From Pseudomonas cavernae (GTDB lineage: Bacteria > Pseudomonadota > Gammaproteobacteria > Pseudomonadales > Pseudomonadaceae): a stretch of 64,000 bases of DNA. Of this stretch, positions 1-64,000 are shown one piece after another (the first letter of the stretch is position 1; every line of letters begins with the position of its first letter). The notes under the pieces are model-generated. The model was not told the DNA's origin. It saw only the letters and a program-made list of their open reading frames with translations, and did not search any database. The stretch spans positions 1,054,001-1,118,000 of the forward strand of contig NZ_CP032419.1 of the NCBI RefSeq assembly GCF_003595175.1, read 5' to 3'. A program made the translations under genes and the position numbers.

Positions 1-513
1 ATGAACAACTTGATCAAGCTGCTGGACGGTGTGGCGCAAATCGTCACCGACGATCCTTGGCGGCTGGTGCGCGAGGCGCAGGCGGCGGACGAGCCGGCGG
101 GGCCGCTGATCCTGCCGCTGGAGCTGTGGCGCACGCGGCAGAGCGCCGCGGTGCTGGCCGGGCTGGCCGTCAGTGCCGACGGCCTGTGGTTGGCACCGGA
201 CGACGATGCGGAAAGCCTGGGCGAGCTGTTGCCGGCGCTGCCGCTGCTCGCCGTGGACTTTCCCAGCTTCCGCGACGGTCGCGGCTACAGCCAGGCCTAC
301 CTGCTGCGTTCGCGCCTGGGCTGGCGCGGCGAGTTGCGCGCGGTCGGCGACGTGCTGCGCGACCAGCTCAGCCACATGCGCCAGTGCGGTTTCGATGCCT
401 TCGCCGTGCGCGCCGACAAGTCGGTGGACGATGCCCTGCTCGGCCTGGCCGGCATGAGCGTGCTCTATGGCCGCTCGGTGATCGAGCCGCGGCCGCTATT
501 CCGCCGCCGCTGA
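1..513 (+). CDS. DUF934 family protein (sulfite-reductase associated)
   Basis: A 170-residue protein whose ATG is the first base of the window; upstream signals are out of view, so the start is accepted but not tested. It resembles the DUF934 family, which in pseudomonads lies just downstream of the sulfite reductase gene cysI and is thought to assist assimilatory sulfate reduction; its biochemical role is not established. The recognisable part is the C-terminal half, with a conserved FPSFRDGRGYSQAYLLR stretch near residues 88-104 and MRQCGFDAFAVR near 127-138. No signal peptide or membrane segment is visible. cysI would be expected just left of the window. Confidence 0.8.
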   Translation: MNNLIKLLDGVAQIVTDDPWRLVREAQAADEPAGPLILPLELWRTRQSAAVLAGLAVSADGLWLAPDDDAESLGELLPALPLLAVDFPSFRDGRGYSQAYLLRSRLGWRGELRAVGDVLRDQLSHMRQCGFDAFAVRADKSVDDALLGLAGMSVLYGRSVIEPRPLFRRR

Positions 514-524
514 GGGGTAGAGCC

Positions 525-597
525 GTAGGTTGGGTTGAGCGCAGCGATACCCAAGGAACCGATGCCGATGGGTATCGCTGCGCTCAACCCATCCTAC
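525..597. repeat. REP-like palindrome (family A, copy 1)
   Basis: An imperfect palindrome: GTAGGTTGGGTTGAGCGC is mirrored by GCGCTCAACCCATCCTAC, with inner arms GCGATACCC and GGGTATCGC around a short centre. A close relative lies at 42909-42977. This is a typical intergenic hairpin of pseudomonads; in the transcript it could stabilise the 3' end of the upstream gene. Confidence 0.75.
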
Positions 598-794
598 TCA
601 GGCGCCTCGAGGTTATCCGCGCAGGTGGCTGAGCCGTGTAGGTCAAACACAGGCTATGTCCTCGTCACGTGTCACAACCACCGCGCCGCTCCGGCTCCTG
701 GGGGAGAGGGAAATCAGGCCGGGAAAGGCGTTGACCTGAGCGCTCCGCCCCTCTCCCTAGCCCTCTCCCTCGGAGGGGCGAGGGGATAAAAACA

Positions 795-822
795 AAAAGC
801 CCCGCATCGGCGGGGCTTTTTG
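795..822. terminator. Bidirectional rho-independent terminator
   Basis: GCCCCGC-atcg-GCGGGGC stem flanked by A-run and T-run (aaaaa...ttttt), so it can serve the DUF934 gene on the plus strand and the thiolase gene on the minus strand. The 327-base gap 514-840 contains only this, palindrome A1 and unremarkable sequence. Confidence 0.85.
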
Positions 823-840
823 GTCTTTACGGTGAGGTGA

Positions 841-2019
841 TCAGAGCAGTTCGACCGCCACCGCCGTCGCTTCGCCGCCGCCGATGCACAGCGAGGCCAC
901 GCCGCGCTTGCCGCCGGTGTTCTTCAGGGCGTTGATCAGGGTGATGATGATCCTCGAGCCGGTCGAGCCAACCGGGTGGCCCTGGGCGCAAGCGCCGCCA
1001 TAGACGTTGACCTTGGCGTGATCGAGGCCGTGTTCGCGCATGGCCAGCATGGTGACCATGGCGAAGGCTTCGTTGATCTCGAACAGGTCGACGTCGTCCT
1101 TGCTCCAGCCGGTCTTCTTGAACAGGTTGGTCATGGCGCCGATCGGGGCGAGGGTGAACTCGCTCGGGTCCTGGCTCTGGGTGGCGTGGCCGACGATCTT
1201 GGCCAGCGGCTTGAGGCCGCGCTTGGTGGCTTCCTCGGCAGTCATCAGCACCAGGGCGCTGGCGCCGTCGGAGATCGAGCTGGCGTTGGCGGCGGTGATG
1301 GTGCCGTCTTTCTTGAACGCCGGCTTGAGGCCGGGGATCTTGTCCAGGTTGGCGTTCAGCGGTTGCTCGTCGTCCTTGACCAGGACTTCGCCCTTGCGGC
1401 TGCTGACGGTCACCGGGACGATCTCGGCGGCCAGTGCACCATTCTTGATCGCCGTCTGGGCGCGCTGCAGCGACTCGATGGCGTAGGCGTCCATCTCTTC
1501 ACGGCCGATGCCGTGCTTGTCGGCGGTCTCCTGGGCGAAGGAGCCCATCAGGCGGCCGCTGCGGGCGTCTTCCAGACCGTCGAGGAACATGTGGTCCTTG
1601 ATCTCGCCATGGCCCATGCGCAGGCCGCTGCGGGCCTTCTCGAGGACATAGGGGGCGTTGGACATGCTTTCCATGCCGCCGGCGACCATCACCTGGTTGG
1701 TGCCGGCCTTGAGCAGGTCGTGGGCGAGCATCACCGCCTTCATGCCCGAACCGCAGAGTTTGTTGATGGTGGTGCAGCCGGCGGTGCTGGGCAGGCCGGC
1801 ATTCAGGGCGGCCTGGCGGGCCGGACCTTGCTTGAGACCGGCGGGCAGCACGCAGCCCATGATCACTTCCTGCACGTCGGCCGGCGCGATGCCGGCGCGG
1901 GCCACGGCTTCGCGAATGGCGATGGCACCCAGCTCGACGGCGCTGACGCTGGACAGGCTGCCCTGGAACCCGCCCATGGGGGTACGGGCACCACTGACAA
2001 TGACGATATCGGACATCAC
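841..2019 (-). CDS. Acetyl-CoA acetyltransferase-type thiolase
   Basis: A 392-residue thiolase, the usual length for the biosynthetic/acetoacetyl-CoA class. The acyl-accepting cysteine is Cys89 in NKLCGSGMKAV; other catalytic motifs are NEAFA, GGACAQGHPVGSTGSR with the active His, and the C-terminal CIGGGEATA carrying the second Cys. It condenses or cleaves 3-ketoacyl-CoA in the cytoplasm. It is divergent from the acyl-CoA ligase gene at 2198; thiolase, ligase, DUF1302, DUF1329 and LuxR genes together match an order I recall from P. aeruginosa (PA3925-PA3921). MM at the start leaves one codon of doubt. Confidence 0.93.
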   Translation of the reverse strand: MMSDIVIVSGARTPMGGFQGSLSSVSAVELGAIAIREAVARAGIAPADVQEVIMGCVLPAGLKQGPARQAALNAGLPSTAGCTTINKLCGSGMKAVMLAHDLLKAGTNQVMVAGGMESMSNAPYVLEKARSGLRMGHGEIKDHMFLDGLEDARSGRLMGSFAQETADKHGIGREEMDAYAIESLQRAQTAIKNGALAAEIVPVTVSSRKGEVLVKDDEQPLNANLDKIPGLKPAFKKDGTITAANASSISDGASALVLMTAEEATKRGLKPLAKIVGHATQSQDPSEFTLAPIGAMTNLFKKTGWSKDDVDLFEINEAFAMVTMLAMREHGLDHAKVNVYGGACAQGHPVGSTGSRIIITLINALKNTGGKRGVASLCIGGGEATAVAVELL

Positions 2020-2197
2020 AAACTTCCTCTGCGGATGGAAGGCCGCGACCGGCCTAACTACCCGGATTCTACCCCGTGACCAAAAGTGGCAGAAGAGTCA
2101 CTCGGCAAATCATTCTTTTGACTGATTTATGTACAGGCACAGGGCTCTAGAGTGCGCCACAGTCATATAACAACAAGCATGCGTGCAGGTAATTCCC

Positions 2198-3880
2198 ATG
2201 TTGCAGACCCGTGTCATCCAACCCGCAGACAACGCTTACCAATACCCGTTGCTGATCAAGCGCCTGTTGCTGTCCGGCAGCCGCTACGAGAAGACCCGCG
2301 AGATCGTCTATCGCGACAGCGTGCGCTACAGCTACGCCACCTTCAACGAGCGGGTTGCGCGCCTGGCCAACGTGCTCAGCGCGGCCGGGGTCAAGGCCGG
2401 CGATACCGTGGCGGTGATGGACTGGGACAGCCACCGCTACCTGGAGTGCATGTTCGCCATCCCGATGATCGGCGCGGTGCTGCACACCATCAACATCCGC
2501 CTCTCGCCCGAGCAGATTCTGTTCACCATGAATCATGCCGAGGACAAGTTTGTGCTGGTCAACAGCGAGTTCGTGGCGCTCTACCAGGGCATCGCCAGTC
2601 AGCTGAGCACCGTCGAGAAGACCCTGTTGCTCACCGACGCGGCCGACAAGCACGCCGCTCTGCCCAACCTGGTCGGCGAATACGAGAGCCTGCTGGCGGC
2701 GGCCAGCCCGCACTACGCCTTCCCCGATTTCGACGAGAACTCGGTGGCCACCACCTTCTATACCACCGGCACCACCGGCAACCCGAAAGGCGTGTACTTC
2801 AGTCACCGCCAGTTGGTGCTGCACACCCTGTCGATGGCCGCGACGGTCGGCAGCCTGGACAGCATCCGCCTGATGGGCAACGACGATGTGTACATGCCGA
2901 TCACCCCGATGTTCCACGTGCACGCCTGGGGCGTGCCCTACGTGGCCACCATGCTCGGGGTCAAGCAGGTCTATCCGGGGCGCTACGAGCCGGACATGCT
3001 GTGCCGCCTGATTCGCGAGGAGAGCGTGACCTTCTCCCACTGCGTGCCCACCATCCTGCAGATGGTGCTCAATGCGCCCACCGCCCAGGGCCACGATTTC
3101 GGCGGTTTGAAGATGATCATCGGCGGCAGCGCGCTGAACCGCTCGCTGTACGACCTCGCCAAATCGCGCGGCATCCAGCTGACCGCCGCCTATGGCATGT
3201 CCGAGACCTGCCCGCTGATCTCCTGCGGTTATCTCAACGAGCAGCTGCAGGCCGGCAGCGAGGACGAGCGCACCAGCTACCGGATCAAGGCCGGCATCCC
3301 GGTGCCGCTGGTCGAGGCGGCGATCATGGACGACCACGGCCAGTTCCTGCCGGCCGATGGCGAGTCGCAGGGTGAGTTGGTGCTGCGTGCGCCCTGGCTG
3401 ACCGCGGGTTACTTCCGCGAACCGGAGAAGGGCGCCGAGCTGTGGCAGGGCGGCTGGATGCACACCGGCGACGTGGCCACCCTCGACAGCATGGGCTTCA
3501 TCGAGATCCGCGATCGCATCAAGGACGTGATCAAGACCGGCGGCGAGTGGTTGTCCTCGCTGGAGCTGGAGGACCTGATCAGCCGGCATGCCGCGGTGCG
3601 CGAAGTGGCGGTGGTCGGCGTGCCCGATCCGCAGTGGGGCGAGCGGCCGTTTGCCCTCTTGGTGCTGCGTGAAGGTGCCGCCCTGGAGGCCAAGGGGCTG
3701 AAGGAGCATCTCAAGCCTTTCGTCGAACAAGGGCTGATCAACAAGTGGGCGATTCCCTCACAGATCGCCTTCGTTACCGAAATTCCCAAGACCAGTGTGG
3801 GCAAGCTGGATAAGAAACGCATTCGTGCCGATATCGCCCAATGGCAGGCCAGCGGTAGCACCTTCCTCTCCACGCTTTAA
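2198..3880 (+). CDS. Medium/long-chain fatty acid-CoA ligase (AMP-forming)
   Basis: An AMP-binding adenylating enzyme of 560 residues from ATG 2198; an in-frame GTG at 2183 would add five residues, but AGGT lies at a workable distance before 2198. The ATP/AMP motif YTTGTTGNPKGV (about residue 187), the AYGMSETCP motif and the C-terminal hinge TGDVATLDSMGFIEI with IKTGGEW are all present, as is the catalytic lysine region TSVGKLDKKRIR near the end. It would activate a fatty acid as its CoA thioester, feeding the divergent thiolase. A GC-rich hairpin without a T-run follows the stop. Confidence 0.93.
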   Translation: MLQTRVIQPADNAYQYPLLIKRLLLSGSRYEKTREIVYRDSVRYSYATFNERVARLANVLSAAGVKAGDTVAVMDWDSHRYLECMFAIPMIGAVLHTINIRLSPEQILFTMNHAEDKFVLVNSEFVALYQGIASQLSTVEKTLLLTDAADKHAALPNLVGEYESLLAAASPHYAFPDFDENSVATTFYTTGTTGNPKGVYFSHRQLVLHTLSMAATVGSLDSIRLMGNDDVYMPITPMFHVHAWGVPYVATMLGVKQVYPGRYEPDMLCRLIREESVTFSHCVPTILQMVLNAPTAQGHDFGGLKMIIGGSALNRSLYDLAKSRGIQLTAAYGMSETCPLISCGYLNEQLQAGSEDERTSYRIKAGIPVPLVEAAIMDDHGQFLPADGESQGELVLRAPWLTAGYFREPEKGAELWQGGWMHTGDVATLDSMGFIEIRDRIKDVIKTGGEWLSSLELEDLISRHAAVREVAVVGVPDPQWGERPFALLVLREGAALEAKGLKEHLKPFVEQGLINKWAIPSQIAFVTEIPKTSVGKLDKKRIRADIAQWQASGSTFLSTL

Positions 3881-3886
3881 GCATTT

Positions 3887-3911
3887 CGGCCGCCCTGCGC
3901 CTGGGCGGCCG
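3887..3911 (+). terminator. GC hairpin after the ligase gene
   Basis: GGCCGCCC-tgcgcct-GGGCGGCC directly after the ligase stop codon, without a clear T-run; it may be a weak terminator or attenuator between the ligase and the DUF1302 gene. Confidence 0.4.
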
Positions 3912-4108
3912 TCCTCCCAAACAAGCGTTTGCCTGGTTTTTTGCTCCTTTTGGGTGAGTTTGGTCTAGGGTTAGCCCTGGGCATGGGGTTTTAACCCGCG
4001 GGCTAGAGTGGTTGGCTGTGCAAATCACACTTTAGGCTGATCAAGAGGTAGTAACCCCTGGTTATAGTCCGCCTCATCCATAACAAAAAAACACATGGAG
4101 TAGCGTCG

Positions 4109-6040
4109 ATGACAACAACAAGAGCGTTCTGGCGCCTGGCGAAATTGCCGCTGGCCGTCAGCCTGGCTTCCACCCTCGCGTCCCCGGCATTCGCCGTTAA
4201 CTTCAACATCGGTGAAATCGAAGGTCAGTTCGACTCTGCGCTGTCCGTGGGCGCCAGCTGGTCGATGCGTGGCGCCGATCCGGATCTGATCGGGGTCAAC
4301 AACGGCGGCGATGGCCTGTCGCAAACCTCCGATGACGGCCACCTGAACTTCAAGAAGGGCGAAACCTTTTCGAAGATCTTCAAGGGCATCCACGACCTCG
4401 AGCTGAAATACGGCGACACCGGCGTGTTCGTCCGCGGCAAGTACTGGTACGACTTCGAGCTGAAGGACGAGAGCCGCCTGTTCAAGGACATCGACGACGA
4501 CGGCCGTAAGGAAGGCGCCAAGTCTTCCGGCGCGCAGATTCTCGACGCCTTCGTCTACCACAACTACGACATTGCCGATCAGCCGGGCTCCGTGCGTCTG
4601 GGCAAGCAGGTGGTGAGCTGGGGCGAGAGCACCTTCATCGGTAACAGCATCAACTCGATCAACCCGGTCGACGTCTCCGCCTTCCGCCGTCCCGGCGCCG
4701 AGATCAAGGAAGGCCTGATCCCGGTCAACATGTTCTATGTGTCGCAGAGCCTGACCGAGAACCTCTCCACCGAAGCCTTCTATCAGCTGGAGTGGGATCA
4801 GACCGTTATCGACAACTGCGGCACCTTCTTCTCCCAGCCGGACGTGGTGGCCGATGGCTGTGACGATAACCTGGCCGTGCTGCGCACCCAGCAAGCCCTG
4901 GCTGGGGCGCTTGGCCCGCTGGCACGGCCGGTAACCGGCGTGCTGCAGAACAATGGCGTGAGCTGGGGCAACCCCGATGAAGGGGTGATCGTGCGCCGTG
5001 GTCCCGACCGCGACGCGGATGACGATGGCCAGTGGGGCATGGCGTTCCGCTATCTGTTCGAGCCGCTGGATACCGAGTTCGGCGCCTACTTCATGAACTA
5101 CCACAGCCGCGCGCCGGTCTTCAGCGGCTCGGCTGCGCCTGCCAGCACCTTCGGCCTGCTCAATCCGCGCAACCCGAGTGGGCTTGGCCCGCAACTGGTG
5201 GCAGCTGGCGTTCCAGCACGGCTGGCCGGGGCGGTCGCCACGCAGGTGGCGCCTCTGATCGTAGCCGGCAATTCCCAGTACTTCATCGAGTACCCGGAAG
5301 ACATCAAGCTTTACGGTCTGAGCTTCGCCACCACCCTGCCCACCGGCACCGCTTGGAGCGGCGAGGTGAGCTATCGTCCGAATGCTCCGGTGCAGCTGAA
5401 CACCACCGATATCCTGTTCGCCGGCCTGACTCCGCTCAACCCGAGCGTGTCGGTCCTGTCAGGCTCGCCGGGTACTGACCTGCACGGTTATCGCCGCAAG
5501 GAAATCACCCAGTTCCAGACCACCTTCACGCATTTCGTCGATCAGGTGATGGGCGCCGAGCGTCTGACCCTGGTGGGCGAGGTCGGCGTGGTCCGCACCG
5601 GTGGACTGGAGAGCACCAGCGAGGCGCGCTATGGCCGCGACCCGGTATTCGGGCCCGGTCCGCTGCCGGCCGGGCAGTGTCAGATCCTCAATGCCGGCAC
5701 TCTGGGTAGCGCGACCGCCGAAAACGTCAGCAAATACTGCGAAGACGACGGCTTCGTCACCAGCACCGCCTGGGGTTATCGCGCCCGCGCGATCTGGGAC
5801 TACAACGACGCATTCGCCGGGGTGAACCTCAAGCCGAGCGTCAGCTGGTCCCACGATGTCGACGGCTATGGCCCCAACGGCCTGTTCGGCGAAGGCAACA
5901 AGGCGGTCAGCCTGGGTCTGGATGCCGAATACCAGAATACCTACACCACCAGCCTGTCCTACACCGATTTCTTCGGTGGCACCTACAACACCTCGATCGA
6001 TCGCGACTTCCTGGCGCTCAGCTTCGGCGTGAACTTCTAA
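4109..6040 (+). CDS. DUF1302 outer-membrane/exported protein
   Basis: A 643-residue exported protein of the DUF1302 family. The N-terminal ~30 residues form a Sec signal peptide (charged start, hydrophobic core, ASPAFA cleavage motif, mature start VNFNIGEIEG). The body is rich in aromatic and alternating polar/nonpolar segments and ends in FGVNF with a terminal Phe, as expected of a beta-barrel outer-membrane protein. DUF1302 proteins occur almost always beside DUF1329 proteins, as here (gap ~20 bases), and are linked with hydrophobic-compound, fatty-acid or polyester metabolism; the molecular role is unknown. A long leader (3912-4108) with a possible promoter precedes it. Confidence 0.9.
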   Translation: MTTTRAFWRLAKLPLAVSLASTLASPAFAVNFNIGEIEGQFDSALSVGASWSMRGADPDLIGVNNGGDGLSQTSDDGHLNFKKGETFSKIFKGIHDLELKYGDTGVFVRGKYWYDFELKDESRLFKDIDDDGRKEGAKSSGAQILDAFVYHNYDIADQPGSVRLGKQVVSWGESTFIGNSINSINPVDVSAFRRPGAEIKEGLIPVNMFYVSQSLTENLSTEAFYQLEWDQTVIDNCGTFFSQPDVVADGCDDNLAVLRTQQALAGALGPLARPVTGVLQNNGVSWGNPDEGVIVRRGPDRDADDDGQWGMAFRYLFEPLDTEFGAYFMNYHSRAPVFSGSAAPASTFGLLNPRNPSGLGPQLVAAGVPARLAGAVATQVAPLIVAGNSQYFIEYPEDIKLYGLSFATTLPTGTAWSGEVSYRPNAPVQLNTTDILFAGLTPLNPSVSVLSGSPGTDLHGYRRKEITQFQTTFTHFVDQVMGAERLTLVGEVGVVRTGGLESTSEARYGRDPVFGPGPLPAGQCQILNAGTLGSATAENVSKYCEDDGFVTSTAWGYRARAIWDYNDAFAGVNLKPSVSWSHDVDGYGPNGLFGEGNKAVSLGLDAEYQNTYTTSLSYTDFFGGTYNTSIDRDFLALSFGVNF

Positions 6041-6065
6041 GCAGACCAGAAATAGAAGGATGACC

Positions 6066-7439
6066 ATGACTATGCAAACAACAAAAAGTCTGCTGCAAAC
6101 CGGTGTCCTGGCGCTGTCGCTGCTGGCCACCAGCGTGATGGCGGCGGTGTCCGCCGACGAGGCGGCCAAGCTCGGTAACACCCTGACCCCGCTGGGCGCG
6201 GAGAAGGCCGGCAATGCCGACGGCAGTATCCCGGCCTGGACCGGCGGCTTGCCGCAGAATGCCGGCAGCGTCGATGACAAGGGTTTCCTCGCCGATCCGT
6301 TCGCCAGCGAGAAACCGCTGTTCACCATCACCGCGCAGAACGTCGAGCAGTACAAGGACAAGCTGACCCCCGGTCAGCTGGCGATGTTCAAGCGCTACCC
6401 GGACACCTACAAGATTCCGGTGTTTACCACGCATCGTTCGGCAACCGTGCCGGCGGCCGTGCTCGCGGATACCAAGTACAACGCCACTCATACCAAGCTG
6501 GTCCAGGGCGGCAACGGTCTGGAGGATTTCAAGACCGCCAACCCCTTCCCGATTCCGCAGAACGGCTTGGAGGTGATCTGGAACCAGATCACCCGTTACC
6601 GCGGCGGCAGCGTGCGGCGTCTGGTGACCCAGGCCACGCCGCAGCCGAACGGCTCCTACGCGCTGGTGTATTTCCAGGACGAGTTCACCTTCCGCACCAG
6701 CCTGAAGGACTACAACGCCGGCAAGCCGAGCAACGTGCTGTTCTACTTCAAGCAGCGGGTCACCGCGCCGTCGCGTCTGGCCGGTAACGTGCTGCTGGTG
6801 CACGAGACCCTCGACCAGGTCAAAGAGCCGCGTCTGGCCTGGCTGTACAACGCCGGTCAGCGCCGTGTGCGCCGAGCTCCGCAGGTGTCCTACGACGGCC
6901 CGGGTACCGCCTCCGACGGTTTGCGCACCTCGGACAACTTCGATATGTACAACGGCGCACCGGATCGCTACGACTGGAAGCTGGTCGGCAAGCAGGAGCT
7001 GTACATCCCGTACAACAGCTACAAGCTGGACTCGCCGAAGCTCAAGTACAGCGACATCATCAAGGCCGGCCACATTAACCAGGATCTTTCTCGCTACGAA
7101 CTGCACCGCGTCTGGCATGTCACCGCGACCCTGAAACCGGGTGAGCGGCACATCTACGCCAAGCGTGACATGTACATCGACGAGGACACCTGGCAAGCCG
7201 TGGAGATCGATCACTACGACGGTCGCGGCACCCTGTGGCGCGTGGCGGAAGCCCATTCGCAGTTCTACTACGACCATCAGGTGCCGTGGTACACAGTGGA
7301 AACCCTGTACGACCTGCAGTCCGGTCGCTACCTGGCGCTGGGCATGAAGAACGAGGAGAAACAGTCCTACGACTACGGCTACAGCGCCTCGGAAAGCGAC
7401 TTCACTCCGGCCGCCCTGCGCCAGGCCGGCGTGCGTTAA
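6066..7439 (+). CDS. DUF1329 periplasmic protein
   Basis: About 457 residues; three nested ATGs (6060, 6066, 6072) lie after AGAAGGA, and 6066 or 6072 gives the better spacing. A signal peptide ends near VMAAVSADEA. The mature protein has the DUF1329 signature, a lipoprotein-sorting-factor-like fold of about 400 residues including the RYRGGSVRRLVTQ and YAKRDMYIDEDTWQAVEIDHYDGRG segments. It is co-directional with and 25 bases downstream of the DUF1302 gene, hence probably one operon ended by the terminator at 7462. A role in shuttling hydrophobic substrate to or from the outer-membrane partner is plausible but inferred. Confidence 0.9.
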   Translation: MTMQTTKSLLQTGVLALSLLATSVMAAVSADEAAKLGNTLTPLGAEKAGNADGSIPAWTGGLPQNAGSVDDKGFLADPFASEKPLFTITAQNVEQYKDKLTPGQLAMFKRYPDTYKIPVFTTHRSATVPAAVLADTKYNATHTKLVQGGNGLEDFKTANPFPIPQNGLEVIWNQITRYRGGSVRRLVTQATPQPNGSYALVYFQDEFTFRTSLKDYNAGKPSNVLFYFKQRVTAPSRLAGNVLLVHETLDQVKEPRLAWLYNAGQRRVRRAPQVSYDGPGTASDGLRTSDNFDMYNGAPDRYDWKLVGKQELYIPYNSYKLDSPKLKYSDIIKAGHINQDLSRYELHRVWHVTATLKPGERHIYAKRDMYIDEDTWQAVEIDHYDGRGTLWRVAEAHSQFYYDHQVPWYTVETLYDLQSGRYLALGMKNEEKQSYDYGYSASESDFTPAALRQAGVR

Positions 7440-7461
7440 GTTCCAACTCCGCGTGTGTTTT

Positions 7462-7486
7462 AACCGGCCTTCGGGCCGGTTTTTTA
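7462..7486 (+). terminator. Rho-independent terminator
   Basis: AACCGGCC-ttcg-GGCCGGTT followed by TTTTTA, closing the DUF1302/DUF1329 operon. Confidence 0.9.
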
Positions 7487-7576
7487 TTGCCTGCGATAAG
7501 CAGCGCTTCAAATGCCGGAGCCAAGCGTCTAGGCTGCGAGCGTCCCCATTGCCGATGCAGTAACCAGAACCGGGTA

Positions 7577-10306
7577 ATGCCAGACCTCTCCAGCTCCACC
7601 AGCTTTGCCTATCCCGCGGTCACCACGGTCGACGGGCGCTTTTTCCGCCCGCCGCTGCCGGCGGGCCATGTGCCGCGCCCGGGTCTGTGCGCGCGGCTAT
7701 CCGCCGGGCTGCACGGCCGCTTGCTGCTGGTCTGCGCGCCGGCCGGGTTTGGCAAGAGTTCGCTGGCCAGCGAGTTCTGCCAGCAGTTGCCGGCGCAGTG
7801 GCGCAGCCTGTGGCTGGGCCTGAGTCGCCGCGACAGCGATCCGGGGCGCTTTCTCGAGCGCCTGCTCGGCGGCCTGCAGCAGATCTTCCCGGGGCTGGGC
7901 GATGAGGCACTGGGGCTGCTGCGCATGCGCCAGCGCCACCAGCCGTTCGCCTTCGAGGAGTGGCTGGACGGCCTGCTCGACGAGCTGGCCGGGCGTCTCG
8001 ACCCGGCGGCGCCGTTGCTGCTGGTGCTCGACGATTATCACTTGGCCCAGGGCGCGGTGCTCGACCGCTGCCTGCAGTTCTTCCTCAACCACCTGCCGGC
8101 CGGCCTGCTCCTGCTGGTCACCAGCCGCCAGCGCCCGGACTGGCACTTGGCGCGCCTGCGCCTGTCGCAGCAACTGCTCGAGCTGCAGGAGCAGGACCTG
8201 CGCCTGACGGCCGAGGAGTCCGTCGAGCTGCTGGTCAGCCAGGGTGCCGATCTGCGCGGCGAGGCCCTGCAGGCGCTGCTGCAACGCAGCGAAGGCTGGG
8301 TCGCCGGGCTGCGCCTGTGGCTGCTGGCCGCCGCGCAGGAACCGGCCGGTCTGGCGCCGGCAGTGCACGGCGCCGACGGGCTGATTCGCGACTATCTGCT
8401 GGAGGAAGTGATCGAGCGGCAAAGCAGCGAGGTGCAGGCGTTCCTCTACGACACCGCCTGCCTCGACCGCTTCTGCGCCGAGCTCTGCGATGCCGTGCGC
8501 GACAGCCACGACAGCGCGGCGATCCTCCGCCACCTGCAGGCGCATCAGGTGTTCCTGGTGCCGCTCGACGAGCAAGGCCAGTGGTTCCGTTATCACCACC
8601 TGTTCTCCGATCTGCTGCGCGCGCGGCCGCTGGAGGCGCCGCTGCAGCCGCCGGCGCGCCTGCACCTGCGCGCCTGCCGCTGGTTCAGTGGCCAGGGCCT
8701 GCTCGACGAGGCGATCGACCAGGCCCTGCGCGCCGGCCAGCCGGATGTCGCCGCCAGCCTGGTGCAGAACCTCTCCGAGGCGCAGCTGCTCGGCGAACAG
8801 AACGTGGCGATGCTGCTGCGCTGGAAGATGGACCTGCCGGAAAGCCTGCTGAGCAGCACGCCGCGGCTGATCGTGTTGTACGCCTGGGCGCTGGCCCTGG
8901 CCTGCCAGCTGGACGCCGCCGAGGAGCTGGCCAGCCAGTTGGCGCGCTTCCTGCCGGCGCCGTCGCCGCGCGCGCAACGCTCGATGTTGGCGCAGTGGCT
9001 GGCCCTGAGCGGGGTGATTGCCCGCGGCCGCGGCGACATCGGCACGGCCGAGCGCTATTGCGGTGAAGCGCTGACCAGCATGCCGCAAGAGCGCACCGGG
9101 CAGCGGCAGATGTGCCTGTCGACCCTGGCTAACCTGGCGGTGGTGCGCGGCGACCTGTGGCGCGCCCGCGGCCTCAACCGCGAGGCTCTGGAGTTGGCCC
9201 AGCGGGTTGGCAATCCGCTGTTCGAGGCGCTCGCGCATTACGACCGGGCGCGCGTGCTGCAGGCGCGCGGCGAGGTGCTGCGCGCCCTCGATGAAGTGCG
9301 CCACGGCCTCGAGCGCTTGCGCGATCTGCCGGCGCAGCGCCTGTATGCGGTGCGCGCACGCCTGACCCTGTATGAAGGTTTCCTCCTGGCCCTGCGCCTG
9401 CAGCCGGATGCGGCGCGCGTGCGCCTGCAGGCCGGAATCGCCGAGGCGCGCGCCTGTCGCGACCTCAGCCTGTTGACCGGCTACTACCTGCTGGCCGGCT
9501 TGGCGGGGCGCGAAGGCCATTATGCCGAGGCCTTCGCCCAGCTGGCCGAGGCCGAGCGCTTGATGCACGTCTGGGACGTGCCGCCGGTCTACTACCTGGC
9601 CATGCTGACCCTGGCCAAATGCGAGCTATGGCTGCCGCAGGGCCAGCTGGAGCTGGCCGGTCTGTGGCTGACCCGGTTGGCGGAAACCTATTGCGGCGAA
9701 CAAGCCGCCAGTGCTCCGGAATTCCACCCGCAACTGCCGCTGCATCTGGAATTGCAGCAGGCGGCGCTGGAGCGTATCCAGGGCCAGCTGCCCGCCGCCG
9801 AGCGCCGCTTGCGCGCGCTCAGCCAGCAGGCGCAGGCCCGCGGCGGGCAGATCATGCGGGTGAGCGCCGAAGTTCGGCTGATCCTCCAGTGGCTGCGCGC
9901 CGGGCAGTTGCGCGAAGCGCAGCAGCACTTGGCCCTGTGCCTGGAGGCGGCGGCGGGTGGCGCCTTGCTGCCGTTCCAGGAGCTGCTGGAGCAGCAGCCG
10001 CAGTGGCTGCGCGAGCAGCTGCTCGGTGCGCCGGCCTGCGCGGTAGGCGAGGCGCTGCTGGCGCTGTTGCCGGCTCAGGAAGAGGACGGCGCTGTTCCGG
10101 CGATGACCGCCGAGGCGCTGAGTTCGCGCGAACTGGCGGTGCTGAAGCTGATCGCCCAGGGCTGCTCGAACCAGGAGATCAGCGATCGCCTGTTCATCTC
10201 CCTGCACACGGTCAAGACCCACGCCCGCCATATCAACAGCAAGCTTGGCGTCGAGCGCCGCACCCAGGCGGTGGCCCGTGCCAAGGCCCTCGGTCTACTG
10301 CGTTAG
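7577..10306 (+). CDS. MalT-like LuxR-family ATP-dependent regulator
   Basis: A 909-residue signal-transduction ATPase with a DNA-binding tail. The in-frame ORF begins further upstream inside the DUF1329 gene, but ATG 7577 gives the expected MalT-like N-terminus. A Walker A motif APAGFGKSSLA is near residue 57 and a Walker B-like LLLVLDDYH near 152. Then follow a winged-helix-like region and a long helical TPR-type domain (about 350-820). The LuxR helix-turn-helix is at the C-terminus (LSSRELAVLKLIAQG ... SLHTVKTHARHINSKL). Its place next to the DUF1302/1329 operon and ligase/thiolase pair suggests it controls them in response to an unknown inducer. Confidence 0.92.
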   Translation: MPDLSSSTSFAYPAVTTVDGRFFRPPLPAGHVPRPGLCARLSAGLHGRLLLVCAPAGFGKSSLASEFCQQLPAQWRSLWLGLSRRDSDPGRFLERLLGGLQQIFPGLGDEALGLLRMRQRHQPFAFEEWLDGLLDELAGRLDPAAPLLLVLDDYHLAQGAVLDRCLQFFLNHLPAGLLLLVTSRQRPDWHLARLRLSQQLLELQEQDLRLTAEESVELLVSQGADLRGEALQALLQRSEGWVAGLRLWLLAAAQEPAGLAPAVHGADGLIRDYLLEEVIERQSSEVQAFLYDTACLDRFCAELCDAVRDSHDSAAILRHLQAHQVFLVPLDEQGQWFRYHHLFSDLLRARPLEAPLQPPARLHLRACRWFSGQGLLDEAIDQALRAGQPDVAASLVQNLSEAQLLGEQNVAMLLRWKMDLPESLLSSTPRLIVLYAWALALACQLDAAEELASQLARFLPAPSPRAQRSMLAQWLALSGVIARGRGDIGTAERYCGEALTSMPQERTGQRQMCLSTLANLAVVRGDLWRARGLNREALELAQRVGNPLFEALAHYDRARVLQARGEVLRALDEVRHGLERLRDLPAQRLYAVRARLTLYEGFLLALRLQPDAARVRLQAGIAEARACRDLSLLTGYYLLAGLAGREGHYAEAFAQLAEAERLMHVWDVPPVYYLAMLTLAKCELWLPQGQLELAGLWLTRLAETYCGEQAASAPEFHPQLPLHLELQQAALERIQGQLPAAERRLRALSQQAQARGGQIMRVSAEVRLILQWLRAGQLREAQQHLALCLEAAAGGALLPFQELLEQQPQWLREQLLGAPACAVGEALLALLPAQEEDGAVPAMTAEALSSRELAVLKLIAQGCSNQEISDRLFISLHTVKTHARHINSKLGVERRTQAVARAKALGLLR

Positions 10307-10404
10307 GTCGCGCAAGGCGTAGGCTGGAAAGCCGCGCAGCGTTTTCCAGCGAAGAGTCGCCGGATGGGAAAGGCGCCATCCCCCTACAGCTTCTCCGGCA
10401 CGCT

Positions 10405-10606
10405 CAGAGCCTGTCTTGGATCTGCTGCGCGTCGGCGATACCGCGTTAAAAACAGCCTCGGAAAGCAGCTTGCTGCTAACGCGCTTCAGCGCGACCCGGA
10501 GGGCGAGTGCAACGAGTCATGCTCATTTACAACTCGTAAACTCCGCTTCCTCGGCTGTTTTTGCCTTGTCTCGCTCTAGCTCGCGAGATCCGAGACAAGC
10601 TCTCAG
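10405..10606. repeat. MITE-like palindromic repeat, copy M1
   Basis: About 200 bases with inverted ends (CAGAGCCTGTCTTGGATC... and ...GATCCGAGACAAGCTCTCAG) and an inner part containing gttaaaaacagcctcgg, gctcatttacaactcgtaaac and cggctgtttttgccttgtc. It shares this layout with M2 (14282-14427) and M3 (15901-16045). It is non-coding by origin but supplies the last codons of the minus-strand gene 10523-11437. Confidence 0.75.
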
Positions 10607-11437
10607 GTCGAGCTTGGGCGCAGGCGCCGGTTTCACGGCCTTGGCCGCGGCCAGCTGGCGTTCCACATCGGCCTGAATCGCGGCCAACACCGGCTGCAAC
10701 TCGCTCATGCTGGCGCGCACTTCCGGGTAGGGGTGCTGCTCGGCCAGCTGGCTGACGCGGGCGAGCAACTGCGGCCGTACCTCGGCGCCGAGATGGACGA
10801 ACAGCTCGGGCAGCAGCTTGCCGAGCTCGGCGGCGTAGAGCACCAGATCCTCGCGGCCGAACTGCTTGGTCAGGCCCAGGTAGTCGAGGGCGCTGGAGGT
10901 CAGCATGGCCGCCGCCGCCTTGGTTTCCTGCAGGCCCTGCAGGCGCACCGGGCGGCTTTGCTCGGCTTGCGCCAGGGTCATCCAGAACTCGGTGGTGAGG
11001 GTGAACAGCACCGCCTGCTGGCGCAGCGAGTAGGTCATCAGCCCGAGCGCCTCGGCGCCGTAGGGTTGCTGGGCGGCGCGGAAGTCGAAGTACAGGCGCA
11101 TCAGTTCCTTGAGCTGGAACAGCACCTCGCGCGCCTCGTTCTGGCGCAGCTCCAGCGGCATATAGATGTTCAGCTGCGGGCGGAAATTCTCCTCGCTGAC
11201 CATGCGCCGGTAGATCGGCCCGGTGAATTCGCCGCTGCGCCGGGGCAGGGCATTGGCCTGGCTGCCATCGACCTGTTTGAGCGCCTCCAGCAGCTGGTGG
11301 TAGTCGCCGCTGCGCCAGGGCCGCTCAATGTCCGGAATCTTCTGGCCGAGGTAGAACAGCTCGGCGGCGGCCAGTGGGCGCAGGAACACCAGCAGAAGGA
11401 TGGCCAGCGGCCAGAGTGGGCGGCGTAGGAGCGTCAT
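10523..11437 (-). CDS. Exported protein of unknown function, C-terminus repeat-derived
   Basis: A 304-residue protein from ATG 11437 (MTLLRRPLWPLA...). No good Shine-Dalgarno is visible there, so the start is uncertain. The first ~25 residues look like a signal peptide (LAILLLVFLRPLAAA). The rest is predicted mostly helical with no motif I recognise. The native protein appears to end near KPAPAPKLDL; the following ~26 residues are encoded by the MITE-like repeat M1, where the stop codon also lies. Codon usage agrees with a real Pseudomonas gene. It is divergent from the alpha/beta hydrolase gene. Confidence 0.75.
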   Translation of the reverse strand: MTLLRRPLWPLAILLLVFLRPLAAAELFYLGQKIPDIERPWRSGDYHQLLEALKQVDGSQANALPRRSGEFTGPIYRRMVSEENFRPQLNIYMPLELRQNEAREVLFQLKELMRLYFDFRAAQQPYGAEALGLMTYSLRQQAVLFTLTTEFWMTLAQAEQSRPVRLQGLQETKAAAAMLTSSALDYLGLTKQFGREDLVLYAAELGKLLPELFVHLGAEVRPQLLARVSQLAEQHPYPEVRASMSELQPVLAAIQADVERQLAAAKAVKPAPAPKLDLRACLGSRELERDKAKTAEEAEFTSCK

Positions 11438-11648
11438 CGCGAAGGAGATTCCGGCGGCAAACAGGGCAGGGCAAGAAGAGTACCCAGCCCACCCGCAGTC
11501 GTCACCCAGAGCCTTGGTTGGGAGGCGATGGCTGGCGGTCGGCTGGCCAGCCACGCTCAACCTAGGTTGGGGCGTCAAGGCCGGTGCGGCGTGCTTTGCT
11601 AGGCAGGTTGTCACTCCATATCAACAAGAACATTGCCGAGGTGCCTGC

Positions 11649-12590
11649 ATGTCTGCTTCCAGCCTTCCCCTGACGCCGCCGCTGGCGGCCGGTTTCGCTC
11701 GCCTGGGCTTCGGCGCCTTGCCGCTCGAGCGGCTGAAGGCGCGCTACGCCAATGCCGAGAGCGGCTCGCGCTTCATCGAACTGGACGGCTTCAACATCCA
11801 CTACCGCGACGAAGGCAGCCGCGACAAGCCGGCACTGGTGCTGATCCACGGCGTGGTGGCCTCGCTGCACACCTGGGACGGCTGGGTGCAGGCCTTCGCC
11901 CCGCACTACCGGATCATCCGTTTCGACGTGCCCGGCTTCGGCCTCACCGGCCCGGCGCGCGACGGCCAGTACAGCGGCGAGCGCATGGTGCGGATCTTCG
12001 AGCTGCTGCTCGACTATCTGGGGGTGGACAAGGCGGTGGTGGCCGGCAACTCGCTGGGCGGTTACATCGCCTGGAACTTCGCCCTGGCCCAGCCGCAGCG
12101 GGTGGCCAAGCTGATTCTCATCGATCCGGCCGGCTACGAAATGAAGAAGGTGCCGTGGATGATCGCCTCCGCCGCCTTGCCCGGCGCGACCCTGGCGATG
12201 CCGCTGTGGATGCCGCGCGCGCTGATCGCCCAGGGCATCAAGGAAGTCTATGGCGAGCCGGGGCGAATCAAGCCCGGGGTGGTCGATCGCTACTACGACC
12301 TCAGCCGTCGGCCCGGCAATCGGCGGGCGATGATGGATATCTTCCGCGTGCTGCTCAAGGTCAACCGCGAGGAGCTGCACAGCACCGCGCAACGGGTGGC
12401 CAAGCTCAAGATGCCGACCCTGCTGATGTGGGGCGACCGCGACCGCTGGATTTCACCCAAGCACGTGCCGCTGTGGCAGCGCGATGTGCCGGGCCTGCAG
12501 GTCAAGACCTACCCGGGTGTCGGCCATATCCCCATGGAAGAGATTCCCGAGCAGAGCGCGGCGGACGCCATGCGTTTCCTCCAGGGCTGA
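11649..12590 (+). CDS. Alpha/beta-fold hydrolase
   Basis: A 313-residue hydrolase starting at ATG 11649 behind GAGG. It has the oxyanion-hole motif LIHGVVAS, nucleophile elbow VAGNSLGGYIAWN (Ser as nucleophile), the acid region LLMWGDRDRWI and the catalytic His in YPGVGHIPMEE, the complete triad of the epoxide-hydrolase/haloalkane-dehalogenase-like superfamily. A substrate cannot be named from sequence. No signal peptide is visible, so it is probably cytoplasmic. Confidence 0.9.
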   Translation: MSASSLPLTPPLAAGFARLGFGALPLERLKARYANAESGSRFIELDGFNIHYRDEGSRDKPALVLIHGVVASLHTWDGWVQAFAPHYRIIRFDVPGFGLTGPARDGQYSGERMVRIFELLLDYLGVDKAVVAGNSLGGYIAWNFALAQPQRVAKLILIDPAGYEMKKVPWMIASAALPGATLAMPLWMPRALIAQGIKEVYGEPGRIKPGVVDRYYDLSRRPGNRRAMMDIFRVLLKVNREELHSTAQRVAKLKMPTLLMWGDRDRWISPKHVPLWQRDVPGLQVKTYPGVGHIPMEEIPEQSAADAMRFLQG

Positions 12591-12658
12591 GGGCCAGCTC
12601 CCCGGGAGCGCTGTTCGTGTGGCCTCTGGGGATCGTAGGTGATGGCCGGGCGCCGGGC

Positions 12659-14053
12659 TCACAGCCAGTACTCCCAGAGGCGGCCGAACAACTCCTTGGC
12701 GCGCACCGCGAGCGAGCGGCGCTGCCAGCTTGCCAGGCTGATCGGGTTCGATTGCGCCAGGTCGGCCTGGAACGCCGCGCGCATCTTGTCGCCGAAGCCG
12801 CTGCCGAGCACCACGACATTGACCTCCTGGTTGTGCAGAAAGCTGCGCCAGTCGAGGTTGGTCGAGCCGACCGTGGACCACACCCCGTCGATCACCGCGG
12901 TCTTCACATGCAGCAAGGCATCGCGGCGCTCGTACAGCTTGACCCCGGCCTGCAGCAGTTCGGTGTAGTGGGCGCGGCCGGCGTGGAATACCAGCCAGGA
13001 ATCGGTGCTGCTGGGCAGCACCAGTTTCACGTCGACGCCGCGCGCCACCGCGTCCTTGAGCGCTTCCAGCAGCTGCTGGTCGGGCACGAAGTAGGCGTTG
13101 GTCAGCCAAATCTCGGTTTGTGCGCTGCGCAGGGCCGAGATCAGCGTGGCGTAGATCAGGCTGTAGGGTTCGTCCGGCGAGCTGCCGATGGCGCGCACCA
13201 CCTCGTGGCCCTTGCGCTCGGCCGGCGGGAAGTAGTGGCGGGGCGTCAACGCCGGGCCTTTCTGCTTGGCCCAGGTGCCGATGAACAGCTTCTGCAACTC
13301 AGCGACCACCGGCCCTTCGAGCCGCAAATGGGTGTCGCGCCAGGGCAGCTGACCACCGGGCCGCACTGGCGTGGGCCGCTTGAACGAGCCGCCGGAATAC
13401 ACGCTGCTGATGTTGATGCCGCCGAGGAAGGCGATGCGTCCATCGACCACCAACAGCTTGCGGTGGTCGCGCTGGTTCACCTCCCAGCCGGCCTTGGCGG
13501 TCAGTGGATTGACCGGGTTGAACTCCAGCACCTGGATGCCGGCGTCGCGCAGGCGGGTGAAAAACTTGGGCGGCGTGCCGAGGGTGCCGACGCTGTCATG
13601 GATCAGGTTGACCTGCACGCCGGCCTGCTGCTTGGCGATCAGCGTCGCGGCGAAGCGCTGGCCGACTTCGTCGTCTTCGAGGATGTAGGTTTCCATGTTG
13701 ATGTGGTCGCGCGCGGCGTCGATCGCGGCGAACATCGCTTGGTAGGTGCGCGGGCCGTCCTGCAGCAGCTCGACCTGGTTGCCAGCGGTCAGTGGACTGC
13801 CGACCACGGCTTCCTCGATCGCCAGGTGCAGGTCGAAGATGTTGGTCTCCTTACCGCTGGCCTCGAGCCGCTCGAGGATCGCCTTGCTGTGCGCGGCCGA
13901 CAGCGGCCCGCGGGCGCCATCGATCTGCACCGGCCTGGCTGGGCGGTGCGCCATGTCCGGCACTATGGTCGGCAACGAACTGCAAGCGGCGAGTAGCACC
14001 AGGCCCAGCACCAGCGCAACACGCGCAAGAGATGGCAAGCGCAGCAGATTCAT
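12659..14053 (-). CDS. Phospholipase D-family lipoprotein (cardiolipin-synthase-like)
   Basis: 464 residues from ATG 14053, chosen because AGGAGG lies seven bases before it. The lipoprotein signal is LVLGLVLLAACSS with the lipobox cysteine. Two HKD phosphatidyltransferase motifs are present: HRKLLVVDG in the first half and HVKTAVIDG in the second, each followed by the family GGINI and GSTNLDWRS elements. It should transfer or hydrolyse phosphatidyl groups at the periplasmic face, like ClsB/ClsC-type enzymes; hydrolase and synthase activity cannot be separated here. Confidence 0.88.
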   Translation of the reverse strand: MNLLRLPSLARVALVLGLVLLAACSSLPTIVPDMAHRPARPVQIDGARGPLSAAHSKAILERLEASGKETNIFDLHLAIEEAVVGSPLTAGNQVELLQDGPRTYQAMFAAIDAARDHINMETYILEDDEVGQRFAATLIAKQQAGVQVNLIHDSVGTLGTPPKFFTRLRDAGIQVLEFNPVNPLTAKAGWEVNQRDHRKLLVVDGRIAFLGGINISSVYSGGSFKRPTPVRPGGQLPWRDTHLRLEGPVVAELQKLFIGTWAKQKGPALTPRHYFPPAERKGHEVVRAIGSSPDEPYSLIYATLISALRSAQTEIWLTNAYFVPDQQLLEALKDAVARGVDVKLVLPSSTDSWLVFHAGRAHYTELLQAGVKLYERRDALLHVKTAVIDGVWSTVGSTNLDWRSFLHNQEVNVVVLGSGFGDKMRAAFQADLAQSNPISLASWQRRSLAVRAKELFGRLWEYWL

Positions 14054-14221
14054 TCGGCATCCTCCTGGCATGGGAGGGGTACCGCGGCGCAACTGGCGGG
14101 GCCGTGGCGGCCCGGCGGGTGACGGTATGTTTATCAGCGTAGCGGTTGAAAAGAATCACCGCGTCGCGCGGCTGTCGGCGTTCTTGCGCACGTCCTTTAC
14201 AAGCTGAAGTGATCTGCCGCT

Positions 14222-14262
14222 GCAAAGAACAAGGGAGGCCAGGTGCCTCCCTGGTTCTTTGC
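14222..14262. terminator. Long hairpin (terminator-like)
   Basis: GCAAAGAACaAGGGAGGC / GCCTCCCTgGTTCTTTGC, an 18-pair arm with one mismatch and a five-base loop, in the 370-base gap between the PLD and ohr genes. No strong T-run follows on either strand, so termination of ohr transcripts is possible but not certain. The rest of the gap is repeat M2. Confidence 0.55.
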
Positions 14263-14281
14263 ATTGCCGCCGAGCTGGGCT

Positions 14282-14427
14282 CAGAACCTGTTTACGATCT
14301 CGCGAGCTAGAGTCAAACAAGGCGAAAACGGCTGAGGAAGCGGAGTTTACGCGTTGTAAATGAGCATTCCGAAGCCGTTTTCAACGCAGTTTGACTGACG
14401 CGCAGCAGATCGTAGACAGGTTCTCAG
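14282..14427. repeat. MITE-like palindromic repeat, copy M2
   Basis: A 146-base element in the opposite orientation to M1 and M3, with ends CAGAACCTGTTTACGATC and GATCGTAGACAGGTTCTCAG. The right end overlaps the ohr stop codon (14424-14426), so the element borders or has replaced the extreme 3' end of ohr. Confidence 0.8.
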
Positions 14428-14849
14428 ACCAGGGTCAGGGTCACATTGATATTGCCCTGGGTCGCATTCGAATAAGGGCAGACGATGTGGGCCTTGCCGA
14501 CCAGGTCCTGGGCCGTCTGGCGGTCGATGCCCGGCAGGCTGATCTTCAGTTCCACCTCGATGCCGAAACCGGTGGGCAACACCCCGATGCCGACTATGCC
14601 CTCGATCGAGGACTCCTCGGACAGGGCGATCTTCTCCTTGCCGGCGACGAACTTCAGGGCGCCGAGGAAGCAGGCGGAGTAACCCGCGGCGAACAGCTGC
14701 TCGGGATTGGTCCCGTGGCCGCCCGCACCACCCAGTTCCTTCGGCGTGGTCAGTTTCACGTCCAGCACACCGTCGGATGACACCGCGCGACCTTCGCGGC
14801 CGCCATAGGCTTCGGCGTATGCACGATAGAGCGCTTTTTCTATAGGCAT
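14424..14849 (-). CDS. ohr: Organic hydroperoxide resistance protein Ohr
   Basis: 141 residues from ATG 14849, which follows AAGGAGA at good spacing. It is an OsmC/Ohr-fold thiol peroxidase with the two redox cysteines in [10 protein letters not shown] (about residue 61) and [11 protein letters not shown] (about 125), and the conserved [15 protein letters not shown] loop. It reduces organic and lipid hydroperoxides using lipoylated partners. The partner repressor OhrR is not adjacent. The C-terminus NVTLTLV ends at the edge of repeat M2 and may lack a residue or two. Confidence 0.95.
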
Positions 14850-15437
14850 GACTGATCTCCTTGCTAGGGGGAGGGACGCAGCCCCATGGCGCGCTGGGGC
14901 TGTTCCGGGAGGAACGCTGAACAAGCCTAGCAGGCTGTTGAAAGACGGTCGGCTCGGCGGCGGGTTGGGGCGGCGTGCGTACGGGCTTGGTATAAGGCGG
15001 CGCACCGCTCTGGGCTACTGTTTGGGGGGCGGTCGGCGGTCTTGGCCGGGCCGCGGGTCCTGTTCGATTCGATGTGCTTGCTCATGGTGGCCCCGGAGTT
15101 CATCGCGAAACCCGCGAAATTGTCTGGAGCCGGGATGAAGACCAGGGTAGCCAACGCGCGCAGCGTCGGTGCGCTGCCGCGCTTATGGACGGCGGCGCCA
15201 TCGGAACATGTGGTGCTAGTGGAGGTGGTTGAAAAACCACTGCGCTCGGCTCTACGGCGTTGCAATCAGCCTCGGAAGCCGCTTGTGGCTAACGCGCTTT
15301 AGCTCGGCCCCCGAAGGAGCGAGCGAAGCGAGTCATGCTTACTCATACCTCGTGTCGCTCCACGAGCATCCGCCATGTTGGGCCGCCGCATTACGGATAA
15401 TGGCAGCGCCTTTGTATCGCCCGGTGTTTCCCTGGTT
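14850..15437. other. Gene-free 588-base stretch with a degenerate repeat
   Basis: No convincing gene on either strand. The part from about 15225 to 15385 resembles the inside of repeat M1 (cagcctcgg, gctaacgcgcttta, gagtcatgctta) but lacks clear terminal inverted repeats, so it is probably a decayed or composite copy (M4). The remainder near 14930-15220 looks like decayed intergenic sequence. Confidence 0.5.
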
Positions 15438-15860
15438 TTAGCCTTCCGCGTGCGCGCAACAGCTGCGACTGTCCAACGCTTCCAGCAGCCGGCAGTGTTC
15501 GGCGTGTGCGCTGTGGCAGCCGGCGATCTTGCGCAGCTCGGCCTGCATCGCCTGGAGGTCGCGAATCCGCGCTTCGATGCTGCTCAGGTGCTGCTGGGCC
15601 AGCCGGTCGGCCTGGTCGCAGGGGCTCTGCGGTTGGTCGGCCAGGGCCAGCAGGGCCTTGATCTCCTCTAGGCTGAAGCCCAGTTCGCGACCGCGGCGGA
15701 TGAAGCGCAGGCGCCGCACGTCGGCTTCGGCGTAGTGGCGATAACCGGAGGCGCTGCGCTGCGGTTCGGGCAGCAGGCCGCTGCGCTCGTAGAAGCGGAT
15801 GGTTTCCAGATTGACCCCGCTTTCGCGGCTGAGGGCGCTGATGGTGAAGGGCTTGGCCAT
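15438..15860 (-). CDS. MerR-family metal-responsive regulator
   Basis: A 140-residue MerR protein starting directly after its own operator. The N-terminal winged helix is classical (FTISALSRESGVNLETIRFYERSGLL, shown here by its pieces TISALSRESGVN and IRFYERSGLL), followed by a coiled dimerisation helix. Candidate metal ligands are Cys82-region SPCDQAD, GCHSAHAEHC and the terminal SCCAHAEG. This resembles the Zn/Cd/Pb/Hg branch rather than the SoxR or drug-binding branches; which metal is sensed cannot be decided. The divergent neighbour is a CDF cation exporter, its likely target. Confidence 0.9.
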   Translation of the reverse strand: MAKPFTISALSRESGVNLETIRFYERSGLLPEPQRSASGYRHYAEADVRRLRFIRRGRELGFSLEEIKALLALADQPQSPCDQADRLAQQHLSSIEARIRDLQAMQAELRKIAGCHSAHAEHCRLLEALDSRSCCAHAEG

Positions 15861-15863
15861 GGC

Positions 15864-15894
15864 TTGACTCCGTAGTTACTACAGGGTTTAGCGT
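15864..15894 (+). promoter_or_regulatory. MerR-type promoter/operator
   Basis: -35 TTGACT (15864-15869), a 19-base spacer and -10 TAGCGT (15889-15894). The spacer holds the dyad ACTCCGTAGT / ACTACAGGGT. A 19-20 base spacer with such a dyad is the hallmark of MerR-activated promoters. It points right, toward the CDF exporter at 16067, and lies four bases from the regulator's start codon. Confidence 0.8.
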
Positions 15895-15900
15895 ACACCT

Positions 15901-16045
15901 CAGAACCTGTTCAAAGTCTGCTATGCGTCGGCCATGCGGCGTTAAAAATGGCTTCGGACTGCTCATTTACAGCTCGTAAACTGCGCGTCCTCAGCCATTT
16001 TTGCCTTGTCTGACCTTAGCTCGCGAGCCTTTGAACAGGTTCTTA
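15901..16045. repeat. MITE-like palindromic repeat, copy M3
   Basis: A 145-base element with perfect outer arms CAGAACCTGTTCAAAG and CTTTGAACAGGTTCT and the family interior (gttaaaaatggcttcgg, gctcatttacagctcgtaaac, ccatttttgccttgtc). It begins six bases after the -10 box of the MerR-type promoter and ends just before the Shine-Dalgarno of the exporter gene, so it forms almost the whole 5' leader of that transcript. Confidence 0.85.
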
Positions 16046-16066
16046 CCCCTCTAGGAGAGAACCGTT

Positions 16067-16693
16067 ATGGGCGCACATTGCTGCAATCACGAGACCGCCG
16101 CGCAGACCAACATCCGCTCGGCGCGCTACCGCAAGATCCTGTGGCTCGCCTTGGCGGTCAATCTCGGCATGTTCCTGGTGGAAATCGGTGCCGGGGTGCG
16201 CGCCGGTTCGGTCTCGCTGCTGGCGGACTCGCTGGACTTCGCCGGCGATGCGGCCAACTACGGCATCAGCCTCTGGGTGCTCGGCCTCGGCGTGGCGCTG
16301 CGGGCCAAGGCCTCACTGTTCAAGGCGGCGTGCATGCTGCTATTCGGTGTGGGCGTGCTGGCCAGCGCGCTCTGGCAATGGCTCAGCGGCGGTGTGCCGG
16401 ATGCGCCGACCATGGGCGTGATCGGCACCCTGGCGCTGCTCGCCAACCTGGCCGTGGCGGCATTGCTCTACGCCTACCGGGAGGGCGACAGCAACATGCG
16501 CAGCGTCTGGCTGTGCACGCGCAACGATGCCCTGGGCAACCTCGCCGTGCTGCTGGCGGCGCTGGGGGTGTTCGGCACCGGCAGCGCCTGGCCGGATCTA
16601 CTGGTCGCCAGCATCATGGCCAGCCTGGCGCTGACCGCCGCCGTGCAGGTGCTGCGTCAGGCCCGCCAGGAGCTGGCCGCGGTCGCCACGTAG
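16067..16693 (+). CDS. CDF-family cation transporter (short form)
   Basis: 208 residues from ATG 16067 behind AGGAGAG. It has about six membrane helices with the CDF metal-site motif DSLDFAGDAANY in helix 2 (D-x3-D pattern) and a second acidic/His-type site RNDALGNLAVL in helix 5. The cytoplasmic C-terminal metal-binding domain of classical CDF proteins (ZitB/CzcD, ~300 residues) is missing, so it belongs to the short CDF type. The N-terminus begins MGAHCCNHE, a potential metal-binding tag. The MerR-type regulator next door supports a role in metal export. Confidence 0.85.
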   Translation: MGAHCCNHETAAQTNIRSARYRKILWLALAVNLGMFLVEIGAGVRAGSVSLLADSLDFAGDAANYGISLWVLGLGVALRAKASLFKAACMLLFGVGVLASALWQWLSGGVPDAPTMGVIGTLALLANLAVAALLYAYREGDSNMRSVWLCTRNDALGNLAVLLAALGVFGTGSAWPDLLVASIMASLALTAAVQVLRQARQELAAVAT

Positions 16694-16747
16694 GGCAGGG
16701 GAGCCGGCCGCACGCAGGCACCATCGCCCCTGTGCGGCCGGGCAGGC

Positions 16748-17587
16748 TCAGTTGGCGGCGGCCAGGGCCTGCGGCTCGAACTCGACGCGGGTTTGGTGCA
16801 GCAACTCGAGGTTGTTGTGCTGCCAGGGGTGGAAGTCGGCCTTGAAGAAGTCCAGATAGGGCCTGACCAGCTGGCGGAAGATGCCGTCCTTGCCCCAAGT
16901 CCACTTCAGACCATCGCGCCAGACCCGCCAGTTCCACAGCAGACCGTCGCGTTGGAGCATGTGGATCAGGCCGCGGCTGGTGTCGAGCATGAAGAAGAAG
17001 GTGCCCATCAGCATCGCCCGGCGCAGCAGCTTGCGGTTGCCGCACACCTGGTTGTAGACGTCGAAGGCCACCGCCTTGTGCTCGGTTTCCTCCAGTGCGT
17101 GCCAGCGCCACAGGCGCTGCAGGACCGGGTGGGCACCCTGCAGGTGTTCCGGGTTCTGCAGCAGGCCGTCGGCCATGATCGCGGTGATGTGCTCCAGCGC
17201 CGCGGTGGCCGCCAGTTGGCGCTTGGCCGAGAACTTCTTCTGCGTGTAGCGGATGCGCACCTGGGCGCGGCGCTCCAGGCGGGTGATGTCGTAGCCGAGG
17301 TCACGCAGGCGGTTGCTGTATTCCAGGTGTTCGCGGCTGTGGTGGCCTTCCTGGCCGATGAAGCCGCGGATCTGCTCCTTCAGCACCGGGTCGTCGATCT
17401 GGTCGCGGAACTGGCGCACCGAGTCGATGAAGAAGCGCTCGCCATCGGGGAACATCACCGACATGGCGTCGAACAGGTGCGACTTGAACGCGTCGCCGCC
17501 GTGCCAGTGGCGCGGCAGCGGATTGGGCAGATCGAAGTCCATGTGCCGTGGACGGATGACCAAACCTGCGGGGGTGGTGCTAGCCAT
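16748..17587 (-). CDS. Metal-dependent hydrolase family protein, paralog 1
   Basis: A 279-residue protein of the predicted metal-dependent hydrolase family (PF10118-like). It is a helical protein with conserved GQEGHHSREH (about residue 80), ALEHITAIMAD and WHALEETEHKAVAFDVY, a His/Glu pattern typical of a di-iron or di-metal helical site. Function is unknown. A close paralog lies at 19128-19991 and the two flank the IS110 element. Both have the near-identical start RPRxxDFxLxxPxPRHWH. The segment runs opposite to the AraC regulator at 20118, which may control the pair. Confidence 0.85.
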   Translation of the reverse strand: MASTTPAGLVIRPRHMDFDLPNPLPRHWHGGDAFKSHLFDAMSVMFPDGERFFIDSVRQFRDQIDDPVLKEQIRGFIGQEGHHSREHLEYSNRLRDLGYDITRLERRAQVRIRYTQKKFSAKRQLAATAALEHITAIMADGLLQNPEHLQGAHPVLQRLWRWHALEETEHKAVAFDVYNQVCGNRKLLRRAMLMGTFFFMLDTSRGLIHMLQRDGLLWNWRVWRDGLKWTWGKDGIFRQLVRPYLDFFKADFHPWQHNNLELLHQTRVEFEPQALAAAN

Positions 17588-17716
17588 GTGGACTCCCTGA
17601 GTCGCTGTTGATCCATGGCTGCACTATGGGGCGGGGCCGGCGAGCGGCAAAGGTTATGACCAGCCAATCTGCGAGTCATTTATGGCCACCGGCAGGCGGT
17701 TCGATTTTCGCTATGT

Positions 17717-17826
17717 GTAGGGTGGGTTAGCCGCAGGCGTAACCCACCGACCGGCCATCAGGCCGGCAATGGCGACGCTCTGTGGCATCGATGGTGGGTT
17801 ACGCCGCTGCGCGGCTAACCCACCCT
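17717..17826. repeat. REP-like palindrome (family B, copy 1), split by IS110
   Basis: Nested hairpins: GTAGGGTGGGTTAGCCGC with GGCGTAACCCACC, then GGTGGGTTACGCC with GCGGCTAACCCACCCT. Together they make a long inverted repeat. Copy 2 at 46505-46610 ends CTAACCCACCCTACGAA. Here the end is interrupted after CCCACCCT by IS110, and ACGAA continues at 19054. Confidence 0.8.
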
Positions 17827-17850
17827 TGTATCTCGACTATCGTCCCGTGA

Positions 17851-18030
17851 GGGGGATAGTCCCCGACTGATCATCGGGGGAGGGCCTGGAAGTCGTACCC
17901 ACCCTAAGGCCTCGAGCCAGCTTTGTAGATAGTGCTCCAGCCCTCCACACTCACTCGAACAGTCCGAACGGTATCTAGGGCCCACGACAGGTGAGAGCTC
18001 GCATTCACAAGGTAGGGCCGGGTGCAGTGA
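17851..18030 (+). ncRNA. Predicted IS110 bridge RNA
   Basis: A structured region upstream of the transposase. First is a hairpin CCCCGA/TCGGGG (17861-17866 with 17874-17879). Then comes a stem GGAGGGcCTGGA with TCCAGCCCTCC (17879-17890 with 17936-17946) enclosing the target-binding loop. In it ACCCACCCT (17897-17905) equals the left target plus core (17818-17826), and TTTGTAG (17922-17928) pairs with right target CTACGAA (19052-19058, one G-U). A second loop, closed weakly by TCACT/AGTGA, has ACGGTATCT (17968-17976), equal to the right IS end plus core (19045-19053). It also has ACAAG (18007-18011), pairing with CTTGT of the left end (17825-17829). RNA ends are estimated. Confidence 0.82.
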
Positions 18031-18064
18031 TGATCATCCTGAATGGATTAGCTGAGGAGTCTTC

Positions 18065-19036
18065 ATGTCCAGCATCGTCGGCATCGACATCGCCAAGCAC
18101 AGTTTCGACATCGCCACCCTGCAAACCAACGGTAAGTACCGCACTAAGGCCAAGTTGGCCAACAGCGCCGCCGGTTTCCAGGTACTCCAGGAGTGGCTGC
18201 AGCAGTACGCCGAGCCGGGTGCCTGGCTCGTGATGGAGGCCACCGGCACCTATCACGAGGCGCTGGCCGAGCACCTGCACGGCCTGGGCTACCGGGTCTG
18301 TGTGATGAATCCCGCGCAGCTTGCCAGCTACGCCCGGAGCCAGCTGCAGCGGGTCAAGACGGACCAGGTCGACGCCAAGCTGATGGCCAGCTACGGCCAG
18401 CGGCACGTGGATGAGTTACGCGCCTGGCAGCCCGAGCCACCGGCGATACGCCGCCTGCGCGCGTTGGTGCGGCGTCTGCAGGACCTCAAGGAGATCGAGC
18501 AGATGGAGCGCAATCGCCTGGATGTCGCCGATGCCAGCGTGCAGGATTCGATCCGTTCGGTGCTGGAGCATGTCGAGCAGCAGATTGCCGAGACCCTGAA
18601 GGCGATTCGGGACCACCTCGACGACGACCCGGACCTGTGCAGTAAGCGCGATCTGCTGGTCAGCATCGATGGCATCGGCGAGCAGACGGCCGCCTTGCTC
18701 CTGGCGGAGCTGGGCGATCCGCTGCAGTTCAAGAATGCCCGGGCAATTACCGCGTTCGCCGGGCTGAACCCGAAGCTGCAGGAGTCGGGCCAGCACAAGG
18801 GCCGCGTGCGCATCTCCCGCGTGGGCTCGGCTCGTCTGCGCACCGGCCTGTACATGCCGGCGGTCGTCTCGCTGAGCCACAATCCGGCCATCAAAGCCCT
18901 GGCACAGCGCCTGCGAGCCCGCGGCAAGGCCGGCAAGCAGATCGTCTGCGCGGCGATGCGCAAACTGCTGCACATCGCCTATGGCGTACTCAAGTCGGGC
19001 CAACCCTTTGATGCTCGCCTGGCCCTTGCCCACTGA
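18065..19036 (+). CDS. IS110-family transposase (bridge-RNA-guided recombinase)
   Basis: 323 residues, start ATG 18065 after GAGGAG. The N-terminal RuvC-like DEDD domain shows IVGIDIAKHSFD (first Asp), VMEATGTYHE (Glu) and KTDQVDAKLMASY (Asp pair). A coiled-coil helix spans about 125-180. The C-terminal transposase domain shows SIDGIGEQTAALLLAELG, AFAGLNPKLQESG and the catalytic serine region ISRVGSARLR. Family knowledge: this enzyme, with the bridge RNA, recombines a circular or donor junction with the target at a CT core. The gene appears intact. Confidence 0.95.
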   Translation: MSSIVGIDIAKHSFDIATLQTNGKYRTKAKLANSAAGFQVLQEWLQQYAEPGAWLVMEATGTYHEALAEHLHGLGYRVCVMNPAQLASYARSQLQRVKTDQVDAKLMASYGQRHVDELRAWQPEPPAIRRLRALVRRLQDLKEIEQMERNRLDVADASVQDSIRSVLEHVEQQIAETLKAIRDHLDDDPDLCSKRDLLVSIDGIGEQTAALLLAELGDPLQFKNARAITAFAGLNPKLQESGQHKGRVRISRVGSARLRTGLYMPAVVSLSHNPAIKALAQRLRARGKAGKQIVCAAMRKLLHIAYGVLKSGQPFDARLALAH

Positions 19037-19127
19037 GTGACAAGACGGTATCTACGAAAACGCCGAGCTGCTGTATGCGGGGCTCTTTGCCGCCTGGCAG
19101 CCGGCAGGCCAGGGCGGGATGGTGCGA

Positions 19128-19991
19128 TCAGGCCAGCTCCGGCCGCTCATCGAACTCGCGGCGGTACTGCTCGACCAGCTGCAGGTTGTCGTGCTGCCAG
19201 GGGTGGAAGTCGCCGCGGTAAAAGTCCAGGTAGACCCCGACCAGCTCGCGGTAGATGCCGTGCTTGCCCCACAGCCAGTTCAGGCCGTCGCGCCAGACCC
19301 GCCAGTTCCACAGCAGGCCGTCGCGCTTGAGCATGTGGATCAGGCCCTTGAGGGTGTCGACGGTGAAGAAGAAGGTGCTCTGCAGCATCGCCCGCCGGCG
19401 CAGCCAGGGGTCGGCGCAGACCGCCTGGTAGACATCGAAGGCCACCGCCTTGTGTTCGCTTTCCTCCAGCGCATGCCAGCGCCACAGGCGCGCCACCGCC
19501 GGGTCGGCCCCCGCCGGGTCGGCCCCCGCCGGGTCGGCCCCCGCCAGCCAGCGCGGGTTGCGCAGCACCGCGTCGGCCATGATCGCCGTCAGGTGCTCCA
19601 CCGAACAGGTGGCGGCCAGCTGCAGCCTGGCCGGCAGGTGCTTGCGGATGAAACCGAGGCGGCGCTGCAGGCCGCGCTCCAGGTAGTCGACGTCGTAGCC
19701 GAGCGCGCGCAGACGCTCGCTGTACTGCGCGTGTTCGCGGCTGTGATGGCCTTCCTGGCCGATGAAGCCGCGGATCTGCTGCTGTAGCAGCGGATCGTCG
19801 ATCTGTGCGCGGAACAGTCGCACCGAGTCGATGAAGAAGCGCTTGCCGTCGGGAAACAGCACCGACATGGCGTCGAACAGGTGGGTCTTGAAGGCATTGC
19901 CGCTGTGCCAGTGGCGCGGCATCGGCTGCGTCAGGCCGAAATCCGGCTGGCGAGGGCGAATTTCCAAACCTTTAGGTGTGGGACTGGCCAT
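19128..19991 (-). CDS. Metal-dependent hydrolase family protein, paralog 2
   Basis: 287 residues from ATG 19991, homologous along its length to the gene at 16748 and sharing GQEGHHSREH, SVEHLTAIMAD and WHALEESEHKAVAFDVY. It differs by an insertion of repeated GADPA units (19501-19545) before the WRWHALEE motif. Function is unknown beyond a likely metal-dependent hydrolase fold. It is divergent from the AraC regulator at 20118 (about 130 bases between starts), suggesting local control. Confidence 0.85.
   Translation of the reverse strand: MASPTPKGLEIRPRQPDFGLTQPMPRHWHSGNAFKTHLFDAMSVLFPDGKRFFIDSVRLFRAQIDDPLLQQQIRGFIGQEGHHSREHAQYSERLRALGYDVDYLERGLQRRLGFIRKHLPARLQLAATCSVEHLTAIMADAVLRNPRWLAGADPAGADPAGADPAVARLWRWHALEESEHKAVAFDVYQAVCADPWLRRRAMLQSTFFFTVDTLKGLIHMLKRDGLLWNWRVWRDGLNWLWGKHGIYRELVGVYLDFYRGDFHPWQHDNLQLVEQYRREFDERPELA
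19500..19546 (-). repeat. 15-bp coding tandem repeat (GADPA units)
   Basis: Three consecutive identical 15-base units GGGTCGGCCCCCGCC on the plus strand, encoding repeated Gly-Ala-Asp-Pro-Ala. The unit keeps the reading frame, and the paralog at 16748 lacks it. It is short enough to vary by slippage. Confidence 0.9.
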
Positions 19992-20117
19992 GCGGACTTC
20001 CTCAGTATTCTGGGACGCTGGTCCGACTATGGGCTTGTCGGCATCGGTCGACAAGGCGATAGCGGCCAATCGGCGTGGCAGATCCGGCCATTTGTCCTGC
20101 ATTTATAAGAGCCGACC

Positions 20118-21137
20118 ATGAAACAGCCGCTCAACTTCAGCGCCGAACTGGTACCCCTGGCCTATGTCGAGGCCCTGCTGCAACTGGCCGGGGAGTGGGG
20201 CATCGCCCGCGCCGAACTGCTCGCCGCCGCACGCCTGAAGCCCGAGGTGCTGGGCAACCCGAACGGGCGCCTGTCGTTCATCGACTTCAACCTGCTGGTC
20301 AGCGCGGTGATGCTGCGCAGCGACGAGCCGGCCCTGGGCCTGGTGCTCGGCCAGCGCCTGAACGTCTCGACCCACGGCATCCTCGGCTATGCGGTGCTGT
20401 CCAGCGCCAACCTCGGCAAGGCCATCCAGTTCGCCCTCAAATACTACCGGGTGCTTGGCCTGACCTTCGAGCTGGAGATGGTCGAGGACGGCGACTGTGT
20501 CGAGCTGCGCGCCAGCGAGTCGATGCCGCTGGGCGCGCTCAACCGCTTCGCCGCCGAGAGCCTGCTGACCAGCCTGTACACCATCGCGCGCTTCCTGGTC
20601 GGCGGCGAGCTGCAGGGTGTGCAGGTCGGTTTCGCCTATCCGCCACCGTCCTATGCGCCGCGCTACCAGGCGGTATTCGCCGCGCCGGTGGCCTTCGAGC
20701 AGCCCTACCACCGCCTGAGCCTGCCGCGCGCCTATCTGCAGCGGCCGATGGCGCTGGCCAACCCGGCCACGGTGCAGATGTGCGAGCAGCAGTGCGAGGC
20801 GCTGCTGGCCAGCCTGGATGTGCAGGACGCCCTGCTCACCCGCGTGCGCCGCCTGCTGCTGGCCCGCCCCGGCGACTTCCCCGACCTCGACAGCGCCGCC
20901 CGCGCGCTGCACACCAGCGGCCGCAGCCTGCGCCGGCATCTGGCGGACATGGGCACTAGCTACCAGCAGGTGCTCGACGACGTGCGCAAGCGCTTGGCGC
21001 TGGAGTACCTCGGCACCACCCACCTGCCGCTGTTCGAGATCGCCAGCCTGCTCGGCTTCAGCGACCCCTCGAACTTCCGCCGGGCGTTCAAGAAATGGAC
21101 GGGCAAGTTGCCGAGCGACTATCGGGCCGAGGCCTGA
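20118..21137 (+). CDS. AraC-family transcriptional regulator (OruR-like)
   Basis: 339 residues. The N-terminal ~190 residues form the ligand-binding domain of the Arabinose_bd/OruR-type AraC regulators (HGILGYAVLSSANLGKAIQFALKY). The C-terminal ~100 residues hold the AraC double helix-turn-helix, with RSLRRHLADMGTSYQQVLDDVR and the signature IASLLGFSDPSNFRRAFKKWTG. It is divergent from hydrolase paralog 2, a plausible target. The inducer is unknown. Confidence 0.92.
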   Translation: MKQPLNFSAELVPLAYVEALLQLAGEWGIARAELLAAARLKPEVLGNPNGRLSFIDFNLLVSAVMLRSDEPALGLVLGQRLNVSTHGILGYAVLSSANLGKAIQFALKYYRVLGLTFELEMVEDGDCVELRASESMPLGALNRFAAESLLTSLYTIARFLVGGELQGVQVGFAYPPPSYAPRYQAVFAAPVAFEQPYHRLSLPRAYLQRPMALANPATVQMCEQQCEALLASLDVQDALLTRVRRLLLARPGDFPDLDSAARALHTSGRSLRRHLADMGTSYQQVLDDVRKRLALEYLGTTHLPLFEIASLLGFSDPSNFRRAFKKWTGKLPSDYRAEA

Positions 21138-21245
21138 TCAGCTCCGCGAGTGCTCTGGATTATTCCCCTGCGGGCCGGCGCGGGAATGACGAGCTGAGGG
21201 AAGGCTCTCCGCCCCCACCGTCGTCCCCGCGAAGGCGGGGACCCT

Positions 21246-21305
21246 GTAGCCCGGAGGCAATCCGGGAGGCGGGACTGTGTGTTTCCCCGGATTACCTCCG
21301 GCTAC
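21246..21305. repeat. REP-like palindrome (family C)
   Basis: GTAGCCCGGAGGCAATCCGG is mirrored by CCGGATTACCTCCGGCTAC around a short centre. It follows a CCCCGCgaaGGCGGGG hairpin just upstream (about 21224-21241). Both are intergenic hairpins between convergent genes. Confidence 0.75.
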
Positions 21306-21315
21306 GCACTGTAGG

Positions 21316-21762
21316 CTATTCCGCCGCCGTTTCGCACAGCGCACACAGTAGGCGTGCATCGAGCAGGGCGTGATGCGGCACCGCGTCGGCCGGCAGCGCC
21401 GCGAGCGGGTCGTCGACCTGCCGGCAGCCCGTGACGTTGGCCGGCAGGCCCGCCGGGCCCAGCAGTTCGAGCAACAGCGGCCAATCCCAGGCGAGTGCGT
21501 CGCCGACGATTTCCACCTCGCCCAGCCCCGCGAGAAAACCGTGCAGCGCCTGGCAGGCTGCGCGGCTGGGCATGCCGTAGCGCTGGCCATCCAGTTGCGG
21601 CAAGACGATGTCCCTGACGAAGTCGGAGCAGTCGTCCTCGTGCCAGGTGTCAGTCAGCTCAACGTAGAACTCGGCGCCGGCCGAGTCGACCAGGGCCAGG
21701 GAGATCAACTGCCGGGCCGGGCTCAGCTGAGTGAACTCGGTGTCGATATAGATCGCGCGCAT
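21316..21762 (-). CDS. DEDD-type 3'-5' exonuclease, small
   Basis: 148 residues from ATG 21762 behind GGGAG. The start AIYIDTEFTQL carries the first Asp/Glu pair of RNase-H-like DnaQ-type exonucleases. Later LAWDWPLLLELL and HHALLDARLLCAL supply further acidic/His residues. It resembles the compact Rv2179c-type 3' exoribonuclease family. The reading frame stays open upstream of 21762 into a decayed integrase fragment (to 21891), so a longer fusion product cannot be excluded, though the good ribosome-binding site favours the short form. Confidence 0.75.
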   Translation of the reverse strand: MRAIYIDTEFTQLSPARQLISLALVDSAGAEFYVELTDTWHEDDCSDFVRDIVLPQLDGQRYGMPSRAACQALHGFLAGLGEVEIVGDALAWDWPLLLELLGPAGLPANVTGCRQVDDPLAALPADAVPHHALLDARLLCALCETAAE

Positions 21763-21891
21763 GGGGCGCTCCCGTTTAGCCCAGGCCTTGGTTGCGGCCT
21801 GAGTGTTGAAAGTCCGGGGCCGATGGGGCCAAGCTTTACCCCCGATTTTAACCCGCCACAGCTGTAGGCCTGTCGTCCTGCTTGTCGCCAT
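21763..21891 (-). pseudogene. 5' remnant of an integrase gene
   Basis: About 43 codons (MATSRTTGLQLWRVKI... GKAWPHRPRTFNTQAATKAWAKRE in pieces) match the N-terminus of the integrase at 31422-32534 (MATFRKKGPYQWHAQI, GWPQQTRTFNTLAEAKTWA). The remainder of the recombinase is absent. It lies at the left edge of the integrative element in the same relation to the MBL gene start as the live integrase on the right. This points to an older insertion at this site. Confidence 0.8.
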
Positions 21892-21940
21892 CGTCAAGCG
21901 CAGTGCGGCAAAATGTGCCATTCATCTGCAAGGAATCCCC

Positions 21941-22018
21941 ATGGACGCCGCAAAACCCGCGCTAATTCGCGAAACTTTCCCGGTCGGCCCGCTGCAGTGC
22001 AACTGCATTCATGGATAA
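21941..22018 (+). pseudogene. 5' fragment of the MBL-fold hydrolase gene
   Basis: Encodes MDAAKPALIRETFPVGPLQCNC then IHG and a stop; the intact gene at 32585 begins MEAAKTALIRETFSVGPLQCNC (both given up to the cysteine pair). The homology stops in the attL core. The fragment is the displaced chromosomal (or older island) start of the target gene. Confidence 0.85.
21993..22007 (+). other. attL core of the integrative element
   Basis: TGCAGTGCAACTGCA, identical to 32637-32651. Both lie inside codons for the LQCN part of the MBL-fold protein start. The sequence is a near-palindrome, as expected for strand-exchange sites of tyrosine recombinases. Confidence 0.8.
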
Positions 22019-22444
22019 GTTTTTAGGTAGCTGATTTTAAAGGGATTTTGTTGTTTTTATATTTAGAATCAACAGGTTGTGTTGTTGCAGTGTGATGCAA
22101 TAACACGCGCTTTTTTGCAGTGTTTGGCGCATTGGGTGTGCCAGTTTTGTGCCAAAGAGAAGGAGTGATTCTTCCCCCCTGAGAAGCGATACCTCACGTC
22201 CTTTGCCTGGTTGTTGCTAGATACAGAAGGCCTGCCTGGTAGTCAGCGGTTCTTCCCCGCTTCATGCAGATTTCATCTGTGGCACGCCTGCCTCCCCTAT
22301 GAACTGGCTAGCACTGTCAATTGGTAAGAAATCCCCGCAAACCGTACCGTGAGTCCTGTAGCGCGTTGCATGAATCTGGCGGCATTCGCAAACCAATGCA
22401 GCCAAGAGCACGAATCGTGATCTGGCTGATACGAGTGCCAGGCC
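22019..22444. other. AT-rich left arm of the integrative element, no gene
   Basis: A 426-base stretch, markedly AT-rich in its first ~150 bases (runs such as gattttgttgtttttatattta). I see no convincing gene. Such regions next to attL commonly hold integrase-arm and host-factor binding sites; none can be assigned here. Confidence 0.5.
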
Positions 22445-22726
22445 ATGCAAGCTCTGCTTACCGTCGATCAGCTTTCCCTCTATCTGCAAAAGTCAGTAGC
22501 GAGCATCCGTAGTGACGTTACGCGCAATCCCTTAGCTCTTCCTCCGATTTGCCGGCTGCCGGGCACTAAAAGGTTGCTGTGGCGGGTGGAGGATGTGGAG
22601 AAGTGGCTGGCAGAGCATGTAGTCATCGCGGACGTAACTGTTCCTTCTACCGCTTCGGAGTCTGTTAGACGGGGACGCCCAACCAAGGCAGAGCAGGTTA
22701 GCCGTCAGCGGCGTGTGGTTCGATGA
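22445..22726 (+). CDS. AlpA/excisionase-like DNA-binding protein
   Basis: 93 residues with an N-terminal MerR-like/Helix_turn_helix_17 motif: LLTVDQLSLYLQKSVASIR, then a wing ending in RLLWRVEDVEKWLAEH, the arrangement seen in AlpA and excisionase-type proteins of islands. The basic tail (RRGRPTKAEQ...RQRRVVR) fits DNA binding. The stop overlaps the next gene's start (22723), so it is translated with the TrfA-like initiator. It probably controls excision and/or replication (inference). Confidence 0.75.
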   Translation: MQALLTVDQLSLYLQKSVASIRSDVTRNPLALPPICRLPGTKRLLWRVEDVEKWLAEHVVIADVTVPSTASESVRRGRPTKAEQVSRQRRVVR

Positions 22727-23595
22727 ACCAAGAGCGTTCTGCTGTTCCGGTTTCGCTTGCAGCTCGCCTGGAGTGCATCCGGAGATCTGCGCCGGTTAAG
22801 GAGCGGGTTCAGCCCGCTCCTCGTCGACTGTTCTTGCCAGGCCTCCATGAATTTTACCGGGCAATGCCTAACCATATTGCACGCTCCAGTTTGTTTGCCC
22901 CTGTGGCGCGGGGAGCGAAGCAGATGCACAAGGCGACCGTGCTGGTCAGTCGAAAGGATGCAGTCCTAACTTACTGGGGCGAGCAGTTGGATGAGACTCA
23001 GGCTGATGTTTGGATGCAGTTGATGTACGAGGCCATAAAGGCTCCGCTGGGGGAGCCAGTGCCTATCAATCGTGCCAAGTTGCTGAAAGCAATCGGTAGG
23101 AAAACCGGAAATTACGAGTATCAATGGCTGCACCGAACGATGAAGGCTTTGACCTTTGCGATGCTTGTTGTCGAGACGACCAAGCAAGGCAAACCCAAGC
23201 TTGATGTCGGTAAAGCCGAGTCTCTGCACATGCTCGACAAGTTCGCTTATGACCCCGCGCGTGAGTGCTACACGATCTCTATCGACCCGAGGTGGCAGCT
23301 CCTTTATGGAAACAGCGAATATGCGTTGATCGACTGGGAGAAGCGATTGCGGATTCGCAAGGGGCAGGACATCGCCAAGGCTTTGCAGCGATTGGTGTGT
23401 ACCTCTGATGAATCTGTGCAGCGCTTTCGATTGAGCTGGCTGAAGGAGCGTTTGCAGTATTTCAGCCCGATGTGCAAGTTCAGAATGTCACTCAAGGCTG
23501 CCATGCAAGAGCTGGAGCGCGTTGAGATCATTGCTGCTGCGCGCATCGAGATGAGTTCCAAGGGGGAAGAGCAGGTTGTGTGGGTGCGGCTGTAG
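22723..23595 (+). CDS. TrfA-like replication initiator
   Basis: 290 residues resembling the TrfA replication-initiator family of broad-host-range plasmids: SLFAPVARGAKQ, then a region with LTYWGEQLDETQADVWMQLMYEA and the DNA-binding IGRKTGNYEYQWLHRTMKALTFAML part, and the C-terminal wing near SPMCKFRMSLKAAMQEL. It overlaps the upstream AlpA-like gene by four bases. Five 22-bp direct repeats follow immediately downstream, the expected binding target. An internal start near residue 69 (MHKATVLVSR) might give a shorter form, as in RK2, but that is speculation. Confidence 0.8.
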   Translation: MNQERSAVPVSLAARLECIRRSAPVKERVQPAPRRLFLPGLHEFYRAMPNHIARSSLFAPVARGAKQMHKATVLVSRKDAVLTYWGEQLDETQADVWMQLMYEAIKAPLGEPVPINRAKLLKAIGRKTGNYEYQWLHRTMKALTFAMLVVETTKQGKPKLDVGKAESLHMLDKFAYDPARECYTISIDPRWQLLYGNSEYALIDWEKRLRIRKGQDIAKALQRLVCTSDESVQRFRLSWLKERLQYFSPMCKFRMSLKAAMQELERVEIIAAARIEMSSKGEEQVVWVRL

Positions 23596-23606
23596 CGCAG
23601 CGCAGC

Positions 23607-23716
23607 CATCGGGGTTGCATTCCACCAGCATCGGGGTTGGATTCCACCAGCATCGGGGTTGGATTCCATTTTAATCGGGGTTGCGTTCCACCGGCATCGG
23701 GGTTGCATTCGTTCCC
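23607..23716 (+). repeat. Five phased 22-bp iterons (candidate origin)
   Basis: Units begin at 23607, 23629, 23651, 23673 and 23695, each 22 bases with the core ATCGGGGTTGNNTTC. Unit 1 reads CATCGGGGTTGCATTCCACC. The third and fifth units diverge at their ends. Spacing is exact with no gaps, unlike CRISPR, and each unit is two helical turns, so all lie on one face of DNA. Confidence 0.92.
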
Positions 23717-23802
23717 TTGCACTGTAAGCCCCGGCTGGCGTGGGTTGTAGAGGTGATAAATGCTCTCTACCTTTCTTCTACCCTATATCTACCAATCAAG
23801 CC

Positions 23803-23811
23803 TGTGGATAA
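23803..23811 (-). promoter_or_regulatory. DnaA box
   Basis: TGTGGATAA, a perfect match to the DnaA consensus TTATCCACA on the minus strand. It lies ~90 bases after the iterons and after an AT-rich patch (gataaatgctctctacc ... ctatatctaccaat). Together with the TrfA-like gene this makes an iteron-type origin probable. Confidence 0.7.
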
Positions 23812-23862
23812 CTTTTTCTCCGAGCAGGTGGTCCTCCGGGTATTAGCTGCATTCGCTCATGG

Positions 23863-24576
23863 CTACAGGCGCGCGAACTCTAGCGAAGTGACCCAGGCGG
23901 GCTTAAGAGCAATCCGCGCTCTCTCTATCTCGATGATCTCTTGTCTCACGGCTTCAAATACCCCAAGTGCAGTAAGCCTACTCTTTGCTTCGGTCGTTTC
24001 TAAGTTTTTAAGGGTTTGTTCATATGCATTGTGGGCTCTTGAAAAACCATTTCCGTCCGAGAATCTTGAATAAGGATCTGTGATTGACAAAAACCTATAT
24101 ATTGAAAGTGACGAAAGCAGGGAGCTTTCTCCATGGACGAGGATTGTCATAAAAAATTTGTTTATTGCATTTTCTATAGAGTCTTTTTCTGAAATTTTGC
24201 ATGTATTTTTGATGTTTTCTGATAGATTTTGGGTGTCTCCCCATAGGGCAGTCCATAGTCCTTCTGGTCCACTCCAGTACTTATTTTCGATATTGCCAAA
24301 AATTTGGTCAAGCATTTTTAGTATCTGATCAGGATGGCGGCTGACATTGCCTTTGAAGTACTTGTAAAGCCGGTTGGAGTCAACTAAGTCTGGCCAGCTA
24401 AGATTTGAGGCATTCTCTTGAATCCATATACTGAATTGGTGAGGGTTTTTAGCTCTAACCTCAATTCTTAGTGTGTTCATGAGTGCGATTGTTCGCAGTT
24501 TTATTTGGATTTTTCTGTTTGTTGGTGCTGGCATATGGCGGGTCGTAATGCGTTGGTTGGTAGTCAATATATTCAT
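23863..24576 (-). CDS. Unknown protein of the integrative element
   Basis: Up to 237 residues; starts at 24576, 24534 or 24480 are possible and none has a good ribosome-binding site. GC is clearly lower than the chromosome. It is predicted mostly helical, with WSGPEGLWTALWGD and EAVRQEIIEIERARIALK segments. I recognise no family. Its position between the origin and cargo, and the phased TGACGT motifs in front of it, suggest a regulated accessory gene, but function is open. Confidence 0.6.
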   Translation of the reverse strand: MNILTTNQRITTRHMPAPTNRKIQIKLRTIALMNTLRIEVRAKNPHQFSIWIQENASNLSWPDLVDSNRLYKYFKGNVSRHPDQILKMLDQIFGNIENKYWSGPEGLWTALWGDTQNLSENIKNTCKISEKDSIENAINKFFMTILVHGESSLLSSLSIYRFLSITDPYSRFSDGNGFSRAHNAYEQTLKNLETTEAKSRLTALGVFEAVRQEIIEIERARIALKPAWVTSLEFARL

Positions 24577-24653
24577 CGGCTGTTGCGTTGGTCAACAGTG
24601 CTTTGCGTTGTGTTGCACGAAACGAATTTGATACGTGCCTAGTTGCAAGCAAG

Positions 24654-24691
24654 TGACGTGAGAGTGACGTATAAGTGCGCAGGGATGACGT
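24654..24691 (+). promoter_or_regulatory. Three helically spaced TGACGT motifs
   Basis: TGACGT at 24654, 24665 and 24686, spaced 11 and 21 bases (one and two helical turns). They sit between the divergent unknown gene and the antidote remnant. This looks like an operator for an element-encoded regulator; no regulator is assigned. Confidence 0.45.
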
Positions 24692-24856
24692 AAAAATGCA
24701 TGTTAATTGCAGGAGAATGACAAGGCCTCTTGCGATTGTCGTCTTAGAATTAAGGGCAGGATGTGTGAGGTAGGCCTACCGTCTACTTCACCACCTGCTT
24801 TATTCGCCTATGGCTCAACAGGATTTTCGCGGTGCGAAATATGGAGGGAGAAAACG

Positions 24857-25036
24857 TTGTCCAGTCAGAAGCTACGGCCGTTTGACGTGGTCGCCCACAT
24901 TGAGGATGAGGAGACTATTCGGGCCTACCTGCAGGCCGCTCTTGATGATCCTACGCCAGGGACTCTATGGCTTGCCCTGGACAACGTGGCTAAGGCGCGG
25001 GAGAGGATTTCGGCCAATAAACAGGTTCGCGATTAG
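24857..25036 (+). pseudogene. Truncated addiction-module antidote gene
   Basis: TTG 24857 behind GGAGGGAG gives 59 residues. FDVVAHIEDEETIRAYLQAALDD and the following NVAKARE match the N-terminal half of the HigA-like 'addiction module antidote' family (normally ~95-100 residues), given here by family memory. The C-terminal helix-turn-helix half (usually beginning GMSQLA...) is absent, replaced by RISANKQVRD and a stop. No RelE/ParE-type toxin gene is visible next to it. It is probably a decayed toxin-antitoxin locus. Confidence 0.6.
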
Positions 25037-25429
25037 CAAACCTATCTAGGCTACCTTTTGGCTCAGGCTACAGACCATGCTCAAGTTTGACTGCCCAAGT
25101 GGCTGCAGGGGGCAAAGCGTCCAATGACCTTGATTGAGGGCTTGGATTGCGTTCAGCACCGCTGGTGGGATTTCTGCTGGGTTACGCTGGCACTGCTTCT
25201 TTTTGTTGATGTTAGACAGTCATATGCGTAATTGCATTTACTTGGCCGCTTAGTTGCACTCGTGCTTACCACCACTTGCATCCGACTTGACCAGTAGAAG
25301 GTGGAGACGCGATGGGCAGAGATCGACCCATTGCGGACCTCGCACTGCTTGCGGCTATGTAGGTAGGCAGGGTTCTTGCCGGGCATTACAGTGTTAGTCG
25401 TTTTCTCAGCAAAAGGGATTTGCGACTGA
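25037..25429. other. 393-base gap without gene
   Basis: No plausible gene or repeat seen. The last ~60 bases must hold the promoter and the AAAAGGGAT ribosome-binding site of the GspC-like gene. Confidence 0.5.
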
Positions 25430-26029
25430 ATGAAGCGCGTAGCTATGCGACTGTGGTACTACCGCCTCACGCCGCTGCTGGCATTCGGCGCGGTCTGTTT
25501 GCTTATGATATTCAGCCTGGTTCACCAGCTTCAGCAATGGAGAGCGCTCCTGACTGAGCAACCTCAAACCGTCGCAACGTCGCCCGCTCCTAGCCGTGGT
25601 GCCGTTGACCTGGTGCAGCTCAGTGGACTGTTCGGGACTGCCGCCGCACCTAATGCTCCGCCCCGTAGTACCAGCTTGCCTTTGACGCTCATGGGAAGTT
25701 TTGTGAGTGCCCAAGGAGACCGCTCTACTGCACTGATCAAGGTGTCCGGCAAGCCATCGCAACGCGTTCTCGTGGGGCAAGAGGTGATGCCGGGGATCCG
25801 CCTTGAGAGCGTTCATCCCCAACATGCGGTCATTCTGCGTGAAGGCGTCACGGAGCTATTGCTCTTTCCCCGAGCGAAGGAAGCGCGTCTGAGTCTTCGT
25901 GGCGGAGATCAAGCCGCGTATCCGGCGTTCAGCACTGCACAGCTGGGCAAGCTACCCGCAGTGCAGATGGCTAAGCAGGCCCGGCGCAGATTCGAGCTCC
26001 TGCTGCAAGGTATGAACTCCGAGCAATAA
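25430..26029 (+). CDS. Orphan GspC/XcpP-like type II secretion protein
   Basis: 199 residues with the GspC plan: short cytoplasmic start, one membrane helix (about residues 13-31, LTPLLAFGAVCLLMIFSL), a proline/serine linker. Then comes the homology-region domain LSGLFG ... LPLTLMGSFVSAQGDRSTALI ... VLVGQEVMPGIRLESVHPQHAVILREG (about 64-145). The PDZ or coiled-coil end is missing, replaced by a ~50-residue polar tail. In T2SS, GspC links inner-membrane parts to the outer-membrane secretin and helps select cargo. No other gsp genes are near, so it would act with a chromosomal system. It is followed by secreted RHS genes. Confidence 0.78.
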   Translation: MKRVAMRLWYYRLTPLLAFGAVCLLMIFSLVHQLQQWRALLTEQPQTVATSPAPSRGAVDLVQLSGLFGTAAAPNAPPRSTSLPLTLMGSFVSAQGDRSTALIKVSGKPSQRVLVGQEVMPGIRLESVHPQHAVILREGVTELLLFPRAKEARLSLRGGDQAAYPAFSTAQLGKLPAVQMAKQARRRFELLLQGMNSEQ

Positions 26030-26147
26030 CGACTTGCCAGGTGTGTGGCGCGAAACATTTTGCGAGGTAGTTGGCATTCCCAGGTGGAAGGACTGCAAAT
26101 CGCTATCTAGCCTCTCAGCACACCACATCCACGGCAGGATATTGAAC

Positions 26148-27794
26148 ATGGACCGTTCCCCTCGCGGGCTATTGCTCGGTTTGGCATTCTTCGCTTGCAC
26201 ACTCACCCACCCTTCCAGCTTCGCCGCTTCCAACTGCACGACCGGCGGTGTGAGCTTCTTCGGTACTGAAGTCTATGCCGCTCCTCAAACGCCGAATGGT
26301 TTGGGCGAGTACCTGTACAACATCGCGGGTTTGCAATGCTCTGGAGGTGTTGTAATCAAGTGGACCGAGACCAGCGCTTGGTACACGCCCGATCAGATGC
26401 TCGATACCCTCAAGTCGAGCAATCCAAATCTGAAGCGCGCGTTCTCCAATACGTGCAAAACCCACGCAGTGTTGCTGCATGACAACTTCACCGGCTCGGT
26501 CGATGGAGTCGCAGCCAGCAGCTATGCGGTTGCCAAGCAAACGCACTTCGATGTGTTTGCAGGCCCCGTGTTCTATCCTCGCCCGGCTGAGCTGCTCTGC
26601 CCAGAGACCGCCGGCTTGGGGGCGCCTGATTTACCGGGTACCTGCCCCGTCCAGTCTGCCGAACCAGCGTTAGCCAGCCCCGGCGCACCCAGCCTCAGCA
26701 AAGCCGATCCGGTCAATGTGTCGAACGGCAACAGCTACCAAGTCGAGATGGACTACCCGGGCCAGCCGGGCTCGCAGATGAACTTCGCCCGGTACTACAA
26801 CAGCCGGACCGCGAACTGGACTCACACGTACTCGGCCAAGCTGAAGATTGCACCCACCAAGGTGATGCTGATCAACACCGATGGTCGCGAAAGCCTCTTC
26901 ACTCGCAGTGGCAGTGTGGTCACCGCCTCCCCGAAAGAACTGGGCGTGCTCGAGCAGACAGCTTCCGGCTGGCGTTACGACAACACCTACAACGAGCACC
27001 TGCACTTCAACACCTCCGGGCAGCTGACTCGTATCGACCGCGCCAATGGCTCTTACGAGACCCTGACCTACGGCACGAACAACATCGTGATCACCGACTC
27101 GCTCGCCCGCACCATGACGCTCACCTTCAATACGGCGAAGCGCCTGACCGGGTTGACGGCAGGCTCGCTCTCGGTGGCATACACCTACAGCACTGCTGGA
27201 CGGGTGACCACGGTAACCCGCACTCAGGGCGGGCAGAGCAAGTCCCGCACCTACCACTATGAAGACACGCGAGAAGGCGGCTGGCTCACCGGCATTACCG
27301 ATGAACGCAATATCCGCTATGTCACTTGGGCCTACGACGCTCAAGGGCGGGTGATCCGCAACGAGTTGAACGGCGTTCAGAACAAGTACCTGTTCGCCTA
27401 CAACGGCAACGGCTCGACAACGGTCACCAACCCCCTGAACAAGCAGGCTACCTATACCTTCCAGGCTGTTGCGGGTGCCCAGCGCATCACCTCGTTGGCG
27501 GGCGCTGCTTCGGCCAACTGCCCGAGCAGTAATTCCACGTTCACGTACAACACCCGCGGCTTGATCGCGACCCGTACGGACAACAAGGGCTACGTCACTA
27601 CCTATACCTACGACGCTCGTGGTTTGGAGAACTCACGGACCGAAGCATCTGGGACGCCGCAGGCCCGCACCATTACCACCGAATGGCATACGACTTTCTA
27701 TAAGCCAGTGACGATTACCGAGCCGGAACGTGTTCTGCACTTCGAATACGACACCCAAGGAAACGTGCTCAGCCAAACCATCACTGCGCTCTGA
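26148..27794 (+). CDS. Secreted RHS protein, N-terminal half
   Basis: 548 residues from ATG 26148 behind AGGAT. A Sec signal peptide (GLLLGLAFFACTLTHPSSFAA) is followed by a Cys-containing region, then an RHS start domain of the DUF6531 type (DPVNVSNGNSYQVEMDYPG, RYYNSR) at about 185-240. Many YD-type repeats follow (YDAQGRVIRNEL, YDARGLENSR, EYDTQGNVLSQ). The reading frame stops just after SQTITAL, in the middle of a repeat array rather than at a natural end. The array continues in the next gene. On its own this half lacks the conserved RHS closing motif and toxin tail. Confidence 0.88.
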   Translation: MDRSPRGLLLGLAFFACTLTHPSSFAASNCTTGGVSFFGTEVYAAPQTPNGLGEYLYNIAGLQCSGGVVIKWTETSAWYTPDQMLDTLKSSNPNLKRAFSNTCKTHAVLLHDNFTGSVDGVAASSYAVAKQTHFDVFAGPVFYPRPAELLCPETAGLGAPDLPGTCPVQSAEPALASPGAPSLSKADPVNVSNGNSYQVEMDYPGQPGSQMNFARYYNSRTANWTHTYSAKLKIAPTKVMLINTDGRESLFTRSGSVVTASPKELGVLEQTASGWRYDNTYNEHLHFNTSGQLTRIDRANGSYETLTYGTNNIVITDSLARTMTLTFNTAKRLTGLTAGSLSVAYTYSTAGRVTTVTRTQGGQSKSRTYHYEDTREGGWLTGITDERNIRYVTWAYDAQGRVIRNELNGVQNKYLFAYNGNGSTTVTNPLNKQATYTFQAVAGAQRITSLAGAASANCPSSNSTFTYNTRGLIATRTDNKGYVTTYTYDARGLENSRTEASGTPQARTITTEWHTTFYKPVTITEPERVLHFEYDTQGNVLSQTITAL

Positions 27795-27811
27795 TCAGAA
27801 GGAACTGAATC

Positions 27812-30622
27812 ATGAAGATCGTGCATCGCACTAACTTGCTCGGTGTGGCTCTGGCAGCAGCGTTGGGCCTTTCCACAGCCCAAGCCACAGACCGCAGTTG
27901 GAATTACACCTACAACAGCCTTGGCCTGGTCGAAACTGCCGATGGCCCGCGCACTGACGTCAACGACGTCACCACGTACGCGTATGACGCCCAGGGCCGC
28001 TTGACCCAGGTGACCAACGCGCTAGGCCACATCACTCAACTGTCGAGCTTCAACAGTTATGGCAGTCCGCAAACGGTGGTCGATGCAAACAACGTCACCT
28101 CCACGCTGACCTATACCCCACAGGGGTGGTTGGCTTCAGTCAGTTCCGGCGGCAGCACCACCAGTTTCGAGCATGACGCCATTGGCCAGATCACCAAGGT
28201 CACCCGCGGCGACGGCAGCTTCCTGCAGTACACGTGGAACGGTGCCCGTCGGTTGACCGCCATTACCAATAACTTGGGTGAGAAGATCGAGTACGACTAC
28301 GACCTTATGGGCAACCGTACGGCCCAACGGCTGAAGAATGCTTCCAGCACCCTCACTCAGCAGCAGACTTGGGCCTACGACGAACTCGGTCGCCTACTCC
28401 GATCGATTGGAGCGCAGAGTCAGACTCAACAGTTTGGCTACGACCTCAATGACAACCCCATTCTCAGCACCACGCCCAAGCTGCATAGCACCACCAGCAG
28501 CTATGACGCGCTCAATCGCCTGGTATCCAACACCGATCCCCTCAATGGGGTCACAGCCCTGGGCTATGACGGTCAGGACAACCTGACTCAGGTTACCGAC
28601 CCTCGCGGTGTGGTGACCCAGTATCAGTACGACGGCTTGGGCAACCTGACCCAACTGATCAGCCCGGACAGCGGAACCACCACCTACACACACGACGCCG
28701 CCGGCAATGTGATCAGTAGGACCGATGCTCGTGGGGTGGTCACAACCTACAGCTACGATGCGCTCAACCGTCTAACGGGTCGTCAGTACCCCGCGACTCC
28801 GGCGCTCAACGTGCAGTACCACTACGACATGACGGCTGGCGGCAACCACGGCGTTGGGCGCCTGACCGCCGTGCAGGACGCTAGCGGCGTGCTGGGTTAC
28901 CACTACGATGCCCGCGGTAATTTGGTGGAGCAGATCCGTTCGATGGATGTGGCGGGCAACCCTGCCTACGACAGCCTGGAATATGCCTATGACGGTGCAA
29001 ATCAACTGACCAGCATCGCTTATCCGGCGGGTTTTGCGGTGGAGTACCAGCGCAACAGCGCTGGCCAGGTCAGCGAAGTGGACATTGTTGTTAACGGCCA
29101 GACTCCCTCCGCCTTTGCCACCGGCATCAGCTATCTGCCGTTCGGTCCACTGAACGGCCTGACCTGGGCCAATGGTCTGACCCTCTCGCGGAGCTACGAC
29201 CAGGACTACCGGCTCACCCAGCAGAGCGTCGGCCCATGGCAAGCCACGTATGGTTACGACGCCAACAGCAACATCGAGAGTCTGCAAAGCGGGCTGTTCG
29301 GTGACCTACTGTACGGTTACGACGCGCTGGACCGGCTAACCAGCGAGGAGCACGCCACCGAGCGGAAAGGCTACGGCTACGACGCGGTTGGCAATCGGAC
29401 ATCCAAGACTGTCACCGTTCTAGACAACGGTGTGCCGCAGAGCAGCACCACCAGCACGTTGAGCTATGCCTCCACTAGCAATCGGCTGACTCAGATCGAT
29501 AGCCAGGCAGTGACCAGCGACGCAACGGGTAATCTCACTCAGGACCGCGCCAACCGCGAACTGGAGTACGACGCTCAAGGGCGTTTGGCCAAGGTCAAGA
29601 TCAGTGGCGGTGTCGTCGCCGAGTACCGCTACAACGCTCTCGGTCAGCGCACCCACAAAATCACCGGCTCGACGATTACCACCTTTCTCTACGGTCCGAA
29701 TGGACAACTGCTCGGCGAAACCAGTTACAGCACTGCAGGCGCCAAGCTCGGTAGCCAGTACTACTTGTGGCTGGATAGTCTGCCCATTGGGGGGCTGACC
29801 CTGACCTACGATGCCAATGGTGCCGTCACCGCTAGCACTGCTTTCTATCTGCACGCCGACCACCTCAATACCCCACGCCTGGCGACCAACCAGGCTGGCC
29901 AGGAAGTCTGGCGCTGGAAATCCGATGCTTTCGGAAATGATGCAACAACGGGCTCGCTGAGCATCAATCTCCGTTTCCCAGGGCAGTACTTCGACAGCGA
30001 AAGTGGGCTGTCTTACAACTACTTCCGCGATTACGACCCGCAGACCGGGCGCTATGTCGAGAGTGATCCGATTGGGTTGAATGGGGGGCTGAATACCTAT
30101 GGGTATGTGGAGGGGAATCCGTTTAAGTTTACTGACCAGTACGGTTTAGCCGCCGAAGGGGCTGTTGCTGGAGGAGTTCTTGGCGGGGCCACAGGAGCAT
30201 TGGTCTGCGGTGCGGCAGCAGGCGCGCTTTGCTCCCCAGCAGGTCCTGGCGCACTAGCTTGTGCCGCTCCGGCGGCAGCCGAATGTGGTGCGTGGGGTGC
30301 TGCGGGAGGTGCCGCAGCTGGCAGTCTGATTCAAGACACATACAACATGTGTCGAAACCTATTTAATGAATCATCTGATGATAACAGTGGTGCAGATACA
30401 GCTCCTGATGCACCGTACCCAGAGAACCCTGATAACTCTCGTGATAAATTCCGCCCTGTAAAAGGTACTGGAGCCAAGGTCAATTCTGATGATGGCTCTG
30501 TCTGGGAGCGTGACACATCTAGTCATGGAGGGGATCAATGGAAACGGTGGCCCGACAAAAAATCGTGGGAGAAAGGGAAAACACCAAATAGTGTTTGGCC
30601 GGACGGCAGAGTGAGAAAGTAA
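27812..30622 (+). CDS. Secreted RHS protein, C-terminal half with toxin-like tail
   Basis: 936 residues, ATG 27812 after AGAAGGA. It opens with its own signal peptide (LLGVALAAALGLSTAQA, cleavage before TDRSW), then resumes YD repeats as if continuing the upstream protein (YNSLGLVETADGPRTD, YAYDAQGRLTQ). The RHS core closes at RYYD-type DYDPQTGRYVESDPIGL (about residue 740-755) and NPFKFTDQYGL (to ~777). Then follow an Ala/Gly-rich hydrophobic linker (780-840) and a polar ~90-residue tail with SVWERDTSSHGGDQWKRW and PNSVWPDGRVRK. Such tails are the variable toxins of RHS proteins; an RNase-like activity is only a guess. Confidence 0.88.
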   Translation: MKIVHRTNLLGVALAAALGLSTAQATDRSWNYTYNSLGLVETADGPRTDVNDVTTYAYDAQGRLTQVTNALGHITQLSSFNSYGSPQTVVDANNVTSTLTYTPQGWLASVSSGGSTTSFEHDAIGQITKVTRGDGSFLQYTWNGARRLTAITNNLGEKIEYDYDLMGNRTAQRLKNASSTLTQQQTWAYDELGRLLRSIGAQSQTQQFGYDLNDNPILSTTPKLHSTTSSYDALNRLVSNTDPLNGVTALGYDGQDNLTQVTDPRGVVTQYQYDGLGNLTQLISPDSGTTTYTHDAAGNVISRTDARGVVTTYSYDALNRLTGRQYPATPALNVQYHYDMTAGGNHGVGRLTAVQDASGVLGYHYDARGNLVEQIRSMDVAGNPAYDSLEYAYDGANQLTSIAYPAGFAVEYQRNSAGQVSEVDIVVNGQTPSAFATGISYLPFGPLNGLTWANGLTLSRSYDQDYRLTQQSVGPWQATYGYDANSNIESLQSGLFGDLLYGYDALDRLTSEEHATERKGYGYDAVGNRTSKTVTVLDNGVPQSSTTSTLSYASTSNRLTQIDSQAVTSDATGNLTQDRANRELEYDAQGRLAKVKISGGVVAEYRYNALGQRTHKITGSTITTFLYGPNGQLLGETSYSTAGAKLGSQYYLWLDSLPIGGLTLTYDANGAVTASTAFYLHADHLNTPRLATNQAGQEVWRWKSDAFGNDATTGSLSINLRFPGQYFDSESGLSYNYFRDYDPQTGRYVESDPIGLNGGLNTYGYVEGNPFKFTDQYGLAAEGAVAGGVLGGATGALVCGAAAGALCSPAGPGALACAAPAAAECGAWGAAGGAAAGSLIQDTYNMCRNLFNESSDDNSGADTAPDAPYPENPDNSRDKFRPVKGTGAKVNSDDGSVWERDTSSHGGDQWKRWPDKKSWEKGKTPNSVWPDGRVRK

Positions 30623-30623
30623 T

Positions 30624-31025
30624 ATGCATAATACGACGCCATACTCCTTTGACATACTATTCAAGCGAGCTATCAAAGAGTGGCCAATTGAGGTTGATCT
30701 AAAGATCACTCCCCCTGGTCTTATTAGCACACCTCTTTATAGTGTCGAAGGTTTAGGAAAGCTAGCTGATGATTTGGGGGAGAGACATATAGGCTCCCAA
30801 GAGGAAGTGCTCATGCGCAACCTGCATGACGCTATATGCTCAGTTCTGCATCAAATAGCTCTCTTTTCAACGAGAGTCAGAGTTCAGGACTTAAGGCAGG
30901 AGACCGTCAAGTCAAAGCTCGGGGTTTCATTGAAAGAGGCGCTGAACAATCAAGATTTAGGCTGGGACGAGCAAGATCTGAAATTGATATCAGATTACTT
31001 AAGATTCGAAGGTGAAAGTCCGTAG
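30624..31025 (+). CDS. Candidate immunity protein
   Basis: 133 residues, starting one base after the RHS stop codon, in low-GC sequence like the toxin tail. No signal peptide is seen and no family is recognised. The position directly behind a variable RHS C-terminus is where the cognate immunity gene is expected, so the assignment rests on context alone. A GCGGGTC-acct-GACCCGC hairpin follows at about 31034-31051. Confidence 0.6.
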   Translation: MHNTTPYSFDILFKRAIKEWPIEVDLKITPPGLISTPLYSVEGLGKLADDLGERHIGSQEEVLMRNLHDAICSVLHQIALFSTRVRVQDLRQETVKSKLGVSLKEALNNQDLGWDEQDLKLISDYLRFEGESP

Positions 31026-31421
31026 CCTTGTAGAGCGGGTCACCTGACCCGCGTGTAACAGACCGCTACGGCTTACCTTCTAGCCGTAGCGCGCCATCCC
31101 AAATCCCCGATGTGTCCCTCCGGGCTCCAATTGTCTTACCTGCAGAGTGGCGGCGTCTCGCGCCCTGGCGTCGTGGAGTCTGCTCAATCCTGAAGACTCA
31201 CTCACGCTAGCCGTATCAACTTATGCAGCAGGGTGTTCAGGCTTTTTCGGTTTTAAGTATCACGTTCCGCCAGCAGGGTGTTCAGGTTGGGGCAGCGCCT
31301 ACACCTGTGGGGGCCGGAAGATTTAATACGGCCTGCTGGTTAGGGTTGATACCCTGTGCCGGAAAGAACTGAACGCCTTGCTGGTCATCGCCCCCTTGCG
31401 GTGAGCAAACCTTTCGCGCCA
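31026..31421. other. Gap with hairpin and short direct repeats
   Basis: No gene seen. It contains GCGGGTC/GACCCGC (possible terminator) and two copies of CAGCAGGGTGTTCAGG (about 31229 and 31271). The repeats could be recombinase arm sites or remnants of older sequence. Confidence 0.5.
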
Positions 31422-32534
31422 TTAAGTAAGTTTTTTTGCAAGGTCTTCGGTTCGGGGGTGGTAGTAGCGCATTAGCATTCGTGTGTCCTGGTGACCGGTA
31501 ATCTTGGTTAGCTCGTGCAGCGGGAAAATTTCGGCCAGGCGCGAGGTGGCTTCATGGCGTAGGTCATGGAAGCGCAGATCCATCAGAAACGGGTCGTCGC
31601 TGATGCGCTTGTCGATCTTATCCTGAGAGAGCTTCTTCTGTTTGAGGTGGAGGCTTAGCCCTATTGTGTATGTGCTACGTGCATCGGCGATAGCGTCCGC
31701 GAATGCCTTGGTGATTGAGTCCGGCCGGCTCTTAAAGCAGCGTCCATCGTCTCGTTCGGTGAGACTTTCCAGTATCTCCACTGCCTTGCTGGAAAGGGGC
31801 ACGCCACGGGCAGAGCCGTTCTTGGTTACGGGAAGTAGGGCGACCCGCTTGTCCAGGTTTACGTTGGTGCGAAGCAGGCCAGTTATTTCGCTACGGCGCA
31901 TCGCCGATTCCACGGCGAAGGCGACAATCTTTGGCAGCTCGGCCGAGCGAGAGTGGCGGCAGATCATTTCCAGCTCGTCCAGGTGCTCGCATACCAGCTT
32001 CCCGTCTTTGCGCGTCCACACATCTGCGCTGAGGATTCGCCGTTCGCGGGCATCATCCACGCTCGGTTGGCGGATCAGTTCGACGGGGTTGCTCAGTGAT
32101 TCCATGCGCCACTCTTTGCGGGCGATAGTGAATACGTGAGAGATCAGGGCCAGCTCGCGGCGCACGGTGGAGGGAGCCATGCCTTCTTCGAGGCGCATGT
32201 CACGGTAAGTGGCCATGTCGGAGCCACGAATGCTGGCAAGCGAGCGAAGTGCCAGTGGGTGGCGTTGCATGGCCTGGATGCGCGATAGCTCGGAGGCGCT
32301 GCTGCGCTTCTTGCTAGTCACCTCCTTGGCGTACAACTCCAGCGCGCTGGAGAAAGAGGTGGCCTCGGCTTCGTTGCGGCTGACGAATATGCCGGCATCC
32401 ATTTCGCGCTCGATCATGGTCGCCCAGGTTTTTGCCTCTGCCAGGGTATTGAATGTGCGGGTCTGTTGGGGCCACCCTTTACGTCTGATTTGGGCGTGCC
32501 ACTGGTAAGGGCCTTTCTTCCTGAACGTCGCCAT
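31422..32534 (-). CDS. Tyrosine recombinase / integrase
   Basis: 370 residues from ATG 32534 (MATFRKKG; an ATG 12 bases earlier is possible). An N-terminal arm-type DNA-binding segment (WHAQIRRKGWPQQTRTFNT) is followed by a SAM-like core-binding domain and the catalytic domain. Catalytic residues are Arg in SAMRRSEITGLLR, Lys in VTKNGSARGVPL, His-x-x-Arg in FHDLRHEATSRL, His in ITGHQDTRM and Tyr in LMRYYHPR. It begins ~50 bases from the MBL gene and ~100 from attR, the usual place for an integrase of an element using a gene start as target. Confidence 0.95.
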   Translation of the reverse strand: MATFRKKGPYQWHAQIRRKGWPQQTRTFNTLAEAKTWATMIEREMDAGIFVSRNEAEATSFSSALELYAKEVTSKKRSSASELSRIQAMQRHPLALRSLASIRGSDMATYRDMRLEEGMAPSTVRRELALISHVFTIARKEWRMESLSNPVELIRQPSVDDARERRILSADVWTRKDGKLVCEHLDELEMICRHSRSAELPKIVAFAVESAMRRSEITGLLRTNVNLDKRVALLPVTKNGSARGVPLSSKAVEILESLTERDDGRCFKSRPDSITKAFADAIADARSTYTIGLSLHLKQKKLSQDKIDKRISDDPFLMDLRFHDLRHEATSRLAEIFPLHELTKITGHQDTRMLMRYYHPRTEDLAKKLT

Positions 32535-32584
32535 CTTCAACCGCACTGTGCCAAAATTGTGCCATCAATCCTACAGGAACACCC

Positions 32585-33229
32585 ATGGAAGCCGCAAAGA
32601 CCGCGCTAATCCGCGAAACATTCTCCGTAGGGCCTTTGCAGTGCAACTGCACCATCATCGGCGACCCTGTGACCAAGCAGGCCATCGTGGTCGATCCGGG
32701 CGGCAATCCCGAGCTGATCATGGCGCGCCTGGAGGCGCACGGCCTCAAGGTGGTGAGCATCATCCACACCCATGCGCATCTCGATCACTTCCTCGCCTCC
32801 GGGCAGATGAAGGAGCAGACCGGCGCGACCCTGCACCTGCACCAGGGCGACCAGTTCCTCTGGGACAACCTGGAGATGCAGTGCAACATGTTCGGCGTGC
32901 CCTACAGCCCGGTGCCGGCGCCGGACCAGTGGCTCAAGGACGACGAAGAGCTGGCCTGCGGCTGCGGCGTGGCGCTGCACACCCCCGGGCACACGCCGGG
33001 CTCGATGAGCTTCTGGTTCCCCGCGGCCAAGCTGCTGATCGCCGGCGACACCCTGTTCAAGCGCGGCATCGGCCGCACCGACCTGTGGGGCGGCGACTAC
33101 GCCACCATCGAGCGCTCGATCAAGCAGCGCCTGTACAGCCTCGACGAGGAGGCCACGGTGGTCACCGGTCACGGCCCGGACACCCGCCTCGGCGACGAGA
33201 TGCGCGAGAATCCCTTTATTCGCGCCTGA
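32585..33229 (+). CDS. MBL-fold metallo-hydrolase (glyoxalase II-like)
   Basis: 214 residues. Zinc-ligand motifs are complete: HTHAHLDHF (about residue 60), HTPGHTPGSMSF, IAGDTLF and VVTGHGPDTRLGDE. It belongs to the glyoxalase II-like group of small metallo-beta-lactamase-fold hydrolases; the substrate is unknown. Its first ~22 codons come from the integrative element, since attR lies at codons 18-22; the protein stays intact. A homologous 5' fragment remains at 21941. Confidence 0.92.
   Translation: MEAAKTALIRETFSVGPLQCNCTIIGDPVTKQAIVVDPGGNPELIMARLEAHGLKVVSIIHTHAHLDHFLASGQMKEQTGATLHLHQGDQFLWDNLEMQCNMFGVPYSPVPAPDQWLKDDEELACGCGVALHTPGHTPGSMSFWFPAAKLLIAGDTLFKRGIGRTDLWGGDYATIERSIKQRLYSLDEEATVVTGHGPDTRLGDEMRENPFIRA
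32637..32651 (+). other. attR core of the integrative element
   Basis: TGCAGTGCAACTGCA, identical to attL at 21993-22007, inside the MBL-fold coding sequence. Confidence 0.8.
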
Positions 33230-33314
33230 GGCGTTGGCCACGGAATTTCTGGCCGCAAATAGGTTCTAATCGCCAGCCGCCGAGAGCGGCGAAAAATATC
33301 CAGGAGTCCAGTCC

Positions 33315-34001
33315 ATGTTCGTTTCGCGTCGTTTGATCATCGCCGCCACCGCCGTTGCCCTGCTGGCCGGCTGCGCCTCGCAGAATCCCTATGACACCCA
33401 GGAGCCGAGCTCCAACAAGACCGCCAAGTACGGCGCGCTCGGCGCCCTGGCCGGTGCGGTGGCCGGTGCGGCGATCAACCACGACAACCGTGGCAAGGGC
33501 GCGCTGATCGGTGCCGCCGTCGCCGGTGCCGCCGGTGCCGGCTATGGCTACTACGCCGACAAGCAGGAAGCCGAGTTGCGCCGCAGCATGCAGGGCACCG
33601 GTGTGGAAGTGCAGCGCCAGGGCGACACCATCCAGCTGATCATGCCGGGCAACATCACCTTCGCCACCGACTCGGCGAATATCGCCAGCAGCTTCTACAG
33701 CCCGCTGAACAACCTGGCGAACTCGTTCAAGCAATACAACCAGAACAGCATCGAAGTGGTCGGCCACACCGACAGCACCGGCAGCCATGCGCACAACATG
33801 GACCTGTCGCAGCGCCGCGCGCAGAGCGTGGCCGGTTACCTGACCGCCCAGGGCGTCGATGCCTCGCGAGTCAGCACCCGCGGCATGGGCCCTGACCAGC
33901 CGGTGGCCAGCAACGCCACGACCGATGGCCGAGCGCAGAACCGTCGGGTCGAAGTGACCCTGCGGCCGCTGCCAGGCGCGCAGGGCGCACAGGTTCAGTA
34001 A
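33315..34001 (+). CDS. OmpA-family peptidoglycan-associated lipoprotein (YiaD-like)
   Basis: 228 residues. Lipobox LLAGC puts the lipid on Cys20. A Gly/Ala-rich glycine-zipper region (about 38-80, ALGALAGAVAGAAINHD...) is followed by an OmpA C-terminal domain with the peptidoglycan-binding pattern EVVGHTDSTGSHAHNMDLS and the NRRVEV end. It probably tethers the outer membrane to peptidoglycan. It ends near the shared terminator at 34077. Confidence 0.92.
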   Translation: MFVSRRLIIAATAVALLAGCASQNPYDTQEPSSNKTAKYGALGALAGAVAGAAINHDNRGKGALIGAAVAGAAGAGYGYYADKQEAELRRSMQGTGVEVQRQGDTIQLIMPGNITFATDSANIASSFYSPLNNLANSFKQYNQNSIEVVGHTDSTGSHAHNMDLSQRRAQSVAGYLTAQGVDASRVSTRGMGPDQPVASNATTDGRAQNRRVEVTLRPLPGAQGAQVQ

Positions 34002-34076
34002 CGGGTCGTTGGGACGGGCCGCGTTGCCGGTGTTTCCCTCTCCCCCAGCCCCTCTCCCATAAATGGGAGGGGAGCA

Positions 34077-34107
34077 CAAAAAAGCCCGCCGATTGGCGGG
34101 CTTTTTC
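34077..34107. terminator. Bidirectional rho-independent terminator
   Basis: AAAAAAGCCCGCC-gattg-GCGGGCTTTTT between the convergent OmpA-lipoprotein and acyltransferase genes. Confidence 0.9.
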
Positions 34108-34118
34108 ATGGGCGCGGT

Positions 34119-35033
34119 TCAGTTTTTGGCGGCCGGCGGGTATTCCCGGTGCAGGCGCTCGAGCTCCTGGTCTTTGGCCTGCCACAGTTGGTTGACCCAC
34201 TGCTGGAAGGCCAGGCGATGGGCCTCGTCGTTGTTGTAGTCGTTGCCGAGGAACTGTTGCGGGATGTCCTGGCGGTGGTAGCGCACCACCACCTGGCGCA
34301 CCTTGCCGCAGAGGAAGTCCCAGAAGCTCGGGTTGCCGTCGGGGTAGTGGATGGTGATGTGCACCAGCGATTTCAGCTGGTCGCCCATGGCGTCGAGGAC
34401 GAAGCCGATGCCGCCGGCCTTGGGTTTGAGCAGGTAGCGGAACGGCGAGCCCTGCTCGTCGTGCTTGGCCTGGGTGAAGCGGGTGCCCTCGAGGAAGTTG
34501 AAGATCGCCACCGGCACGTCGCGGAATTTTTCGCAGGCCTGGCGCGTGGTCAGGGTGTCCTGCCCTTGTTTCTCCGGGTGCCGGGCCAGGTAAGCCTTGC
34601 TGTAACGCTTCATGAAGGGGAAATCCAGCGCCCACCAACACAGGCCAATCACCGGCACCCAGATCAGTTCCTGTTTGAGGAAGAATTTGAAGAACGGCAT
34701 GCGCCGGTTCAGCGTGTGCTGCAGGACGATGATGTCGACCCAGCTCTGGTGGTTGCTGGTCACCAGGTACCAGCCGTCGTGCTTCAACTGCTCGCGACCG
34801 TTGAGGTTCCAGGCGGTCTTCTGCGTCAGCCACATCCAGCCGCTGTTGCCGGCGATCCAGGCTTCGGCGACCCAGTTCGACAGCTGGTTCAACGCCTTGC
34901 GCATCGTCTTGACCGGCACGCACAGCTTGATCAGCGCGATGAGGAACAGGAACCAGCACCAGATCAGGGTGTTGGCGATCAGCAGCAGCGCGGCCAGGGT
35001 GCCGCGCAGCGGGGCAGGCAGAAAGCTCAGCAT
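34119..35033 (-). CDS. PlsC-type lysophospholipid acyltransferase (YihG-like)
   Basis: 304 residues. N-terminal membrane helices (about 12-35, LLLIANTLIWCWFLFLIAL) are followed by the acyltransferase motifs SNHQSWVDI (the NHx4D catalytic block) and FLEGTRFT (acceptor binding), and PKAGGIGFVLDAM. Family members acylate 1-acyl-glycerol-3-phosphate or similar lipids at the inner membrane. Order beside pta agrees with P. aeruginosa as I recall it (PA0834-PA0835). Confidence 0.92.
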   Translation of the reverse strand: MLSFLPAPLRGTLAALLLIANTLIWCWFLFLIALIKLCVPVKTMRKALNQLSNWVAEAWIAGNSGWMWLTQKTAWNLNGREQLKHDGWYLVTSNHQSWVDIIVLQHTLNRRMPFFKFFLKQELIWVPVIGLCWWALDFPFMKRYSKAYLARHPEKQGQDTLTTRQACEKFRDVPVAIFNFLEGTRFTQAKHDEQGSPFRYLLKPKAGGIGFVLDAMGDQLKSLVHITIHYPDGNPSFWDFLCGKVRQVVVRYHRQDIPQQFLGNDYNNDEAHRLAFQQWVNQLWQAKDQELERLHREYPPAAKN

Positions 35034-35175
35034 GAGGGACTCAGACCTCTAGGTAGGGCGCACGGCGGGCGCGCCGGGGTGATGAAGCGGCCATGTTCCC
35101 TGGCCGTGGAGCATTTTGGCGCGCAATAGTTAACGCTTGTGCACTGAACTGCAAGCCTGGGTCCGGACCGGACAG

Positions 35176-37290
35176 TCACGCTTGATCACCCTTGGCCGCG
35201 GCCTGCATGGCGGCTGCTTGAATAACGGTAAGCGCGATGGTGTAGACGATGTCGTCGACCAGCGCGCCGCGCGACAGGTCGTTCACCGGCTTGCGCAGGC
35301 CCTGCAGCATCGGCCCGACGCTGATGCAGTTGGCGCTGCGCTGCACCGCCTTGTAGGTGGTGTTGCCGGTGTTCAGGTCGGGGAACACGAACACCGTGGC
35401 GCGCCCGGCCACCGGGCTGTCCGGCGCCTTCTGGCGGCCGACACTGGCGATCGCCGCGGCGTCGTACTGCAGCGGGCCGTCGAGCAGCAGCTGCGGGCGC
35501 GCGCTGCGGGCCAGCTGAGTGGCCGCGCGCACCTTGTCGACTTCCGCGCCGCTGCCGGAATCGCCGGTGGAATAACTGAGCATCGCCACCCGCGGTTCGA
35601 TGCCGAAGGCGCTGGCCGAGTCGGCGCTCTGCAGGGCGATCTCCGCCAGTTCCTCGGCCGTCGGGTCGGGGTTCACCGCGCAGTCGCCGTAGACCACCAC
35701 CTGGTCCGGCAGGAGCATGAAGAACACCGAGGACACCAACTGGTAGCCGGGCGCGGTCTTGATCAGCTGCAGCGCCGGGCGGATGGTATTGGCGGTGGTG
35801 TGGATGGCGCCGCTGACCAGGCCGTCGACCTCCTCCAGGGCCAGCATCATGGTGCCGAGCATCACCGTGTCGTCCAGCTGCGCCAGGGCCATCGGTGCGT
35901 TGAGGCCCTTGCTCTTGCGCAGCTCGACCATCGGCGCCACGTAACGCGCGCGGATCAGGTCGGGATCGAGGATTTCCAATCCGGCGGGCAGCTCGATGCC
36001 GTGCGCGGTGGCCACGGCCTGGACGTCCTCGGGCTTGGCCAGCAACACGCAGCGGGCGATGCCGCGCGCCTGGCAGATCGCGGCCGCCTGCACGGTGCGC
36101 GGCTCGCTGCCCTCGGGCAGGACGATGCGCTTGTTGGCTGCCTGCGCACGCTTGACCAGCTGGTAGCGGAACGCCGGCGGCGACATGCGCAGCTCGCGCG
36201 GCTCGCCGCAGCGGGCGCGCAGCCATTCGTAGTCGATATGCCCGGCGACGAAGTCGGCGACCCGCTCGGCGCGTTCGCGGTCGTCCACCGGGATTTCCTT
36301 GTTCAGGCGGTTGAGGTTGGTCGCCGTGTCGTAGGAGCCGGTCTGCACGGTGAGCACCGGCAGGCCGCTGTGCAGGGCGCCGCTACAGAGTTCCATGATC
36401 CGTGGGTCGGGTTGGAAGTCGCTGCACAGCAGCAGGCCGGCCAGCGGCACGCCGTTCATCGCCGCCAGGCTGGCGGCGAGGATGATGTCGTCGCGGTCGC
36501 CGGGGGTGACCACCAGCACGCCGGGCTTGAGCAGTTGCACGGTGTTGGCCACGGCGCGGGCGCACAGCACGATGTTGAGCATGCGCCGCTGCTCGTAGTC
36601 GCCGGCGTTGAGCACCCGTGCGCCGAGCAGGTCGGCGATGTCGCGGGTGCGCGGGGCGTTCAGCTCGGCCTGCCAGGGCACGCAGCCGAGCAGGCGGAAG
36701 GCCTCGGTCCTGAGCAGCGGCGAGAGCTCGCGCAGGCGCTCGGCGAAGGCCGCGACGCCGTCGCCGTCGCGCACCTTGTTGATGATCACGCCGAGCACCT
36801 TCGGGTCCTGCGGGCCGCCAAACAACTGGGCCTGGATCTCGATGCGGTCGGCCAGCTCGCCGAGCGGCTCGTCCTCCGGCGCCGACACCAGGATCACCTC
36901 GGCATCCAGGCTCTTGGCCAGGTGGAAGTTGACCCGCGCCGCGTAGCTGGCGTGGCGGGTCGGCACCATGCCCTCGACTATGACCACGTCCTTGTCCTGC
37001 GCCGCCTGCTGGTAAAGGCTGATGATCTGCTCCAGCAACTCGTCGAGCTGGCCGTCGCCGAGCATGCGTTCGACCTGCGTCAGCGCCAGCGGCTTGGGCG
37101 AGTGCAGGCCGTGGGTGCGGGCGATCAGCTCGCTGGAGCGCTCCGGGCCCTGGTCGCCAGCATGCGGCTGGGCGATCGGCTTGAAGAAGCCGACCTTCAG
37201 GCCGGCGCGCTCGAGGGCGCCGACCAGGCCCAGGCTGGTGGAGGTGAGGCCGACACCGAAGCCGGTGGGGGCGAGGAAGAAGGTTTGCAT
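35176..37290 (-). CDS. pta: Phosphate acetyltransferase
   Basis: 704 residues, the long Pta form; start ATG 37290 after AAGGAAG. The N-terminal third is BioD/DRTGG-like (starting FLAPTGFGVGLTSTSLGLVGAL), with a middle DRTGG domain. The C-terminal ~330 residues hold the PTA domain (RIVLPEGSEPRTVQAA, DCAVNPDPTAEELAEIA, VAMLSYSTGDSGSG). It interconverts acetyl-CoA and acetyl phosphate in the cytoplasm. It lies directly after ackA in the same direction with a palindromic repeat between, so Pta-AckA is probably an operon. Confidence 0.97.
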   Translation of the reverse strand: MQTFFLAPTGFGVGLTSTSLGLVGALERAGLKVGFFKPIAQPHAGDQGPERSSELIARTHGLHSPKPLALTQVERMLGDGQLDELLEQIISLYQQAAQDKDVVIVEGMVPTRHASYAARVNFHLAKSLDAEVILVSAPEDEPLGELADRIEIQAQLFGGPQDPKVLGVIINKVRDGDGVAAFAERLRELSPLLRTEAFRLLGCVPWQAELNAPRTRDIADLLGARVLNAGDYEQRRMLNIVLCARAVANTVQLLKPGVLVVTPGDRDDIILAASLAAMNGVPLAGLLLCSDFQPDPRIMELCSGALHSGLPVLTVQTGSYDTATNLNRLNKEIPVDDRERAERVADFVAGHIDYEWLRARCGEPRELRMSPPAFRYQLVKRAQAANKRIVLPEGSEPRTVQAAAICQARGIARCVLLAKPEDVQAVATAHGIELPAGLEILDPDLIRARYVAPMVELRKSKGLNAPMALAQLDDTVMLGTMMLALEEVDGLVSGAIHTTANTIRPALQLIKTAPGYQLVSSVFFMLLPDQVVVYGDCAVNPDPTAEELAEIALQSADSASAFGIEPRVAMLSYSTGDSGSGAEVDKVRAATQLARSARPQLLLDGPLQYDAAAIASVGRQKAPDSPVAGRATVFVFPDLNTGNTTYKAVQRSANCISVGPMLQGLRKPVNDLSRGALVDDIVYTIALTVIQAAAMQAAAKGDQA

Positions 37291-37330
37291 GGCGCTTCCT
37301 TGGTGGGGCAAACGGGTGGTGATCAGAGCG

Positions 37331-37400
37331 GTAGGGTGGAAAACCGCGAAGCCTTTTCCACCACCATAGCGGTGGATGTAAAAAGCGACATCCACCCTAC
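37331..37400. repeat. REP-like palindrome (related to family B) between ackA and pta
   Basis: GTAGGGTGGAAAACCGCGAAG mirrored by CATCCACCCTAC with inner TTTTCCACC / GGTGGATG pairs. It sits in the intercistronic gap of the pta-ackA pair and could affect relative transcript stability. Confidence 0.7.
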
Positions 37401-37407
37401 GGCCCAT

Positions 37408-38595
37408 TCAGCCATCGAGCAGGGCCAGGGTATCCAGGGCGATCTGCCGCTCTTCGTTGGTCGGCACCACCAGCACCCGCGGGTGGCCGTAACTCTGGAT
37501 CGCCCCGGCGACGCCGCGGATGCAGCGGGCGTTGGCCTCCTTGTCGAGGCTGAGGCCGAGCAGCTTGAGGTGCGCCACGGTCTTGCTGCGCACCAGCGGC
37601 GAATTCTCGCCGATGCCGCCGGTGAAGATCAGGCCGTCCAGCTGCGGCAGGGCACAGCTCATGGCCGCCAGAGATTTCGCCAGGCGATAGCAGAACACCT
37701 CGATGGCCAGGGTGGCGCCGGCGTGACCCTGGTCGCGCGCCTGCTCCAGGCTGCGCATATCGTTGGACAGCCCGGACAGGCCGAGTAGGCCGCTCTCGTG
37801 GTTGAGCAGACGCTCGATCCGCTCCAGGTTCCAACCCAGGGTGCGGGCCAGGTGGCTATGCAGGTTGGGGTCGACATCGCCGCTGCGGGTGCCCATCGCC
37901 AGGCCTTCCAGCGGAGTCAGGCCCATGCTGGTGTCGCGGCTCTGGCCGTTGACTATGGCGCAGGTCGAACAGCCATTGCCCAGGTGCGCCGACAGCCAGC
38001 TGCTGTCGCCGCTCGACAGTCCGGCCATGTCCGCGGCACGGTGGCTGACATAGCGGTGGCTGGTGCCGTGGAAGCCGTAGCGGCGCACGCCGTGCTGGCG
38101 GTACAGCGCCTCCGGCAGGGCATAGCGGTAGGCGTGTTCGGGCAGGGTCTGGTGGAAGGCGGTGTCGAACACCGCCACCTGCGGCAGGTTGGGGTAGAGC
38201 TTGAGCGCCGCCTCGATGCCGAGCAGGTTGGCCGGGTTGTGCAGCGGTGCCAGCGGCGCGGTGGCGCGGATCGCCTCGAGCACCGCGGCGTCGATGCGCT
38301 GGGCGCGGGTGAAGCGCTCGCCGCCATGCACCACCCGATGGCCGATACCATGCAGTTTGCCGCCGGCCGCGCCCTGGACCAGCGGCAGCAGTTGCGACAG
38401 GGCGGCGCGATGATCGGCATTGGGGATCATCAGGCTGTCCTTTTCACCGCCACGTTGCCACTGCAGCACGGCGTCGTGATGCCCCAGGCATTCGGCGATA
38501 CCGCTGAGGGTGAATTGCGAGTGGGCTTCGTTGACCAGGGCGAACTTGATCGACGAGCTGCCGCAGTTGATCACCAGGATGTTGCGTGCCGGCAT
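37408..38595 (-). CDS. ackA: Acetate kinase
   Basis: 395 residues, full length. Starts with [15 protein letters not shown] (phosphate-binding motif). Further motifs are [45 protein letters not shown] and the C-terminal [12 protein letters not shown]. It makes acetate and ATP from acetyl phosphate, paired with Pta. It precedes pta in the transcription direction. Confidence 0.97.
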
Positions 38596-38600
38596 CTGTA

Positions 38601-38903
38601 CTACTCCTTATCGGCGTTGCGCTCCTGAGCACACCAGCCGCAGATAAACGCTGAGCCGAGCTGGGCGCTGCGCAGCTTCGGGTCCTGTACCCAGGCCCGC
38701 GATTGCCAGGGCGGCTGGTGGCGCAGATGTTGAGTATGACCGCAGGACAGCACGGCTACCCAATGGCCGTCTTCATCCTGTTTGAAGTCGATGATTTGTG
38801 CGCTGCCGGCCTCGGGCCGTCCGTCCGCCGGCGGTTCGCTTTCAGCCGCCTGCTTGGTTAAACTTGCCCGTTCCTCATTCTTTCGCAAAGGTTTCGCCCT
38901 CAT
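38601..38903 (-). CDS. DUF3565 family protein
   Basis: About 100 residues if ATG 38903 is used; that codon overlaps the slyD ATG on the other strand (both inside CATG at 38901-38904). A start closer to the domain cannot be excluded. The recognisable part is [30 protein letters not shown] and ICGWCAQE, a small zinc-ribbon-like protein of unknown function (Cys/His pairs). It lies five bases upstream of ackA in the same direction and may be co-transcribed. Confidence 0.75.
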
Positions 38904-39387
38904 GCTGATCGCCGCCAACAAGGCCGTCTCCATCGACTATACCCTCACCAACGACGCCGGTGAGGTTATCGACAGCTCCGCAGGCGGCGCCCCGTTGGTC
39001 TACCTGCACGGTGCCGGCAACATCATCGTCGGTCTGGAAAAAGCCCTGGTCGGCAAGCAAGCCGGCGACGAGCTGAGCGTGGCCATCGAACCGGAAGAAG
39101 CCTACGGCGAATACAGCGCCGAGCTGGTCAGCACCCTCAACCGCAGCATGTTCGAAGGTGTCGACGAGCTGGAAGTCGGCATGCAGTTCCACGCCTCGGC
39201 GCCGAACGGCAGCATGCAGATCGTCACCATCCGCGACATCGAAGGCGACGACGTGATCGTCGACGGCAACCACCCGCTGGCCGGTCAGCGCCTGAACTTC
39301 CAGGTCAAGGTCGTCGCCGTGCGCGAGGCCAGCGCCGAAGAGCTCGCCCATGGTCATATTCATGGCGAAGGTGGTCACCACCATTGA
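38902..39387 (+). CDS. slyD: FKBP-type peptidyl-prolyl isomerase SlyD
   Basis: 161 residues from ATG 38902. FKBP domain parts (VSIDYTLTNDAGEVIDSS, GLEKALVGKQAGDELSV) surround the insert-in-flap chaperone domain (about 70-125). The tail HGHIHGEGGHHH is His-rich but shorter than the E. coli tail. It acts as cytoplasmic folding helper and nickel-binding protein. Terminator at 39415. Confidence 0.95.
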   Translation: MLIAANKAVSIDYTLTNDAGEVIDSSAGGAPLVYLHGAGNIIVGLEKALVGKQAGDELSVAIEPEEAYGEYSAELVSTLNRSMFEGVDELEVGMQFHASAPNGSMQIVTIRDIEGDDVIVDGNHPLAGQRLNFQVKVVAVREASAEELAHGHIHGEGGHHH

Positions 39388-39414
39388 TTCAGCTGCTAAG
39401 CTGAGTTCACTGGA

Positions 39415-39438
39415 AAGGCGCCCACGGGCGCCTTTTTT
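39415..39438 (+). terminator. Rho-independent terminator after slyD
   Basis: AAGGCGCC-cac-GGGCGCC followed by TTTTTT. Confidence 0.88.
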
Positions 39439-39459
39439 GTCCGCTATGGGGAGATCGAC

Positions 39460-39942
39460 ATGAGTGCCTTTCACGACATCAATCTACGCGCGCTGGACGG
39501 TCAGGATTTGCCGCTGGCGCCCTTCAAGGGCCAGGTGGTGCTGGTGGTCAATGTCGCCTCGAAGTGTGGGTTGACGCCGCAGTACGCCGGCCTGGAAAAC
39601 CTCTACCAGCAGTACCGCGAGCAGGGCTTTAGCGTGCTGGGGTTGCCGTGCAACCAGTTCGCCGCCCAGGAGCCGGGCAGCGACGAGGAAATCCGCGAGT
39701 TCTGCAGCCTCAACTACGGCGTCAGCTTCCCGCTGGGCAGCAAGCTGGAGGTCAATGGTTCCGCCCGCCATCCGCTGTATCGCCTGCTGGTGGGCGAGGG
39801 TGCGGAGTTTCCCGGCGACATCACCTGGAACTTCGAGAAGTTCCTCGTCGGTCAGGATGGTCGCGTGCTGGGACGCTTCTCGCCGCGCACCGCGCCGGAC
39901 GATCCGGCGCTGATCCAGGCGATCGAGAAGGCCCTCGGCTGA
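39460..39942 (+). CDS. Glutathione peroxidase-family thiol peroxidase
   Basis: 160 residues. The peroxidatic residue is Cys36 in NVASKCGLTPQY (cysteine, not selenocysteine). Gln in LPCNQFAAQEPG and Trp in ITWNFEKFL complete the active site. Bacterial members usually use thioredoxin rather than glutathione. It follows slyD with its own leader. Confidence 0.94.
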   Translation: MSAFHDINLRALDGQDLPLAPFKGQVVLVVNVASKCGLTPQYAGLENLYQQYREQGFSVLGLPCNQFAAQEPGSDEEIREFCSLNYGVSFPLGSKLEVNGSARHPLYRLLVGEGAEFPGDITWNFEKFLVGQDGRVLGRFSPRTAPDDPALIQAIEKALG

Positions 39943-40077
39943 TCGACGTTTCCGGCCGGCGCAATGCCGGCCGGAACTAGGCCTTTTGCGCCAAAACCTC
40001 CTTTTGTCCCTTCCCGCGCTTGTCGCTCGCCATGGTCGGCGGGCTTAATTGAGCCCTTGCATCAAGGATGCCGACCC

Positions 40078-40815
40078 ATGACCAGCTTCTCCACCGATGA
40101 TTCCATTGCCCACGCCTCGCCGGCCGCCCTGCGCGCGCTAATCGAAAGCCGCCGCTCGGTGCGCCGCTTCACCGCCGAGCCGGTGCCGGACGAGGTGGTT
40201 CGCGACTGCCTGGAAATGGCGGTGCTGGCGCCCAGTTCCTGCAACCTGCAGCCCTGGAGCTTTCAGGTGATCCGCGACCCGGCACTGCTCAAGCGCTTGG
40301 TGCCGGTGTGCATGGGCCAGAACGCGGCCAAGGCGCCGCTGCTGATCGCCGTGCTGGCGCGCCCGGACACCTGGCGCGAGGCCTGCGCCAACATCCTCGA
40401 GTACTGGCCGCAGGAGAAGATTCCGGAAATCACCCGCGCGTTCTATACCGGCAAGGCGCTGTTCCAGTACAACCAGGGGCCGCTGGGCCTGCTCGGCCTG
40501 TTCAAACGCCAGCTGGTGCGCTTGGTCGGCCTGCGCAAGGCGCTGATGCGCAAGCCGAACAGCCAGGCCGAGATGCGCGTGTGGGCGGTGAAGTCCACCG
40601 CGCTGGCCGCCTCCAACCTGATGCTGGCGTTCCAGAGCCACGGCTACACCTCCTGCCCGATGGAGGGCTTCGACGAGGTGCGCCTGCGCAAGGTGCTGGA
40701 CATCCCGCGCCAGGCGATCCCGATCATGCTCCTCGCGGTCGGCCGCCAGGGCGAACGGGCGATCTACAACCCGCGCCTGCGCTTCCCGCTGGAGCAGCAC
40801 GTCACCTGGTTGTGA
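40078..40815 (+). CDS. Nitroreductase-family flavoprotein
   Basis: 245 residues from ATG 40078 after AAGGA. FMN-binding motif SRRSVRRFTAEPVPDEVV at the start, AVLAPSSCNLQPWSFQVI, and the C-terminal CPMEGFDEVRLRKVL. It should reduce nitro or quinone-like compounds with NAD(P)H. Neighbouring TetR regulator and ene-reductase suggest an electrophile-defence cluster. Confidence 0.9.
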   Translation: MTSFSTDDSIAHASPAALRALIESRRSVRRFTAEPVPDEVVRDCLEMAVLAPSSCNLQPWSFQVIRDPALLKRLVPVCMGQNAAKAPLLIAVLARPDTWREACANILEYWPQEKIPEITRAFYTGKALFQYNQGPLGLLGLFKRQLVRLVGLRKALMRKPNSQAEMRVWAVKSTALAASNLMLAFQSHGYTSCPMEGFDEVRLRKVLDIPRQAIPIMLLAVGRQGERAIYNPRLRFPLEQHVTWL

Positions 40816-40945
40816 CGGCTGGCGACGCCCCTCTCCCATGAATGGGAGAGGGGGCAGGCCGTGCGCTTGGATTGTCCGCGTGCCGACTTCCACAAGGCGC
40901 GCGGCTTCTGATCCGCAATCACTTAGGTCAATAGTGCTGGGCGGG

Positions 40946-40961
40946 CGAGACGACCGGTCAT
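40946..40961. promoter_or_regulatory. Predicted TetR (NemR-like) operator 1
   Basis: CGAGACGACCGGTCAT with the palindromic core GACCGGTC, just upstream of the TetR-family gene; an identical 16-base copy lies before the ene-reductase at 41582. Confidence 0.75.
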
Positions 40962-40973
40962 ATTCTGCCGGCC

Positions 40974-41564
40974 ATGAACACCAGCATCCGACTCGACAAG
41001 CGTGACCTGATCCTCGCCAAAGGCGCCGAGGTGATGACCCGGCGCGGTTATCACGGCACCGGCGTGCAGGAGATCGTCCAGACCGCGGGCATCCCCAAGG
41101 GCTCCTTCTACCACTACTTCGCCAGCAAGGAAGATTTCGCCCTGCAGGCGCTGGAGCACGTCTACACCCCGCGGTTGACACGTTACGCCCAGGCCCTGGG
41201 CAATCCGCAACTGAGCCCGCGGACGCGCATCCTCGGCTACTACCGCGAGCTGCTGGCGCATTTCGAACGCCAGGAAAAGCTCGAGTACCACTGCTTCATC
41301 GGCAGCCTGAGTTTCGAGATGGCCGAACTGCTGCCGGCCGTCGGCGCGCAGGTGGAAGCGGTGATGCTGCGCTCGGTGGCGACTCTCCAGCGCTGTCTGG
41401 AACAAGCCCAGGCCGCCGGCGAACTGCCGGCCGATGAGGACTGCGCCAATCTGGCGGTGTTCATCGGCAGCGCCTGGCAAGGCGCGCTGGCCCGCCTGAA
41501 AGTCGGCAACACTGCGCCCATCCATGCCTTCGTCGAGCGCCTGGAGCGTTTGCTCCGGGCCTGA
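40974..41564 (+). CDS. TetR-family repressor (NemR-like)
   Basis: 196 residues. N-terminal helix-turn-helix (GTGVQEIVQTAGIPKGSFYHYFASKED) and a C-terminal TetR_C-type domain. Cys in YHCFIGSLSFEMAELLP is placed as in NemR, whose conserved cysteine senses electrophiles (established for NemR, inferred here). Identical operator candidates precede this gene and the ene-reductase, so autoregulation and control of that gene are likely. Confidence 0.9.
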   Translation: MNTSIRLDKRDLILAKGAEVMTRRGYHGTGVQEIVQTAGIPKGSFYHYFASKEDFALQALEHVYTPRLTRYAQALGNPQLSPRTRILGYYRELLAHFERQEKLEYHCFIGSLSFEMAELLPAVGAQVEAVMLRSVATLQRCLEQAQAAGELPADEDCANLAVFIGSAWQGALARLKVGNTAPIHAFVERLERLLRA

Positions 41565-41581
41565 TTTTAAAACGCCCTTAA

Positions 41582-41597
41582 CGAGACGACCGGTCAT
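41582..41597. promoter_or_regulatory. Predicted TetR (NemR-like) operator 2
   Basis: Second identical copy of CGAGACGACCGGTCAT, 25 bases before the ene-reductase start. Confidence 0.78.
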
Positions 41598-41621
41598 CTG
41601 GCCGGCATTCAGGAGACTCGC

Positions 41622-42728
41622 ATGACCGTACAAGCGCTGTTCGAACCCTTCCGCCTCGGCAATCTGGAGCTGCCGACCCGTGTGGTCATGGCGCCGATGA
41701 CCCGTAACCTGACGCCCGGCGGCATACCACACGCTCAGGTGGTCGAGTACTACCGCCGCCGCGCCGCCGCCGGCGTCGGCCTGATCGTCACCGAAGGCAC
41801 CACCGTCGGCCACCAGGCCGCCAACGGCTACCCGCACGTGCCGCGTTTCTACGGTGAGGACGCCCTGGCCGGCTGGAAGCAGGTGGTCGACGCCGTGCAC
41901 GCCGAAGGCGGCAAGATCGTTCCGCAGCTCTGGCACGTCGGCGCGGTGCGTCGCCTGGGCGTCGAGCCGGACGCCAGCGTTCCCGGTTACGGCCCGAGCG
42001 GCAAGAGCAAGGATGGCGTGGAAATCGTCCACGAGATGACCCAGCAGGACATCGACGAGGTCATCGCCGCCTTCGCCCAGGCCGCCAAGGACGCCCAGGC
42101 CATCGGCATGGACGGCGTGGAGATCCACGGCGCCCACGGCTACCTGATCGACCAGTTCTTCTGGGACGGCAGCAACAAGCGCACCGACCAGTACGGCGGC
42201 AGCCTGGCCAACCGCTCGCGCTTCGCGATCGAACTGATCCAGGCCGTGCGTGCCGCGGTTGGCCCGGACTTCACCATCATCTTCCGCTTCTCGCAGTGGA
42301 AACAGCAGGACTACAGCGCCCGCCTGGTGCAGACCGCGGCCGAGCTGGAAGCTTTCCTCAAGCCGCTTTCCGAGGCCGGCGTGGACATCTTCCACTGCTC
42401 CAACCGCCGCTTCTGGGAGCCGGAATTCGAGGGTTCCGACCTCAACCTGGCCGGTTGGACGCGCAAGCTGACCGGCAAGCCGACCATCACCGTCGGCAGC
42501 GTCGGCCTGTCCGGCAGCGAGTTCGTGCAGTTCTTCACCAACACCGAGGAAGTGGCGCAGCCGGCCGGCATCGAGGCCCTGCTCGAGCGCCTGAACAAGC
42601 AGGAGTTCGACCTGGTGGCGGTCGGCCGTGCGCTGTTGGTCGACCCGGATTGGGCGCTGAAGGTGCGTGAAGGCCGTCAGCAGGACATCCTGCCGTTCAG
42701 CCGCGCGGCGCTGGCCTCGCTGGTCTGA
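41622..42728 (+). CDS. Old-yellow-enzyme-type ene-reductase (NemA/XenB-like)
   Basis: 368 residues, TIM-barrel FMN enzyme. Starts LFEPFRLGNLELPTRVVMAPMTR; the catalytic His/Asn-type pair region is EIHGAHGYLIDQFFWDGSN, followed by RTDQYGGSLANRSRF; PTITVGSVG and VGRALLVDPDW near the end hold the flavin phosphate. It reduces activated C=C bonds and nitro groups of electrophiles using NADPH. The operator and TetR gene in front support induction by electrophiles. Terminator at 42775. Confidence 0.94.
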   Translation: MTVQALFEPFRLGNLELPTRVVMAPMTRNLTPGGIPHAQVVEYYRRRAAAGVGLIVTEGTTVGHQAANGYPHVPRFYGEDALAGWKQVVDAVHAEGGKIVPQLWHVGAVRRLGVEPDASVPGYGPSGKSKDGVEIVHEMTQQDIDEVIAAFAQAAKDAQAIGMDGVEIHGAHGYLIDQFFWDGSNKRTDQYGGSLANRSRFAIELIQAVRAAVGPDFTIIFRFSQWKQQDYSARLVQTAAELEAFLKPLSEAGVDIFHCSNRRFWEPEFEGSDLNLAGWTRKLTGKPTITVGSVGLSGSEFVQFFTNTEEVAQPAGIEALLERLNKQEFDLVAVGRALLVDPDWALKVREGRQQDILPFSRAALASLV

Positions 42729-42774
42729 TCCTGTTCAACCCCCGGTGCGCGGTTCGATCCGCGTACCTGCTTCT

Positions 42775-42803
42775 GGCCCCGGCGATCCCGGGGCTTTTTT
42801 TTA
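42775..42803 (+). terminator. Rho-independent terminator
   Basis: GCCCCGG-cgatc-CCGGGGC followed by eight T. The same hairpin with a poorer T-run (ccccggcgatcccggggcttgttt) occurs at about 46443-46467 after the ABC exporter gene, suggesting a duplicated terminator. Confidence 0.88.
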
Positions 42804-42908
42804 TGGCTGTGCCCCCGTTAGGTGTCGCTGCATTAGGCCTTTGCTTTTGTCTCCTCGCCCCCCGGGGAGAGGGTTAGGGAGAGGGGGGCGGTCAGGTCAA
42901 CGATGGGG

Positions 42909-42977
42909 AGGATGGGTTGAGCGCAGCGATACCCATCGGTGCCTGTTTTGGGTATCGCTGCGCTCAACCCAACCTAC
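42909..42977. repeat. REP-like palindrome (family A, copy 2)
   Basis: GGATGGGTTGAGCGCAGCG and CGCTGCGCTCAACCCAACC arms with inner GATACCC / GGGTATC, closely related to 525-597. The gap 42729-43046 holds only this, the terminator and a CTCTCCCAT hairpin-like patch. Confidence 0.75.
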
Positions 42978-43046
42978 GGTTCTGCTATCCCCTCTCCCAT
43001 AAATGGGAGAGGGGAGCCGGAGCGGCGTATCGTTCTGGCTGCTGGT

Positions 43047-44264
43047 TCAGGGCATCTGGCTGGGCTGGGCGGCGGGCAGCGCCTCGGCGAGCCGGCAGGC
43101 GCCATGCAGGTAGTCCTCGAAGCGCTGCACTATCGCCGCCCAACCCTCCCGCCCGGCATGCTGGCGGGCATTCAGACGCACCCGGCGCAGGGTTTCCGCG
43201 TCGTCCAGCAACCAGCCGGCCGCCTCGCAGAACCCGGCTTCGTCGCCCGGGCTGGCCACCGCACCGTTGTGGCCGTGGCGGATATGCTGGGCGGCGGCGG
43301 CCTGGTCGTAGGCCACCACCGCCAGCCCCGAGGCCAGCGCCTCGAGCACCACATTGCCGAAGGTGTCGGTGAGGCTGGGGAACAGGAACAGATCGCCCGA
43401 GGCGAAGTGCCGGGCCAGCTCCTCGCCGCGCTGCACGCCGCAGAACAAGGCCTGTGGCAACGCCTGTTCGAGCGTCGCGCGTTGCGGGCCGTCACCGACC
43501 ACCACGAGCTTCATGCGCCGCTGCGGATGGGCGGCCTGCAGGGCCTGGAAGCTGCGACCGAGCAGGCCGAGGTTCTTCTCCGGCGCCAGCCGGCCGACGT
43601 GCAGCACCACCAGATCGTCATCACCCAGGCCCCAGTCGGCGCGCAACGCGGAGCAGCGCTTGGCCGGGTGGAACAGCTGGCTGTCGACTCCGTGCAGGAG
43701 CAGCTCGACGCGCTGGAAGTCGCGGCGCTGCAACTCCAGACGTTGGCTGCCGCTGGGCACCAGGGTCAGCTGCGAGCGGTTGTGGAACCAGCGCAGATAG
43801 CCGGTGAGCAGGCGCGTCAGCCAGCCCAGGCCGTAGTGTTCACCGTACAGCTGGAAGTTGGTGTGAAAACCGCTGATCACCGGAATTTGCAGGCGCCGCG
43901 CGGCACGCAGGGCGGCCAGGCCAAGCGGTCCTTCGGTAGCGATGTACAGCACGTCCGGGCGTTGGCGTTTCCAGCGGCGCAACAGCTTGTGCATGGACAC
44001 CAGGCCCAGCTGCAGGCCGGGATAGCCGGGCACCGGCCAGCCGCGCACCAGTAGCAGGTCATCGTGGCTCTTCACCCCGCGCTCGTCGCTCCGGCGCGGA
44101 CGGACCAGCTGCAGCCGATGGCCGCGTTGCTGCAGGCCGGCGCACAGGTGGCCGAGGGTGTGGGCCACGCCGTTGATTTCCGGGGTGAAGGTGTCACTGA
44201 TCAGGGCGATATGCAGGGCAGGTAGGCTCATGGCCTCAGTCTCGGCTGAGGCCGTGTCGCCCAT
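43047..44264 (-). CDS. Glycosyltransferase (GT4 family)
   Basis: 405 residues if ATG 44264 is used, favoured by AGGA eight bases before; ATG 44231 (MSLPALHIAL) would give 394 but lacks a ribosome-binding site. GT-B fold: N-terminal HIALISDTFTPEINGVAHTLGHLCAGLQQRGH, C-terminal donor site with GRLAPEKNLGLLGRSF and ETFGNV-type FPSLTDTFGNVVLEALASGLAVVAYD. It transfers a sugar, probably to a lipid or polysaccharide at the inner membrane. Order matches P. aeruginosa PA0842 as I recall. Confidence 0.92.
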   Translation of the reverse strand: MGDTASAETEAMSLPALHIALISDTFTPEINGVAHTLGHLCAGLQQRGHRLQLVRPRRSDERGVKSHDDLLLVRGWPVPGYPGLQLGLVSMHKLLRRWKRQRPDVLYIATEGPLGLAALRAARRLQIPVISGFHTNFQLYGEHYGLGWLTRLLTGYLRWFHNRSQLTLVPSGSQRLELQRRDFQRVELLLHGVDSQLFHPAKRCSALRADWGLGDDDLVVLHVGRLAPEKNLGLLGRSFQALQAAHPQRRMKLVVVGDGPQRATLEQALPQALFCGVQRGEELARHFASGDLFLFPSLTDTFGNVVLEALASGLAVVAYDQAAAAQHIRHGHNGAVASPGDEAGFCEAAGWLLDDAETLRRVRLNARQHAGREGWAAIVQRFEDYLHGACRLAEALPAAQPSQMP

Positions 44265-44552
44265 GTGGCAATCCTGTGGCGGTTAGATGACGACGGTTGG
44301 CCGGCCAAGCGCCGAGGTGCCGCCGCAGGGCCGGTGTCGTCTGCTCGAGATTGCGCCTAGGCTCAATGAGCTGCCCCATCCATGGCCAGGCAATCGATAG
44401 CGCCCCGCTCGTCATGCTAACGAGCGGCGAGGCGAGAGGTACGGGGTGGCAATATGAGCCCGGCATGTCGGGCGACCTAGACGCAGACGGCAGGCTCACT
44501 CGAAGTCAGCGAACCAGGCCGCGTGCCGGTGCGTTTCAGGGTGAAATGGCTT

Positions 44553-46418
44553 ATGTCCAACGCGTCAGGCACACGGCCTTCCGGCAGTCTCATCAGGCTG
44601 TATCGTGACCTTTGGCGTTATGCCGGCGGGATGCGCAAGATCGTCGTCTGCGCCTTTGGCCTGTTACTGGCGTCGCAGTTATTCAAGCTGGCGGTGCCCT
44701 GGCTTACCGGCAACGCGATCAACACGCTGCAGCAGCAGGGGCTGGCCGGGCTCGATAAGGCCGGACTGTGGCTCGCGCTGGTGTTGGCGGCGACGACAGG
44801 CAGTTGGTTGCTGCACGGCCCCGGTCGGGTGCTGGAGCGCAATGTGGCCCTGCGGGTGCGCCAGCGCCTGTCCGCCGAGCTGGTCGACAAGCTGTTCTCC
44901 TTGCCCCTGGCCTGGCATGAGCGCTATCACTCCGGGGAGACCGCGCATCGACTGCGCCAGTGCAGCAACGCGCTGTACAACTTCGCGCAAAGCCAGTTCA
45001 TCTATCTGCAGAATGCGGTGAAGTTGATCGGCCCGGTGATCGCGCTGTGGCTGATCGCGCCTTATGTGGGCGCGGCGGCGATCGTCGGCTATGGCGTGAT
45101 CGCTGTGGTGATCACGCGCTTCGACCGCCGCATGATCGTGCTGGCGCACCGCGAGAATGAAACCGAGCGGCGTTACAGTGCGGCCCAGCTCGATGCCCTC
45201 GGCAATATTTTCTCGGTGTTCGCCCTGCGCTTGCAGAAGGGGCTATCCGCGTTGATCGATCAGCGCCTGCTGGCCATCTACGAGCCGCTGCGTTCGTCGA
45301 TCGTGCTCAACGAGTGGAAGTGGTGCAGCGTCGATATTCTCAGCGTGGCGCTGAGCTGTGGCCTGGTGGCGTTGTATGCGCTGCTGGCCTTGCAGGGTGT
45401 GCACGATATCGCGCTGATGTCCTCGGTCACCGCGACGCCGACGCTGCCGCTGGGCAATCTGTTCATGGTCTACCAGTACGCCGCCGAGGCCGGCGGGGTG
45501 ATCACCGCCATCGCCGCGCATTTTCAAAGTTTTGCCCGGCAGCAGGCCGACTACGCCAGCGGCGACGCGATCCGTGATGCCGCCGACTCGCATCTTGACG
45601 ATGACCACTTCGCCCCAGCGCCGGCCTGGCAAGCGCTGCACATCGACGATCTGAGTTTCTATCACCCGCGCGATCTGCAGCTGCAAAGCGCGTCGACTAA
45701 CGACGCGCAGCGGCGTCCCAGCTTGGCCGTTGCGCAGCTGACGCTGGAACGCGGCAAGCGTTATGCGCTGATCGGCGGCAGCGGCTCGGGTAAAAGTACC
45801 CTGCTGCGGCTGCTCTCCGGCTTGTATCTGGCCGAGCACATCGGCATGCGTATCGACGGTCAAGCGCGGATCAGTTCCGCCACGGAGAGCTCGGCGTTGT
45901 TGCGCACGATCGCGACGTTGATTCCGCAAGAGTCCGAGCTGTTCGAGGGCTCGCTGGGGGAAAACTTGCTGATTGCCGAGCGCCGTGGCGGCGTTGCGTC
46001 CGAGCGCGAGCTCCAGCAGGCCTTGGCCGTGGTGCGCGCGGACCGCTTTATTGCTGCCGACACGGGCTTGGCGACCCGCGTGGCCGAACGTGGCGCCAAC
46101 TGGTCGGGCGGCCAACGCCAGCGCTTGGCCCTGGCGCGTGGGGTGTTGGCGGCCAGCGAGTGCGGGCTCTTGCTGCTCGACGAGCCGACCGCCAGCCTCG
46201 ACCCGGAAACCGAACAGGCGGTGTATGCCAATCTGTTCGCGACCTTCCGCGACAGCTGCGTGGTGTCGTCGATCCACCGCTTGAACCTGCTCGAGCACTT
46301 CGATGAAGTCCTGCTGATGCAAGGCGGCGCGTTGATTGCCCGCGGTAGCGTCGACGCATTAAGCCGCTCATCGGCGGAGTTTCGCGCCCTGCTGGCGGCG
46401 CAGCGGGCTGCGCAGTGA
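44553..46418 (+). CDS. ABC exporter, fused permease-ATPase
   Basis: About 621 residues from ATG 44553; a GTG at 44523 is in frame. An N-terminal six-helix transmembrane domain (about 25-330, e.g. LFKLAVPWLTGNAI) is followed by an ATPase with Walker A GGSGSGKST, signature WSGGQRQRLALARG, Walker B GLLLLDEPTAS and the switch His in SSIHRLN. It is a half-transporter that would work as a homodimer. The substrate is unknown. Local GC and codon use are slightly softer than its neighbours. Confidence 0.9.
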   Translation: MSNASGTRPSGSLIRLYRDLWRYAGGMRKIVVCAFGLLLASQLFKLAVPWLTGNAINTLQQQGLAGLDKAGLWLALVLAATTGSWLLHGPGRVLERNVALRVRQRLSAELVDKLFSLPLAWHERYHSGETAHRLRQCSNALYNFAQSQFIYLQNAVKLIGPVIALWLIAPYVGAAAIVGYGVIAVVITRFDRRMIVLAHRENETERRYSAAQLDALGNIFSVFALRLQKGLSALIDQRLLAIYEPLRSSIVLNEWKWCSVDILSVALSCGLVALYALLALQGVHDIALMSSVTATPTLPLGNLFMVYQYAAEAGGVITAIAAHFQSFARQQADYASGDAIRDAADSHLDDDHFAPAPAWQALHIDDLSFYHPRDLQLQSASTNDAQRRPSLAVAQLTLERGKRYALIGGSGSGKSTLLRLLSGLYLAEHIGMRIDGQARISSATESSALLRTIATLIPQESELFEGSLGENLLIAERRGGVASERELQQALAVVRADRFIAADTGLATRVAERGANWSGGQRQRLALARGVLAASECGLLLLDEPTASLDPETEQAVYANLFATFRDSCVVSSIHRLNLLEHFDEVLLMQGGALIARGSVDALSRSSAEFRALLAAQRAAQ

Positions 46419-46504
46419 CCGGCAGGGCGCGGCTTGCTCCGTGCCCCGGCGATCCCGGGGCTTGTTTATGGCTATGGACCAGTTAAGTGTTGCGCACCGC
46501 TTTG

Positions 46505-46610
46505 GTAGGGCGGGTTAGCCGCGTAGCGGCGTAACCCGCCAGCGGTGCCGCCCCGGGCTCCGGTGTTCGGCAGGGTTGGTGGGTTACGCCTTCGGCTAAC
46601 CCACCCTACG
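46505..46610. repeat. REP-like palindrome (family B, copy 2), unoccupied
   Basis: GTAGGGCGGGTTAGCCGCG...GGCGTAACCCGCC and GGTGGGTTACGCC...GGCTAACCCACCCTAC arms. It carries the 14-base sequence ACCCACCCTACGAA (46599-46612), the intact form of the site occupied by the IS110 element. The 306-base gap 46419-46724 holds this and a degenerate terminator hairpin. Confidence 0.8.
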
Positions 46611-46724
46611 AATCTGCGTTCTTTTTTCAGGCCACCCCGGTAATTCGTGAAGAACCTTTTTATGCCTTGGTTTAGGGCCGTGGGCCAGGCAGCGCAAGCC
46701 AGGCTTGGCGTTGCTCGCATGCGC

Positions 46725-47825
46725 CTACCATTGCAGCGTGAAGGCATTGTCCGGGCCCGATTGGAGGCGGCTGCCCAAGCGTGCGCATTCGCGCGCCAGG
46801 GTGTGGTGCAGCCATTGCCGGTCCTCCTCGTCGGCGCGGCACAGGTGCAGGCGCTGCAGGCGGGTGGGGACCAGTTCGAGCGCCTGCAGGCGGCCGTCCA
46901 CGCCCAGCGCGGCGAAGTACAGCAGGCCCAGGTCGCCACGAAAGGCGTCGTAGCCCTCGATGCCTTCGTAGTCGTTGAGCAGGTCGCCGCAGCCATACAG
47001 GATCAGGCGTTCGCGGTACACCTCGATGCCCTTGACGTGGTGCGAGGAATGCCCGTGCACCAGGTCGACGCCGGCCTCATCGATCAAGGCATGGGCGAAG
47101 CGCAGCTGTTCCGCTGGGATATCGAAGCCCCAGTTGCCGCCCCAGTGAATCGACACCAGCAGCCGATCTCCCGGGCCTTTGCTCGCGCGCAACCGCTTGA
47201 CCAGCGGGCCCAGGCTGTGCGGCGACAGGTCCGCCAGTCGCGCCACCCCGGCACGCTTATCGGTGGCGGCCCAGTCCGCTGGAATGCCGCTGTCGGCCGC
47301 GCCGAGGCCGAATACCAGCAAGCGCCCGCCGCCAGGCAGCGGCAGCACGGCGGGCGCCTCGGCCGCTGGCCGGTCGCACCCGGCGCCGGCGCCGCGCATG
47401 CCATGGCGCGCCAGCGTCGCCAGGGTATCGACCAGGCCGGCGACGCCCCAGTCCAGCACATGGTTGTTGGCCAGCGTGCAGCAATCGATGCCGGCCGCGC
47501 GGATGGCCGGGAAATTCTCCGGGCTCATGCGGTAATTGATGCCCTTGGGCGCCGGCCGGCCGCGACGGGACACCGCCGTCTCCAGATTGATCAGGCGGAC
47601 GTCGGGCTGACGCCGTTCGAGCTCGGCCAACGCATCACCCCAGACATAGGCGAAATCGACGAGGTGGGGAATCGGGCCGCTGTATCTTTCTGCCAGCCGC
47701 ACGTAATCGCCGGCATTCTTCACGTAATCTTCGTACAGCCGCGGATCGCCGGGATGCGGCAGGATGGCGTCGATGCCGCGGGCGGTCATGACATCGCCGG
47801 CGAGGAACAGCTTCAGCGTATCCAT
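46725..47825 (-). CDS. CapA-family protein (poly-gamma-glutamate capsule-like)
   Basis: 366 residues from ATG 47825 after AGGAGG. Conserved CapA/PGA_cap calcineurin-like phosphoesterase motifs: LFLAGDVMTARGID, INLETAVS, CTLANNHVLDWG, SIHWGGNWGF and VHGHSSHHVKGIEVY. CapA proteins take part in polyglutamate capsule export in Firmicutes; soluble proteobacterial homologues have unclear roles. No signal peptide and no capsule genes adjoin. Confidence 0.9.
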   Translation of the reverse strand: MDTLKLFLAGDVMTARGIDAILPHPGDPRLYEDYVKNAGDYVRLAERYSGPIPHLVDFAYVWGDALAELERRQPDVRLINLETAVSRRGRPAPKGINYRMSPENFPAIRAAGIDCCTLANNHVLDWGVAGLVDTLATLARHGMRGAGAGCDRPAAEAPAVLPLPGGGRLLVFGLGAADSGIPADWAATDKRAGVARLADLSPHSLGPLVKRLRASKGPGDRLLVSIHWGGNWGFDIPAEQLRFAHALIDEAGVDLVHGHSSHHVKGIEVYRERLILYGCGDLLNDYEGIEGYDAFRGDLGLLYFAALGVDGRLQALELVPTRLQRLHLCRADEEDRQWLHHTLARECARLGSRLQSGPDNAFTLQW

Positions 47826-47954
47826 GGCAGCCTCCTGGCGATCCGCAATCAGGCAATCGGACAGTTCCCGATCAGCTCACTTTGCGACCGCCATCGCTGC
47901 TTGCCAACAGTGGCGCGACGACTTCCCGGGCACACCGGAGATACGAGGGGGGTT

Positions 47955-48053
47955 ATGCACGCCATACGGCGATACTCGCTGGATGCCGAGCGTCAGCTGC
48001 TCGACCAGGTGCCCGGCGGCCATGGCGACTGCGCGCCGCAGTGCCCGGCATTG
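47955..48053 (+). pseudogene. Lipoate-ligase-like gene fragment
   Basis: About 33 codons (MHAIRRYSLDAERQLLDQV, GGHGDCAPQC) match the first residues of the intact gene at 50605 (SLDAERQLLDQV versus GLDAERQLLDQV, GGHGDC). Homology stops after this. It is the only gene-like content of the 344-base gap 47826-48169. Confidence 0.75.
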
Positions 48054-48169
48054 CGGCGCCGGCTTGCTCCCCGATGTGCAGCCGCGAGCTGCGCACGGGG
48101 CTATTTCCCTCGCCTCTTTCGGGAGAGGGAAAAGCGCTTGCGGGGTGACCCAAGCAGAGCCTGCGGCGC

Positions 48170-49507
48170 TCACTGGCCCGCGTTGAAGAACGCCAGCAGC
48201 GTCGCACTCATCGCCCGCGCGCCGGCGGCGATGGCCGGCAGTTCGACGACGAACCGTGAGGTGTGATTCATCGCCGGCGGCAACTGCTGCTTCTCGACCA
48301 GGGTCTTGTAGGCATCCGGCTTGCCCGAGCCGACCGCGATGAACAGCACCGGGGTGTCCGGATAGGGGCTGGCGAGCATGTGAAAGTCCTCTGAGCCCAT
48401 GACCGGCGGCATCCCGGGGAGTACCTTGTCGGCGCCCAGCTGCGCCACCAGCGCCGCCTGGGCCTGCTCGGTCTGCGCCTTGGCGTTGATCACCGGGGTG
48501 GAATAGCCCTTCATGGTGTATTTCGCCGCATAGCCTTCCGGCACGTCGTTCATCACCAGCACACCGGAGGTGACCGATTTGATCCCGGCGATCAGCCGCT
48601 CGCGTACCTGCTGGTCGTACCAGCGCAGGTTGAGCTTGAGCACCGCACGATCGGGAATCACGTTGTTGTTGACGCCCGCCTGCACGGCGGCGACGGTGAG
48701 CACGGCGGGCTTGGCCTGGTCGACCATGCGGCTGACCACGGTCTGGTAACCCATCACCGCCATCGCCGCCATCACCACCGGGTCCTTGGTCACGTGCGGG
48801 GTCGAGCCGTGGCCACCGATACCCGGCAGCTCGACGTCGATCTGGTCGGTCCCGGCCATGCGCGGCCCGTCACGCAGGCTGACGCTGCCCGCCGGGACGA
48901 CCGGCGAGACGTGCGCGGCGACCAGTACATCGGGTTTCGGGGCGAAGTCGTAGAGGCCGCCGTTGACCATCGCCACGGCGCCTTCGAGGATTTCCTCGGC
49001 CGGCTGGGCGACCAGCACCAGGGTGCCGGACCACTGATCCTTGAGCTGCGCCATGACCTTGGCCACTTCCAGCAGCCAGGTGGTGTGCGCATCGTGGCCA
49101 CAGGCGTGCATCACCGGTTGGCTGGGGTTGTTCAGCCAGGGGGTGACCTTGGTGCTCTGGTAGGGCAGGCCGGTCTCTTCCTTGATCGGCAGGGCATCCA
49201 TGTCGGCGCGGTACATCACCACCGGCCCCGGGCCGTTGCGCAGGATGCCGACCACCCCGGTGGTGCCGATCGCGGTCTTCACCTCGAAGCCCTGTTCGCG
49301 CAGGGTCTTGGCCACCAGCGCGGCGGTCTCCGTTTCCTGGAAGGCCATTTCGGGATTGCGGTGCAGCTGCTTGAACACCTCGACCAGCTGCGCTTCGTCT
49401 TGCTGCACGAGGCCGTCGATGCGCTTGTTCAGATCGGGAGTGGCGGCTTGGGCCGAAGCGGCACAGAGACTCAGGGCGAGGGCGCTGAGTAAGGGATGAA
49501 ATGACAT
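48170..49507 (-). CDS. Secreted M20-family amidohydrolase
   Basis: 445 residues. A Sec signal peptide (LLSALALSLCAASAQA) directs it to the periplasm. It is a peptidase M20D/amidohydrolase of the hippurate or IAA-amino-acid hydrolase type: metal site HACGHDAHTTWLL, Glu pair QPAEEILEGA, dimerisation domain with GIGGHGSTPH, and GSEDFHML near the C-terminus. It should hydrolyse N-acyl amino acids. It is divergent from a LysR regulator that probably controls it. Confidence 0.93.
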   Translation of the reverse strand: MSFHPLLSALALSLCAASAQAATPDLNKRIDGLVQQDEAQLVEVFKQLHRNPEMAFQETETAALVAKTLREQGFEVKTAIGTTGVVGILRNGPGPVVMYRADMDALPIKEETGLPYQSTKVTPWLNNPSQPVMHACGHDAHTTWLLEVAKVMAQLKDQWSGTLVLVAQPAEEILEGAVAMVNGGLYDFAPKPDVLVAAHVSPVVPAGSVSLRDGPRMAGTDQIDVELPGIGGHGSTPHVTKDPVVMAAMAVMGYQTVVSRMVDQAKPAVLTVAAVQAGVNNNVIPDRAVLKLNLRWYDQQVRERLIAGIKSVTSGVLVMNDVPEGYAAKYTMKGYSTPVINAKAQTEQAQAALVAQLGADKVLPGMPPVMGSEDFHMLASPYPDTPVLFIAVGSGKPDAYKTLVEKQQLPPAMNHTSRFVVELPAIAAGARAMSATLLAFFNAGQ

Positions 49508-49597
49508 GACGACAATCCATTAGTTGTTGTTGTGCTAGCCAGTCTGCAAAGGCTGCGGTAAAAGCGTCCAATGCAAAGATAATCAGGAATTGATGCA

Positions 49598-50533
49598 TTG
49601 GCTGACTTAATAGACCTCAAGCGCATCCGCCATCTGGTGTTTCTCGGCGAGGAACTGCACTTCTCCCGCGCCGCCGAGCGGGCGAATTTGTCGCAGACCG
49701 CCTTCAGTCGCAGCATTCAGGCGTTGGAGGCGGAATTGGGCGTGCGTCTGTTCGATCGCGACACCCGTTCGGTCGCCCTGACCGCGGCCGGGCGCCAGCT
49801 GCTGGCACGCGCCCGCGAGCTGCTGAGCAGCGCCAGCCGGCTGAGCGCCGAGGCCAACCACATCGCCCATGCCGAAGGCGGCGAGCTGAATTTCGGCGCC
49901 GGCATGATGGCCGCCAACCTGTACCTGCAGGACGCCCTGACCACGTTGCGTCAGCGCCTCCCCAAGCTGATGGTGAAGGTCGAGGTGAACCACTGGCACC
50001 ACCTGATCCAGCATCTCGACCAGGAGCAGATCGAGTTCTTCGTCGCCTACACCAACGAGCCCATGAGTGACCCGCGCTTCGCCGTCACGCCGTTGCCGGC
50101 GCAACCGGCGTCGATCTTCTGTCGCCGCGATCACCCTTTGGCCCAGCAGCAGACACCCATCACCCGCCTGCAACTCGCCGCCTATCCCTGGAGTTCTGTG
50201 CGTGCCAGCGATACGCTGCCCGCCCAGCTGCGCGCGGGGCTGGACTTGCCGGCCGGCACGCCGGTGCCGCTGGCGCTGAGCTGCAACGACCTCAGCCTGC
50301 TGCGCGAAACCACTCTGGCCAGCGATGCCCTGTTGTTCACTTGGCGGGCCTGGCTGGAACCCGACCTGTACAGTGGCGCCCTCGTCGACCTGGCGGGTCG
50401 GCTGCAGCCGGCGCTGCCGCCGTTGAACCTCACCTGTGCGATCGTCTGCCATGCTGGACGCAGCCTGTCGCCGATCGCCCGCCAGGCCATCGAGCTGATC
50501 CAGGCCAGTGCCCAGCGCCTGGCTGGCGGCTGA
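49598..50533 (+). CDS. LysR-family transcriptional regulator
   Basis: 311 residues starting at TTG; no ATG fits. The winged helix is typical (IRHLVFLGEELHFSRAAERANLSQTAFSRSIQALE) and the effector domain is LysR_substrate-like. It is divergent from the M20 amidohydrolase, ~90 bases between starts, so its likely target. The inducer is unknown. Confidence 0.92.
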   Translation: MADLIDLKRIRHLVFLGEELHFSRAAERANLSQTAFSRSIQALEAELGVRLFDRDTRSVALTAAGRQLLARARELLSSASRLSAEANHIAHAEGGELNFGAGMMAANLYLQDALTTLRQRLPKLMVKVEVNHWHHLIQHLDQEQIEFFVAYTNEPMSDPRFAVTPLPAQPASIFCRRDHPLAQQQTPITRLQLAAYPWSSVRASDTLPAQLRAGLDLPAGTPVPLALSCNDLSLLRETTLASDALLFTWRAWLEPDLYSGALVDLAGRLQPALPPLNLTCAIVCHAGRSLSPIARQAIELIQASAQRLAGG

Positions 50534-50604
50534 GCCGCGCTGTCCTGAGCGGCGCGAGAAGCCGGAATAGTCCCTTCGCAGAGGGACCAGACAAAAGGAA
50601 CGGC

Positions 50605-51315
50605 ATGCAAGCGATACAGCGATTCTCGGTGCAAGCGGGGCTGGATGCCGAACGCCAGCTGCTCGACCAGGTGCACGGCGGCCATGGCGACTGCGCGCTG
50701 CTGTGCTGGCGCCCGGAGGAACAGGCGCTGGTGATGCCGCGCAAGTTCAGCCGCCTGGACGGCTTCGCCGCGGCCTGTGGGCTCAGCGAGGCGCAGGGCT
50801 GGCCGGTGGCGCTGCGCGATACCGGCGGCGAGCCGGTGCCGCAGTCGGCGGCGGTGCTGAATGTCGCCCTGGTCTACGCCGTGCCGCCGCAGGACAAGGA
50901 ACTGACCCGCCTGGAAAGCGCCTACCTGCGTCTGTGCCAGCCGTTCTGTGCCTGGCTGGCCGCGCAGGGCCTGGAGCCGGGCGTGGGTGCGGTGGACGGC
51001 GCCTTCTGCGACGGCCGCTACAACATCACCCTGCAGGCGCGCAAACTGGCCGGCACCGCCCAGCGCTGGTGCCGCCGGCCGAGCGACGGCCGCGCCGTGG
51101 TCCTGGCCCATGCCGCGGTGCTGATGGACAACCAGCGCGCGGCCATGGTCGAACTGGTCAATGCCTTCTACCAGGGCTGCGGGCTGGACGAGCGCTGCCG
51201 CGCCGCCAGCCACATCGCCCTGGACGAAAGCCTGGCCGCGCCCTGGGCGGCCATCGACAGCCTGCGCGAGCATTACCGCCACGAGTTGGCCGTGGTTGGC
51301 CTGAGCCTGAAATAG
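50605..51315 (+). CDS. Lipoate-protein ligase-like (LplA family)
   Basis: 236 residues from ATG 50605 behind AAAAGGAA. It has the BPL/LplA fold: RDTGGEPVPQSAAVLNVALVYA (the conserved RR/RDTGG block, then N-containing strand), VGAVDGAFCDGRYNI and the lysine motif QARKLAGTAQRW. It would attach lipoate to E2 subunits or act as an octanoyl/lipoyl transferase. A partial copy lies at 47955. The nearby bkd operon encodes a lipoyl enzyme (BkdB), a possible substrate. Confidence 0.88.
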   Translation: MQAIQRFSVQAGLDAERQLLDQVHGGHGDCALLCWRPEEQALVMPRKFSRLDGFAAACGLSEAQGWPVALRDTGGEPVPQSAAVLNVALVYAVPPQDKELTRLESAYLRLCQPFCAWLAAQGLEPGVGAVDGAFCDGRYNITLQARKLAGTAQRWCRRPSDGRAVVLAHAAVLMDNQRAAMVELVNAFYQGCGLDERCRAASHIALDESLAAPWAAIDSLREHYRHELAVVGLSLK

Positions 51316-51431
51316 GGCGCCGCGCGCATCCGCATGAGGTAGAGCGGACGCGCCGCCTCGCGGCAGCCCGCCGTAACTTCGCTAAGCCCAAGGTATCTTC
51401 GTGCCGATTGTCGTTTTATCTGGGAGAGCAA

Positions 51432-52049
51432 ATGCTAACTGCGTCTTTGCCTAAGCCTTTGCGGCTTACGCTACTGTTCTTCTCATTCGGCACTTCGCCC
51501 GCTGTTTTTGCCTGCCCGGCAGGACAGATCGAAGTCTGTGCGACCGCTTGCGTGTGTGTTCCGAACTACGGCGAGGTGCTGGGGCCGATCCACGAGGAAA
51601 TGACCCAAATAACCGCCCCTGTCTTGCAGGAATGGCTAGTGCAGTCACGCAACTCTGCTGCACGTGAAGGCACTCAGACCATCCCGCTGAATATTAGAAG
51701 CCAGCTCGAACAATATTATGAAAGTCGAGTGCTTGATGCCGTGCGCTACAAGGTTGGCGACAGCGGCGAGTTAAGCGCTGCACGCACCATGCTGCAGAAT
51801 CCAGAGATCACTGCGGTCACCCTCATCGATATCATTGTCTTCAGGTCTGAGGAGGACGCGCTGAACAATGTCGCGCTCTGGGCGCATGAGTTAAAGCATG
51901 TGCAGCAGTACCAGGATTGGGGTGTTCAAGAGTTTGCCATTCGCTACAGCCGCGACTACAACGCCGTCGAAGCGCCCGCGTACGAAATCCAGAATAAAGT
52001 CGCCAGCTCACTTAGAGAAGGCGCAGCCCAGCCCCCGCTTCCTCAATAG
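51432..52049 (+). CDS. Secreted DUF4157-type zincin-like protein
   Basis: 205 residues, ATG 51432 after GGAG. Signal peptide LTLLFFSFGTSPAVFA, then CPAGQIEVCATACVC. The motif ALWAHELKHVQQYQDWG has HELxH like the DUF4157 family, normally found in large toxin or contractile-injection loci. Here it is a stand-alone secreted gene of lower GC than its neighbours. A proline-rich C-terminus ends the protein. Catalytic activity is unproven. The downstream gap 52050-52230 holds a GCGCGGA/TCCGCGC hairpin. Confidence 0.75.
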   Translation: MLTASLPKPLRLTLLFFSFGTSPAVFACPAGQIEVCATACVCVPNYGEVLGPIHEEMTQITAPVLQEWLVQSRNSAAREGTQTIPLNIRSQLEQYYESRVLDAVRYKVGDSGELSAARTMLQNPEITAVTLIDIIVFRSEEDALNNVALWAHELKHVQQYQDWGVQEFAIRYSRDYNAVEAPAYEIQNKVASSLREGAAQPPLPQ

Positions 52050-52230
52050 CCCAACTCAAGCCTCGCAGTCTGCTTCGGTGACTACTGCCTTTCGCGGAGG
52101 GCCGGAGTCGACCTCAGTGGGAATCCTTGCTGCGTTCAATGTCCTTCTGGCTGATTCAGGCGCGGATTTGGTCCGCGCTGCCTTTCCTTGGCGAGGCAGC
52201 GACTTGTGCTTCCCAGGCCGCGCCCCGGTT

Positions 52231-53631
<1,401 letters not shown>

Positions 53632-53637
53632 CGACGC

Positions 53638-54921
53638 TTACTCCAGGAACAGGGTGGCGGGGTGTTCGAGCAGGCCGCGCACGGCCTGGATGAAGGCTGC
53701 CGCATCCATGCCGTCGACCACGCGGTGATCGAAGGACGAGGACAGGTTCATCATCTTGCGCACCACGATCTGGCCATTGACCACCATCGGCCGCTCGACC
53801 ATGCGGTTGACCCCGACGATCGCCACTTCCGGATGGTTGATCACCGGCGTGCTGGCAATGCCGCCCAGCGCGCCGAGGCTGCTCAGGGTGATGGTCGAGC
53901 CGGACAGTTCCTCGCGGCTGGCCTTGCCACTGCGCGCGGCGTCCGCCAGGCGTGCCACTTCCGCGGAGTTGCCCCACAGGTCGCGGGATTCGGCGTGGCG
54001 CAGCACCGGCACCATCAGGCCGCTGTCGCTCTGCGTGGCGACGCCCAGGTGCACCGCGCCGTAGCGGGTGACCACGTCGGCCTCATCGTCGTAGCGGGCG
54101 TTGAGCTGCGGGAACTCGCGCAGGGCGACCACCATCGCGCGGGCGATGAAGGGCAGCAGGGTCAGTTTGCCGCGTGCCGCGCCGTACTTGCCGTTGAGGT
54201 GCTGGCGCAGGGCTTCGAGGTCGGTGACGTCGATTTCCTCGACATAGCTGAAGTGCGGAATGCGCCGCTTGGCCTCGGCCATCTTCTGCGCGATCTTGCG
54301 GCGCAGACCGATCACCGGGATCTTCTGCTCGTCGTGGCGCGCGGCGTAGCCGGAGGCCACGGTGGCGCCGCCGTGGGTCAGGTAGAGCTCCAGGTCGTCG
54401 GGGAGGATGCGCCCGGCGGGGCCGCTGCCCTGTACGAACTGCAACTCGACGCCCAGGTCGCGGGCGCGCTGGCGGATCGCCGGGGAGGCCAGCGGTTTTT
54501 CCCCCGGCGCCCGGCGGACGGCCGGCGTCGGCGCTGGGCGGGCTGCCGGGGCGAGCGGCTTGGGCTCCACGCGGGCCTCGGGCTTCGCGGGTTGCGGGGT
54601 GGCTTCGGGCTTGGCTGCCGGCTGGGCTGGCGCTGCCTCCTGGGTCTTCGGCGGCGTGGCTTCCTTGAGGTTGCCCTGGCCTTCCACTTCCAGGCGGATC
54701 AGTTCGCCGCCCACGGCCAGCACCTGGCCCGGCTCCCCGCCGAGGGCGAGGATCTTCCCGGCTACCGGCGAGGGAATCTCCACCGTGGCCTTGTCGGTCA
54801 TGACTTCGGCCAGCACTTGGTCCTCATGAACCTCGTCGCCGACCTGTACGTGCCACTCCACCAGCTCGACTTCGGCGATGCCTTCGCCGATATCCGGCAT
54901 CTTGATGACGTGAATGCCCAT
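53638..54921 (-). CDS. bkdB: Branched-chain 2-oxoacid dehydrogenase E2
   Basis: 427 residues. One lipoyl domain with Lys44 in MTDKATVEIPS, a Pro/Ala linker (about 85-135), a subunit-binding domain near SPAIRQRARDLGVEL, and the acyltransferase domain with SFDHRVVDGMDAA. Ends in FLE. Transfers the acyl group to CoA. It touches bkdA2 without gap. Confidence 0.96.
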   Translation of the reverse strand: MGIHVIKMPDIGEGIAEVELVEWHVQVGDEVHEDQVLAEVMTDKATVEIPSPVAGKILALGGEPGQVLAVGGELIRLEVEGQGNLKEATPPKTQEAAPAQPAAKPEATPQPAKPEARVEPKPLAPAARPAPTPAVRRAPGEKPLASPAIRQRARDLGVELQFVQGSGPAGRILPDDLELYLTHGGATVASGYAARHDEQKIPVIGLRRKIAQKMAEAKRRIPHFSYVEEIDVTDLEALRQHLNGKYGAARGKLTLLPFIARAMVVALREFPQLNARYDDEADVVTRYGAVHLGVATQSDSGLMVPVLRHAESRDLWGNSAEVARLADAARSGKASREELSGSTITLSSLGALGGIASTPVINHPEVAIVGVNRMVERPMVVNGQIVVRKMMNLSSSFDHRVVDGMDAAAFIQAVRGLLEHPATLFLE

Positions 54922-57504
<2,583 letters not shown>

Positions 57505-57966
57505 ATGGCCGAACTCGACCGCATCGACCTCAAGATTCTCCGCGCTCTGGCCGAGGATGGCCGCCTGAGCTGGCGCGACCTGGCCATCAAGGTGGGCCTG
57601 TCGCTGACCCCGACGCTGCGCCGGGTGCGGCGCCTGGAGGAAGAGCATTACATCCAGGGTTACTTCGCCCGCCTCGACGAGGAGCGCCTGTCCGGGGCGA
57701 TGAGCGTGTTCGTCTCAGTCTCCTTAGAAAAGCAGACCGGCGACTACCTCGCTCGGTTCGAAGAACGCATAGTCGAGGCGCCGCAAGTGATGAGCTGCTT
57801 CCAGATGACCGGCGACGCCGACTACATGCTGCGCGTGGTGGTCAAGGATCTGGCCGCCTACCAGGCCTTCCTCACCAACACCCTGACCTGCATCCCCGGC
57901 GTCGCCGGGATCAAGTCGGCCTTCGCCCTGAAGTCGGTGATGCTGCGCTCGGCGCCGCCGCTCTGA
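57505..57966 (+). CDS. bkdR: Lrp/AsnC-family activator of the bkd operon
   Basis: 153 residues, N-terminal HTH LSWRDLAIKVGLSLTPTLRRVRRLE and a C-terminal RAM ligand-binding domain (SVSLEKQTGDYLARFEERI, GDADYMLRVVV). It is divergent from bkdA1, the arrangement known in Pseudomonas, where BkdR activates the operon in response to branched-chain amino acids. Confidence 0.93.
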   Translation: MAELDRIDLKILRALAEDGRLSWRDLAIKVGLSLTPTLRRVRRLEEEHYIQGYFARLDEERLSGAMSVFVSVSLEKQTGDYLARFEERIVEAPQVMSCFQMTGDADYMLRVVVKDLAAYQAFLTNTLTCIPGVAGIKSAFALKSVMLRSAPPL

Positions 57967-58066
57967 TTGCTCGCTGGCAAGGCAGGACGGTGGTTATTTC
58001 TGGGTGACTCACTGCGCTCGCTCTTCGGGCCGAAAGCGGTCACCCGCGAATGCCTGCTCTCGACCC

Positions 58067-59734
58067 AGGCTGTGTGAAAATGCCGGTATCGCCTAAATTT
58101 GATGAATCGATGTCAGCGGGGGCTGCACATGAAGCGATTCATCGAGGGGGAAAGTCGGGCACAGGTGAGTTTGCTTCCAGAGTGCTTGGATGACTACATT
58201 ACCGACGAGAACCCAATCCGTGTGGTTGAAGCGTTCGTCGAGCAGCTCGATCTGGCTGGGCTGGAGTTTTCCGGTGCAACTCCTGCCACAACGGGGCGTC
58301 CGTCCTACCATCCCGCGGTGTTGCTGAAGATCTACCTCTACGGTTACCTCAACCGCATTCAATCCAGCCGTCGCCTAGAGCGCGAATGTCAGCGCAACCT
58401 CGAACTGATGTGGCTAACTGAACGGTTGGCGCCAGACTTCAAAACCATTGCCGACTTCCGGCGCGATAACGGCAAAGCCACCCGCAATGTCTGTCGGCAG
58501 TTTGTTGTGCTGTGCCGCAACCTTGACCTGTTCTCACAGTCGATCGTGGCCATCGATGGCAGCAAGTTCAAGGCCGTCAACAATCGCGACCGGAACTTCA
58601 CCAAGGCCAAGTTGCGCGCACGAATGGAGCAGATCGAGAAGAGTATTGATAGGTATCTGGCGGCGATGGACACCGCCGACCGAACCCAGTCCGATGTCGT
58701 CGAGGCGAAGACGAGCCGTCTCCAGGACAAGATCGAGAAGCTCAAACAGCAAATGCAGGCGCTCAAGGAGATGGAACAACAGCTACACCAAGCGCCGGAT
58801 GGACAGGTATCTCTCACTGATCCCGATGCTCGCGCCATGGCCACCAGCGGCCGAGGCACCGGAGTGGTCGGCTACAACGTACAGACCGCCGTGGACGCTA
58901 AACATCACCTGATTGTCGCCCACGAAGTGACCAACGTTGGCCATGACCGAACTGCGCTGGCCATGATGGCCGAGCAAGCGCGGAGCGCCACCGGAGTCGA
59001 AGCCCTCACGGTCGTAGCCGACCGCGGCTATTTCAGTGGCGAAGAAATTCTCGCCTGCGAGCAGTCCGGCATAACCACCTACGTACCCAAGCCACTGACG
59101 TCGAACAGCAAGGCTGACGGTCGCTTCGGCAAGCAGGACTTCGTGTATGCGCCCGAGAAGAACGAATACCGCTGCCCCGCTGGGGAAAGCTTGATCTACC
59201 GCTACACGAACCTCGAGGCCGGGCTGACGACGCATGCCTACTGGAGTTCGAACTGCAAGCAGTGTTCGATCCGGTCGCAGTGCACCAGCCTTTCATATCG
59301 AAGAGTTCGGCGCTGGGAGCACGAGGGCGTCATCGATGCCATGCAACAGCGACTGGATCACCAGCCCGGGATGATGGGCGTGCGTCGTCAGACCGTTGAG
59401 CACCCGTTTGGAACGCTTAAATACTGGATGGGCTCGACGCATTTCCTGACAAGAACGCTGGCGCGTGTGAGCACCGAGATGAGCCTGCATGTACTCGCCT
59501 ACAACTTCAAACGACTGGTGAGCATCCTCGGCATCGCAGGAGCACTGGAAGCAATGCGGGCCTAAAGAGTGATGGCCTTTTTCCGCCCTCTATAAGCCTT
59601 CTGAGAGGGGTTTCAACCGACGTCAGGGCTTACCTCCGCCTCTTACGGCGATCTGCGGTGATCGGTTGCTTTGGCTGCCAAGGCGTGACCGGCTCTGGAA
59701 GTTGGTCGAGTTGCTGGCTGTTTTCACACAGCCT
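58067..59734 (+). mobile_element. IS1182-family insertion sequence
   Basis: Inverted ends AGGCTGTGTGAAAA (58067-58080) and TTTTCACACAGCCT (59721-59734) around one transposase gene. The pairing extends two bases (CC/GG) outside. GACCC occurs on both flanks, one base apart in register, so a target duplication is uncertain. The element is complete and about 1.67 kb. Confidence 0.88.
58129..59565 (+). CDS. IS1182-family transposase
   Basis: 478 residues from ATG 58129 (the frame opens 30 bases earlier). DDE residues in VAIDGSKFKAVNNRDRNF, VVADRGYFSGEE and RQTVEHPFGTLKYWMG. A DUF772-type N-terminus (RPSYHPAVLLKIYLYGYLNRIQSSRRLE) and a coiled middle (about 180-215). A zinc-like CKQCSIRSQC lies before the last catalytic residue. 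Intact. Confidence 0.95.
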   Translation: MKRFIEGESRAQVSLLPECLDDYITDENPIRVVEAFVEQLDLAGLEFSGATPATTGRPSYHPAVLLKIYLYGYLNRIQSSRRLERECQRNLELMWLTERLAPDFKTIADFRRDNGKATRNVCRQFVVLCRNLDLFSQSIVAIDGSKFKAVNNRDRNFTKAKLRARMEQIEKSIDRYLAAMDTADRTQSDVVEAKTSRLQDKIEKLKQQMQALKEMEQQLHQAPDGQVSLTDPDARAMATSGRGTGVVGYNVQTAVDAKHHLIVAHEVTNVGHDRTALAMMAEQARSATGVEALTVVADRGYFSGEEILACEQSGITTYVPKPLTSNSKADGRFGKQDFVYAPEKNEYRCPAGESLIYRYTNLEAGLTTHAYWSSNCKQCSIRSQCTSLSYRRVRRWEHEGVIDAMQQRLDHQPGMMGVRRQTVEHPFGTLKYWMGSTHFLTRTLARVSTEMSLHVLAYNFKRLVSILGIAGALEAMRA

Positions 59735-59895
59735 GGACCCATAGCGGACACTAACGCCTTAGTTAACCGGCGCCGTAGGCGCAGGCCGGAGGGTACCAAT
59801 ACAGGCCATGACAATGCGAAGCATGGCCTGTGTTAGCGTCCGCTTTGAACGACCAGTTAGGCTGGGATGCAAAAGCACAGCTCCCACACGGTGGA
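59735..59895. other. Short intergenic stretch with hairpin
   Basis: Contains CAGGCCATG / CATGGCCTG arms (59805-59833), which may end transcription of the TIR-like gene or be an IS scar. Nothing else seen. Confidence 0.4.
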
Positions 59896-61416
59896 CTAGT
59901 TCTGCTCCGGCGACATGACTGCTCCTATGCTAAGTAGGCCGAGCCCGGGAGGTGGCATGGGGTGGATATCGGAAGATAACAGCTTGAGTTCCGCTTCTCT
60001 TATCTGACGCTTTCCGTTGGCTTGCGTCTTCTCAAAGCGCTTTTCTTCAGCACTCCTTTTCTTGAGCGCACTAGCCATTCTGTCGTATGCATACTCAGAC
60101 ATGGGCTCACTCTTAAGTGCACGCTCCAAGTACGTAATTGCTTCACTGGGTAGACCTTTGTTGTTAAGCAGGTTTCCAATGTTTGAAACTATCCATTGCG
60201 AGGAGTCCTCTGGCTTCATGAGAGCTTCAGCTTTTCGGTATGCTTGGAGTGCTTGATCGTAGAGATCAAGGCGCAGGCAAGAGTTGCCAAGGTAGCCGAG
60301 ATACTCAATGGACTTCGGGTTCTCGATCGAAAGGTTCCAGAGAAGTGCAACAGCAATTTCATGAAGATCTATTTCTTGGGCTAGCCGTGCGTATTTATAC
60401 CGAAGTGCCACGTGGGTCGGATGATTGACGAAGCATTTCTGAATAATCTGAAGTGCCTCTGCGGTTTTTGTCTCGCGTTAAAATGCTTCGGCAAGATCGA
60501 TCGCCACATCTGGAAATTGCTCGGGACCAAACTTCTGTAACTCAGCGATCGCGCTTTCGTTGTCTTGGGAATCGCTGTGGCAAAGAGCAATAGCCCGACT
60601 AATCGATGCGTCCTTGGGGTATTTCGTTTGCGCATTAGCGAGGATGGACATGGCTGCATTAGCACGCTTCACAAATCGAAGTATGTGAGCCACATTCACC
60701 TGAATATTAGGCTTGTCTGAGTGTGCTTCAGCGAAGGCAGTGAGGGGACTTATGTCGGTCTCGCCTCCGAGGTGATATTCGCATACCAAGACCCAGGCCT
60801 GATGTATCAGTGCATCATCGCCGGTTTGTTTTGGAATCTCCTCAAGAAGAGATTTCCGCGCCTCTGAATATTTTTTATCAAAGAACTCATTAAACCAAGA
60901 GCGATTTACGCTGGGCTCGCTGTTCTCGGAATTGACCATACTAACTAGGCGGCCTGGTACAAAACCTAGAGACCGCATCTGGGTTCGTATTTGATTGCAC
61001 GCTGCTCCTGTTGCAGCCTGCATGCTTCCGTCTGATCTGTTTTCCTCGTATTTTCCGGGGGTGATCCCGAGGAGATCGCTTGGTAGATGCAATTCTCCGT
61101 TCATCGGCAGGAGAAAATAAACTCTATCTCGGCCGAGTTTTCCAATAAACAGACCGAACTCAAAAAGCACGTTGTCACGCACGGTGGCAGATGAAGTACT
61201 TCGGATTTTGATCAAATCATCTGGAGAAAAAACGAATACTGCAAAGTCGCTTTCTTGCAGAGCCTTCGAAAGCGACTCAATTGTCGTTTTGGAAAGCTCA
61301 AATACACCCTGATCCCAAACGGTGACTTCAGCATCATGGAGGAGGTTTTGTTGTACTGCGTAAGCAACATTCAGGCCCTCCACAGAGGATCCTATAAAAA
61401 CGCGAGGCTTGGCCAT
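59896..61416 (-). pseudogene. TIR-like / TPR defence-type gene broken by one stop codon
   Basis: Two stretches in the same frame, 60478-61416 (312 residues) and 59896-60477, are separated by a single TAA at 60478-60480 (AEAF-stop-RETKTAEAL). The first ~150 residues begin PRVFIGSSVEGLNVAYAVQ, with VTVWDQGVFELSKTTIESL and FAVFVFSPDD, as in TIR-like nucleotide-binding domains of CBASS/Pycsar effectors. Then come an unassigned helical part and TPR-like repeats that continue past the stop (YLGYLGNSCLRLDLYDQALQAYRKAE). A CAA-to-TAA change would explain it. The truncated N-terminal protein could still be made. GC is low, as in transferred defence genes. Confidence 0.78.
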
Positions 61417-61814
61417 AATGGGGTCCAGAGTGTTGAGATGGTTGCGTGATCGGGAATCCTAACTATAAGTAGGCGACAGATGCGAAGTGATTTTTACACC
61501 ACTTGTGTCGCATAACGTCCCTTGCTCACCTGTACGCCCTTGACCCCATTGAGCCGATCACTCGAAACGCGACATGAAGCTGATGGGAAAGCGACAACAG
61601 TAGGCGGGAGGTTAGGAAGTCGTTTGCTAAATGTCTATGGTCGGTGTCGGCGCAAGCGTCGTCACCCAGCGAGTGCCCGCTTTTGGCCGATCTCTGTCTC
61701 TCGCGAACGTCCGTTGTGGGTCGACTCCGGCCTGTCACGACCGGCAACAGTCGACAGAAGCGGACCTTCAAGAGATCCGCAAGGCCAGGAGCGGCCGGGA
61801 CAAGGCCGGGAACC
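61417..61814. other. 398-base gap, decayed sequence
   Basis: No convincing gene. The AT-rich start near 61440-61500 is likely the promoter region of the TIR-like gene; the rest looks like decayed sequence (tcgactccggcctgtcacgacc, gtcgacagaagcgg). Confidence 0.45.
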
Positions 61815-62939
61815 TCAAGTGAGCGGAAGATTCTTGGTGACGCAATGAATACCGCCGCCGCCGGCGGCGATCGGGTCGATATTCACCTGTTCCACCACCC
61901 GTCCCGGATAGAGCTTGGTCAGCAGGTCCTTACAGTATTTGTCCGCCGCCGCGTCGCCGAACTGCGGGGCGATCACGGCGCCGTTGATCGGCAGGTAGTT
62001 GATGTAGCCCGGCGCGAAATCCGGGTTGTTGCGGCTGTACTGGTTGCTGCGCACCGTCAGGGGCGGCGGCAGGGTGTGGACCACCAGCTTGCGTCCATCG
62101 GCATCGGTGGCCGCGTTGAGGATTTCCAGGTGCTTGCGGGTCACGGCGTAGTCGTAGGACTTGGGGTCGTTGTCCAGGTTGGCGATCACCACGCCGGGTT
62201 TGACGAAGCGCGCATAGAAGTCGACGTGGGCGTCGGGGATGTCCTTGTTCTTGATGCCCGGCAGCCAGATGATCTTGCGCAGGCCGAGGTTGGCCTTCAG
62301 CTCGGCCTCGATCTGCGCCTTGCTCATACCCGGGTTGCGGTTGCTGTTGACCCAGCAGCTCTCGGTGATGATCGCGGTGCCGTGGCCGTCCACCTCGATG
62401 CCACCGCCTTCACCCACCAGCGCGCTGCGAATGTAACTGGCCTCCAGCTCGTAGCTCAGGGTGGCGGCCGCACGGGTGTCGTTGCTCGCCGGCTGCTTGT
62501 CACCCCAGCCGTTGAAGTTGAAGTCCACCAGGCCCAGGCCACCCGCTCCGTCGACCACGAAGCAGCCACCGTAGTCACGCACCCAGACGTCATCCAGCGG
62601 CATGGTCAGGAACTCGATGTTGGTGGTGCCGCATTTGCTCCTCGCCTGGGATAGCTGGTTGGCCCGGCACAGGACGGTTACCGGCTGGTACTTGGCGATG
62701 GTCTTGGCGAGCAGGGCGATGGTGTTGTTGACGGCAGTCTCCCAGCCCTCCCAGACGCGGGAAGAAGCCGCGAAGGCCAGGATCACCCGCTCCTGCGGGC
62801 CGTGTTCGTCGGGCATGTACCAACTCGCGGCCAGGGCGGCGGGAACGCGGGCCGCGCCGAAACCGAGGCCGAGCGAGGCGACGGCGCCGATGCCGCTGGC
62901 GGCCATCAGCTGTTTGATGAAGTCACGACGTGTAGACAT
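61815..62939 (-). CDS. Tat-exported agmatine deiminase-family protein
   Basis: 374 residues from ATG 62939 behind GAGGGA. Twin-arginine signal STRRDFIKQL then a hydrophobic stretch ending near ALAAS. It is a PAD-type guanidine-modifying enzyme: PLDDVWVRDYGGCF, GEGGGIEVDGHGTAIITESC, IPDAHVDFYARFV and the catalytic Cys in GGGGIHCVTKNLP. It would convert agmatine to N-carbamoylputrescine in the periplasm. Next to a porin and a polyamine-binding protein. Confidence 0.9.
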   Translation of the reverse strand: MSTRRDFIKQLMAASGIGAVASLGLGFGAARVPAALAASWYMPDEHGPQERVILAFAASSRVWEGWETAVNNTIALLAKTIAKYQPVTVLCRANQLSQARSKCGTTNIEFLTMPLDDVWVRDYGGCFVVDGAGGLGLVDFNFNGWGDKQPASNDTRAAATLSYELEASYIRSALVGEGGGIEVDGHGTAIITESCWVNSNRNPGMSKAQIEAELKANLGLRKIIWLPGIKNKDIPDAHVDFYARFVKPGVVIANLDNDPKSYDYAVTRKHLEILNAATDADGRKLVVHTLPPPLTVRSNQYSRNNPDFAPGYINYLPINGAVIAPQFGDAAADKYCKDLLTKLYPGRVVEQVNIDPIAAGGGGIHCVTKNLPLT

Positions 62940-63050
62940 GGTGGGTCCCTCTTCTGGTGGGGGGGTGTGATGCCGCCGCAACCGGTCGGCTCGCCATCAA
63001 TGGCTTGCTGCTCCCTGGCACGACGGACGGGCCGGCGGCCCGTCGCCGGC

Positions 63051-63782
63051 TCAAAAGGTCTTGTTGGCGCCCAGCACCAGGGTGGCCGAGCAAACGTCGT
63101 CGAAGCCCATGTAGTTGGCGCATTCGCTGTCCGCGAGATCGGTATCGACGTAGCTGGCCGACCAGTTCAGGCCGAGCAGTTCCTTGCTCAGCTTGAGCTG
63201 CCATTCGCGGTAGCTGCTGCGGGTGTCGCCGGCGCCATCGAGCAGCAGCGGATCCTTGGGGTCGACCTTGCCGTAGCGCAGGTCCAGGGCCACGTCCGCC
63301 GGCAGCAGGGTGCCGTAGCCGACGTAGCTGTACAGGTAGCTCTGGTCGCCACCGAGGTTGTCGGAGTAGTAGGCACCCAGCTTGGCGCCATAGGCGGTCA
63401 GCTGGCTGAAGTACTCGCCGTAGTTGAGCTCGCTCTGCCGCGGGTACTCGTACTTGTAGTAGGCGGTGTCCAGGCTGATGTCGTCGCTGATCTGCCAGTT
63501 GTAGCCGGCGTAGTAGTCCAGCTCCTGGCGCGTCTTGCTGCTCAGGCCGAAGTCGACGTTGGAACTCCACACCCCGGCATACAGGCCGCTGCTGTGGCTG
63601 AGGGTGGCCGAGCCCTGCAGCGCCGGGTCGTTCTGGGTCTGCGAGATGCCGCGGGTGCGGTAGTCGCTGTAGACGCCGGCATCCAGGTACAGGGCGAAGT
63701 CTTGGTTCAGCTCGATGGCCTGGCTCAGCCCCCAGGGGGCGAGTAGGACGATGGCCAGGGCGGCCTTGGACGGGTACTGCAT
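63051..63782 (-). CDS. TorF-family putative porin
   Basis: 243 residues from ATG 63782 after GGAG. Signal peptide AALAIVLLAPWGLSQA. Beta-rich mature part with VYSDYRTRGISQTQNDPALQG (Gcw_chp/TorF signature), ending NKTF. A small outer-membrane barrel, possibly for polyamine-like solutes given its neighbours. It is co-directional with, and between, the agmatine deiminase and the polyamine-binding protein genes. Confidence 0.88.
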   Translation of the reverse strand: MQYPSKAALAIVLLAPWGLSQAIELNQDFALYLDAGVYSDYRTRGISQTQNDPALQGSATLSHSSGLYAGVWSSNVDFGLSSKTRQELDYYAGYNWQISDDISLDTAYYKYEYPRQSELNYGEYFSQLTAYGAKLGAYYSDNLGGDQSYLYSYVGYGTLLPADVALDLRYGKVDPKDPLLLDGAGDTRSSYREWQLKLSKELLGLNWSASYVDTDLADSECANYMGFDDVCSATLVLGANKTF

Positions 63783-63885
63783 GGAGAGGCTCCTTTCTTG
63801 TTGTTGTGGGCAAGGCGCTGCCATGCCGCGCCGACTGGCGCGGCGGCAGTTGGGGCTCGGGTGGTCGGCCGCGGGGGCCGGAGCG

Positions 63886-64000
63886 TCAGTGGCTGGCGGT
63901 CTTGAAGGTGGTCCAGGCACGCATGCGCGCGCGCATCGAGCGCTGCGGGATGTCCTTGCCGGGAATCAGCCGCGCGTAGGTGGCTTCGTCGACGTAGATG
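63886..64000 (-). CDS. Polyamine-binding protein, C-terminal fragment (window edge)
   Basis: The last ~38 codons are in view: IYVDEATYARLIPGKDIP, then RARMRAWTTFKTASH and stop. The end resembles PotF/SpuD-type periplasmic polyamine-binding proteins (YPDEATMAKL... RTWTRIKTG pattern). The rest is outside the window, so the assignment is tentative. Confidence 0.6.
   Translation of the reverse strand, partial: IYVDEATYARLIPGKDIPQRSMRARMRAWTTFKTASH

What the first reader, a model, noticed from the sequence alone, without database searches (positions are those of the whole stretch)
26148..30622. One RHS shell encoded as two proteins, each with its own signal peptide
The YD-repeat array stops after SQTITAL (27794), followed by a 17-base gap with AAGGA, then a new ATG with a Sec signal peptide, after which the array resumes at SWNYTYNSLG. 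A simple nonsense mutation cannot create a ribosome-binding site plus a signal peptide exactly at a repeat border. Two exported halves would have to assemble after crossing the inner membrane. I do not know of a described RHS system built like this.
Basis: partly seen in the sequence, partly recalled or inferred. Interest (0 to 1): 0.87.

Follow-up and report, generated by a model that had tools for sequence, protein, structure and literature searches.

The report
Exported toxin shell made in two
A bacterial toxin container that is usually one long protein is here encoded as two neighbouring proteins, each with its own export tag, and the same split recurs in many related bacteria, so it looks like a real way of building an exported toxin.

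Summary
ORF A (26148-27794) ends at an RHS repeat border; after 17 bases with AGAAGGA, ORF B (27812-30622) starts in another frame with its own Sec-type signal peptide and continues the array. Among 398 genomes of the genus A was found in 28 and strong B in 28, 27 shared, 26 of them split. Of 79 named loci 43 are split at this seam and 28 unbroken there. A signal peptide was called on 43 of 43 B partners. Both halves are under purifying selection, and their models fit complementary, partly overlapping parts of solved single-chain Rhs shells. Nitrotoga has re-fused the halves; a few relatives break the shell elsewhere. Best reading: a two-chain, TcB/TcC-like toxin shell, but Sec-exported and assembled in the periplasm; exit by type II secretion is plausible, unproven. 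The first half also varies independently of B, as if exchangeable. Two-chain RHS shells (Tc) and signal-bearing RHS toxins are known; the combination was not found in the paper searches made here.

The parts
25430..26029 (+). orphan GspC-like (T2SSC) gene just upstream of A; candidate type II secretion adaptor
   Evidence: Pfam PF11356 E 2.6e-15; second T2SSC of the genome, the other about 2 kb from a secretin; homologues upstream of A in L181/L086, L184, L222
26148..27794 (+). gene A: first chain of the shell (548 aa)
   Evidence: dN/dS 0.107 against P. benzenivorans
26148..26225 (+). probable Sec signal peptide of A (MDRSPRGLLLGLAFFACTLTHPSSFA)
   Evidence: sequence, cut site by eye; heuristic positive on 49 of 53 A genes of named split loci
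26706..26900 (+). DUF6531 (A residues 187-251), start of the part that aligns with solved Rhs shells
   Evidence: PF20148; model aligns residues 152-547 to RhsA 7q97 271-686
27792..27811 (+). stop of A, 17-base gap and AGAAGGA ribosome-binding-like site of B
   Evidence: similar gap and motif in many relatives
27812..30622 (+). gene B: second chain of the shell with C-terminal variable domain (936 aa)
   Evidence: dN/dS 0.102 for the shell part
27812..27886 (+). probable Sec signal peptide of B (MKIVHRTNLLGVALAAALGLSTAQA)
   Evidence: sequence, cut site by eye; heuristic positive before the shell in 43 of 43 B partners of named split loci
27887..30148 (+). B shell (residues 26-779) with Rhs_assc_core; Asp752 and Asp775 at the places of the Rhs autoprotease pair
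30149..30619 (+). hypervariable C-terminal domain, predicted toxin, family unknown
   Evidence: no Pfam or NCBIfam family over its cut-off; homologue in L189, 44% over 149 aa
30624..31025 (+). predicted cytoplasmic immunity gene
   Evidence: starts 1 base after B; homologue directly behind the homologous C-terminus in L189, E 6.9e-16
31422..32546 (-). phage-type integrase at the edge of the island carrying the operon
   Evidence: PF00589
21910..22007 (.). left 98-base imperfect repeat bounding the island
32554..32651 (.). right 98-base imperfect repeat (80%), at the 5' end of the gene 32585-33229

Best explanation
A and B are two chains of one RHS shell of an antibacterial polymorphic toxin. 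Each crosses the inner membrane separately through Sec. In the periplasm A (DUF6531/plug plus about the first third of the barrel) docks on B (rest of the barrel, aspartyl autoprotease, toxin) and closes the shell over the cleaved toxin. The small gene behind B, which has no evident signal peptide, protects the producer's cytoplasm. The assembled particle then probably leaves through the type II secretion system, in this strain perhaps with the GspC-like protein encoded next door as adaptor. Shown here by computation: gene structure, conservation, co-occurrence, selection, fold and complementary coverage, and the hypervariable end with a travelling downstream gene. Inferred: physical assembly, autocleavage, T2SS exit, immunity and toxicity.
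Against: No experiment and no two-chain model. A and B fits to a template overlap by about 85-105 residues, read here as extra repeats, not proven. T2SS is common anyway (T2SSG in 179 of 199 genus genomes, against 43 of 45 genomes with A hits); two near-complete ones with A and B (G258, G490) have no T2SSC or T2SSG hit, and only 5 of 43 named split loci showed a neighbouring T2SS gene with the queries used. [quoted passage not shown] Six A proteins of three genomes outside the genus continue 145-773 residues past the seam (L122, L129, L131, L133, L135, L140). 4 of 53 A genes gave no signal peptide call.
Confidence: 0.72

Rival explanations
1. A is not part of B's shell: it is a separate exported RHS-fold protein (adhesin, chaperone or decoy) that merely shares an operon with B.
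For: A genes occur in tandem (2 A genes in 9 of 43 split loci; 4 in L091 and L120) and one A-B-A order exists (L102/L207); some A proteins run on past the seam, L131 with RTX and L122 with TSP3 repeats.
Against: Single-chain relatives hold both parts in one polypeptide, Nitrotoga re-fused them, the halves fit complementary parts of a single-chain shell, and strong B without A was met once in 28 genomes, near a contig end.
Confidence: 0.12
2. Two-chain shell as above, but the particle leaves by another route: surface display, lysis or vesicles rather than T2SS. (Compatible with the shell part of the best explanation.)
For: G258 and G490 have A and B but no T2SSC or T2SSG hit. 38 of 43 named split loci showed no T2SS gene nearby with the queries used. 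Bacterial teneurin-like proteins are suggested to act at the surface (PMC13018210, passages).
Against: GspC-like gene directly upstream in the window and three other genomes, a gspG-M operon upstream in L189; Bcn-A activity depends on xpsD.
Confidence: 0.35
3. The split is a neutral ratchet: a chance fission that worked and was kept, with no gain from having two chains. (Concerns the reason, compatible with the best explanation.)
For: The split label needs only 2 changes on the A tree, one of them the nested re-fusion, and re-fusion is tolerated in Nitrotoga.
Against: Breaks at other seams with new signal peptides (L255, L235, L136) and the independent turnover of A suggest an advantage.
Confidence: 0.35
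4. Sequencing error or decaying pseudogene.
For: Some relatives do have broken B genes (L103/L212, L113) and the own genome has a broken RHS remnant elsewhere.
Against: Same seam in many species including 7 single-contig genomes, conserved signal peptide, frame offset 2, dN/dS about 0.1.
Confidence: 0.01

Closest known systems
TcB-TcC (BC) shell of insecticidal Tc toxins
   Same: Two separate proteins together form one hollow RHS shell with the toxin as the C-terminus of the second chain, cut by an aspartyl autoprotease (PMC11067744 and PMC8765631, passages).
   Different: A has no SpvB or beta-propeller match. TcC chains align only from B residue about 220 (4igl_D, 5kis_B, 6l7i_G), so the seam differs. 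The Photorhabdus B and C subunits studied have no recognisable export sequence and must be made together in the cytoplasm, although C alone reached the periplasm (PMC3789776, passages); a survey lists a signal peptide before SpvB in TcdB/TcaC proteins (PMC3482391, passages).
Xanthomonas perforans Bcn-A (RHS bacteriocin)
   Same: RHS bacteriocin with an immunity gene, T2SS-dependent, active in supernatant (PMC7259588, abstract and passages, section 21).
   Different: Single chain of 1,398 aa, with two further small ORFs required for activity. Its sequence was not compared here.
Signal-peptide-bearing RHS polymorphic toxins (T2SS/Sec class; WapA)
   Same: Signal peptide, RHS array, variable C-terminus plus immunity gene (PMC3482391, passages; WapA recalled and from listings).
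   Different: Described as one chain as far as the passages seen go. Single-chain relatives of this very family exist (28 of 79 named loci unbroken at this seam, two of them broken elsewhere).
T6SS Rhs effectors (RhsA, Tse5, Tre23, RhsP)
   Same: Among the best solved matches for both halves; plug plus barrel plus autoprotease.
   Different: No PAAR match, Sec signal instead, two chains.
Bacterial teneurin-like proteins
   Same: RHS/YD shell toxins, part of them with predicted signal peptides, with immunity genes (PMC13018210, passages).
   Different: Single chains of over 2,000 aa in the solved entries with FN-plug and NHL parts, which gave no Pfam match here.

Membership tests
RHS/YD-repeat proteins | RHS repeats and Rhs-associated core | tested here: met
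   PF05593 in A and B, TIGR03696 in B over its cut-off
Polymorphic toxin systems | hypervariable C-terminus with adjacent immunity gene that travels with it | tested here: met
   35 C-termini with 8 related pairs of 595; window and L189 share both CT and downstream gene. Toxicity and immunity themselves not tested
Tc toxin BC complex | TcB with SpvB domain and beta-propeller | tested here: not met
   A: only DUF6531 and RHS_repeat in Pfam at E 0.01
Tc toxin BC complex | two chains form one shell | tested here: inconclusive
   complementary fits of the two single-chain models; no complex modelled
Tc toxin BC complex | TcA partner | not tested
   not searched
T6SS Rhs effector | N-terminal PAAR/prePAAR | tested here: not met
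   no PAAR in A at E 0.01; A starts with a signal peptide
T6SS Rhs effector | plug plus closed barrel fold | tested here: inconclusive
Secreted single-chain RHS toxin (WapA, Bcn-A class) | whole shell in one polypeptide with one signal peptide | tested here: not met
   two genes, two signal peptides
Bacterial teneurin-like protein | FN-plug and NHL before the YD shell | tested here: inconclusive
   no such Pfam match in A or B of the window at E 0.01; PF25023 matched one of ten relatives' B below its cut-off
Type II secretion substrate | export lost without T2SS | not testable with these tools
   only gene neighbourhood is available
Rhs aspartyl autoprotease | paired Asp before a PxxxxDPxGL-type motif | tested here: met
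   Asp752 and Asp775 invariant in the 33 rows; window reads PFKFTDQYGL, one departure from the motif. Cleavage not tested

The most novel reading that the evidence does not exclude
Splitting the exported shell makes its first half an exchangeable cartridge. Besides the known swapping of C-terminal toxins, these bacteria also replace and stockpile N-terminal halves (A genes in tandem upstream of one B), so one constant B chain can be paired with different front ends. More widely, exported RHS shells are repeatedly cut into two or three separately exported chains at several seams and assembled outside the inner membrane.
Probability: 0.4. Interest if true: 0.86.

Novelty: new variant of a known kind. 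Interest (0 to 1): 0.72.

Why it matters
Rhs cocoons are thought of as closed containers formed by one chain, or by two chains made together in the cytoplasm (Tc). A toxin shell assembled from separately Sec-exported halves asks how a large closed barrel folds around cargo in the periplasm, and gives a natural two-piece Rhs system for biochemistry. If the first half is exchangeable, polymorphic toxins have a second variable axis, testable by asking which A chains associate with B in a native strain that has several. The GspC-like neighbour offers a direct test of how T2SS chooses a substrate.

Tried and rejected
Sequencing error, nonsense mutation, read-through and decay were rejected. Presence of T2SS in carriers was tried as evidence and dropped as uninformative: 43 of 45 genomes with A hits against 179 of 199 genus genomes. 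The C-terminal domain and the gene behind B gave no family over its cut-off in Pfam or NCBIfam, and the C-terminus only a chance-level match (E 1.1) in the solved-structure search. Three-chain shells were considered at L139 and L234: their extra signal-bearing core gene repeats part of B's core rather than filling a gap, so only L136 and L235 are counted as cleanly complementary later breaks, with L255 for the middle seam. Upstream ORFs of the named loci were listed mechanically; only L189, L190 and L192 were looked at further. A weak pseudopilin hit in L230 (E 1.5e-5) looks like a type IV pilin and was not counted. Eight paper searches: looked for such a system and listed none by title or abstract, aimed at Tc shells and secretion, gave several of the closest-known papers. 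The library holds open-licence PMC papers only, no preprints, and most listed papers were not opened. Rows dropped before counts: B genes cut by contig ends or without a full core, leaving 34 named loci plus the window, A domains under 300 profile positions and split-type A genes of loci classed edge or A-alone, six of 48 E. coli coding genes (very short or cut) were left out of the control.

Full report
Observation. A (26148-27794, 548 aa) has a Sec-type signal peptide, DUF6531 and RHS repeats and stops with TGA after SQTITAL. Seventeen bases with AGAAGGA follow. B (27812-30622, 936 aa) then begins in a different frame with its own signal peptide and runs straight into SWNYTYNSLG, the next repeat. 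B holds 12 RHS_repeat stretches and the Rhs-associated core, then a 157-aa variable end. A 133-aa gene starts one base behind B. Upstream of A lies a GspC-like gene (25430-26029).

Conservation. Searching A in 398 genomes of the genus gave 28 carriers at E 1e-20. Searching the first 172 residues of B in 398 genus genomes gave 28 with E 1e-30 or better; the 24 weaker hits listed, down to 1e-12, all lie in frames over 1,100 aa. The tool scored at most 3 (A) and 8 (B) first-look candidates per genome in the tables shown, so the counts are lower bounds. 27 genomes are shared. B without A occurs in G376, where B lies near a contig end and the last 73 residues of an A frame survive. A without strong B occurs in G151, a single 1,415-aa chain. 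Of the 27, 26 are split and G374 is one chain; in G233 the adjoining A and B are themselves incomplete. Seven of the 26 are single-contig assemblies. The order-wide search (293 genomes) gave 41 carriers at E 1e-20, split and single-chain mixed.

Named loci. One scan of named genomes confirmed 407 stretches and kept the 80 best, 79 loci, so the set leans towards the window's kind. They come from Pseudomonas, Stutzerimonas, Marinobacterium, Motiliproteus, Luteibacter, Dyella, Nitrotoga, Nitrosomonas, Methylobacter and others. Profile searches of their ORFs class 43 as split at this seam, 28 as unbroken at it (two of these broken further on; several run off contigs or end early), 7 as cut by contig ends and 1 (L218) as damaged. 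In these split loci B starts from 4 bases inside A (ATGA-type overlap) to 66 bases behind it, and 15-21 bases behind it in 20 of 43. My signal-peptide heuristic (not SignalP; it may choose a later in-frame start) is positive before the shell in 43 of 43 B partners, with an SD-like motif within 16 bases in 32 of 43, a generous pattern; on 42 of 48 annotated genes of an E. coli stretch it is positive in 9. It is positive on 49 of 53 A genes and 25 of 29 unbroken ones.

Origin. In a tree of the A part (82 rows, quick method) the split label needs 2 changes against 24.2 for shuffled labels. The two Nitrotoga single chains sit inside the split rows with 99* support beside L193; in the separate B tree they join split row L183 with support 100 and lie in a 24-row set with 22 split rows at 98*. 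They read ...SQTS-VGTNAPAERT-WTYTYT (L196), the inner signal peptide gone: a natural re-fusion. Whether the split is older than the other single chains depends on the root, which is not inferred. The B tree needs 4 changes and warns of a long branch (L224).

Both halves matter. dN/dS against P. benzenivorans is 0.107 for A and 0.102 for the B shell; distal A copies in tandem loci give 0.25 (L200 against L201). 9 of 43 split loci have two A genes; L091 and L120 have four.

Other seams. L255 (Silvimonas) is broken near B-profile position 158 and repeats its first part in tandem; the next chain, cut by the contig end, starts with a signal peptide and a CBM5/12 domain. L234 and L139 have an extra signal-bearing core gene that partly repeats B's core.

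Two variable ends. In 35 complete loci (34 named plus the window) C-termini of 101-177 aa are related in 8 of 595 pairs. A and B distances correlate (r 0.50, 0 of 2000 shuffles as high), A and CT do not (r -0.03, 1426 of 2000). The window's C-terminus and following gene recur together in Marinobacterium stanieri (E 5.9e-26 and 6.9e-16) on a B shell of only 41% identity. A also turns over on its own: seven loci have B shells 72-79% identical to the window but A shells 42-50% (L187, L190, L198, L199, L202, L214, L222), whereas L183 has A 73% and B 63%. In the seven, identity steps from 48-60% in the last 48 residues of A to 79-85% in B 28-80; part of that step is ordinary difference in conservation (44 against 58% in L210). 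Recombination at the border was not tested formally.

Secretion. The GspC-like gene is the second T2SSC of the genome; the other lies about 2 kb from a secretin. Homologues precede A in L181 (= L086), L184 and L222. In L189 gspG-H-I-J-K-L-M lie directly upstream of A (Pfam). In L199 and L097 gspF lies downstream of B, with gspG in L199 and, by family search, in the genome of L097. In the single-chain L105 gspF-G lie downstream and a T2SSC further on. L124 and L138 have a T2SSG-like gene directly behind B. Only gspC and gspF-M queries were used on the loci, and no formal null was computed. With 0-4 T2SSG hits per genome chance adjacency should be rare, but two genomes with A and B have no T2SSC or T2SSG hit. 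Xanthomonas perforans Bcn-A shows that an RHS bacteriocin can depend on T2SS.

Verdict. A real, conserved two-gene exported RHS toxin shell: a new variant of a known kind, with a bolder reading (exchangeable first halves, repeated fragmentation) that the data suggest but do not prove. Absence in print rests only.

Noticed in passing
window 21910-32651: The operon sits in a roughly 10.6-kb low-GC island (about 44-61% against 63-71% around) bounded by a 98-base imperfect direct repeat at the 5' end of a gene (32585-33229, metallo-beta-lactamase-like by its HTHAHLDH motif, recalled, no family search), with an integrase at the right edge and a TrfA-like replication gene inside.
   Followed up: partly
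L122, L129, L131, L133, L135, L140: First-chain proteins of three genomes outside the genus continue 145-773 residues past the seam; L131 with RTX repeats, L122 with TSP3 repeats, the other four not scanned.
   Followed up: partly
L124 directly behind B; L138:7287-7733: A T2SSG-like protein lies directly behind B, where an immunity gene is expected; L138's has no N-methylation match in Pfam.
   Followed up: no
L103/L212 and L113: B itself is broken near residue 480-500 in two genomes; damaged or a further break, not decided.
   Followed up: no
L189, L190, L192, L199, L222: Seem to share one N-terminal type of A; seen by eye in the listed starts (FTSP...GQGGADA...GTVTATLNG) of L189, L190, L192 and in the L097 start, less surely in L199 and L222; three of the five lie beside T2SS genes.
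   Followed up: no
G000:C1:2544700-2545032: A broken RHS fragment, 62% identical to B residues 436-546, elsewhere in the own genome.
   Followed up: no
L236, L237, L256: Single-frame relatives that end early inside the B part; whether a further chain follows was not examined.
   Followed up: no
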